The translations under genes and the position numbers were made by a program. A stretch of 38,082 bases of DNA from Muribaculaceae bacterium (GTDB lineage: Bacteria; Bacteroidota; Bacteroidia; Bacteroidales; Muribaculaceae), in NCBI GenBank assembly GCA_024400935.1, contig JAKSLZ010000021.1:1-38082 (forward strand), read 5' to 3'. This document shows positions 1 through 38,082 of this stretch, piece after piece. Under the pieces are notes generated by a model. The model ran no database searches. It saw only the letters and a program-made list of their open reading frames with translations, and had not been told where the DNA came from. Each line of letters opens with the position of its first letter. Position 1 is the first letter of the stretch.

Positions 1-85
1 CAAAGATACGATATTTCCGTGAATAATCGGACAAAAAGGTAAATAATCTTCAGTTACTTTCTGTCACACTATAATACTATAGGCA

Positions 86-172
86 GGCGGTGGAACCGCC
101 TTGTTGCATCGTAACCGGCGGACGCAGTCCGTCGGAGAGGAGCATATAAAACTAACGGCCTCGGAGGGGCCG
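86..172. repeat. cluster of three short GC-rich hairpins
   Basis: Non-coding stretch upstream of the first gene. Three back-to-back palindromes are visible: GGCGGT-gga-ACCGCC (86-100), CCGGCGGAC-gca-GTCCGTCGG (115-135, one G-T wobble) and CGGCC-N7-GGCCG (156-172). They are separated by 14 and 20 nt. I see no ORF of note in positions 1-291. Similar stem-GGA-stem palindromes recur at 1758-1768 and 12218-12228. Function unknown. Confidence 0.55.
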
Positions 173-252
173 CACTGAAATCATCGTTCATCGTTCATCA
201 TTCCCCTTTCTTTTTTCATCTTTTTTGTATTTCGTTTTTCGTCAAATTGTTG

Positions 253-260
253 TATCTTTG
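253..260 (+). promoter_or_regulatory. Bacteroidetes -7 box for the variable-protein gene
   Basis: TATCTTTG matches the TAnnTTTG -7 consensus and lies 31 nt before the chosen ATG. A TTTG at 224-227 is 25 nt upstream, longer than the ideal spacing of about 20 nt. Confidence 0.5.
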
Positions 261-291
261 TAGATTGAAAAATTATAAACATTATAAAAAC

Positions 292-1683
292 ATGAAGAAA
301 GTATTATTGTTATTTGCACTGATGAGTGCATTATGTGTCCAGTCGCTGAGTGCCCAGGTTATCAAGGGCGACATGAATGACGACGGTGTGTTTGACATCG
401 TTGACGTGAGCGAGAGCGTTAACACCCTCATTGGCGAGCGTGCCATCCAGTACATCTCGGGCGGCGGTGACCCCTATATGGTTGACAACAGCCGCGTCGT
501 TGGCACTTGGTACAAGACCAAGAGCGAGTACTTCACGCTCAATGGGGATGGTACCACCGACTATAGCGGAGCTGCTACCTATTGTTTCATGCCCTACCAG
601 GGTCGCATGGTGTTTTTCGGTGCGGACGGCGTCATAGCGTCGGCAATTAACGTGATTCTCGTGGGTGACGGTCTCATGATAACCAATGAGCTTGGAAGCA
701 GCAAATTTGAGACTTGGACCACCGAGGTTCCCGCTCAGCCAGTGGCCTCTATCCAGCTGAGCTCGACCTCACTTGAGATGCAGCCCAATGAGTTCATGCC
801 CATGCTCACTGCCACTGTATTGCCCGCTGATGCCGACAACAAAGCAGTGACATGGTCGAGCAGCAACGAGAGCGTGGTTAAGCTGTCGGGCGACCTTATC
901 CTTGCCATGGGCTACGGCACAGCCACCATCACATGCTCGGCAACCGATGGCAGCGGTGTGAAAGCCGAGTGCACGGTGACAGTGAAAAACAAGGTCGTTA
1001 CCCACGAGTACGTTGACCTCGGTCTTCCAGGTGGTGTATTGTGGGCGACCTGCAACGTTGGTGCTGACAAGCCCGAGGACTACGGTTTGTATTTCGCCTG
1101 GGGTGAGACCACAGGCTACGCTAAGGGCGAGAGCCACAGTTTCGATTGGGCAAACTACAAGTGGATGACTCCCGGTCGGAGCGGCTGGCAGTACGTGATC
1201 AAATACACCACATCCGACGGTCAGAAGAGTGGCTGCTGGTACGATGGTGACACCTACGTTGGCACTACTGTTGACGGCGTGACCTACAAGAACCTCACCG
1301 AGCTACTTCCCGAGGACGACGCCGCGACCGCCAACTGGGGTGCAGGCTGGCGCATGCCCACAAAGAAGGAGCAGGATGACTTGCGTAACAGCGCATACTG
1401 CACATGGACATGGAAGACCAACTACAACGGTTCGGTCGTTAACGGCTATGAGGTGAAGAGCAAGAGCAACGGCAATAGCATTTTCCTGCCCGCCGCCGGC
1501 TACCGCTTCGGCACGAGCCTCAGCGGCGAGGGGTCCTACGGCCTCTACTGGTCGAGTTCGCTCAGCACTAGCAACAGCTACGACGCCTACGACCTGCGCT
1601 TCAATTCGGGCAGCGTGAATTGGGACTACTACTACCGTTATGGTGGGTTCTCGGTTAGGCCTGTGCGCGTGTCTTCAGAATAA
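292..1683 (+). CDS. exported dockerin-like/Big_2/lectin-fold protein, probable DGR target
   Basis: Exported protein of 463 aa. A signal peptide occupies about residues 1-22 (MKKVLLLFALMS...SAQ). A dockerin-like calcium loop follows (GDMNDDGVFDIVDV, about 26-39), then a region resembling a small beta domain (70-150), a bacterial Ig-like Big_2 domain (about 150-232) and a C-terminal C-type-lectin/FGE-like domain of the 'Fibrobacter succinogenes major' type (about 240-460; starts EYVDLGLPGGVLWATCNVG, ends GFSVRPVRV). The last 50 residues are rich in NNC codons for Ser, Tyr, Asp and Arg at surface-loop positions, as in proteins diversified by retroelements. The ATG at 292 is chosen over an in-frame upstream TTG at 247 because it begins a clean signal peptide and lies downstream of the -7 box. 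The likely role is ligand binding outside the cell; the ligand is unknown. A MutS-like DGR accessory remnant lies downstream. Confidence 0.8.
   Translation: MKKVLLLFALMSALCVQSLSAQVIKGDMNDDGVFDIVDVSESVNTLIGERAIQYISGGGDPYMVDNSRVVGTWYKTKSEYFTLNGDGTTDYSGAATYCFMPYQGRMVFFGADGVIASAINVILVGDGLMITNELGSSKFETWTTEVPAQPVASIQLSSTSLEMQPNEFMPMLTATVLPADADNKAVTWSSSNESVVKLSGDLILAMGYGTATITCSATDGSGVKAECTVTVKNKVVTHEYVDLGLPGGVLWATCNVGADKPEDYGLYFAWGETTGYAKGESHSFDWANYKWMTPGRSGWQYVIKYTTSDGQKSGCWYDGDTYVGTTVDGVTYKNLTELLPEDDAATANWGAGWRMPTKKEQDDLRNSAYCTWTWKTNYNGSVVNGYEVKSKSNGNSIFLPAAGYRFGTSLSGEGSYGLYWSSSLSTSNSYDAYDLRFNSGSVNWDYYYRYGGFSVRPVRVSSE
1531..1667 (+). other. candidate DGR variable region (VR) with terminal invariant segment
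   Basis: Codons 414 onward read GGG TCC TAC GGC CTC TAC TGG, then AGC ACT AGC AAC AGC TAC GAC, and later GAC TAC TAC TAC CGT TAT GGT, followed by an invariant-looking GFSVRPVR tail (1645-1667). Most positions could derive from AAC codons by change at template adenines only, which is the DGR signature. Fixed codons (TGG TCG AGT TCG; TTC AAT TCG GGC) are interspersed. No second copy that could serve as the template repeat was seen in this window, so VR status is inferred from codon pattern, domain type and context. Confidence 0.65.
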
Positions 1684-1713
1684 CTGTATCTACCCCCAAA
1701 AAAGGCAAACTTA

Positions 1714-1807
1714 TTCGGTCAAAGGAAGAAATCTCAGCGGATGCGGGCACACGACGGGCACGGAGTGCTCGCGCCCGCAACGGCGGAGATTTCTTCCTTT
1801 GACCGAA
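1714..1807. repeat. long perfect inverted repeat / hairpin after the VR
   Basis: Arms of 22 bp at 1714-1735 and 1786-1807 are exact reverse complements. Inside, TGCGGGC (1742-1748) pairs with GCCCGCA (1773-1779), and a small GCAC-gga-GTGC hairpin sits at 1758-1768. The right arm is followed by ATTTTTTATAAAA, so it could act as a rho-independent terminator. DGR targets often carry a hairpin shortly after the VR that promotes retrohoming. This one starts 47 nt after the putative invariant segment and is much longer than the best-known phage example. Confidence 0.75.
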
Positions 1808-1830
1808 ATTTTTTATAAAATCATAATATT

Positions 1831-2109
1831 ATGGCAAAGTTAAAAGAAATTTTAGAAATTGAAACTCAGCGAGTTGATGATCAAACCACAATTCATTTAT
1901 TCCAAGAAGGCTCGTTTTACAGGGCTTACGAGATGAGTGCATGGTTGTTTACAAAATTTGTGTCAGATTTCAAGGTGACAAGGCGCATGCTTAAGGACAA
2001 AGAAAGTTCGTTTGTCTTCATCGGTTTCCCTGTCACGAGCCTTGAACAACGCCTGCCAGCAGGTGCTGATGTGGAGCAGAACGGGAAAAGCATCTTGTTG
2101 TGCCTTTAA
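1831..2109 (+). pseudogene. truncated MutS-like (MSL) DGR accessory protein
   Basis: A 92-aa ORF starting MAKLKEILEIETQRVDDQTT. Residues about 20-75 resemble the mismatch-recognition domain I of MutS: IHLFQEGSFYRAYE matches the family's LLFxRxGDFYExF pattern, and FIGFPVTSLEQ matches MAGIPYHAVE. MutS-like MSL proteins are a known accessory class in DGR cassettes, between target gene and reverse transcriptase. The reading frame stops after NGKSILLCL, where full-length relatives would continue, and convergent icd begins 80 bp later. The template repeat and reverse transcriptase expected downstream are absent. I read it as the 5' remnant of a deleted DGR cassette. An alternative is an intact small protein. 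Confidence 0.6.
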
Positions 2110-2128
2110 CGAAAAACCTAACGAAAAG

Positions 2129-2162
2129 AAGCCCTATAGATCGTGTGTGATCTATAGGGCTT
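2129..2162 (-). terminator. terminator of the cit-acn-icd operon
   Basis: A 14-bp perfect stem (2129-2142 with 2149-2162), GTGTGT loop. On the minus strand it is followed by the T-rich CTTTTCG. It lies 27 bp after the icd stop codon and may also block transcription coming from the plus-strand ORF at 1831. Confidence 0.85.
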
Positions 2163-2189
2163 TGATATTGGGTTATGTTCTACCTGCAA

Positions 2190-3401
2190 TTATGCGAGGC
2201 GTTTCTCGAGGTTCTTGCGGATTGCTGCGATGAAGTCGGCGCTGTTAACAGCCTTGGCCTCTACGCCTTCCATGAGGTTCACGAGGTCCTTGGTCACTGT
2301 GCCGCTGTTGAGGGTGTCGAAGCATGCGCCTTCGAGCTGGTCGCCGAAGTTCATGAGGTCCTTCAGACCGTCCTTCTCACCGCGTTTGCGCAATGCACCG
2401 CTCCATGCAAAGATGGTTGCGATGGGGTTGGTTGAAGTCTCTTCGCCAGCGAGATACTTGTAGTAGTGGCGAGTCACTGTGCCGTGAGCTGCCTCATACT
2501 CATAGTTTCCGTCGGGGCTAACGAGAACGCTGGTCATCATTGCCAGTGAACCGAATGCTGTAGATACCATGTCGCTCATCACGTCGCCGTCATAGTTCTT
2601 GCAAGCCCAGATGTAACCGCCCTTGCTGCGGATAACGCGAGCTACAGCGTCGTCGATGAGGGTATAGAAGTACTCAAGACCGCGCTTGTCGAACTCTTCC
2701 TTATACTCCTGGAACACTTCCTCGAAAATGATGCGGAACTGTGCGTCATACTTCTTAGAGATGGTGTCCTTGGTTGAGAACCACAGGTCCTGGTTAGTAT
2801 CGAGGGCAAACTTGAAGCAGCTGTGAGCAAACGAGCGGATAGACTTGTCAACGTTGTGCATGCCCTGGAGCACGCCAGCGCCCTTGAAGTTCTGGATAAC
2901 TACCTCCTCGTGCTTGCCGCTCTCGCCGTCGAAGACGAGCTTAGCAACACCGGGTTCGTCGGCGCGAATCTCCACGCTCTTGTAAACGTCGCCATAGGCA
3001 TGACGTGCGATGGTGATGGGTTTCTCCCAGTTGCGCACTGCGGGCTTGATGCTGGGCAGGGTGATGGGGGCACGGAATACAGTACCGTCGAGAATTGAAC
3101 GGATGGTGCCGTTGGGGCTCTTCCACATCTCGTGCAGCTTGTACTCGTCCATACGCTTCAGGTTGGGAGTGATGGTAGCGCACTTAACAGCTACGCCAAG
3201 GCGCTTGGTTGCCTCAGCAGCCTCGATTGTAATCTTGTCGCCAGTCTCGTCACGTTTAACGAGGCCCAGGTCATAATATTCGCTCTTGAGGTCTACGAAG
3301 GGCAGGATAAGTTCGTCCTTGATCATCTTCCACAAGATGCGGGTCATCTCGTCACCGTCCATCTCAACGATGGGGGTAGTCATTTTGATTTTTTCAGCCA
3401 T
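2190..3401 (-). CDS. icd: NADP-dependent isocitrate dehydrogenase, eukaryote-like type
   Basis: Oxidatively decarboxylates isocitrate to 2-oxoglutarate in the cytoplasm, giving NADPH and the carbon skeleton of glutamate. The protein is 403 aa, the usual length for the homodimeric type II (eukaryote-like) IDH. Visible motifs are the substrate loop KSPNGTIRSILDGTVFR (94-110), the metal-binding Asp region LIDDAVA (249-255) with KNYDGDVMSD (268-277), and the cofactor motif HGTVTRH (306-312). The position after the substrate loop reads RAPI where REPI is common in this family. It is the last gene of the operon, 55 bp after aconitase, with a strong hairpin in that gap, and is closed by the terminator at 2129-2162. 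Confidence 0.95.
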   Translation of the reverse strand: MAEKIKMTTPIVEMDGDEMTRILWKMIKDELILPFVDLKSEYYDLGLVKRDETGDKITIEAAEATKRLGVAVKCATITPNLKRMDEYKLHEMWKSPNGTIRSILDGTVFRAPITLPSIKPAVRNWEKPITIARHAYGDVYKSVEIRADEPGVAKLVFDGESGKHEEVVIQNFKGAGVLQGMHNVDKSIRSFAHSCFKFALDTNQDLWFSTKDTISKKYDAQFRIIFEEVFQEYKEEFDKRGLEYFYTLIDDAVARVIRSKGGYIWACKNYDGDVMSDMVSTAFGSLAMMTSVLVSPDGNYEYEAAHGTVTRHYYKYLAGEETSTNPIATIFAWSGALRKRGEKDGLKDLMNFGDQLEGACFDTLNSGTVTKDLVNLMEGVEAKAVNSADFIAAIRKNLEKRLA

Positions 3402-3422
3402 TTTGTTTTTCTATTTTAATGA

Positions 3423-3444
3423 GGTGCACGGAGAACCGTGCACC
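3423..3444. repeat. perfect hairpin between acn and icd
   Basis: GGTGCACGG-agaa-CCGTGCACC, a 9-bp stem with an AGAA loop, between the acn stop and the icd start. The core ACGGAGAACCGT is identical to the core of the hairpin at 16028-16047. No T-run follows on the minus strand, so it is more likely an mRNA processing or stability element, or a dispersed repeat, than a terminator. Confidence 0.7.
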
Positions 3445-3456
3445 ACGGTGATTTGT

Positions 3457-5697
3457 TTATTTTTTGTTTTTGTAGTAGTTCATGAGGCAACCGTCGGCGA
3501 GGATTTGACGCTCGTCGGCAGTGAGGTTCTGGAAGAACAGGTGGATGTCCTTGACGCCGTCCTTGGTGATAACCTTAGCATCGATTTCTTCCTTGCCTTC
3601 GAGGATAGCGGCACGCAGACCGGGGACGAAGACGAAGTCGCCGGGAACATAGTTGAACTCAGTTTCCTTAGCGATGGTGAAGGGAACGATACCCCAGTTG
3701 ATACAGTTGCTGCGGTAACGCTTGGTTGCATACTCGTAGCAGATGTTGGCGTCACCGCCCAGCACCTTCTGGCAAGAAGCAGCCTGCTCGCGAGCTGAAC
3801 CATCACCGGGACGGTTAGCGAAGACGCATGAACCGAATGAAGTGTTCTCAGCGCTTGCGCCTACCTGTGCCAGTGCATTAGCGATATTGTCGCTTACCTT
3901 GCCCTCACGACGTGCGAGGTCTTCGGCCTGGATGCGCTTGCTGATGCCCACGTACTCGGGAACGCGGCGTGACAGAGCGAACTCTGACAGCTTCAAGGGG
4001 TTAGAACGGTAGCTTGAAGTCTCGCCTGAGGGGATGAGTTCGTCGGTAGTGGTCACGGGATCGTGGATAACTGCAGCGAGCTCGATGAGCATGTTCTCCT
4101 GCAAGGGGTACATTGTGGGCCAGTCCTTGATGTTGGGACCATACTTGAGAGCCTGGCTCAGGTCTTCCTTCTCATATCCGTTGTAAACGCGGCGCTCATA
4201 GATGCGTGCGTCAAATTCATACTTCTTGTGCTCGTCGGTGTAGTCAACGTCGGTTGCCGCAGTGATCACGCCGCCGTTAGCTGCAGTAGCAGCAATAGAG
4301 CGTGCATCCATGAGTGCAACGAGCGAAATCTGACCCTGACCGGGCTTAGAACCCTCGCGGTTGGGGAAGTTGCGGGTGGTGTGGCGAATTGACAGACCGT
4401 TGTTAGAGGGAACGTCACCGGCACCGAAGCAAGGACCGCAGAATGCGGGCTTGATAACTACGCCAGCCTCAAGCAGTTCCTCAGCGATACCATTGCGGGT
4501 AGTAGCCATGAACACGGGAATTGACTGGGGATAAGCCGACATTGTGAAGTAGTCGTTACCGATAGAAGCACCCTTCATGATTGAAGCTGCTGCGCTGAGG
4601 TTGTCGTAGGTACCGCCTGAGCAACCAGCGATGATACCCTGGTCGGCCTGTACCTTGCCGTCAACTACCTTGTCAACGAGGTGGCAGTCAACCTTGTCGC
4701 CGTAGCGTTTCTTAGCGTCTTCTTCCACTGCCTTGAGAATCTCAACGGGATTAGCCTGCAGCTCGTGGATAGTGAATGCGTTGCTGGGGTGGAAGGGGAG
4801 AGCGATCATTGACTCCTGCTTAGAGAGGTCAATCTTGATCATTGCGTCATAATATGCCACGTCGCCGGGCTGCAATTCCTTGAAGTCCTGGGGACGGTTG
4901 TGGATCTCGTAGTGATGCCTAACCTCGTCATCAGTTACCCAGATTGAGCTCAAGCAAGTGGTCTCAGTGGTCATGATGTCGATGCCATTGCGGAAGTCGA
5001 TGGGCAGGTTCTTCACGCCGGGGCCAGCAAACTCAAGGACTTTGTTCTTTACGAAGCCGCTCTCAAATGTAGCCTTTACCAGTGAAATTGCAACGTCGTG
5101 GGGACCGATACCCTTGCGGGGAGCGCCTTCCAGCCATACGAGAACAACCTCGGGAGCGTTGATGTCCCAAGTGTTCTTGAGGAGCTGCTTAACGAGCTCG
5201 CCACCACCTTCGCCAACACCCATGTTACCGAGTGAGCCGTAGCGTGTGTGTGAGTCGCTACCCAGGATCATGTTGCCGCACTTAACCATTGCCTCGCGGG
5301 CATACTGGTGGATAACGGCTTGGTTAGCGGGAACGTAGATACCGCCGTATTTCTTAGCTGCCGACAGACCGAAAACGTGGTCGTCCTCGTTGATAGTACC
5401 GCCAACGGCACACAGCGAGTTGTGGCAGTTAGTCATTGCATAAGGCAGGGGGAATTTCTCAAGACCGCTGGCACGAGCAGTCTGGATAATGCCCACGTAT
5501 GTGATGTCGTGTGACATCATAGCGTCAAATGCGATGCGCATTTTCTTACCCTTGCTGCCGTCTACATCGTGGCTGCGAAGGATACCGTAAGTGATAGTTT
5601 TCTCGCGAGCTTCGTCGGGAGTGGGCATGCCTGCTGCATCCATACGAACCTCGGTTCCGTTAATGAGGTAAACACCTTGTTTGATAAGTTCTACCAT
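3457..5697 (-). CDS. acnA: aconitate hydratase (mitochondrial-type)
   Basis: Isomerises citrate to isocitrate through cis-aconitate using a [4Fe-4S] cluster. At 746 aa it has the length of the mitochondrial-type aconitases found in Bacteroidetes. The three cluster ligands are C359 (IIAGCSGGTYDN) and C420/C423 (FCGPCFGAGD). Other active-site blocks are GSDSHT (146-151), NREGS (446-450) and the C-terminal swivel domain with KRYRSNCINWG. The start is an ATG 50 bp after the citC/citG stop. It sits between the citrate-lyase maturation genes and icd, so it competes with citrate lyase for citrate from the same transcript. The symbol is generic for aconitase; the subfamily assignment is by length and motifs. 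Confidence 0.95.
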   Translation of the reverse strand: MVELIKQGVYLINGTEVRMDAAGMPTPDEAREKTITYGILRSHDVDGSKGKKMRIAFDAMMSHDITYVGIIQTARASGLEKFPLPYAMTNCHNSLCAVGGTINEDDHVFGLSAAKKYGGIYVPANQAVIHQYAREAMVKCGNMILGSDSHTRYGSLGNMGVGEGGGELVKQLLKNTWDINAPEVVLVWLEGAPRKGIGPHDVAISLVKATFESGFVKNKVLEFAGPGVKNLPIDFRNGIDIMTTETTCLSSIWVTDDEVRHHYEIHNRPQDFKELQPGDVAYYDAMIKIDLSKQESMIALPFHPSNAFTIHELQANPVEILKAVEEDAKKRYGDKVDCHLVDKVVDGKVQADQGIIAGCSGGTYDNLSAAASIMKGASIGNDYFTMSAYPQSIPVFMATTRNGIAEELLEAGVVIKPAFCGPCFGAGDVPSNNGLSIRHTTRNFPNREGSKPGQGQISLVALMDARSIAATAANGGVITAATDVDYTDEHKKYEFDARIYERRVYNGYEKEDLSQALKYGPNIKDWPTMYPLQENMLIELAAVIHDPVTTTDELIPSGETSSYRSNPLKLSEFALSRRVPEYVGISKRIQAEDLARREGKVSDNIANALAQVGASAENTSFGSCVFANRPGDGSAREQAASCQKVLGGDANICYEYATKRYRSNCINWGIVPFTIAKETEFNYVPGDFVFVPGLRAAILEGKEEIDAKVITKDGVKDIHLFFQNLTADERQILADGCLMNYYKNKK

Positions 5698-5747
5698 AAT
5701 TGTTTGTTAGAGAATTAATTAATTAAATTATTATTATTTGTTTGTAT

Positions 5748-7472
5748 TCAGTTAGTTGTCGCGTTAATGAAAAGTGTGAGCGCCAGCATGTCGGCAGCAC
5801 CGCCTGGCGAGATGTTCTCGGCTGTGTACTGGCGGTTCAATTCCTCTAGCTGGGTGAGGCTGAAATTGCCGGCTAACTGTTTTGCTTCGCTTTTCACTTG
5901 TTGTGCCCGATCATATCCCACGCGGTGGATAATGTTAGTGTCGTCGAGCGTCGACATGATGAGTAGTAGTGTGCGGGCTGACGCAGTGTCGTCGTTTATC
6001 GAGCGATAATAGGGCAACCATTTGCCTGTGAGGTCGCTGTAACCGTCACGCGCCAGGTCCAGCGCGCTCAGGGCGTTGTGCTCGCTCTTCGCTTTAGAAC
6101 CATTAGAATTGTTGCCGCCAGGCAGTTGTGATGCTATTTGCTTCACTGTCTCGCTCCACAATGTGTTTGTGGCCAGACTGTGGCTGATGCCCACAATGGC
6201 AAGTCCCATTGAGAAGAGTGCTCCGCGATGGGTATTTACTCCGCCAGTTGCCTCAAGCATTGCTTTCTCGGCATCGATGCCCACCTGCTGGATATCTTTA
6301 GCCGCAGGGAGTTCATTGCTGTGTCCCATCACTGCCAGTTGGTCAAAGAATGGCTCAAGCGCCTTGATGCTGCGTTCCATCACAGCGTAGTCCATATCCT
6401 GGTGCGCGCCGTTGTCGTTACGGTCCACCAATCCGGGTTTGGGGGTGGTTGCGAGTTCGCTAGAGATAGACATCGTTGCGAGCTTAGAGATGAGGTAGGG
6501 GACAGTAGTCGTTGGAACCATCTTAACCGCTTCGCTGAGATTTCCTTGCTCTAACAGTTTTCTCACCGTTGAAGCACTGATGACAGTGTCTTCTAATTTA
6601 AGACGTTCAATTTCAACAAGATTGATGCCATGCTCCATGAGTTGCGACTTCATCAGCTCGTTGTAGCGGCGTGTCAACAGATCGGTAGGTTCCTGGCCCA
6701 CATAGCGCACCCTTGCATTGAGTGCCGGGGCGATGTGACGAGTAAAGAGGTTGATGTCGAGCGTCATGTGGGTGTCGCTGGCATCGTCCAGTTTCTTAAG
6801 GAAATAAGTGGGGAAGGTGAGTGCCGAGATAGCATAGTCGCTTCCCTCGAGCACTGTCACGTTAGCGATGTCTTTACACCCCTCTGTCACCATTGCCATG
6901 CGCTGGCGAGTAGAGAACATCGACACATCCTCCTTAACGACTATCACATAGAGATTGTCAACCTCTTTTGCCGCCTGCTCAATGAGATAGCGGTGTCCCA
7001 GGGTAAAGGGGTTGCAGTTCATCACCAGCACGCCGTTATTGCCGTCCTTGCGGTGTGAGTGCAGATACTGGGTGTAGTTGTCCAGTCCGCCTATGCCGTT
7101 TTCCATCAGCACTGCCAGTGGTGATGAGGCAAGTGTCTTGAAAGCAAGCCCTTTGAAAATGTTGGTATTCCCAGGTTTGGTATAGACCTTGACGTTGAGA
7201 TAGCCTCGCTGCTGTGCCTCGCTCAGCAGGTGTGATACAAGACGTTGACTCATTCCGGTTCCCCGCAATGAGTCATCCACAGCTATGCATTTGATTATGT
7301 CACCACACAGACCGCCGCCGGCAAGAATCTTGTCGTCGCCCAGACGTGTGACCACGGCATAGTAGTCTACCTTGTCAAGGCGCAGGCTGTTGCTGTCGAG
7401 GAACCGCTCTATGCGCGTGCGGCACGACTTAAGCGCCAGTGGCTGCTGGGTTATTTCATACTCGGTGTACAT
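5748..7472 (-). CDS. citC/citG: CitC-CitG fusion: citrate lyase ligase + triphosphoribosyl-dephospho-CoA synthase
   Basis: A 574-aa bifunctional maturation enzyme for citrate lyase. Residues 1-335 are CitC: a GNAT-like domain (about 30-125) and a nucleotidyltransferase domain with NPFTLGHRYLIEQA (154-167) and ISASTVR (298-304). CitC acetylates the prosthetic group of CitD using ATP and acetate, switching the lyase on. Residues about 336-574 are CitG: TPKPGLVDRNDNGAHQDMD (343-361), NTHRGALFS (413-421) and SPGGAADMLA (555-564). CitG makes the prosthetic-group precursor from ATP and dephospho-CoA. The reading frame is continuous with no internal stop. The start overlaps the citX stop by 17 bp, implying translational coupling. 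A CitX-CitG fusion is the one described in other bacteria; a CitC-CitG join is unusual to my knowledge. Confidence 0.92.
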   Translation of the reverse strand: MYTEYEITQQPLALKSCRTRIERFLDSNSLRLDKVDYYAVVTRLGDDKILAGGGLCGDIIKCIAVDDSLRGTGMSQRLVSHLLSEAQQRGYLNVKVYTKPGNTNIFKGLAFKTLASSPLAVLMENGIGGLDNYTQYLHSHRKDGNNGVLVMNCNPFTLGHRYLIEQAAKEVDNLYVIVVKEDVSMFSTRQRMAMVTEGCKDIANVTVLEGSDYAISALTFPTYFLKKLDDASDTHMTLDINLFTRHIAPALNARVRYVGQEPTDLLTRRYNELMKSQLMEHGINLVEIERLKLEDTVISASTVRKLLEQGNLSEAVKMVPTTTVPYLISKLATMSISSELATTPKPGLVDRNDNGAHQDMDYAVMERSIKALEPFFDQLAVMGHSNELPAAKDIQQVGIDAEKAMLEATGGVNTHRGALFSMGLAIVGISHSLATNTLWSETVKQIASQLPGGNNSNGSKAKSEHNALSALDLARDGYSDLTGKWLPYYRSINDDTASARTLLLIMSTLDDTNIIHRVGYDRAQQVKSEAKQLAGNFSLTQLEELNRQYTAENISPGGAADMLALTLFINATTN

Positions 7473-7965
7473 AGTCTTCTATCATTTGCTTGATGCGTGC
7501 CTGCAGTTCTTCTTGCGTGTGTGCACGCGCGCGCATACAAAAGCGTGCTTCGTTGTTGCAGATGAGGCACCGGCGAGGCTGATGACCTACTGCCGACCTC
7601 GACATGGGTGTGCCTTGCTCGTCCATCACGTCTATGTCAAAGAGACGTCCCAGCGGGTGGGAGTCCTCGATGTCACAGGCAATGCGCTTGGCTTGCTCTC
7701 GGTCGTGTGTAGTTACCAGATAACCTTCATATCCAGTTACTTCATCCTTAAGTGATACATGCTCAATGCTGCCTTCATATCGGTCTAAGATAGCCGTGAC
7801 GGCGGCATTAGCAGTAATTAAAGAGAAGAAATTACGCTTGACACTTCCCGGCATTATCACGGTGAGGCACACAAGGGTGGCATCGGGGTACTTATGCAGT
7901 AACTCCTGCTGCCTTGCTACGCGCCGCTCGCGGCTTGCTAAAAGTTGGTCAAGCGTAATTTCCAT
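7456..7965 (-). CDS. citX: apo-citrate lyase phosphoribosyl-dephospho-CoA transferase CitX
   Basis: Transfers the phosphoribosyl-dephospho-CoA prosthetic group from the CitG product onto a serine of the acyl carrier CitD. It is 169 aa, close to the usual size. The family signatures are near the C-terminus: GRLFDIDVMDEQG, MSRSAVG and RRCLICNNEARFCMRARAHT. It lies 79 bp downstream of citF, behind a purine-rich heptanucleotide tandem repeat, and overlaps the citC/citG fusion by 17 bp. The three maturation activities (CitX, CitC, CitG) are therefore encoded by two overlapping genes. Confidence 0.93.
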   Translation of the reverse strand: MEITLDQLLASRERRVARQQELLHKYPDATLVCLTVIMPGSVKRNFFSLITANAAVTAILDRYEGSIEHVSLKDEVTGYEGYLVTTHDREQAKRIACDIEDSHPLGRLFDIDVMDEQGTPMSRSAVGHQPRRCLICNNEARFCMRARAHTQEELQARIKQMIEDYVHRV

Positions 7966-7989
7966 AAGAAATATAGCAGTTTCTTATCT

Positions 7990-8038
7990 CTCTAATCTCT
8001 AATCTCTAATCTCTTGTCTCTAATCTCTGATCTCTTAT
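7990..8038. repeat. seven tandem 7-bp units (CTCTAAT) between citF and citX
   Basis: Units CTCTAAT, CTCTAAT, CTCTAAT, CTCTTGT, CTCTAAT, CTCTGAT, CTCTTAT; on the coding (minus) strand ATTAGAG. The array fills most of the 79-bp citF-citX gap and ends 25 nt before the citX ATG. It gives the mRNA a purine-rich AGAG-repeat leader. Copy number could change by slippage without altering any reading frame. Confidence 0.85.
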
Positions 8039-8044
8039 CTGAAA

Positions 8045-9583
8045 TTATCCGTTGATGTTCTTGATAACGTCCATCACACTGCCGTCGCGGTTCATTACCA
8101 CGCCCACAACCTTGTCGCCGAAGGGCAGTGCCGCGGGAGTGCCGATGATGCTCTGTGCCTTGTCGCGCAGACTTGCAATCTCAACGATGGGCAGACCTAC
8201 CTTAACCAGACGCTCCTTGAGTTCGGGACGGCGGGGATTGACTGCGATGCCATACTCTGTGACAACAACGTCAACGGTTGCGCCCGGAGTGATGAGGGTT
8301 GTAACCTCGTCAACCACGCAGGGGATGCGGCCGCGCAGCATGGGGCACACGATGATTGACAGAGCCGAGTCGGCTGCTGTGTCGGGGTGACCGCCAATAG
8401 CGCCGCGGATGATACCGTCGCTACCCACGAGCACGTTCACGTTGAAGTTAACGTCTACCTCAAGTGCCGAGAGGATAACGATGTCGAGCATGTGTGTTGC
8501 GCTGCCGGGTTCGTCGGCGCTGGCATATTCGTTAGCGCTCACTTCCTTGTGCATGGGGTCGCTCTTGAGAGACTCGGCTGCAATCTTGTCAAACGACTGC
8601 ACGTCGATAAGGCGCTCGATGAGGCCTTCCTCATGCATCTTCACCATGTGGGCTGTGATGCCGCCCAGTGCGAAGCTAGCCTTGATGTTCTGGTCTATCA
8701 TGCTCTGGCGGATATACTTGACTGCTGCAAGTGATGCACCGCCACTACCTGTCTGGATTGAGAAACCTTCCTTGAAGAAACCGCTGTTGATGATTACCTT
8801 GGCTGCCTGCTTAGCGAGCAGGATGTCGCGCGGGTTCTTGGTGTCACGGATGGCGCCTGAAGAAATCTTTGAAGAATCGCCCACTGAATCTACAACTACA
8901 ACGTGGTCAACGCTGCGCTCTGAGATTGAGTTGGGAGTGTTGGGATAGGGGACGAGGTCATCGGTGAGAATAACCACCTTGTCGGCATACTGTGCATCGG
9001 GCAGGGCATAACCCAGCGAACCGCAGATAGACTTGGCGTTCTCTGAGCGAGAGTAACCGCAGGCGTTGCCCATGGGGTCGCATGACGATGCTCCCAGGAA
9101 AGCCACGTCGATGTGCATGTCGCCTGTTGCGATGGCGCTGCCGCGGCCACCGTGTGAGCGGAAGGTTACGGGCTCTTCCATCAAACCGTGTGAAATCTCA
9201 TTGGCAAGCTTGCCGCGCAGACCTGAGGTAGAAATCTTGGTGATAACGCCGTTCTTGATGTGCTCGATGAGAGGCTCATGAACGTCGCTCAGACTCGATG
9301 CTGCGAGGTGGAGGTTTTTGAATCCCATCTCGGCGAGCTTAGCCACTACCATGTTCACAACCTTGTCGCCGCCGCGGAAGTGGTGGTGGAACGAGATTGT
9401 CATGCCGTCTTTGAGGCCTGTAGCCTTGATGGCATCTTCCAGAGTTACCACCTTGCCACCCTGTGCGTGCAGTTCCTGGCGGGGAACAGCCACCTTGGCA
9501 GCCTCGTTGCCTGTATATACTTGTTTACCCATCTTCTCAGCTGCCGCTGCGATGAGTTCTTGACGTTGTGCTAATGTACTCAT
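8045..9583 (-). CDS. citF: citrate lyase alpha subunit (citrate:acetyl-ACP transferase)
   Basis: Catalyses the first half-reaction of citrate lyase: citrate replaces the acetyl group on the carrier, giving citryl-ACP plus acetate. The protein is 512 aa, the normal length. Family motifs include SFHHHFRGGDKVVN (about 64-77), the Gly-rich block FLGASSCDPMGNACG, FSIQTGSGGASLA, and a C-terminal PRRPEL-type segment before the stop. It is cytoplasmic and part of the CitDEF complex. The start ATG overlaps the citE stop by 4 bp, so the two catalytic subunits are translationally coupled. It is followed by the tandem-repeat spacer and citX. Confidence 0.97.
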   Translation of the reverse strand: MSTLAQRQELIAAAAEKMGKQVYTGNEAAKVAVPRQELHAQGGKVVTLEDAIKATGLKDGMTISFHHHFRGGDKVVNMVVAKLAEMGFKNLHLAASSLSDVHEPLIEHIKNGVITKISTSGLRGKLANEISHGLMEEPVTFRSHGGRGSAIATGDMHIDVAFLGASSCDPMGNACGYSRSENAKSICGSLGYALPDAQYADKVVILTDDLVPYPNTPNSISERSVDHVVVVDSVGDSSKISSGAIRDTKNPRDILLAKQAAKVIINSGFFKEGFSIQTGSGGASLAAVKYIRQSMIDQNIKASFALGGITAHMVKMHEEGLIERLIDVQSFDKIAAESLKSDPMHKEVSANEYASADEPGSATHMLDIVILSALEVDVNFNVNVLVGSDGIIRGAIGGHPDTAADSALSIIVCPMLRGRIPCVVDEVTTLITPGATVDVVVTEYGIAVNPRRPELKERLVKVGLPIVEIASLRDKAQSIIGTPAALPFGDKVVGVVMNRDGSVMDVIKNING

Positions 9584-10470
9584 ACTAAGTCCTCCTTTGT
9601 TAAAATACCTGATGCGATGGCCAGGTCAATGGTACGTTGTGCTCTGATTACTACGGGACGGTCAACCATCTTGCCGTTGACAGCGATAACACCGCTGCCG
9701 CGCTTCTCGGCTTCCTTGATGGCAGCCAGAATGGTGAGCGACTTCTGTATTTCTTTCTCCTTGGGTGCAAACACTTCGTTCACGACTTCGATTTGGCGGG
9801 GGTTGATGATTGACTTGCCGTCAAATCCCAGAGACTTGATGAGCTCAACTTCCTTGCGGAAAGTCTCCATGTCGTTGAGGTTAGAGTAAACGGTGTCAAG
9901 TGCGTCGATGCCTGCAGCGCGTGCAGCCACAACGATGGTCTGGCGAGCAAGCAGCAGCTCCATGCCTTCAGGTGTGCGCTGCGTCTTGAGGTTAGCGCTG
10001 TAGTCCTCGGCACCGAGTGCGATACCCATCATGCGCTTAGAAGCAGTAGCGATGTCATAGGCATTGATTACACCCATAGTGCTCTCGATAGCTGCCATGA
10101 TCTGAGTGCGTCCCAGGCAACCGAGTTCGGTCTCAACCTTCTCGATTTCTGCCTCGAGTTCGCGTATCTCGTCGGCAGTTTCGGTCTTGGGCATGCGAAT
10201 AACGTGTACGCCGGCCTTTACAACTGCCTCAACGTCTTTCTTACCGTATGGGGTATTAAGGGGATTAACGCGCACAACCATCTCGGTGTTACCGAAGTCG
10301 ATGGTCTTGAGCGCATGGTGAACCAGCAGACGCGCTGCGTCCTTCTCGGCCATTGTTACAGAGTCTTCAAGGTCGAGCATGATTGAGTCGGGTCCGTAAA
10401 TGAATGCATCCTGCATCATTGCCGGGTTATTGCCCGGTACGAACATCATTGTTCTTCTTAATCGTTGCAT
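9580..10470 (-). CDS. citE: citrate lyase beta subunit (citryl-ACP lyase)
   Basis: Cleaves citryl-ACP to oxaloacetate and regenerates acetyl-ACP. At 296 aa it is a typical CitE of the HpcH/HpaI aldolase/citrate-lyase family, a TIM barrel. Motifs are MFVPGNNPAMM (10-20), LDLEDSV (32-38), VVRVNPLNTPYG, the Glu-bearing AAIESTMGVINAYDI and GAEDYSANL. It lies 56 bp after citD and overlaps citF by 4 bp. This is full-length CitE in a complete lyase operon, not a stand-alone CitE-like malyl/citramalyl-CoA lyase. Confidence 0.97.
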   Translation of the reverse strand: MQRLRRTMMFVPGNNPAMMQDAFIYGPDSIMLDLEDSVTMAEKDAARLLVHHALKTIDFGNTEMVVRVNPLNTPYGKKDVEAVVKAGVHVIRMPKTETADEIRELEAEIEKVETELGCLGRTQIMAAIESTMGVINAYDIATASKRMMGIALGAEDYSANLKTQRTPEGMELLLARQTIVVAARAAGIDALDTVYSNLNDMETFRKEVELIKSLGFDGKSIINPRQIEVVNEVFAPKEKEIQKSLTILAAIKEAEKRGSGVIAVNGKMVDRPVVIRAQRTIDLAIASGILTKEDLV

Positions 10471-10526
10471 AATGATATGTTAATGAGGTCGTTTTCTTGT
10501 TTACTTATAATTTGTTAGGAAGGGTG

Positions 10527-10805
10527 TTACTTCCACACGTCCTTGCCGGTAGCGCGCACAGCAGCGGCAGTGACGCGTGCACGGATGGTGCAGTCAAGGG
10601 CGCCTTTGTCGTTGGCCTGGACGAGAGCGTTGTCTATGCCCAGTTCTGTGAGGGTTTCGGTAATTACTTTTTTGATTTGTTCTCCAAACTGGAAAGCGAC
10701 TGAGCTTTCGAGGTTGATTTGCAACCCATTGTTCTCGTTAGGTGCAATCTGTACCTGAATATCGCCGGATTCGAGTGTGCCGGCAACAGCATTCTTAATT
10801 TCCAT
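10527..10805 (-). CDS. citD: citrate lyase gamma subunit (acyl carrier protein)
   Basis: Carries the phosphoribosyl-dephospho-CoA arm that holds acetyl and citryl groups for CitE and CitF. It is 92 aa. S13 in the N-terminal AGTLESGD motif corresponds to the modified serine of the Klebsiella protein (S14 there). DKGALDCTIRARV near the C-terminus is also family-typical. It is the first gene of the seven-gene operon. The promoter at 10907-10938 gives a leader of about 100 nt that contains an interrupted palindrome (10842-10880). Confidence 0.96.
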   Translation of the reverse strand: MEIKNAVAGTLESGDIQVQIAPNENNGLQINLESSVAFQFGEQIKKVITETLTELGIDNALVQANDKGALDCTIRARVTAAAVRATGKDVWK

Positions 10806-10841
10806 AAGAGGTTGTAATTTTTGTTAGTTTAAATGTAATGG

Positions 10842-10880
10842 TCTATAAATCAGAATGTTTGTATTTTGCTGGTTTATAGA
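10842..10880. promoter_or_regulatory. interrupted palindrome in the citD leader
   Basis: TCTATAAATCAG (10842-10853) and CTGGTTTATAGA (10869-10880) are inverted, 11 of 12 positions matching, with a 15-bp spacer. They lie between the -7 box and the citD ATG. This could be an operator or an mRNA hairpin; the sequence does not say which. Confidence 0.5.
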
Positions 10881-10906
10881 GGTCGTTATTTTTTAGTTTA
10901 TAAATT

Positions 10907-10938
10907 CAAAATTAGTTATAATTTCTAACACCACCAAA
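10907..10938 (-). promoter_or_regulatory. promoter of the cit-acn-icd operon
   Basis: On the minus strand TTTG (10935-10938) is followed after exactly 20 nt by TAATTTTG (10907-10914), matching the Bacteroidetes TTTG/TAnnTTTG promoter. Expected transcription start is near 10900, about 95 nt before citD. A second -7-like TATATTTG occurs at 11013-11020 without a well-spaced partner. Confidence 0.7.
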
Positions 10939-11044
10939 TGTTTTTATAAAAAAACTACATGTTACCCATTAATGCCATCTCTGCAAAATAGGTACTAATG
11001 TATATTGTGTTACAAATATAAATTATGTGTTTCCCTTTTACAGG

Positions 11045-12034
11045 TCAATTTTTGCGCTCGGTCTTGATTTTCTTAAACTCGCGCCAGCCCTTTGCTTTCT
11101 TGTATTTGCCGTTTGTTTTGTTGGGAACAAATAAAACGATAATGTTGTTGCCGTAATCAAAAGCAGCATCACCCACGGTGGGAGGCTGCGGATTAAGGCA
11201 ATGAACCTCTGTGAGCCCACAGTTGAAGAAGGCGCGTTCACCTATTGATGTGACCGACTTGGGGATGGTGATACTTGTAAGTCCTGTACATCCGGTAAAT
11301 GCGCAATCGCTTATTGAGGTCACTGTGCTGGGGATGGTGATGGATGTCAACCCACTGCAGCTATCAAAAACCGACTCGCCTATTGTAGTTACGGCGTTTG
11401 AGATGGTGAGGCTGGTTAATCCGCTGCAGCCCAGGAAGGCCCTTTCGCCTATCTCGGTTACCGAGTTGGGGATAACAAAGCTTGTGAGGCTGCTGCATGA
11501 CCTGAAGGCATCGTTGCCTATCGATGTTACTGTGGAGGGGATTGTAATGTCGGTGAGCGCCTTGCAGTCACCGAATGTGTCAGCACCTATCGAGGTTAAT
11601 GGGCCCTGGATGGTTACGCTCGTGAGGTTGCAGCACCCCAGGAAGGCATTGTCTCCTATTGATGTGACTGACGCGGGGATTGTGATATTAGTTAACCAGT
11701 CGCATCCCAGGAAGGCGTTGTCAGCAATAGAAGTGACGGGGTATGATACGCCGTTGTATTTCACTGACTCGGGAATAGTGTTTTTGCGTTTGCCGTTCTT
11801 TAAACTTACTGAAACCGACTTGTTGCCACTGTTGAGATTATAAACAAAGTCGCCCACCTCAAATGTCACCTTGCTGGCCACAGCATCTTTCCCTTGGGTT
11901 TTCTTGCCCTTGGTCTTTGACTTTGCTGTAGCCGATGTGTGGGTCTTAGTCTGTTGTTTACGAGTTGTTTTAGGAGCAGCCGCTGCCTGTAAGCACAGTG
12001 CAGATATTGTCAATATCAATAATAGATGTTTCAT
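11045..12034 (-). CDS. exported BspA-type leucine-rich repeat protein
   Basis: A 329-aa protein with a signal peptide (MKHLLLILTISALCLQAAAA) followed by a basic Lys/Thr-rich stretch (about 21-52). From about residue 95 to 290 it has roughly eight LRR_5 repeats of 23 aa with the pattern SVTSIGDNAFLGCCNLTSVTI. The C-terminal segment (NPQPPTVGDAAFDYGNNIIV) is the usual cap of BspA-like proteins, and the tail is basic. It has no cell-wall or type IX sorting signal that I can recognise. The likely role is binding of host or bacterial surface ligands, as for BspA; this is inferred from the family only. Its own -7 box is at 12065-12072, and it runs toward the cit operon promoter without overlapping it. 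Confidence 0.88.
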   Translation of the reverse strand: MKHLLLILTISALCLQAAAAPKTTRKQQTKTHTSATAKSKTKGKKTQGKDAVASKVTFEVGDFVYNLNSGNKSVSVSLKNGKRKNTIPESVKYNGVSYPVTSIADNAFLGCDWLTNITIPASVTSIGDNAFLGCCNLTSVTIQGPLTSIGADTFGDCKALTDITIPSTVTSIGNDAFRSCSSLTSFVIPNSVTEIGERAFLGCSGLTSLTISNAVTTIGESVFDSCSGLTSITIPSTVTSISDCAFTGCTGLTSITIPKSVTSIGERAFFNCGLTEVHCLNPQPPTVGDAAFDYGNNIIVLFVPNKTNGKYKKAKGWREFKKIKTERKN

Positions 12035-12064
12035 TTTTAATTGTTATAATTTTAAATCAGGGCA

Positions 12065-12072
12065 CAAAGGTA
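12065..12072 (-). promoter_or_regulatory. -7 box for the BspA-like gene
   Basis: TACCTTTG on the minus strand, 31 nt before the ATG at 12034. The nearest TTTG (12089-12092) is only 16 nt upstream, so the -33 element is uncertain. Confidence 0.55.
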
Positions 12073-12129
12073 AAGATTTTGTGCGTAACAAAGAAATATC
12101 CCGGCATAATTTTCTGTTGCATTCTGTTT

Positions 12130-12560
12130 AATTTTAAATTAGTAACTATCACCAATGTTATTTTTGCGGACTCCCCGCGCTGAAATCTCACTGATTTTAC
12201 AAGATTTTGTAATGAGAGGCTGGAAGCCGCCACGCAGAACCAAGGTTCTGCACATAACCCTGTCCTAACTGAGCGCATGTGAAGGCAGGTCAGGGAAAAT
12301 GCGATACACTATACTGCGGTTGAAGACCGCCACCTTGTTCGTTTCGAGGTAGCGGTCTTCAACCGCGCGTTTTGTTACACTTCACCCCCCCACCGGCAGT
12401 CGTTTCACTCCTTTCGGTGGGGGTTACGTCCCCAAAGCAAGCTTTGTGCGTGCCGGCTTTCAGCCTCTAGTTGTTAATGTTTCTTCAATAAAATATCAGT
12501 GATTTCCGCGCGGGGAATCTGCTAAAAAATCTATTGCTGAATAGTTACTTTAAATTAAAA
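12130..12560. repeat. 431-bp palindromic non-coding element
   Basis: About 130 bp at each end are imperfect inverted copies. Outer ends contain AGTAACTAT (12141-12149) and ATAGTTACT (12541-12549); further in, TCCCCGCGC (12172-12180) matches GCGCGGGGA (12508-12516), then AGAGGCTG...AGCC and a TAACCC block. Both arms keep the same two small hairpins although the stems differ: GCAGAACC-aa-GGTTCTGC (12234-12251) against CAAAGC-aa-GCTTTG (12433-12446), and GGCT-gga-AGCC (12218-12228) against GGCT-ttc-AGCC (12455-12465). The centre holds a 15-bp perfect inverted repeat (12316-12330 with 12352-12366) and a 9-bp one (12387-12395 with 12415-12423). No ORF of note is present. It could be a MITE-like or REP-like element. 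Confidence 0.7.
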
Positions 12561-12651
12561 ATATTGCCCCATCTCTCCCCATTTACGTCATCCCTGACAG
12601 AAGCCAGAGGATGCAGAGATTTTTCCCTTTCTGTATTTCTGTCTAAACAAA

Positions 12652-12790
12652 CCACAGATTTATCAGATTTTTTTAGGGAATTGTAGACGAGACTAAGCGG
12701 ATTGTTGTGCTAAGCCCAATGTATCCAAAAGTAACAAAAGCAATCTGTTTAATCTGAAACAAAATTCCCTTATTTCTGATTAATCTGTGG
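12652..12790. repeat. 139-bp imperfect inverted repeat
   Basis: The arm at 12652-12682 (starting CCACAGATTTATCAG, ending GGGAATT) is inverted at 12763-12790 (starting AATTCCC, ending AATCTGTGG), with a few mismatches and indels. The rest of 12561-12966 shows no gene. The motif CACAGATTnATCAG is AT-rich and of the kind found dispersed in Bacteroidales intergenic DNA. Confidence 0.55.
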
Positions 12791-12966
12791 TGTGTTTTAT
12801 GTGTTAATAGACCACAGCACAAATTAAGGTGGATTACGGCACTTCGTTTTTGAATGTTAGTGATTTTAAATTTGTTAGACTTCTAAAAGAACACGCACCC
12901 CAAAAAATTTCTATTTACTTTTGATTCATGTTAGTTATTATACTAGTTCATGCCTACGGTGTATAG

Positions 12967-13517
12967 CTATGCCGTGCAGGTGAGTTGCAGGCCGTACTGC
13001 TTGCAGTGGTAGAAGAAGGTGACAATGGTGAAACGGGTAGGGTTGCGTCTCAGCAGTGATGAGAACATTTTGTCGGTTTGTAGACTGCTGTATTTAGGGT
13101 TGAACCTGCTCACCATGTGGAAGAACTCGCGCCCTTCCTCGCCCAGTGAGGCAAGTGAAGCACCCACTTCAAACCAATTATGGTACCCGTCGGTGATGTT
13201 GATGCCCAGTCTGGCGATGCTGCGGCAATATCTGGTCACATCGGCAACCACGCTGCGAGGGTCATGGTTGAACGTGCAGCTTGGTCTCACCGCTTCACGC
13301 TTCACACGCTTGGTGTAGAGCACCACTTCTTTGTTATGGTGGCTTGTGGCAGCTTGCGCTTGATAATGCTTCTCTCTTGACTCAACTTGCTGTTGCGCAG
13401 TCGCTTGATGTCGCCGTTGAAGTATTGGTTGAGAAGGGACTCGCCCAGCATGTACTCGCCGCCTTTTGTGTCATATACGTTGCGGTAAACAGTGATGTGT
13501 CGTGAATATATTTCCAT
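12967..13517 (-). pseudogene. broken PriCT-2/VirE-type mobile-element protein
   Basis: Two minus-strand frames overlap at 13302-13326. The first (13517 to 13302, 71 aa) starts MEIYSRHITVYRNVYDTKGG and continues IKRLRNSKLSQERSIIKRKLPQ in pieces, like the N-terminus of BT4734/VirE-type proteins. The second (13326 to 12967, 119 aa) contains VVADVTRYCRSIARLGINIT, GYHNWFEVGASLASLGEEGR and FFYHCKQYGL, the signature of the primase C-terminal domain PriCT-2. Normally these are parts of one 600-800-aa protein, joined by a nucleic-acid domain and followed by a helicase-like domain; both of those are missing. An internal deletion with frameshift is the simplest reading. It marks a decayed mobile element next to the palindromic repeats. 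Confidence 0.75.
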
Positions 13518-13683
13518 TGTTATATATGTGATTTAAAAGGTTAATAAATATTTGGCCGTGATAATTGATGACGGTTTGTTTTTCTATAGAAAATGGTGTG
13601 ATTGGGCCGTAATTGCTAAAATTCATTTGCCCGGTTAATGTATTAAAAAATTCAAGTTTCTTCAATTATTGAGTCTTTTTTAC

Positions 13684-13691
13684 TATTTTTG
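13684..13691 (+). promoter_or_regulatory. -7 box for the first GH92 gene
   Basis: TATTTTTG fits TAnnTTTG and lies 19 nt before the ATG at 13711. I see no convincing -33 element. The gap 13518-13710 holds nothing else recognisable. Confidence 0.45.
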
Positions 13692-13710
13692 CATTAAAAT
13701 AAAAAGAATC

Positions 13711-16002
13711 ATGAAACAAACCATACTCACTGTCATAGCCATCATTGCTTGCTTCGGCATTGCATCGGCAACCTCTCCTGTAGATTATGTTAACCCCCTT
13801 GTAGGCTCACAATCGTCACATGCACTTTCTGCCGGTAACACTTATCCCGCAGTGGCTGTGCCCTGGGGCATGAACTTCTGGACTCCGGTAACAGGAGAGA
13901 TGGGCAACGGATGGACTTACACCTATCAGTCTAACACCCTGCGAGGTTTCAAGCAAACGCATCAACCCAGTCCGTGGATCAACGACTACGGACAGTTTTC
14001 TATAATGGCAACCAGCGGAGAACCCGTCTTTGACCAGAACAAACGTGCCTCGTGGTTCTCGCACATGGCCGAGGAGGCTAAACCCTATTATTATAAGGTG
14101 TACCTTGCCAGTCATAACATACATGCCGAGATGACTGTCACTTCGCGCGCTGCCATGATGCGCTTCACTATGGGCAACGAGGGCCGCAATAACATCGTCA
14201 TCGATGCCATGGACGGCGGTTCGATGATTAGCGTTGATAAGACAAACCGCAGGATAACAGGCTATACAACCAAGAACAGCGGCGGCGTGCCACGCAACTT
14301 CAAGAACTACTTTGTCATCGAGCTTGACCATGATATAGAGAATGTGTGTGGTGTCGAGAATGGATATAACGACACGCTAAAACTCGACAAGACCGAATGC
14401 ACTGGCAATCATGCCGGTGTTGTCCTTGTACTGAATGCCGATAGGGGCGAAAGCGTGAACTTGCGCATGGCTTCGTCGTTCATCAGTCCTGAACAGGCCG
14501 TTTTAAATCTTAAGGAACTCAAGGACGGCACATTTGATGAAGTAAAGGAACGCTCTAAAGCAGAATGGAACGAAGTGCTGGGTAGGGTAGAGGTTGAGGA
14601 TGACAACTTGGACCACCTGCGCACGTTCTACTCTTGCCTGTATCGCTCGGTGTTGTTCCCCCGCAGTCTCTATGAGATTGACGCACAAGGAAATGTGATG
14701 CACTATAGTCCGTATAACGGCAAGGTGTTGCCTGGTTATATGTTTACCGATACCGGTTTTTGGGACACCTTCCGCAGCTTGTTCCCGCTGCTTAACCTCA
14801 TCTATCCCAGCATGAACGAGAAGATGCAGCAGGGCCTCGCCAATGCCTATCGTGAGAGCGGTTTCCTGCCCGAGTGGGCAAGCCCTGGGCACCGCGACTG
14901 CATGGTGGGCAACAACTCGGCATCGGTGGTAGCCGATGCTATAATCCAGGGAGTGACAACTCAAGACCAAGAAACACTGTGGGAAGCTGTAACGCATGGG
15001 GCTAATAGCGTGCACCCTCGAGTGTCGTCAACAGGACGCATTGGATGGGAATACTACAACTCGTTGGGCTATGTACCCTGCGACGTGGGCATTAACGAGA
15101 GCGCTGCACGCACTCTCGAGTATGCTTATGACGACTGGTGCATTTACCAGATGGGCAAGGCTATGGGTAAACCTGAGAGTGAGATTTCCATTTACAAGGA
15201 CCGCGCCCAGAACTACCGCAACCTCTTTGACACCGAAACAAAACTCATGCGAGGCAAGAAAAAAGACGGTAGCTTTGCCGAGAATTTCAACCCCTTTAAA
15301 TGGGGAGGAGATTTTACTGAAGGAAATAGTTGGCACTACACTTGGAGCGTGTTTCATGATCCCGATGGGTTGATAAACCTGATGGGCGGAAACAGTCAGT
15401 TTGCCGCTATGCTTGACTCAGTTATGACAATGGCGCCACTGTATGATGACAGCTATTATGGCTTCACCATCCACGAGATACGCGAGATGCAAATTTCGGG
15501 TTTTGGTCAGTATGCCCACGGCAACCAGCCCATCCAGCACATGTTATATCTGTATAACTACTGTGGTCAGCCATGGAAAACCCAGTATTGGGTGCGTGAG
15601 GTTATGAACCGGTTATATAAGGCAACCCCCGACGGTTATTGTGGTGACGAGGACAATGGCCAGACATCGGCATGGTATGTCTTCAGTGCGCTTGGTTTCT
15701 ATCCCGTGTGCCCCGGTTCTGGACAGTATGTGATGGGAGCTCCTTATTATAATAAGGTAAAGATTCGTCTTGAAAATGGCAAGAAATTGCAAATCAATGC
15801 CAAGGATGTGAGCGATACTGACCGCTTTGTACAGCAATATCAAGTCAACGGAAAGGTGCACAATCTCAACACTATAGACATTGCTACCCTCAAGAAAGGC
15901 GCCACCATCGACGCAACCATGGGAAATACCCCTGCATCATACCAGAAGGGAGAAAGCCCTATCGCTCCCAAGAAGAAGAGAACCTATCTCTTCGGGAAAT
16001 AG
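13711..16002 (+). CDS. exported GH92 family glycosidase (putative alpha-mannosidase)
   Basis: A 763-aa enzyme of glycoside hydrolase family 92, calcium-dependent exo-alpha-mannosidases that trim N-glycan or yeast mannan residues. The signal peptide is about residues 1-21 (MKQTILTVIAIIACFGIASA). The N-terminal beta-sandwich starts YVNPLVGSQSSHALSAGNTY; the (alpha/alpha)6 catalytic barrel contains the probable acid E537 (TEGNSWHYTW) and the D646/D648 pair in GDEDNGQTSAWYV, spaced as in characterised members (109 and 111 residues). The ATG at 13711 is chosen over an upstream in-frame alternative start at 13669 because it begins the signal peptide. It is convergent with a second GH92 gene. No SusC/SusD partners are present, so this is not a typical polysaccharide-utilisation locus. 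Confidence 0.93.
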   Translation: MKQTILTVIAIIACFGIASATSPVDYVNPLVGSQSSHALSAGNTYPAVAVPWGMNFWTPVTGEMGNGWTYTYQSNTLRGFKQTHQPSPWINDYGQFSIMATSGEPVFDQNKRASWFSHMAEEAKPYYYKVYLASHNIHAEMTVTSRAAMMRFTMGNEGRNNIVIDAMDGGSMISVDKTNRRITGYTTKNSGGVPRNFKNYFVIELDHDIENVCGVENGYNDTLKLDKTECTGNHAGVVLVLNADRGESVNLRMASSFISPEQAVLNLKELKDGTFDEVKERSKAEWNEVLGRVEVEDDNLDHLRTFYSCLYRSVLFPRSLYEIDAQGNVMHYSPYNGKVLPGYMFTDTGFWDTFRSLFPLLNLIYPSMNEKMQQGLANAYRESGFLPEWASPGHRDCMVGNNSASVVADAIIQGVTTQDQETLWEAVTHGANSVHPRVSSTGRIGWEYYNSLGYVPCDVGINESAARTLEYAYDDWCIYQMGKAMGKPESEISIYKDRAQNYRNLFDTETKLMRGKKKDGSFAENFNPFKWGGDFTEGNSWHYTWSVFHDPDGLINLMGGNSQFAAMLDSVMTMAPLYDDSYYGFTIHEIREMQISGFGQYAHGNQPIQHMLYLYNYCGQPWKTQYWVREVMNRLYKATPDGYCGDEDNGQTSAWYVFSALGFYPVCPGSGQYVMGAPYYNKVKIRLENGKKLQINAKDVSDTDRFVQQYQVNGKVHNLNTIDIATLKKGATIDATMGNTPASYQKGESPIAPKKKRTYLFGK

Positions 16003-16027
16003 TGGACAATGCCCGACAACTCGATTA

Positions 16028-16047
16028 CCCGACGGAGAACCGTCGGG
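16028..16047. terminator. hairpin between the two convergent GH92 genes
   Basis: CCCGACGG-agaa-CCGTCGGG in the 74-bp convergent gap. An upstream GCCCGAC (16011-16017) can alternatively pair with GTCGGGC (16042-16048). There is no clear T-run on either strand, so bidirectional termination is plausible but unproven. It shares the core ACGGAGAACCGT with the hairpin at 3423-3444 (here CGACGGAGAACCGTCG). Confidence 0.5.
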
Positions 16048-16076
16048 CACACTGGCTTCCAAAAACGGAACTACTA

Positions 16077-18272
16077 TTAATGCTTGTCGCTCATGTAGAA
16101 CTCCAGTGTGCCGCCAGCCATGATGTCGCGGTGGTCGATGTAGGGTTTCTTGTACGGTTTGCCGTTGAGGCGTATCGACTTGATGTAGATATTTTTAGTA
16201 CTATTATTATGAGCGACAATTTCAAACTTGCCTCCAGGTACTTTGATTGTTGCTTTGTCCAATAGGGGAGAACCAAAGTAGTAGCGTCCTCCAGCAGGTT
16301 CTACCTGATAGAATCCCATTGCAGAGAGAATGTACCATGCCGACATCTGGCCCACGTCCTCATTGCCACACAGACCTTCCACTCCATCGTTATACATCGT
16401 TGTTAAAACTTCGCGCACACGCTCAGCTGCCTTCCATGGTTGACCGAGCATGGTGTACATATATATAATGTGGTGGCTGGGTTCGTTGCCATGTACATAT
16501 TGGCCAATAAATCCACTCATATCAGGAGCCGCTTCTTTTCCAATATCACCAGTAACTACGAAAAGAGAATCAAGTTTACTGATTAATTTTTTCTTGCTAC
16601 CGAAGCATTCTACAAGACCATTTACATCATGAGGTACAAGCCAGGTATATTGCCAGGCATTACCCTCACAATACTCGTCGGCTTGATGATGCTGGATAAA
16701 CGGATCAAACGGAGTCTTGAAGTTTCCATTTCCATCAACTGCACGCATGAAGTTTGTTTTATTGTCAAACAAGCGCTTATACTGCTTGCTACGGCGCATG
16801 TATTCCACATATTCCTTGTTGTGGCCCAGTTTTTTAGCTGCTTGTGCTACAGCCCAGTCGGCAAGGCAATATTCAAGCTCAAATGCAACGCTCTCAGCCT
16901 TCATCGAGTCACAGGGAATGTAACCCAGAGTGCGGTGCCACTTCTGTCCACGCTCGTCGAGATTGGTGCTGTGGATCATTGCCTCGAATGCATCCTCATA
17001 GCTAAATCCCTTGTATCCCTTGAGGATAGCATCAGCAACCACCGGTACACCGGGATAGCCCACCATGCAGTTGGTCTCGCGTGCCATGAGGTGCCAGATG
17101 GGGAGTTTTCCGTTTTCCTTGCGGATGGTAATCATCGTGTTGATGATGTCGGGCATCATCTCGGGATGGATAATAGTCATTAATGGATGTGCGGCTCTAT
17201 AGGTGTCCCACAGGCTGAAGGTGGTATAGTTTACAAAGCCCGGGGTGGTGTGGTTCACATGGTCGCTGCCATGATAGTCTCCATTAACATCACACATTAC
17301 AGACGGGGCAATCATGGTGTGGAACATAGCGGTGTAGAAGCATCGCTTGGTGTGGATGTCTTCGGTTTCAATCTTGATTCTGGACAGCTGAGCGTTCCAT
17401 GCATTGCGTGCCTGTTCACGCACAGCCTCAAACTGCCAACCATGCTGTTCGGTATCAAGGTTTAGCGCAGCGCCCTCAATCGATGTAGCCGATGTGCCCA
17501 CCTTCAACATGATAACTTCTCCCTCGGTTGTTTCAAAGTCAAAGCGTCCATACACGGCCTTCTCTTCAAGAGTGGTGTTGCTCTTCTCCTCATTATTATA
17601 TATAAGGTGTGCAGCCTTGAACGGGCGTGAGAACACTGCCTTGAAATACACGGGATGGTTCCATGACCATCCGGTACTGCGTCGGTATCCCACAATCGTT
17701 GAGTCGTTTACTACAGTGATTTGGCTCGAAGTGACCTCATCCCATCCACCGCCGTTCTCAAGGTCAAAAACTATTGCGCTCTCCTTGCTCTTGGGGAAAG
17801 TGTAGCGATGCAGGCCGGTGCGCATCGTGGCGGTGAGTTCGGCATCAATGCCATAGCGTGTAAGGAAAGCCCTGTAGTAGCCCGACTGGGCAACCTCGCG
17901 GCTACGGTCTTGGTAAGACCACAGACCCGTCTTACAGTCCTTGGTATTACCTCTCGCATACTTCACCTCGCCCACAACCGGCATCACAGTGATGTCATGC
18001 AGGTCGCCTATGCCTGTGCCGTTGAGCTGAGTGTGCGAGAAACCGATGACGGTGGAGTCACTGCGGTTATATCCAGAGCACCACGGCCACTCCTGCGGCA
18101 CGCTAGTGGGACCAAGCTGCACGAACCCGAACGGCACGTTAGCACCCACAAACACATGTCCTGTACCTGCCGACCCAATCAAAGGGTCAACATATCGGGT
18201 ATAATCTTCAACAGCCCAAGCCTGAGCCACAGCGATAACTGACAGTAGGGTAGAAAATAAACGAGTCTTCAT
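16077..18272 (-). CDS. second exported GH92 family glycosidase
   Basis: A 731-aa GH92 enzyme with signal peptide MKTRLFSTLLSVIAVAQAWA. The N-terminal sandwich begins DYTRYVDPLIGSAGTGHVF, and IGFSHTQLNGTGIGDL is strongly conserved in the family. The probable acid is E536 (CEGNAWQYTWLVPHD); the second catalytic block reads CGNEDVGQMSAWYI (N637, D639), where the neighbouring paralogue has GDEDNGQ. This asparagine form is also common in GH92, so the two enzymes probably prefer different linkages rather than one being inactive. The gene is transcribed toward its paralogue and starts about 90 bp after the mutB stop, behind that operon's terminator. I could not place a promoter with confidence. Confidence 0.93.
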   Translation of the reverse strand: MKTRLFSTLLSVIAVAQAWAVEDYTRYVDPLIGSAGTGHVFVGANVPFGFVQLGPTSVPQEWPWCSGYNRSDSTVIGFSHTQLNGTGIGDLHDITVMPVVGEVKYARGNTKDCKTGLWSYQDRSREVAQSGYYRAFLTRYGIDAELTATMRTGLHRYTFPKSKESAIVFDLENGGGWDEVTSSQITVVNDSTIVGYRRSTGWSWNHPVYFKAVFSRPFKAAHLIYNNEEKSNTTLEEKAVYGRFDFETTEGEVIMLKVGTSATSIEGAALNLDTEQHGWQFEAVREQARNAWNAQLSRIKIETEDIHTKRCFYTAMFHTMIAPSVMCDVNGDYHGSDHVNHTTPGFVNYTTFSLWDTYRAAHPLMTIIHPEMMPDIINTMITIRKENGKLPIWHLMARETNCMVGYPGVPVVADAILKGYKGFSYEDAFEAMIHSTNLDERGQKWHRTLGYIPCDSMKAESVAFELEYCLADWAVAQAAKKLGHNKEYVEYMRRSKQYKRLFDNKTNFMRAVDGNGNFKTPFDPFIQHHQADEYCEGNAWQYTWLVPHDVNGLVECFGSKKKLISKLDSLFVVTGDIGKEAAPDMSGFIGQYVHGNEPSHHIIYMYTMLGQPWKAAERVREVLTTMYNDGVEGLCGNEDVGQMSAWYILSAMGFYQVEPAGGRYYFGSPLLDKATIKVPGGKFEIVAHNNSTKNIYIKSIRLNGKPYKKPYIDHRDIMAGGTLEFYMSDKH

Positions 18273-18299
18273 ATGTGTAAAGTATGCTTTTTATTAAAA

Positions 18300-18332
18300 A
18301 TGACTGCGGTAACAGTGCGCTACCGCAGTCAT
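18300..18332 (-). terminator. terminator of the mutA-mutB operon
   Basis: ATGACTGCGGTA (18300-18311) pairs with TACCGCAGTCAT (18321-18332), 12 bp, 9-nt loop. On the minus strand it is followed by TTTTTAATAAAAAG. It lies 30 bp after the mutB stop. Confidence 0.88.
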
Positions 18333-18362
18333 ATGTTAAGGTTTAATAATCAATGGTGTTGA

Positions 18363-20513
<2,151 letters not shown>

Positions 20514-20516
20514 CTG

Positions 20517-22343
20517 TTATTTTAAAAGTTTTGCATTGAAAGCTTTAAGTGAACTTAATACATTTGTACGCACGTTGATGAAGTTAGTAACACCCATCTC
20601 CTTGAACTCGTCGGTCTCGGGACCTGCGAGCACGAGCTCTGCCTTGCCGTCGAGCAGCTTAACAGCCTCGGGGATGAGAGTGGGATACTCGTCGTCGCTA
20701 GAGCACAGAACAACGATGTCAGCGTTCTGCTCCATAGCAGCGTTCACACCTTCTTCAACAGTCTTGAAACCGTTGTTGTCGATGAGCTTATAACCAGCGC
20801 ATGCGAAGAAGTTGTCAGAGAACTGAGCACGAGCAAGACGCATAGCCAGGTTACCGATAGTGAGCATGAATACAACGGGCTGCTTAGCTGCCTTCTCGGT
20901 TGCGAGACGAATCTCTTCGAACTCTTCGCCCAGACGCTTGTCGTTAAGCTTAACCTCGCCTTCCTCACAAGCGCATTCGCACTTGCACTCACACTTAGCA
21001 GCAGCCTTGTCGCCTGCAACCTCAGTGAAGTTGGGGAACTGGTTAGTACCCAGGAGCTGCTCGCGGCGCTTAGCAACCTTGCCGAAGCGGTCCTTAGCGC
21101 TAGCGTTAACAGCAGCAACAACCTCGGCTACAGCAGCGTTGAAACCACCCTTATCCTCAACGTCGAGGAAGAGCTTCCAACCTTCCTGTGCCAGCGATGC
21201 GGTGAGCATCTCGATGTAGTAAGAACCACCGGCGGGGTCAACTACCTTGTCGAGGTGGCTCTCTTCGCGCAGCAGGATCTGCTGGTTGCGAGCGATGCGC
21301 TCTGAGAAATCGTCGCTCTTCTGGTAGGGAGCGTCGAAGGGAACAACCACGATTGAATCAACACAACCCAGAGCAGCGCTCATGGCCTCGGTCTGTGAAC
21401 GGAGGAGGTTAACGTGTGAGTCAAACAGAGTCTGGTTGAACTTAGAAGTCTCGGCGTTTACGACCATCTTGCAAGCACATTCGCACTCGGGCTTGTACTC
21501 CTTAACGATCTGAGCCCACAGCTGACGAGCAGCGCGGAACTTAGCGATCTCCATGAAGTAGATGGTAGATACACCCATGTTGAATTTAATGCGGTGAGCA
21601 ACCTCGTCGGCGCTGAAGCCAGCCTCGGTCATCATTGCCATCCACTCGTTACCCCATGAGAGAGCGTAACCGAGCTCCTGGTAGATGTAAGCACCTGCAT
21701 TGGTGAGATTCTTTGTGTTTACGCTCAGAACCTTGAGGCCCTTAACGTCCTTAACAGCGTTGAGCAGCTCGGTAGCCATAGCCTTCACGTCACCGGGGAA
21801 AGCTACACCGTGCTTAAACTGACGCTTGAAGGGATCGAAGTCGATTGAACCCTTGAAAGTCTCCTCGCAGCCAGCAGCCTTAACGAGTTCAACGAGCTCG
21901 GTTGCATAGCCCAGGGCGCACTTGGGACAGCACATGATGTTGATCTCACATGCGGGCAGATAGATGCCCTTGAGGAGGTCAGCAAGCTTAACGTCGCCGT
22001 TAACCTTGAAACCCAGAGAGTCGATGCCCTTGTTGAGCACGTCGAGAGCCTTAGCGTTAGCCTCAGCTACATCCTCAACAACGATGTCCTGGCGTGACAG
22101 CCAGTCGTTGTTAGTGCGTGTACCACGTACGAAGGGATACTCACCAGGAAGTGATTCTGTTGCTTTCAAGTTCTCGATGTCAACGCCACGGTAGAGGGGC
22201 TGAACGTCGAAACCTTCGTTTGTTCGCCATATCATTTTCTTTGCGAAGTCTGCACCTTTAAGGTCAACCTCGGCTTTCGCGCGCCACTCCTCAGGAGAGA
22301 CGGGAGGAAACATGTCGAACAGTTTTTGTCTTGTTTCTGCCAT
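20517..22343 (-). CDS. mutA: methylmalonyl-CoA mutase small subunit with Cys-rich insertions
   Basis: Non-catalytic partner of MutB in the heterodimeric methylmalonyl-CoA mutase, 608 aa. The barrel part is recognisable (PLYRGVDIENL, QELGYALSWGNEWMA, LDKVVDPAGGSYYIE, QLLGTNQFPNF), and the C-terminal Rossmann-like domain lacks the DxHxxG cobalt-ligand motif, as is normal for the small subunit. The odd part is cysteine: CCPKC at 138-142, CECAC at 287-291, and CECKCECAC at 451-459 in the linker between barrel and C-terminal domain. Nine residues with five Cys in strict alternation look like a metal or Fe-S site or a redox switch. Codons at these sites are ordinary. It is the first gene of a two-gene operon with mutB. 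Confidence 0.95.
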   Translation of the reverse strand: MAETRQKLFDMFPPVSPEEWRAKAEVDLKGADFAKKMIWRTNEGFDVQPLYRGVDIENLKATESLPGEYPFVRGTRTNNDWLSRQDIVVEDVAEANAKALDVLNKGIDSLGFKVNGDVKLADLLKGIYLPACEINIMCCPKCALGYATELVELVKAAGCEETFKGSIDFDPFKRQFKHGVAFPGDVKAMATELLNAVKDVKGLKVLSVNTKNLTNAGAYIYQELGYALSWGNEWMAMMTEAGFSADEVAHRIKFNMGVSTIYFMEIAKFRAARQLWAQIVKEYKPECECACKMVVNAETSKFNQTLFDSHVNLLRSQTEAMSAALGCVDSIVVVPFDAPYQKSDDFSERIARNQQILLREESHLDKVVDPAGGSYYIEMLTASLAQEGWKLFLDVEDKGGFNAAVAEVVAAVNASAKDRFGKVAKRREQLLGTNQFPNFTEVAGDKAAAKCECKCECACEEGEVKLNDKRLGEEFEEIRLATEKAAKQPVVFMLTIGNLAMRLARAQFSDNFFACAGYKLIDNNGFKTVEEGVNAAMEQNADIVVLCSSDDEYPTLIPEAVKLLDGKAELVLAGPETDEFKEMGVTNFINVRTNVLSSLKAFNAKLLK

Positions 22344-22416
22344 AAGAATTTTTGATTAATTATATAGTAACAAAATATTTTTAAACTGTTGTTGTCAGTT
22401 GTCTATTTAAAACATG

Positions 22417-22424
22417 CAAATTTA
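22417..22424 (-). promoter_or_regulatory. candidate -7 box for mutAB
   Basis: TAAATTTG on the minus strand, about 75 nt before the mutA ATG at 22343. There is no well-spaced TTTG partner. The 286-bp divergent gap 22344-22630 otherwise holds the promoter at 22560-22591 and AT-rich sequence. Confidence 0.45.
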
Positions 22425-22559
22425 CAAATAATTCTTTGAATTATCCCTATCCAAGCGTCTATATTTTACTATAATTTTACAAGGTGGGCATGTTTTAAGG
22501 TTTTATACAGTAAAGCGGATGCTTAAGGGCATTTCAATGTCTGTTTTTGGCTCATGTTT

Positions 22560-22591
22560 TTTGGCAGGCTTTAAAAAAAATATTACCTTTG
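22560..22591 (+). promoter_or_regulatory. promoter of the BPL_N-type gene
   Basis: TTTG (22560-22563), 20 nt, TACCTTTG (22584-22591): a full match to the Bacteroidetes promoter. It lies 39 nt before the ATG at 22631. Confidence 0.8.
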
Positions 22592-22630
22592 TAGTTACAT
22601 TATAAACTTTAAAAACTATATTTGGATTTC

Positions 22631-23893
22631 ATGAAAAAACTAGCTTGTGTTTTTCTCTCGGTTTTGCCATTGGTTTCATCCTTTAATGTCAGTGCCCAGG
22701 AACAACCACGCACCGATGTACCTAACAGATGCTTCTACAAAGACATCTTCTTTGATTGTGGCATAGGACTGACAACGATGGATTCGTTACCTGTTGCATC
22801 AAAGCTGAATTTATCGATTGAAAAGATGGGGTATAATAGCAGAGAAGAATCAAAGCTTCAAAACGAGATTTTGTCAGGATCCCTTGATGACTGGAACGGT
22901 CATTTGTTATGGCCTGATGGCTCACCCCGATTTAAAGTATTGATTCTTGATGGAGGCAACTCCCAGACCCACGGCTCTTCAATAGGCGAAGATGGTCGTC
23001 GTCGCATGCGTGAGTTTTATGAAAATGGTGGCTCGTATGTTGGCAGCTGTGCAGGTTCTATAATCACATGTGAGGGATTTGAGGGACAAGCGTGTCCTTA
23101 TTATCTCAAAATTTGGCCTAATAAATTCAGACACACAGGTAAAGACCAAACCCGCACAGGCATGATTATCGAGAATAATTCCCCATTGCTTAAATATACT
23201 GATTTTGGAGGAGCTTTGTATGTGTCTGGCGTACGCCACAACCAGGGTAACTTCCCTGATATTATTCCCGAAGGTGGTGAAGTGCTTGCTCGTTTTGATA
23301 TCCCCACGGCTAAGAAAATGCACAACCAGCCGTCAATTGTCGCTTACAAGAAAAACACTAACACAGGGCGATTAGTTTTGACGGGTTCTCATCCAGAGGA
23401 AGTTACTGAAGGTGAAATCCTTGATCTTTATTCTGCGATGGTGCAGTATGCCATTGATGGCGTGGGAATGACTAAAATAAAAGGATTCCTGGAGAATGGG
23501 GTAGAGCGCAATATGAACAAATACACCTATGAGCAAGATCCCGCCTTTACCCGCATTGGCGACCAGCAATGTCATCACTTTGCTGTTAATTTGCCCGAAG
23601 GCGCTCGTAATGTGACATTTACCCTAGAGGGTGCTGAGGGTTCGCACATGACTCTTGCAATATGTAAAGACACCTACGCTTATGAAGACTGCGCCGACAT
23701 CATAGCCAACCATGAGGGTGCGTTCCAAACATTCACCTTGCCCAAGCCTAAAGCAGGGTTGTGGTATGTGTGTGTTAAATGTCTGGACTCGGTTGAGGCT
23801 TATCTTCAAGGACCTGCGCATTTTTACAAAAAAACTGCCATTGAAGACCTCCTCAATGGCGTGCCTTACACTGTCAAAGTGTCTTGGGAATAA
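22631..23893 (+). CDS. exported BPL_N/class I amidotransferase-fold protein
   Basis: A 420-aa protein with a signal peptide (MKKLACVFLSVLPLVSSFNVSAQ). Residues about 30-275 resemble the BPL_N domain, a class I glutamine-amidotransferase-like fold: FKVLILDGGNSQTHG and the nucleophile elbow YVGSCAGS with C140, followed by an SGVRHNQGNFP region and TGSHPEE. Residues about 305-405 look like a beta-rich, pre-peptidase-C-like domain (FAVNLPEGARNVTFTLEGAE...). The catalytic reaction is unknown; an amidase or protease-like thiol chemistry in the periplasm is possible. An in-frame TTG at 22622 exists, but the ATG at 22631 starts the signal peptide. It stands alone, divergent from mutAB and convergent with yraN, 32 bp apart. 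Confidence 0.75.
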   Translation: MKKLACVFLSVLPLVSSFNVSAQEQPRTDVPNRCFYKDIFFDCGIGLTTMDSLPVASKLNLSIEKMGYNSREESKLQNEILSGSLDDWNGHLLWPDGSPRFKVLILDGGNSQTHGSSIGEDGRRRMREFYENGGSYVGSCAGSIITCEGFEGQACPYYLKIWPNKFRHTGKDQTRTGMIIENNSPLLKYTDFGGALYVSGVRHNQGNFPDIIPEGGEVLARFDIPTAKKMHNQPSIVAYKKNTNTGRLVLTGSHPEEVTEGEILDLYSAMVQYAIDGVGMTKIKGFLENGVERNMNKYTYEQDPAFTRIGDQQCHHFAVNLPEGARNVTFTLEGAEGSHMTLAICKDTYAYEDCADIIANHEGAFQTFTLPKPKAGLWYVCVKCLDSVEAYLQGPAHFYKKTAIEDLLNGVPYTVKVSWE

Positions 23894-23925
23894 GTATATA
23901 TGAACTTTCAAGATAAAGATTGTGG

Positions 23926-24306
23926 TCACCTGTAAGTGCGCAATCTTGGTACAAATGCTTTGGGAATGTAGTTGATCTTAAAGTCAACTGGATTCCCAAT
24001 TACTATTATTACATCATACTGTATTCCGCACTTTAGTTGGTAGTGTCGCAAATATCCGTTAGCCGCATTGATAAGGTTGCGTTGTTTAGACAGCGTAACC
24101 GCTTTCATAGGGTCAAAACGAGCATCGCTGGTGCGTGTCTTGACTTCCACAATGTGCAATGTGTTTGTTTGGGGGTTGTGAGCTACAATGTCTATTTCAA
24201 GATGTCCCAAACGCCAGTTTGTCTCACGTATTGTCATCCCCTTTGTGATGAGCAGTTCGCATGCAGCTTGTTCGCCAGCCTGTCCCAGTTCGTTGTGTCT
24301 TGCCAT
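23926..24306 (-). CDS. yraN: YraN/UPF0102 family nuclease-like protein
   Basis: A 126-aa member of the UPF0102 (YraN) family, a restriction-endonuclease-like fold. The characteristic order is visible: N-terminal GQAGEQAACELLITKGM (about 8-24), then W..GHLEIDIVAHNP with the acidic ExD pair, and HIVEVKTRTS, the ExK half of the PD-(D/E)xK active site. Length is normal. Family members are thought to act in DNA processing, but the role is not firmly established. It lies 12 bp after the gene at 24319-24849 and is probably co-transcribed from the -7 box at 24872-24879. Confidence 0.9.
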   Translation of the reverse strand: MARHNELGQAGEQAACELLITKGMTIRETNWRLGHLEIDIVAHNPQTNTLHIVEVKTRTSDARFDPMKAVTLSKQRNLINAANGYLRHYQLKCGIQYDVIIVIGNPVDFKINYIPKAFVPRLRTYR

Positions 24307-24318
24307 GATCTTCTAGCG

Positions 24319-24849
24319 TTATTTTGAGTTAATGAATTGCATGATGTCTCGTTGCTCATCACCCTCTATTTCAGCCATTTTTATATCCTCACGCAAAAGG
24401 ATACAAGTACCATCATAGTTACCGGTGCTGTCATAAGCCTCAAGCTTGACAATATCGTCATTGAGCGAGATGATGAAGCCGTTTCTCTTGCGGCCGTACA
24501 AACACTCAAGCCCTATCATCAACTTGTTCTTTTTGCATATATCCAGAAAAACATCCAAGATATCCAGGTCATTCCAGTAACCTCTGGGAAAATCGTGTTT
24601 TGTCTCATTGGTTTCTAATACTTTACTCAAACCTTTGAGATAGACGGTGTCATAACATATTTGGGTTATTGGATTAATACTCATCACCTGGTATCCTAGA
24701 CATTTGCCATTGGGGCCATAGCTCTTAATCAGGATCTCATCATCTGTGCAAGTAATTATTCTGCCCACAAAGAAAGAATCCTCGTCGGCATTGTTGTATA
24801 TCTCGACGAGCACATTGTTTTGGCATATTTTTTTGATTTCTTCAATCAT
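24319..24849 (-). CDS. unknown protein with two internal beta-rich repeats
   Basis: A 176-aa protein I do not recognise. It has no signal peptide or membrane segment and is rich in Ile, Asp and Lys. It contains an internal duplication: ICQNNVLVEIY, then GRIITCTDDEILIKSYGPNG (first half) match ICKKNKLMIGLE, then GFIISLNDDIVKLEAYDSTG (second half). Each copy looks like a small Sm/SH3-like beta barrel in which a basic or polar strand alternates with a Gly turn (PNGK, STGNY). It is probably cytoplasmic. It is upstream of yraN with a 12-bp gap and has its own -7 box. A regulatory or nucleic-acid-binding role would be a guess. Confidence 0.8.
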   Translation of the reverse strand: MIEEIKKICQNNVLVEIYNNADEDSFFVGRIITCTDDEILIKSYGPNGKCLGYQVMSINPITQICYDTVYLKGLSKVLETNETKHDFPRGYWNDLDILDVFLDICKKNKLMIGLECLYGRKRNGFIISLNDDIVKLEAYDSTGNYDGTCILLREDIKMAEIEGDEQRDIMQFINSK

Positions 24850-24871
24850 TGCATTTGTAGTTAATACGATG

Positions 24872-24879
24872 CAAATATA
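24872..24879 (-). promoter_or_regulatory. -7 box for the unknown gene and yraN
   Basis: TATATTTG on the minus strand, 22 nt before the ATG at 24849; matches TAnnTTTG. Confidence 0.5.
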
Positions 24880-24908
24880 CTAAAATAATTTTATATAACA
24901 GAAAAAAC

Positions 24909-24936
24909 AAAGGCCGACACATTAGTATCGACCTTT
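24909..24936 (-). terminator. terminator of tRNA-Met
   Basis: AAAGGCCGA (24909-24917) and TCGACCTTT (24928-24936) form a stem with one mismatch, followed on the minus strand by TTTGTTTTTTCTG. It lies 6 nt beyond the tRNA 3' end. Confidence 0.75.
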
Positions 24937-24941
24937 CAACG

Positions 24942-25015
24942 TAGCGGGACTGAGAATTGAACTCAGGACCTCCGGGTTATGAATCCGACGCTCTAACCAT
25001 CTGAGCTATCCCGCC
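24942..25015 (-). tRNA. tRNA-Met (CAT), probably elongator
   Basis: A 74-nt cloverleaf: acceptor GGCGGGA with TCCCGCT (closing G-U pair), D-arm GCTC...GAGC, anticodon loop ATTCATAA with CAT at 24979-24981, and T-arm CTGAGTTCAATTCTCAG. The CCA end is not encoded. G1-U72 rather than a C1-A72 mismatch argues against initiator tRNA. A CAT anticodon could also be tRNA-Ile2 (lysidine-modified), which cannot be excluded by eye. Confidence 0.93.
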
Positions 25016-25033
25016 ATTTCCGTTTTGCGAGTG

Positions 25034-25041
25034 CAAAGGTA
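25034..25041 (-). promoter_or_regulatory. -7 box for tRNA-Met
   Basis: TACCTTTG on the minus strand, 18 nt before the tRNA 5' end. It lies between the prs terminator and the tRNA, so the tRNA is an independent unit. Confidence 0.65.
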
Positions 25042-25110
25042 GCACTTTTTTCTGAACTGTGCAACTATTTGCGTAAAATATTTAAATTTATATGCTAAAA
25101 TAAATACAAA

Positions 25111-25139
25111 AGAGCCGTTTTTGCAATGAAAACGGCTCT
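25111..25139 (-). terminator. terminator of prs
   Basis: AGAGCCGTTTT (25111-25121) and AAAACGGCTCT (25129-25139), 11-bp perfect stem, 7-nt loop, followed on the minus strand by TTTTGTATTTATTTTAG. It lies 23 bp after the prs stop. Confidence 0.9.
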
Positions 25140-25162
25140 CGTAATTATTGTTCCAGCTCTTG

Positions 25163-26098
25163 TTATTTAAAAAGGTATTGTGAGCTGATAGATTCGTTGT
25201 TCAATACTCGCTTGATTGTGCCAGCAAAAAGGTCAGCGACATTGAGTATGGTAGCTTTGGGGCACTTGCTGTTGTCAAACGGGAACGAGTTAGTTAGAAT
25301 CACTTCGTCAAGAACGCTGTTAGTGATTTTCTCGGCAGCATTGCCGCTCATTACTGCGTGTGATGCGAGAGCCCTTACACTCTTTGCTCCGTTGTCCTTC
25401 ATCAGTTGTGCTGCTTTGCAGATGGTTCCGCCAGTATCGATCATGTCGTCAATGATGATGACGTTCTTGTCGGTTACATCACCGATGATTGTCATCTTGT
25501 CAACCACATTGGCTGCGGCCCTCTGCTTGTGGCACAGTACCAGAGGCACATCAAAATACTTAGCATATGAGTTTGCACGTTTTGCACCGCCCACGTCGGG
25601 ACTTGCAATCACCATGTTTTCCAGATTCATGCTCTGGATGTAGGGTACAAAGATCGTTGATGCATAGAGGTGGTTTACCGGCACATCAAAGAATCCTTGA
25701 ATTTGGTCAGCGTGCAGGTCCATTGTGAGGATACTTGTCACTCCGGCTGCACTCAACAAGTCGGCAACGAGTTTTGAAGCGATAGAAACACGGGGCTTGT
25801 CCTTGCGGTCTTGTCTTGCCCAACCGAAATAGGGGATTACTGCATTAACTGATTTTGCCGACGCTCTTTTAGCAGCGTCAATCATCAGCAGCAACTCCAT
25901 AAGGTTATCACAATTGGGGAAGGTAGATTGAACCAGATAGACGTCAACGCCTCTCACTGATTCCTCGAAACAAACTTCAAACTCGCCGTCGGCGAAATGG
26001 GAAATGTTCATTTTGCCAAGCTCTATGCCCAAAGCGTGGGCAATGTCCTCGGCAACATAACGGGATTTGGTCCCTGAGAAAACTTTAAAAGTACTCAT
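25163..26098 (-). CDS. prs: ribose-phosphate pyrophosphokinase
   Basis: Makes PRPP from ribose 5-phosphate and ATP for nucleotide, histidine and tryptophan synthesis. The protein is 311 aa, normal length. Motifs are FSGTKSRYVAEDIAHALG at the N-terminus, the ATP loop YFGWARQDRKDKPR, the Mg/ribose-phosphate site MDLHADQIQGFFD, and the PRPP-binding loop IIIDDMIDTGGTI. It is a single-gene unit with a -7 box upstream and a strong terminator downstream. It is followed by tRNA-Met under its own promoter. Confidence 0.97.
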   Translation of the reverse strand: MSTFKVFSGTKSRYVAEDIAHALGIELGKMNISHFADGEFEVCFEESVRGVDVYLVQSTFPNCDNLMELLLMIDAAKRASAKSVNAVIPYFGWARQDRKDKPRVSIASKLVADLLSAAGVTSILTMDLHADQIQGFFDVPVNHLYASTIFVPYIQSMNLENMVIASPDVGGAKRANSYAKYFDVPLVLCHKQRAAANVVDKMTIIGDVTDKNVIIIDDMIDTGGTICKAAQLMKDNGAKSVRALASHAVMSGNAAEKITNSVLDEVILTNSFPFDNSKCPKATILNVADLFAGTIKRVLNNESISSQYLFK

Positions 26099-26125
26099 AA
26101 GTTGATTGAGGGATTAAACTTGGTG

Positions 26126-26133
26126 CAAAGGTA
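26126..26133 (-). promoter_or_regulatory. -7 box for prs
   Basis: TACCTTTG on the minus strand, 27 nt before the prs ATG. The -33 element is not clear. Confidence 0.6.
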
Positions 26134-26240
26134 CAAAATTATAACGTGCTTACCTAATTTTTTAGGGTTAAACTATCTCTAAAAAACAAAAACCGTTTCC
26201 TTATACTTGGTTGCCACGACCACAGCTGCAGGGCTTACCC

Positions 26241-27893
26241 TCAAATAAACTTAAGTACTAATGCGTCATGCCCGGGTATCACTAAGTCTAGTTGTTTGTT
26301 GCTTGATAACTCTACTGTATTTTCCGTGCCATGTAGAAGTTCTTTATAAGAATATTCTCCCTGGCTAATACCCATGTGCATAAAGGCATGTTCCGGGATA
26401 TTGATTCCTACCGTTGTTTCTTCGCTAGAGAAGTTTGCGATGACGAGCATAAACTCACCGTTGTAATGTCGCATAAATGCATACTGATGAATTAAATGGG
26501 GGTTTACATACATCAAGTCAAACATACCGCCTCGCGACAATACTTTTTCTGTGTTGCACAGGGCAAGGACACGGCTGTAGTAGTCACGCAAGGCTAGTGC
26601 ATTGCCTGATGCTTTACCTGTGAACCATTTGCGCAAAGCCGGTACACTCCAAAAATCAAATATTGTAGTGCGTCCGTCAAGTCCGCTGAATCCCTCTGCG
26701 TCAACTCCTCTCTCGCCCAATTCCTGGCCGGCATATACTAGGAATGGACTGCAGTCAAGCATAGCGCTCACCACAAGTGCCGGGCGACCTGTGGCTGCAT
26801 TGCCGCAAAATTGTGGTGAAGCAAGACGCAGTTCATCATGGTTTTCAAGGAAGTTGAGCATGTGCCCCTTCATGAATTCCAACTGCTGCCAGCATCCGGT
26901 AATAGCATGAGCGCTACTATTGTATTTCAGTATATTAAATAGGCAATCATAAAGTGTTACTTTATTATACAGATAGTCAAACAATCCATTGTGCACATAG
27001 TCGTGGTATAGATTTGTATCATAAATCTCGGCAATGAAAATGATGCCGGGATGAACGGCTTTTACCTGTGCAATGGCCCAGTGCCAAAACTCCACGGGCA
27101 CCATGTGGGCCATATCACAACGGAAACCGTCTACGCCCATCGAAGCCCAATAGTTGAGAATGTGAAGCATCTTGTGCCATGTAGATGGTATCGGGTCAAA
27201 ATGTTTGCTGCCGTTCCAGGGGTCTACTCCATAGTTCAACTTTACCGTTTCATACCAGTCGTTAACTCCAGGTGTAGCGTGAAAACAGTCATTGCCTGTA
27301 GCTCGTGCAGGGAATTCTACATACAGGTCATTGCCGCTACCCAAGTCAACAGTGGGAGCAAACTGTTGCCCTGTAATATAATAGAAGTTGTTTGACGGTG
27401 AAAAAAACATGCCTTTGTCATCGCCTTGCCCCAGATCCTCAACACCATAAAGGCACACGTCACTATGATATTCGCGCGCCACATGATTAGGCACGAAGTC
27501 CATAATAGCTTTGAGTCCCGATTGATGAGTTCGGTTGACAAGTTGCTTCCATTCGTCGATGCGGCTGTCCACGTCTACAGCGATGTTCGGGTCTATATCG
27601 TAGTAGTCGCGAATAGCATATGGCGAACCCGCTTTACCCTTTACAACATGTTCATTGCATGGTGTGATGCCATGTTTCTCGTAGTTTACAGTTGTTGCGT
27701 GTTCAATTACTCCTGTATACCACACGTGAGTCGCTCCGAGTGATTTTATCTCCTCCAATCTCTCTAGCGTGATATCGTTCATTTTTCCTGTACCGTTAGT
27801 CACGATACTTCCATTTGAAATGCAGGTTGAGCAAGTGTTTGTGTATAATCGGGGTAAAAGTTGGTAAATGATGATTTTGTCAGCCATAGTCAT
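26241..27893 (-). CDS. cytoplasmic GH13 alpha-amylase family enzyme
   Basis: A 550-aa alpha-amylase-family (GH13) protein without signal peptide, so it probably acts on internal alpha-glucans or imported maltodextrins. The conserved regions are all present: DFVPNHV (132-138), GFRCDMAH with nucleophile D260, FIAEIYD with acid/base E289, and FLENHDE with D353. The C-terminal beta domain follows from about residue 440. The N-terminal segment YQLLPRLYTNTC and the sequence GITPCNEHVVKGKAGSPYAI are typical of this Bacteroidetes subgroup. Substrate specificity (amylase, glucanotransferase or other) cannot be told by eye. It begins only 14 bp after the terminator stem of the mmd operon and has no obvious promoter, so it may depend on read-through. 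Confidence 0.9.
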   Translation of the reverse strand: MTMADKIIIYQLLPRLYTNTCSTCISNGSIVTNGTGKMNDITLERLEEIKSLGATHVWYTGVIEHATTVNYEKHGITPCNEHVVKGKAGSPYAIRDYYDIDPNIAVDVDSRIDEWKQLVNRTHQSGLKAIMDFVPNHVAREYHSDVCLYGVEDLGQGDDKGMFFSPSNNFYYITGQQFAPTVDLGSGNDLYVEFPARATGNDCFHATPGVNDWYETVKLNYGVDPWNGSKHFDPIPSTWHKMLHILNYWASMGVDGFRCDMAHMVPVEFWHWAIAQVKAVHPGIIFIAEIYDTNLYHDYVHNGLFDYLYNKVTLYDCLFNILKYNSSAHAITGCWQQLEFMKGHMLNFLENHDELRLASPQFCGNAATGRPALVVSAMLDCSPFLVYAGQELGERGVDAEGFSGLDGRTTIFDFWSVPALRKWFTGKASGNALALRDYYSRVLALCNTEKVLSRGGMFDLMYVNPHLIHQYAFMRHYNGEFMLVIANFSSEETTVGINIPEHAFMHMGISQGEYSYKELLHGTENTVELSSNKQLDLVIPGHDALVLKFI

Positions 27894-27906
27894 GTTTTTA
27901 TGAAAA

Positions 27907-27935
27907 AGGGCGAGACTGCCTTGGCGTCTCGCCCT
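27907..27935 (-). terminator. terminator of the mmd operon
   Basis: AGGGCGAGAC (27907-27916) and GTCTCGCCCT (27926-27935), with an inner GCC/GGC pairing in the loop; followed on the minus strand by TTTTTCATAAAA. It lies 25 bp after the mmdB stop and immediately before the GH13 start. Confidence 0.88.
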
Positions 27936-27959
27936 ATATAATATAAGGTGTATTTGTTA

Positions 27960-29252
27960 TTAACCCAGGAAGCTCAGCAGAACACCGGCAGCAACTGCGC
28001 TACCGATAACACCTGCTACATTGGGGCCCATGGCGTGCATCAGCAGGAAGTTGCGGGGATCAGCCTTGGCGCCTTCCATTTGGCTAACGCGAGCTGCCAT
28101 AGGAACTGCACTCACACCAGCCGAACCGATGAGGGGATTGATCTTTTCCTTGAGGAAGAGGTTCATCACCTTTGCCATGATGACACCTGATGCCGAACCG
28201 ATGCCAAAGGCAACGATACCTACACACAGGATACCCAGGGTCTGGAAGTTCATGAATGAGCTTGCTGTTGCGGTTGCACCTACGGTGAGACCAAGGCAAA
28301 TAACCACAATGTTGTTGAGCTCATTTTGAGCAGCCTTGCTCAGACGTTCCACTACGCCTGATTCCTTCATGAGGTTACCCAGCATGAGGCAACCGATAAG
28401 GGTTGCAGCTGAGGGAACAACGAGAGAAACGATGATAGCCACAACGATGGGGAAGATGATCTTCTCTTTCTTGCTTACTGTGCGCAGCTGTTTCATGCGA
28501 ATCTTGCGCTCGCTCTCAGATGTCAGCGCCTTCATGATGGGGGGCTGGATAACAGGAACCAGAGCCATGTAGCTATAAGCTGCTACTGCGATGGGACCGA
28601 GCAGCTCGGGAGCCAACTTTGATGTCAGGAAGATAGCAGTGGGGCCATCAGCACCGCCAATGATACCGATAGAAGCGGCTTGGGCGGGAGTGAAACCAAA
28701 GATGGGCAGGTCGAGCTGAGTTACCAGGAATGTCGCAAAGATACCGATCTGTGCGGCAGCACCCAGAAGGAGGCTCTTGGGATTAGCGATAAGGGGACCA
28801 AAGTCAGTCATAGCGCCTACACCCAGGAAGATAAGGCAAGGATAAACACCAGCCTTAACACCTATATAAAGAATGTCAAGCAGGCCACCCTTAGCCATGA
28901 TGTAACCATAGTCATGATAGTGCTGGCTGCTTTCGTTCAGGAACTCGTTGTTCCACATTTCAGAATTAAACAGACCTGCACCGGGAAGGTTAGTAAGGAT
29001 CATACCAAATGCGATGGGCAGCAGCAACAGGGGCTCATAACCTTTCTTGATTGCAAGGTAGAGCAGGAAGCAGCCTATGCCCAGCATTACAAAGTTTTTC
29101 CATCCCTCTCCCATGAAAAATGCGGTAAATCCCATCTCAGAGACAAATTTCTCCAAGCTCTGGCCCAAACTGAAGTCTTGGGCCATCAAGGGCATCGCAA
29201 ACACGATGAGGATGGCAAATAAGAATAAACGTTTTAAGTCTTTTGCTTGCAT
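27960..29252 (-). CDS. mmdB: sodium-pumping decarboxylase beta subunit
   Basis: Integral membrane subunit that decarboxylates carboxybiotin and couples it to sodium-ion export. The protein is 430 aa with many hydrophobic helices. The family's most conserved loop is [10 protein letters not shown] (199-208, D202), and the C-terminus reads [21 protein letters not shown], near-invariant in OadB/MmdB/GcdB. The N-terminal 25 residues ([17 protein letters not shown]) look like a cleavable signal or an extra helix before the usual start of the family. It is the last gene of the mce-mmdADCB operon, 12 bp after mmdC. Oxaloacetate or glutaconyl-CoA pumps share this subunit; the neighbouring mce and mmdA favour methylmalonyl-CoA. 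Confidence 0.94.
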
Positions 29253-29264
29253 CTTGAATCAATA

Positions 29265-29984
29265 TTAATCAAGTTCAACCAATACCTGACCACTTTGTAC
29301 CTGAGCGCCCACTTCAACGTTAACAGCCTTCACTGTACCTGCGTACTCTGTTGTGATGCTATTTTCCATCTTCATGGCCTCCATCATGCACACTGTGTCA
29401 CCAGCCTTAACTGACTCGCCGACCTTTACAAGCACCTTAGTGATTGTGCCGGGAAGGGGAGCGTCAACTACCTTGGCTCCAGGAGCAGCCTTGGGAGCAG
29501 CAGCGGGTGCGGGGGCAGCGGCAGGAGCTGCGGCAGGTTTGGGTGCGGGAGCTACCTTAGTTACTTCAGTGTCGGGAGCAGCAACAGCGTCGGCCATCAT
29601 CTCCACGAGGAGGTCGCCCTGGTTTACGCTCTGGCCTTCAGTTACAGCAATGCGTTGTACTGTACCTTCAACATCAGCAACGATGTCGTTAGCCATCTTC
29701 ATAGCCTCGATAACGAGAAGTACATCACCCTTCTTCACGTGCTGGCCATTAGCAGCAACAATCTTGGTTACTGTGCCAGGAAGTTCTGAATTGATGTTCT
29801 TGGGACCACCGGCCTGTGCGCCAGCCGAAGCCTTGCGTGCCATTGTGGGGGCAGCGGCCTTGGTTTGGGGCACTTCTACTTGATAAGCTTTACCATTTAC
29901 GGTAACTACGAGTGAACCTGCACTCTCTTCGGCTACAGTTGCACTATAGTCTTGACCGCTTATTTTAAATTTAAATTCTTTCAT
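29265..29984 (-). CDS. mmdC: double-domain biotin carrier protein of the sodium pump
   Basis: Mobile biotin carrier that moves CO2 from the carboxyltransferase MmdA to the membrane subunit MmdB. At 239 aa it is far longer than the usual 120-170 aa. It has two biotinyl domains: the first about 65-131 with VIEAMKMAND (biotinylated K96) and the second about 174-239 with MMEAMKMENS (K205). They are joined by a flexible Ala/Pro linker (about 144-170). The N-terminus (MKEFKFKISGQDYSATV) is the usual carrier lead. Both lysine motifs are intact. It lies between mmdD and mmdB, 34 and 12 bp apart. A recent internal duplication is the simplest origin; the domains are already clearly diverged. Confidence 0.94.
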   Translation of the reverse strand: MKEFKFKISGQDYSATVAEESAGSLVVTVNGKAYQVEVPQTKAAAPTMARKASAGAQAGGPKNINSELPGTVTKIVAANGQHVKKGDVLLVIEAMKMANDIVADVEGTVQRIAVTEGQSVNQGDLLVEMMADAVAAPDTEVTKVAPAPKPAAAPAAAPAPAAAPKAAPGAKVVDAPLPGTITKVLVKVGESVKAGDTVCMMEAMKMENSITTEYAGTVKAVNVEVGAQVQSGQVLVELD

Positions 29985-30018
29985 TATATTTTATTATACA
30001 CAATTGTTTTTACAATTA

Positions 30019-30324
30019 TCACAATCTCTCGTTAAGCACTGCGTGCCAAGCCGAGGGTGTTCTCTTGATAGTGAGAACGCCGCTTTCCTGGTCACCCTTG
30101 CTCTTCTGGTACAGGTAGAGAGCAGTTGCCACTGCAGCCTTGTCGAGTTCACTAGCCTCTTCAACGCTTTGTGCAGCAGGCATGCTGGCAATACCGTCAA
30201 TTGTTTCCTTATTATTACCTTTCTTGGCAACAACGTTAAACAGCTGAAGAACCAATACTAAGATAACAAGGATGGCAAATACCACACCGATGCCTATACC
30301 GGTCATCATCCATGTCAAATGCAT
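30019..30324 (-). CDS. mmdD: OadG-type small membrane subunit of the sodium pump
   Basis: A 101-aa protein with one N-terminal transmembrane helix (about residues 7-32, GIGIGVVFAILVILVLVLQLF) and a soluble Lys/Glu-rich tail ending PSAWHAVLNERL. It matches OadG/MmdD, the assembly or stability subunit that anchors the carboxyltransferase and biotin carrier to the membrane part. The short hydrophobic start and the operon position (23 bp after mmdA, before mmdC) support this. The sequence is poorly conserved in the family, so the assignment rests partly on context. Confidence 0.85.
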   Translation of the reverse strand: MHLTWMMTGIGIGVVFAILVILVLVLQLFNVVAKKGNNKETIDGIASMPAAQSVEEASELDKAAVATALYLYQKSKGDQESGVLTIKRTPSAWHAVLNERL

Positions 30325-30347
30325 ATTCTAACGATTTTTGTTATTGA

Positions 30348-31919
30348 TTACAAAGGAATGTTACCATGCTTCTTAGCAGGGTTAGTGAGCTTCTTGTTCT
30401 CGAGCTGAGCAAGTGCACGAATCACGCGGAAACGAGTGTTGCGGGGTTCGATAACGTCGTCGATGTAACCATAGCGTGCAGCGTTGTAAGGATTTGCAAA
30501 GAGGTTAGTGTACTCATCCTCTTTCTCCTTGATGAATGCCTTAGCTTCTTCAACCTTGCCGGCTTCCTTAAGAGCCTTAGCGTCCTTAGCATAAAGCACT
30601 GATGCAGCACCGCTGGCACCCATGACTGCGATTTCGGCTGAGGGCCATGCATAGTTGAGGTCGCCACGCAGCTGCTTACAGCTCATCACGATGTGGCTAC
30701 CACCGTAGCTCTTGCGCAGTGTAACTGTAACCTTTGGTACTGTTGCCTCGCCGTAAGCGTAGAGCAGCTTAGCACCGTGGAGGATAACTGCATTGTACTC
30801 CTGAGCTGTGCCGGGAAGGAATCCAGGAACGTCAACGAGTGTAACGATGGGGATATTGAATGCGTCGCAGAAACGAACGAAACGTGCACCCTTGCGTGAA
30901 GAGTTGCTGTCAAGCACACCTGCAAGCTGCTTGGGCTGGTTAGCCACGATACCTACGCTCTGGCCGTTAAAGCGGGCGAAACCGATGATAAGGTTCTTAG
31001 CATAGCTGGGCTGTACCTCAAGGAACTCACCGTTGTCGACGATGCCTGCGATAACCTGATACATGTCATAAGGCATGTTGGGGTTCTCGGGAATGATTTC
31101 GTTGAGGAAGTCCTCCTTGCGGTCGATGGGATCGTTGCACTCCTGGACGGGAGTCTTCTCAAGATTGTTCTGGGGAATATAACTGAACAATTTCTTGATA
31201 AGGGCGATAGCCTCTTCCTCGTTAGATGCTGTGAAGTGAGTAACACCTGACTTAGTTGCGTGTACTGTAGCGCCACCAAGCTGCTCTTGTGTAACAACCT
31301 CGCCGAGCACCGCCTTAACCGGGCCAGGACCTGTGAGGAACATGTAAGAAGTGCCTTCGCACATCAGGGTGAAGTCGGTGAGGGCGGGAGAGTAAACTGC
31401 ACCACCTGCACACGGACCCATGATAGCAGAAATCTGGGGAACTACACCAGATGCCATGATGTTGCGCTGGAAAATCTCAGCATAACCTGCGAGTGCGTTG
31501 ATACCTTCCTGAAGACGTGCACCACCTGAGTCGTTAAGACCTATGACAGGTGCGCCCACCTTCATTGCCATGTCCATAACCTTACAGATCTTAGCGGCCA
31601 GCATCTCTGACAGAGAACCAGCGCTAACAGTAAAGTCCTGAGCAAATACATATACCAGGCGGCCGCAGATAGTACCAGAACCGGTTACAACGCCGTCACC
31701 GAGGTAGCGTTTCTTCTCCATGCCAAAGTTAGTACAACGATGCTCTACGAACATGTCCATTTCCTCAAAGCTACCTTCGTCAAGCAACATGGCGATGCGC
31801 TCGCGGGCTGTAAATTTACCCTTAGCATGCTGCTTGTCTATAGCTTTCTCACCACCGCCAAGGCGTGCTTTGTCGCGCTTAGCAATAAGCTCTTGAATTT
31901 TTTCTACTTGAGTACTCAT
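30348..31919 (-). CDS. mmdA: methylmalonyl-CoA decarboxylase/propionyl-CoA carboxyltransferase alpha subunit
   Basis: Carboxyltransferase of 523 aa that moves CO2 from (S)-methylmalonyl-CoA to biotin, releasing propionyl-CoA. It has two crotonase-fold halves: [16 protein letters not shown] and [10 protein letters not shown] in the first, [18 protein letters not shown] at the oxyanion site, and [19 protein letters not shown] with [15 protein letters not shown] in the second. The frame is open upstream to 31982, but the ATG at 31919 ([11 protein letters not shown]) is the family start, and the extra residues have no counterpart. It follows mce by 85 bp containing a hairpin. The presence of mmdB and mmdD argues for the sodium-pumping decarboxylase rather than a biosynthetic carboxylase. 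Confidence 0.95.
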
Positions 31920-31948
31920 TTTTTTTAATGATGTCTTGTGTATTTGAA

Positions 31949-31984
31949 TTGTGGCAGCCACTGTTAGCCAGGTTGCTGCCACAA
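31949..31984. repeat. hairpin between mce and mmdA
   Basis: TTGTGGCAGC (31949-31958) and GCTGCCACAA (31975-31984), 10-bp perfect stem, 16-nt loop. It is in the mce-mmdA gap with no T-run after it on the minus strand, so it may be a processing or attenuation site that separates mce from mmdA expression. Confidence 0.65.
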
Positions 31985-32004
31985 ATTGTTTTTAGTGTTG
32001 TTAA

Positions 32005-32424
32005 TTATTTGTTGGGGTCTTCGCAAAGCTCTACCAGTGCGCCACAAGTTGTCTTGGGGTGGAGGAAAGCGATGTTGAGGCCTTCAGCACCCTTGCGGGG
32101 AGCCTTGTCAACTACGCGACCGCCTTTTTCCTGAACTTCAGCGAGAGCGTTGGCTACGCCGTCCTCAACTGCAAAAGCAATGTGCTGGATACCGCCACGG
32201 CCACCGTTCTTCTCAATAAACTTAGCGATTGCGCTGTCCTCGCTTGTTGCCTCAAGGAGCTCTATCTTAGTTTGGCCCACCTTGAAGAAAGCTGTCTTTA
32301 CGTGCTGATCAGCTACTTCTTCAACTGCGAAGCATTTGAAACCCAGTAAGTTCTCGTAGAAAGGAATAGCCTCTTCCAAGCTGGTTACAGCTATACCCAC
32401 GTGTTCGATGTGTGAAATTTGCAT
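32005..32424 (-). CDS. mce: methylmalonyl-CoA epimerase
   Basis: Interconverts (R)- and (S)-methylmalonyl-CoA, linking the mutase product to the decarboxylase substrate. It is 139 aa, standard for this VOC-fold enzyme. The metal ligands are visible in the N-terminal ISHIEHVGIAV (H8), GIQHIAFAV in the middle and the C-terminal ALVELCED. It leads the operon to mmdA, mmdD, mmdC and mmdB. With mutAB 10 kb away on the same strand, the whole succinyl-CoA to propionyl-CoA route is in this window, except for CoA transfer. Confidence 0.96.
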   Translation of the reverse strand: MQISHIEHVGIAVTSLEEAIPFYENLLGFKCFAVEEVADQHVKTAFFKVGQTKIELLEATSEDSAIAKFIEKNGGRGGIQHIAFAVEDGVANALAEVQEKGGRVVDKAPRKGAEGLNIAFLHPKTTCGALVELCEDPNK

Positions 32425-32479
32425 AATTTTTTGTTGTTTATAAAAATTAGTTGTTAATGTATTTACTATAAATAATGTG

Positions 32480-32487
32480 CAAAATTA
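32480..32487 (-). promoter_or_regulatory. -7 box for the mce-mmd operon
   Basis: TAATTTTG on the minus strand, 55 nt before the mce ATG. No clear TTTG at the ideal spacing. Confidence 0.45.
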
Positions 32488-32600
32488 CTAATTTTTACCG
32501 TAACCACAGTTGTTTTTGGTGAAAAAAATCCCAAAACCACAAAATATTATTGTAACTGTTTTTAAAGTGTGCTTCCTGCCGGTATCACACATTTGTCTTT

Positions 32601-32650
32601 TGTGTCATTTATTGTGACATTTATTGTGTCATAGTGTCAGTGTCCTGTCA
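32601..32650 (+). promoter_or_regulatory. 12-bp direct repeats, candidate enhancer-binding sites
   Basis: TGTGTCATTTAT (32601), TGTGACATTTAT (32613) and TGTGTCATAGTG (32625) repeat with a 12-bp period, followed by AGTGTCAG (32633) and TGTCA (32646). TGTCA-N7-TGACA also forms an inverted pair (32603-32619). They lie 50-100 nt before the predicted dnaK start site, where sigma-54 activators bind. Confidence 0.6.
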
Positions 32651-32674
32651 GCAGTGCAGATGACGTGATTTTCT

Positions 32675-32690
32675 TGGCATGACTTTTGCA
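32675..32690 (+). promoter_or_regulatory. sigma-54 type promoter of dnaK
   Basis: TTGGCATGACTTTTGCA: GG at 32676-32677 and GC at 32688-32689 are exactly 10 nt apart, as required for -24/-12 promoters (TGGCA, N, TTGCA). Predicted start is near 32700. No TAnnTTTG box is found between here and dnaK. The rest of the 347-bp gap 32425-32772 contains the direct repeats and a leader hairpin. Confidence 0.65.
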
Positions 32691-32704
32691 AAACTCTTTG
32701 TGTA

Positions 32705-32722
32705 ACGCTCCATAGCGAGCGT
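32705..32722 (+). promoter_or_regulatory. hairpin in the dnaK leader
   Basis: ACGCTC-catagc-GAGCGT at the 5' end of the predicted dnaK mRNA, a few nt after the presumed start site. It could stabilise the transcript or act as an RNA thermosensor; no evidence decides. Confidence 0.45.
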
Positions 32723-32772
32723 CATAACACATCAAAATTTGAATAATAACAAATAAAACTATATATTGAATT

Positions 32773-34710
32773 ATGGGAAAAATTATTGGTATTGACCTTG
32801 GAACAACAAACTCTTGTGTTTCAGTACTTGAGGGTACAAACCCTGTTGTAATTCCTAACAGTGAAGGACGCAACACAACACCTTCTGTTGTGGCATTTAA
32901 AGACAACGGCGAGCGCATCGTTGGTGACCCTGCTAAACGTCAGGCAGTCATGAACCCCCGTGGCACCGTTTACTCTATCAAGCGTTTCATGGGCGAATCT
33001 TACAAGAACGTCATTGCTGACGTTGAGCGCATGCCCTACAGTGTCATTGACAATGGCAACAACCAGCCTCGCGTTGAGATTGCTGGTAAGCAATATACTC
33101 CCCAAGAGATTTCGGCAATGGTTCTTCAAAAGATGAAGAAAACCGCCGAGGATTATCTTGGCACAACAGTAGACGAGGCTGTCATCACAGTTCCCGCTTA
33201 CTTCAACGATGCACAGCGCAAGGCCACTAAGGAGGCTGGTGAAATTGCAGGTCTTAAGGTTCAGCGCATCGTCAACGAGCCCACTGCAGCAGCTCTTGCT
33301 TACGGCCTTGACAAGGACGCAAACGACAAGAAGATTGCTGTATTTGACCTTGGTGGCGGTACATTTGATATCTCAATCCTGGAGCTTGGCGACGGTGTGT
33401 TTGAGGTTAAGTCTACTAATGGTGACACACACCTTGGTGGTGACGACTTCGACCAGTGCATTATCACTTGGCTCGCTGAGGAATTCCTCAAGCAGGAAGG
33501 TGTAGACCTCCGTAAGGACCCCATGGCCCTGCAACGTCTCAAAGAGGCTGCCGAGAAAGCTAAGATTGAGCTTTCAAGCCAGTCTGCAACCGAGGTAAAC
33601 CTGCCTTATATCACCATGCATGAGGGTATGCCCAAGCACCTTGTAAAGACTTTGTCTCGTGCACAGTTTGAACAGCTTTGCGACTCACTCATCCAGGCTA
33701 CTATCCGTCCTTGCCAGCAGGCTCTTAACGATGCGGGTATGTCTACCAGTGATATCGACGAGGTAATCCTCGTGGGTGGTTCTACCCGTATTCCCGCAAT
33801 CCAGCAGATTGTAGAGCGTTTCTTCGGCAAGACTCCTTCTAAGGGCGTTAACCCCGACGAGGTAGTTGCTGTGGGTGCTGCAATCCAGGGTGGTGTGCTT
33901 AGCGGTGATGTTAAGGATGTACTTCTCCTCGATGTTGTGCCCCTGAGTGTAGGTATTGAGACTCTGGGTGGTGTCATGACAAAACTGATTGAAGCTAACA
34001 CTACAATCCCCACTCGCAAGAGCCAGGTATTCTCAACTGCTGCCGACAACCAGCCTGAGGTTGAAATCCACGTGCTCCAGGGCGAGCGCCCCATGGCTAA
34101 GGATGACAAGACTCTGGGTCGTTTCCACCTTGACGGCATTGCTCCCGCTCCCCGTGGCATTCCGCAGATTGAGGTAACCTTTGAGGTTGACGCTAACGGT
34201 ATCATGAGTGTAAGCGCTAAGGACAAGGCTACTGGTAAGGAACAGAGTATCCGCATTGAGGCTTCTAGCGGTTTGAGTGATGCTGAAATCCAGCGCATGA
34301 AAGACGAGGCTAAGGCTAACGAAGCAGCTGATGCTCAAGAGAAAGAGCGCATTGACAAGATCAACAAGGCTGATTCTTTGATCTTCCAAACCGAGAAGAC
34401 TCTTAAGGATGCCGGTGATAAGCTTCCTGCTGAAATCAAGAACAAAGTAGAGGCATCTCTTAGCAAACTCAAAGAGGCTCACAAGGCTCAGGATATTGCA
34501 GCTATCGACACTGCAAGCGAAGAACTCACTAAGCTCTTTGAACAGATGTATCAGCAGGCTCAGGCTGCTGGCGCACAGCAGGGTGGTCCCCAGGGCGGTC
34601 CTCAGGCTGGCCCCGATTTCTCAGGCTTCAATGGCGAGGATACACGCTATGATCCCAATAACAATGGCGACAATGGAGCTGAGGACGTTCCCTTTGAGGA
34701 AGTGAAATAA
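32773..34710 (+). CDS. dnaK: chaperone DnaK (Hsp70)
   Basis: ATP-driven chaperone that folds and disaggregates proteins with DnaJ and GrpE. The protein is 645 aa, the full length. Landmarks are the phosphate-binding IDLGTTNS (7-14), [13 protein letters not shown] (about 195-207), the interdomain linker region [19 protein letters not shown], the substrate-binding domain ([19 protein letters not shown]) and the Gln/Gly-rich C-terminal tail ending DVPFEEVK. dnaJ and grpE are not adjacent. It is a single-gene unit: sigma-54-like promoter before it, terminator 26 bp after it. The C-terminal EEVK replaces the EEVD seen in eukaryotic Hsp70, which is normal for bacterial variants. Confidence 0.98.
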
Positions 34711-34736
34711 TAGAAAGATATAACTAAAAACATGAT

Positions 34737-34773
34737 AAAAACAGACGGTCTGTCGCACAGGTCGTCTGTTTTT
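34737..34773 (+). terminator. terminator of dnaK
   Basis: AAAAACAGACG (34737-34747) pairs with CGTCTGTTTTT (34763-34773), followed by TTTGC. Strong intrinsic terminator. Confidence 0.9.
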
Positions 34774-34885
34774 TTGCTTTATGTAATGCCTGGCAAATAA
34801 ACCTTGATGTTACTTTGAAGTCTAATTTACAAGCGGCAAAAATACAACTTTAAGGCATTTGTGCTAAAATATTAATTAAAGTTTG

Positions 34886-34893
34886 TACCTTTG
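34886..34893 (+). promoter_or_regulatory. -7 box for the lipoprotein operon
   Basis: TACCTTTG, 37 nt before the ATG at 34931; TTTG at 34858-34861 is 24 nt upstream, slightly long. The box overlaps an in-frame TTG (34883) that is therefore not a start codon. Confidence 0.65.
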
Positions 34894-34930
34894 CATCATA
34901 AAAACTATTCTCACAAAATTACGTTTGCTA

Positions 34931-35875
34931 ATGATATTGTTAAATGACATACAAAAGTGTACTGGCCTCGCAGCTGTATTGTTTGGTCTTGTGTTCTCGA
35001 TGACCTCGTGTTTCACTGGGGTAGAGAATACACCCAAGATTACAGAAAAAGATGTCTCACGCACTATTGATGCACTGGAACGCCGCCAGCCCACAATGAC
35101 ACTTAAGCCGTTTGTTGACTCGGTGCCAAATTGGGAAACCTCTAAGAGGTTCTTTGTCACTGATGATCAGGTGAAGTTGTTTCTTAATTATGACCAGAGT
35201 CTTGATTCTGTAAAACTGAGTGGCAAATACTTGACTTACAATGGGTACACCACTCAACTCGGCATAGACAATCGTGATGTGGTAGTGCTGAATTTTATGG
35301 AGTCGGGTAATAAATATTCCTACAACACAGGCAAAACAATGAATGAGTTCTCATCTAAATATGGGTTGCCACTGCTCGTTGATATGGATATGGTCAATCA
35401 TTATGGCACGCAACTTATAGGAAAGGATGTGTATATAAAAACAGCTGTGTGGTATGACATGACAAGTGGCTACAAGGTTCAGGGCAGGCACTTTATTAAA
35501 GTCCATATAGACAGTCTGCTGCCAGGCAACAAGGTAATGCCTCTCAAAGTTGCATTTACTGCCAGTGATGACGGGCAGAATGCGTTTGTGTGGATGACAA
35601 CAACCCGCGAAACGGTTAATAACAGGGATTATGATTCGTTGTTCAGCTCAAAGGATATACACAGCAATTATCCAGATATTACCCCTGAGCATTGGAATCT
35701 AATAGTGCACGGTCAAGTTGCTCTCAACATGACAAAAGAGGAATGTAGGCTGTCATTAGGAGCTCCTAAGATGATTTCTCGCCAGCCCAATCAGGCTGAA
35801 GTGCGTGAATACTGGTACTACGACGGCGGTTCTTACCTACAATTTGTAGACGGATTGCTGAATGCCTTTAGATAA
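34931..35875 (+). CDS. lipoprotein with BamE/SmpA-like C-terminal segment
   Basis: A 314-aa protein starting MILLNDIQKC. The hydrophobic stretch GLAAVLFGLVFSMTSC ends in a plausible lipobox (SMTSC, Cys at about residue 27), so it is probably an outer- or inner-membrane lipoprotein. The central 200 residues are beta-rich and not recognised. The last 55 residues (GQVALNMTKEECRLSLGAPK...EYWYYDGGSYLQFVDGLL) follow the BamE/SmpA pattern: turn, short helix with LG-P, then W-Y strand and F-DG strand. Role in envelope assembly is possible but unproven. It is followed after 6 bp by a metallo-hydrolase gene, so the two form an operon. Confidence 0.75.
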   Translation: MILLNDIQKCTGLAAVLFGLVFSMTSCFTGVENTPKITEKDVSRTIDALERRQPTMTLKPFVDSVPNWETSKRFFVTDDQVKLFLNYDQSLDSVKLSGKYLTYNGYTTQLGIDNRDVVVLNFMESGNKYSYNTGKTMNEFSSKYGLPLLVDMDMVNHYGTQLIGKDVYIKTAVWYDMTSGYKVQGRHFIKVHIDSLLPGNKVMPLKVAFTASDDGQNAFVWMTTTRETVNNRDYDSLFSSKDIHSNYPDITPEHWNLIVHGQVALNMTKEECRLSLGAPKMISRQPNQAEVREYWYYDGGSYLQFVDGLLNAFR

Positions 35876-35881
35876 AAACAG

Positions 35882-36649
35882 ATGGAAGCAAAAGTTGAAA
35901 TAGAATTTCTCGGAACTGGAACATCAACGGGTGTGCCTCTGATAGGATGCGGATGTGAAGTGTGCGCTTCGTCAAATCCGCATGACAGCAGGCTGAGGGC
36001 TTCGGTTGTGGTTCGAGTCAATGGCACGAATTTGTTGATAGACTGTGGTCCCGACTTCCGCACGCAGATGTTAAGAGCCTCAAGTGTTAAACTTGATGCA
36101 CTGCTGGTGACGCATATTCACTATGACCATGTGGCAGGAATTGATGACTTAAGAGTCTATAGCAAGACAGAGGCGTTTCCGGTGTATGGTCAGCGCGAAG
36201 TACTGGCTGACATGCAGAAGCACATGCCATATTGCTTCTCTGAGAAACCTTATCCGGGGTCTCCGGTTTTGAAGCTTGTGGAAGTAGGGGAGAGCCCCTT
36301 CTGTGTAAATGGTGTTACAGTGGTACCCCTGCCTGTGATGCATGGTAAGCTGCCAATCTTGGGGTTCAGAATTGGAGACGTGGCTTATATTACAGATGCC
36401 AAAACGATACCTTCTTCAACCATTGACAAGATTAAAGGCGTTAGAATACTTGTCGTGAATGCACTGAGGCGGGAGGAACATCCCACACACATGAATGTGG
36501 ATGCCGCTTTGAAAGTAGTAGATATGGTAAAGCCTCATGTTGCATATTTTACGCACATGAGTCACCGCATTGGCCTGCACGATGCAGTTCAAAAAGGGTT
36601 GCCCGAAGGTGTAAATTTGGCCTATGACGGCCTGATTGTGCGCTCTTGA
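35882..36649 (+). CDS. PhnP-like metallo-beta-lactamase-fold hydrolase
   Basis: A 255-aa cytoplasmic MBL-fold enzyme. The metal-binding core is THIHYDHVAGIDDLR (HxHxDH); further ligands are in LPVMHG, YITDAKTIP and FTHMSHRIG. The N-terminal GTGTSTGVPLIGCGCEVC carries a Cys pair like the structural zinc site of PhnP phosphodiesterases. PhnP cleaves cyclic ribosyl phosphates; relatives in Bacteroidetes without phosphonate genes probably act on other phosphodiesters or nucleotides, and no phosphonate genes are here. It is co-transcribed with the upstream lipoprotein (6-bp gap). The substrate is not predictable from sequence. Confidence 0.85.
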   Translation: MEAKVEIEFLGTGTSTGVPLIGCGCEVCASSNPHDSRLRASVVVRVNGTNLLIDCGPDFRTQMLRASSVKLDALLVTHIHYDHVAGIDDLRVYSKTEAFPVYGQREVLADMQKHMPYCFSEKPYPGSPVLKLVEVGESPFCVNGVTVVPLPVMHGKLPILGFRIGDVAYITDAKTIPSSTIDKIKGVRILVVNALRREEHPTHMNVDAALKVVDMVKPHVAYFTHMSHRIGLHDAVQKGLPEGVNLAYDGLIVRS

Positions 36650-36726
36650 ATCCCGAAAAGGGCAAAAAACGAGGCTAATATATCAACATTTTGATAAATA
36701 ATAACAACAATATAAAAATATTGCAT

Positions 36727-36734
36727 TAACTTTG
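36727..36734 (+). promoter_or_regulatory. -7 box for the SPOR-folE operon
   Basis: TAACTTTG, 26 nt before the ATG at 36761; matches TAnnTTTG without a clear -33 partner. Confidence 0.55.
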
Positions 36735-36760
36735 CAAATTGAAAATTAGACAAAACAATT

Positions 36761-37336
36761 ATGAGAAGATCTTTTATTGGAAACGTTATTACGCTCGTAA
36801 TAGTAGCATTATTTTCGGTATGTGCTGTAGCGCAGGATTCAAAAGTGAATGTGACAGTACCTTCTGGATTGACTAAGCGTAGCAACAGCGGTGCTTCTTC
36901 TAGTAGCGCATCTTCTGCATCTAGTGGCGGTGCCGCTAGATCAGGCAACACCGGTGCACGTAAAAGGACTACTGCAGGCCAAGGTTCTAGCAAAGAAGGA
37001 CAGCAAGAAGTAAAGAAAAAGAAAAAACAACTCAATGTTAACGTTACCCAGCAGAAGAAAGCCGGTACAAAAGTAGGTTTCCGCGTTCAGGTTTTGACTG
37101 AAAGCACTGCTAATGGCAAAGTAAATGCCCAGCAGCGCGCTAAAGCCATCGCGCTGAAATTTCCCCAGTACCGTGCTTACATCAGCTTCAATGCGCCCGC
37201 ATGGCGTTTAAGATTGGGCGACTTCCTTGACCAGGAGGACGGCCAGACGGCGTTGAATATGCTCAAGAAAGCCTTCCCTCAATATGCTAAAGATATGGTC
37301 CTGGTAAAGGATAATATTAATTTGTGGAAAAAATAA
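36761..37336 (+). CDS. exported SPOR-domain protein
   Basis: A 191-aa protein with signal peptide MRRSFIGNVITLVIVALFSVCAVAQ. A low-complexity Ser/Gly/Ala stretch (about 40-65) and a basic patch KKKKK (about 86-90) follow. The C-terminal about 85 residues form a SPOR domain (GFRVQVLTESTANGK, AKAIALKFPQYRAYISFNAP, RLRLGDFLDQEDGQTALNML). SPOR domains bind denuded glycan strands of peptidoglycan and are often at division sites; here it would be periplasmic. Its TAA stop overlaps the folE ATG by one base (TAATG), so the two genes are translationally coupled, although their functions are unrelated. Confidence 0.9.
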   Translation: MRRSFIGNVITLVIVALFSVCAVAQDSKVNVTVPSGLTKRSNSGASSSSASSASSGGAARSGNTGARKRTTAGQGSSKEGQQEVKKKKKQLNVNVTQQKKAGTKVGFRVQVLTESTANGKVNAQQRAKAIALKFPQYRAYISFNAPAWRLRLGDFLDQEDGQTALNMLKKAFPQYAKDMVLVKDNINLWKK

Positions 37337-37920
37337 TGGCAAGCAACACACCAGATATTGATATGCAAAAAGCTGAGCTTATTGCTGAGCATCTGCGCGC
37401 TATAATTGAGTTACTGGGCGAAGATCCCGAAAGGGAAGGTCTGGTGAAGACTCCGTTGCGTGCTGCTAAGGCAATGCTCGAAAATACACGCGGATATAAG
37501 CAGGACGCATCGGCTATAGTGCGTTCTGCTATATTCCAGCATCCGGGATCGCAAATGGTGATTGTTAAGGACATTGAATTCTATTCATTGTGCGAGCATC
37601 ACATTTTGCCGTTCTTCGGTACAGTCTCTGTAGGTTATATACCCAATGGAGAGATTGTGGGACTTAGTAAACTCGCTCGTTTGGTAGACGTGTTCTCTCG
37701 TCGTCTGCAAGTTCAAGAGCGACTTACACAGGAAATATGCTGTGAACTGGCCGAATCTTTGTCATCACAAGGAGTGATTGTAGTGTGCCAGGCTCAACAC
37801 TTGTGCATGAAAATGCGAGGAGTAGAGAAGCAGGAGTCAAAAACAGTTACTATGCACTATACTGGTGATTTTAAAGATGTTGCGCTTCGTAATGAATTTT
37901 TCGAGCTTTTGAAGAAATAA
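37336..37920 (+). CDS. folE: GTP cyclohydrolase I
   Basis: Converts GTP to 7,8-dihydroneopterin triphosphate, the first step of folate (and queuosine-type) synthesis. From the ATG at 37336 it is 194 aa. The zinc ligands and active site are visible in SLCEHHILPFFG and VVCQAQHLCMKMRG, with GLSKLARLVDVFSRRLQVQE between them; the N-terminal RAIIELLGEDPEREGLVKTP is family-typical. An in-frame GTG at 37324 lies inside the upstream gene; the ATG overlapping its stop codon is preferred. The C-terminus ends FFELLKK. No distinct terminator is seen; the next unit, tRNA-Gly, has its own promoter. Confidence 0.97.
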   Translation: MASNTPDIDMQKAELIAEHLRAIIELLGEDPEREGLVKTPLRAAKAMLENTRGYKQDASAIVRSAIFQHPGSQMVIVKDIEFYSLCEHHILPFFGTVSVGYIPNGEIVGLSKLARLVDVFSRRLQVQERLTQEICCELAESLSSQGVIVVCQAQHLCMKMRGVEKQESKTVTMHYTGDFKDVALRNEFFELLKK

Positions 37921-37957
37921 AAAAATCAACTTTTTTTTGAATTTTTTCGTCGAAAAA

Positions 37958-37989
37958 TTTGGTCAGTAACAAAAAAGTGCGTACCTTTG
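37958..37989 (+). promoter_or_regulatory. promoter of tRNA-Gly
   Basis: TTTG (37958-37961), 20 nt, TACCTTTG (37982-37989): a textbook Bacteroidetes promoter, 38 nt before the tRNA. Confidence 0.85.
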
Positions 37990-38027
37990 CACTCGCAATC
38001 GGGAAATAACCCACTAAGGTTGCAAAC

Positions 38028-38082
38028 GCGAAAATAGCTCAGTTGGTAGAGCGCGACCTTGCCAAGGTCGAGGTCGCGGGTC
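38028..38082 (+). tRNA. tRNA-Gly (GCC), cut by the window end
   Basis: Acceptor GCGAAAA, D-arm GCTC-AGTTGGTA-GAGC, anticodon stem CGACC/GGTCG with loop TTGCCAA and anticodon GCC at 38061-38063, and the start of the T-arm. The 3' part lies outside the window. Confidence 0.95.

Follow-up and report, generated by a model that had tools for sequence, protein, structure and literature searches.

The target gene, the hairpin and the MutS-like gene beside icd

The window, by which we mean the whole stretch of 38,082 bases analysed here, is contig C55 (JAKSLZ010000021.1) of assembly GCA_024400935.1, hereafter the own genome (G000). The assembly comprises 2,843,951 bases in 140 contigs and is 77.43% complete, and a target called orphan below is orphan within this assembled part only. 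The first-pass annotation had placed a target gene of a diversity-generating retroelement (DGR), a hairpin and a 92-aa open reading frame (ORF) at the left end of the window, and all three are there: read 5' to 3', the target (292-1683) is followed after 30 nt by the hairpin (1714-1807), with an unbroken outer stem of 22 bp (1714-1735/1786-1807), and after another 23 nt by the MutS-like ORF (1831-2109). On the strand opposite to this ORF lies a gene of the isocitrate/isopropylmalate dehydrogenase family (2190-3401; Iso_dh, 183 bits), for which the name icd is kept from the earlier annotation. The features are as follows.

292-1683, plus strand: DGR-type target gene, 463 aa, with Big_2, a FISUMP/Lcl_C-like C-terminal domain and, by eye, a signal peptide and a dockerin-like segment
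1477-1668, plus strand, approximate borders: variable region (VR), placed by the drop in third-position divergence and by testing its columns against two known templates; divergence from the sister VRs is greatest at its 3' end
1714-1807, no strand: two-storey hairpin of 94 nt, with outer stem, small internal loops, inner stem, asymmetric 5' loop and apical stem-loop
1745-1776, no strand: hairpin core of 32 nt, the same in target C48 and one base off in target C62
1831-2109, plus strand: truncated MutS-like (MSL) accessory gene, 92 aa (PF01624, 22.6 bits; Pfam cut-off 20.6)
2110-2123, no strand: junction, the whole gap between the MSL stop and the flank common to the icd site of G031, the alignment with which starts at 2124

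Here C62, C92 and C48 are other targets of the own genome, G031, G385, G005, G010 and G409 are genomes of the genus, with G409 in the genus of the window, and G121 belongs to another genus of the same family.

In profile searches the target protein matched Big_2 (33.7 bits), and its C-terminus, claimed earlier to have a lectin fold, matched Lcl_C (PF07603; 25.4 bits, cut-off 34.9) and FISUMP (TIGR02145; 16.5 bits, cut-off 41.65). The resemblance was thus recovered with both models and the cut-off reached with neither, and on these weak matches the C-terminus may be of lectin fold; the gene would then be of the lectin type, with the VR at its 3' end. The Lcl_C scores of the sister targets were 23.9 bits in C48 and 20.0 in C62 (cut-off 34.9); the FISUMP model, applied to four other targets, matched C92 and C48 under its cut-off and gave no match in G409 and C62. 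A PDB sequence search with the target gave no match. The target protein is probably displayed. The FISUMP-like domain forms a large family with 44 matched stretches. In this family the C48 target (L099:3197-4957), which has a clean adenine-type VR and a hairpin, carries an N-terminal Pkinase domain (147.4 bits, cut-off 31.7), and L102 (C64) is a single open frame of about 790 aa with three tandem FISUMP-like domains and a VR-like end on each.

The 92-aa ORF had been described as a truncated relative of MutS domain I, and both parts of that description hold. Its domain match lies over the cut-off, and it aligns with residues 1-87 of the 176 of the G409 protein (51.7% identity, 89-column alignment), with the frame open throughout, so it is truncated, being 92 aa long against 176 in G409 and 166 in G121. 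Its assignment as an MSL accessory gene is based on the domain match together with its place behind the target, a synteny repeated in G005, G121 and G409; an MSL with PF01624 is named as a DGR accessory in the excerpted text of PMC10053308. The MSL is rare: the 92-aa protein was matched in 2 of 61 genus genomes, the own one included and G409 not being among the 61, and a query with its first 58 residues matched 3 of 397 family genomes (G000, G005 and G121), a set that may or may not include G409. An MSL pattern gave 97 pattern matches in genome_contigs and 27 in viral_contigs, none of them confirmed, and a search of phages and plasmids with the G409 MSL gave no result. The MSL-like ORFs of G005 are remnants of 64 and 52 aa, both directly behind FISUMP-like targets and with different cut points, and one of them is followed by what appears by eye to be an MSL C-terminus.

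Complete cassettes are found in relatives. When 101 genus genomes were searched with the reverse transcriptase (RT) of G121, nine were matched at E up to 1e-8, G409 among them; the RT of G005 matched 11 of the 101 at E up to 1e-15, mostly with other kinds of RT. Contig C5 of G409 (L118/L135) holds a full MSL-type cassette, with a FISUMP-like target, a 95-nt hairpin, a MutS-like protein (176 aa, 22.2 bits), a template repeat and an RT of 396 aa with the motif GLPIGNLTSQ. The cassette of G121 (L079/L093) consists of a target, a short hairpin, a MutS-like protein (166 aa, 17.2 bits, under the cut-off), a bAvd-like protein (32.4 bits, cut-off 40), a template and an RT. The order given in the first-pass annotation, target, accessory gene, template and RT, is the one present in both complete relatives. 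In G005 and G010 the cassettes are of the HRDC type (HRDC 30.9 and 28.1 bits, cut-off 23.8) and have another kind of target. With the edges included, template and VR differ at 28 of 54 A against 2 of 149 non-A positions in G409, 28/58 against 1/128 in G121, 20/35 against 1/91 in G005 and 18/34 against 1/92 in G010. Two further observations were made in G005: a gene with an FGE-sulfatase domain (L055:238-1242, 160.5 bits) adjoins a FISUMP-like target with an MSL remnant, and the target of the intact HRDC-type cassette resembles this gene by eye. Compared with the MSL-type cassettes of G409 (L135) and G121 (L093), the window has the same order of target, hairpin and MSL, the same FISUMP-like kind of target and the same MutS domain I, and it is without a template, without an RT and without about half of the MSL.

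Variation among the variable regions

A DNA search of the own genome with the VR gave 26 matches at E up to 10, of which the seven strongest (the window included; E < 1e-14) are all coding VRs; the coding check covered these seven, and the remaining 19 have E of about 0.001 and above. Five VRs with a common skeleton (C62, C92, C48, G031 and G385) were picked for the skeleton tests. The count over seven own VRs takes in the window and the more divergent C119, C69 and one of C64, and the own stretches C63, C113, C105, C42, C75 and C51 and others of the 44 were left out of every count. In a codon alignment with both templates (TR409 and TR121), at least one template reads AAY in 26 columns, which leaves 34 others.

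The start of the VR is visible as a fall in silent divergence. In the five skeleton genes third-position divergence is 0.31-0.58 over every upstream window that has 80 comparisons or more; the two 15-codon windows just before the SIFLPAAG motif give 0.53 and 0.37, and from the motif on the range is 0.00-0.10. Within the VR the pairwise difference of these five at codon positions 1, 2 and 3 is 0.50, 0.53 and 0.06 in AAY columns, 0.11, 0.08 and 0.08 in the others, and 0.21, 0.18 and 0.42 upstream. The seven own VRs differ by 0.65, 0.55 and 0.22 in AAY columns and by 0.23, 0.15 and 0.30 in other columns, against 0.22, 0.21 and 0.45 upstream of six of the seven genes. None of 2000 column shuffles reached the observed value, either for the skeleton five or for the own seven, so the codon pattern on which the first-pass annotation had based its view of change at template adenines goes beyond chance.

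The signature is cleanest in C62, C92 and C48. These three differ by 0.56, 0.64 and 0.00 at codon positions 1, 2 and 3 of AAY columns, by 0.11, 0.06 and 0.02 in the others and by 0.22, 0.19 and 0.40 upstream, and the share of third positions that differ is 5 of 177 in the VR (3%) against 140 of 349 upstream (40%). Of the 67 columns in which TR409 or TR121 has A, 44 vary, against 5 of the 110 other columns (Fisher p 4e-19, a value too small at face value, as the columns are not fully independent); for codon positions 1 and 2 only, 43 of 63 against 4 of 55 vary. Pairs of the three show 33-39 differences at the 69 adenine-compatible positions and none at the 108 others (0-1 by the alignment with outside templates), while upstream they show 29-40 differences over about 200 columns without A. 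The 69/108 split uses the A content of the sequences themselves and is partly circular, which the tests with outside templates are not. Variation at template-A columns together with silent third positions is what is expected from rewriting by one template, and on this sequence pattern one template evidently rewrote the VRs of C62, C92 and C48 and would have been active recently in the lineage of the window.

It has to be asked whether ordinary paralogous surface proteins, shaped without any retroelement by gene conversion and diversifying selection, could give the same picture. The FISUMP-like family is large enough for this, with its 44 stretches, and has mosaic paralogues, the middle of the gene at the icd site of G031 being like C48 by eye. 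However, selection on residues does not keep third-position differences down to 6% in AAY columns and 8% in the rest of the VR, against 42% upstream, when the first two codon positions diverge by 50% and 53%, nor does it put the changes on columns that hold A in the templates of other genomes. For C62, C92 and C48 this explanation is contradicted, and overall we regard it as highly improbable.

The VR of the window is less clean. Adding it to the three sisters raises the count to 51 of 67 template-A columns against 17 of 110 others, and compared with each sister it has 32-38 differences at the 69 adenine-compatible positions and 13 at the 108 other positions. By the alignment with outside templates it differs at 15 of 115 columns without A, with 37/201, 58/241 and 40/203 upstream against the three sisters. 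The earlier expectation of codons changing at adenines was thus borne out in the sisters, and in the window itself it is accompanied by non-A differences, which argue against recent rewriting by the template of the sisters. Eight of the 13 fall in the last ten codons. The 3' end of the VR is required for homing in the BPP-1 system. Most likely the VR of the window is either frozen or rewritten from a second, unseen template, and by analogy with the sisters adenine mutagenesis would have made this VR as well.

The hairpin behind the target

The full palindrome has arms of 35 nt that are 91% complementary with a spacing of 24 nt, and among the four inverted repeats listed for the window (20 nt or longer, no more than 120 nt apart) it is the longest. 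Folded as DNA, positions 1712-1809 reach -42 kcal/mol (z -10.7), and none of 200 shuffles was as good. The apical stem has 7 bp and a loop of 3 nt. The core occurs at three sites of the own assembly, 30 (window), 41 (C62) and 40 nt (C48) past the target stops and each time directly after a FISUMP-like VR, and with up to three mismatches it was absent from the other 100 genus genomes. When 11 other target ends of the own genome were inspected, the hairpin was found only at C62 and C48, and one end in C63 had a shorter inverted repeat; the ends of C92, C119, C69 and C64 are without such a hairpin, that of C92 despite its clean VR. The two-storey fold is present also in G409 and G005, and G031 retains the inner part only. 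An Rfam search of positions 1-4500 gave no match.

The outer stem differs between sites with its pairing kept. Over 35 stem positions of the window and C62, 17 differ on both sides, none on one side only, 13 are equal and the other 5 lack pairing in at least one of the two; when an arm of the window is combined with one of C62 or C48, 14-20 of 35 positions pair, against 31-32 for arms of the same hairpin. The lack of one-sided changes suggests an exchange of the outer stem as a unit, or a correction of the arms against each other, more than slow compensation.

A transcription terminator, or a scattered MITE or REP element without any tie to diversification, would be another account of the hairpin, and it could appeal to the T-run after the window hairpin and to the common repeats and the Y1 transposase gene (86.2 bits) at the G031 site. 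We consider it very unlikely: the hairpins of C62 and C48 have no T-run, the core is confined to three sites of the assembly, each 30-41 nt past the stop of a FISUMP-like VR, and the intact cassette of G409 has the same fold between target and MSL. The hairpin looks like a two-storey variant of the short one of BPP-1. Speculatively, and with the odds against it, MSL-type DGRs might find their dispersed targets by such a two-storey DNA hairpin, in which the inner core would be the address, the outer stem would be free in sequence as long as its arms match, and the MutS-domain-I protein would read the folded DNA; the window would then be an addressed target without its writer.

The search for template and RT, and known systems

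The first-pass annotation had left room for diversification in trans by an RT elsewhere in the genome. Both a DGR RT and a template were found in the relatives G409, G121, G005 and G010 and neither in the own assembly. The VR search of the own assembly, with the coding check on its seven strongest matches, found no template repeat, and queries with HRDC-type and MSL-type DGR RTs had no match in this 77% complete genome. The sole RVT_1 match of the assembly, L001:1066-2361 (C109), was rejected as a partner, since it is UG26-like (PADLOC RT_UG26, 471.6 bits) and reads AGIPFAPFLANYYL in place of IGxxxSQ, the DGR-type RT motif; it may be a defence RT. Other RTs were met in the genus, namely RTs of about 440 aa with IGLRSSQ in several genomes (L083-L089, L092), whose motif fits IGxxxSQ and some of which may be DGR RTs, and further L090 and L091 (QGGPLSP), L119-L123 (IGNITSQ) and L124 (IGNLFAQ). 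A pattern of the VR skeleton, searched for exact matches only, gave no result in viral_contigs and genome_contigs, nor did a guessed template-like sequence in viral_contigs.

The target could still be live in trans, with template and RT in the unassembled part of the genome and the VR of the window still rewritten by the template of the sisters or by a second one. We hold this to be possible and on the unlikely side. An assembly of 77% completeness leaves space for it, the sisters carry the clean adenine pattern described above, and the hairpin of the window is near-perfect, with the same core as that of C48. Against it stand the non-A differences of the window VR and their accumulation in the last ten codons, and also G031 (80% complete) and G385 (78%), which have the skeleton of the sisters and gave no match with either DGR RT. 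The joint absence from assemblies of 77, 80 and 78% would by arithmetic occur by chance in about 1% of cases, if the absences were independent and driven by completeness alone; assemblies of this kind may, however, lose mobile and repeated cassettes more often than average.

The icd site itself has a counterpart. Positions 2124-3473 and 3453-4200 of the window are 90% and 85% identical to contig C435 of G031, where a FISUMP-like target with a decayed hairpin is followed by the Y1 transposase gene and then the Iso_dh gene, with no MSL match before the latter. By this alignment two species carry a target at one and the same site of the chromosome, their VRs being different. The G031 target (L129) appears by eye to be a mosaic, its middle being nearer to C48 than to the window gene, and a repeat at 83-180 of the window has a 93% identical copy just upstream of the Y1 transposase gene of G031, with two weaker copies there on the other strand.

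Positions 292-2109 very probably represent the target end of a DGR of the MSL type, of which the target, the hairpin and the MutS-like gene up to about its middle were left beside icd. In the complete relatives the RT would, by the established DGR mechanism, copy the template repeat with errors at adenines, and the copy would replace the VR at the 3' end of the displayed lectin-like gene; the DNA hairpin just behind the gene would label the target, and the MutS-domain-I-like protein would assist. Beside icd only the target, the hairpin and the first MutS-like half would remain of this machinery. The deletion next to icd proposed in the first-pass annotation and the insertion of a partial copy would leave the same picture, and the present form presumably arose by one or the other. 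The latter would mean that target, hairpin and the 5' part of the MSL came to the icd site as a piece and that a full cassette never stood there, which is compatible with the target-end reading and which we consider a real possibility, if less than an even one. C62 and C48 consist of a target, a hairpin and about 45 bp of similar sequence (by eye), and no MSL or RT match was found beside them in the stretches examined (in C62 to the contig end, about 1 kb on), so pieces of this kind do spread. The MSL remnants of G005, with their different cuts and the one apparent C-terminus, look instead like decay in place.

The target-end reading means that scattered targets are enough to recognise template-driven rewriting when the machine itself is unassembled, and the common core with its swapped outer stem would allow a test, in a system of the MSL type, of what the hairpin and the MutS-like protein do. 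Orphan and remote targets are already known, as far as the excerpts of PMC4891356 and PMC7517822 go, and an RT-first metagenome survey states, in the excerpt of PMC8144416, that remote targets escape detection. A literature search made up largely of listings and abstract beginnings and weighted to open access brought up neither an MSL remnant beside an orphan target nor a two-storey hairpin of this kind. According to the excerpted text of PMC4891356, Treponema denticola has targets away from the core cassette or in isolates without it, as here, and in the cyanobacteria of PMC7517822 (likewise an excerpt) remote targets lie away from the core cassette, as here. In contrast to the window, which has kept an MSL fragment and in which no template is seen, T. 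denticola has an HRDC accessory gene and known templates (PMC4891356, same excerpt). A hairpin is mentioned for a subset of DGRs in the excerpt of PMC3521204, and the window has one after its VR. As in the BPP-1 phage DGR (PMC3240598, in excerpt), this is an inverted repeat after the VR, and the finding there that the structure of the stem matters and not its sequence agrees with window-type stems that differ in sequence and yet pair. The hairpin of BPP-1, however, has a GC-rich stem of 7-10 bp with a 4-nt GRNA loop at 4-34 bp from the VR (same excerpt), a form from which that of the window departs with its 94 nt, two storeys and a common inner core.
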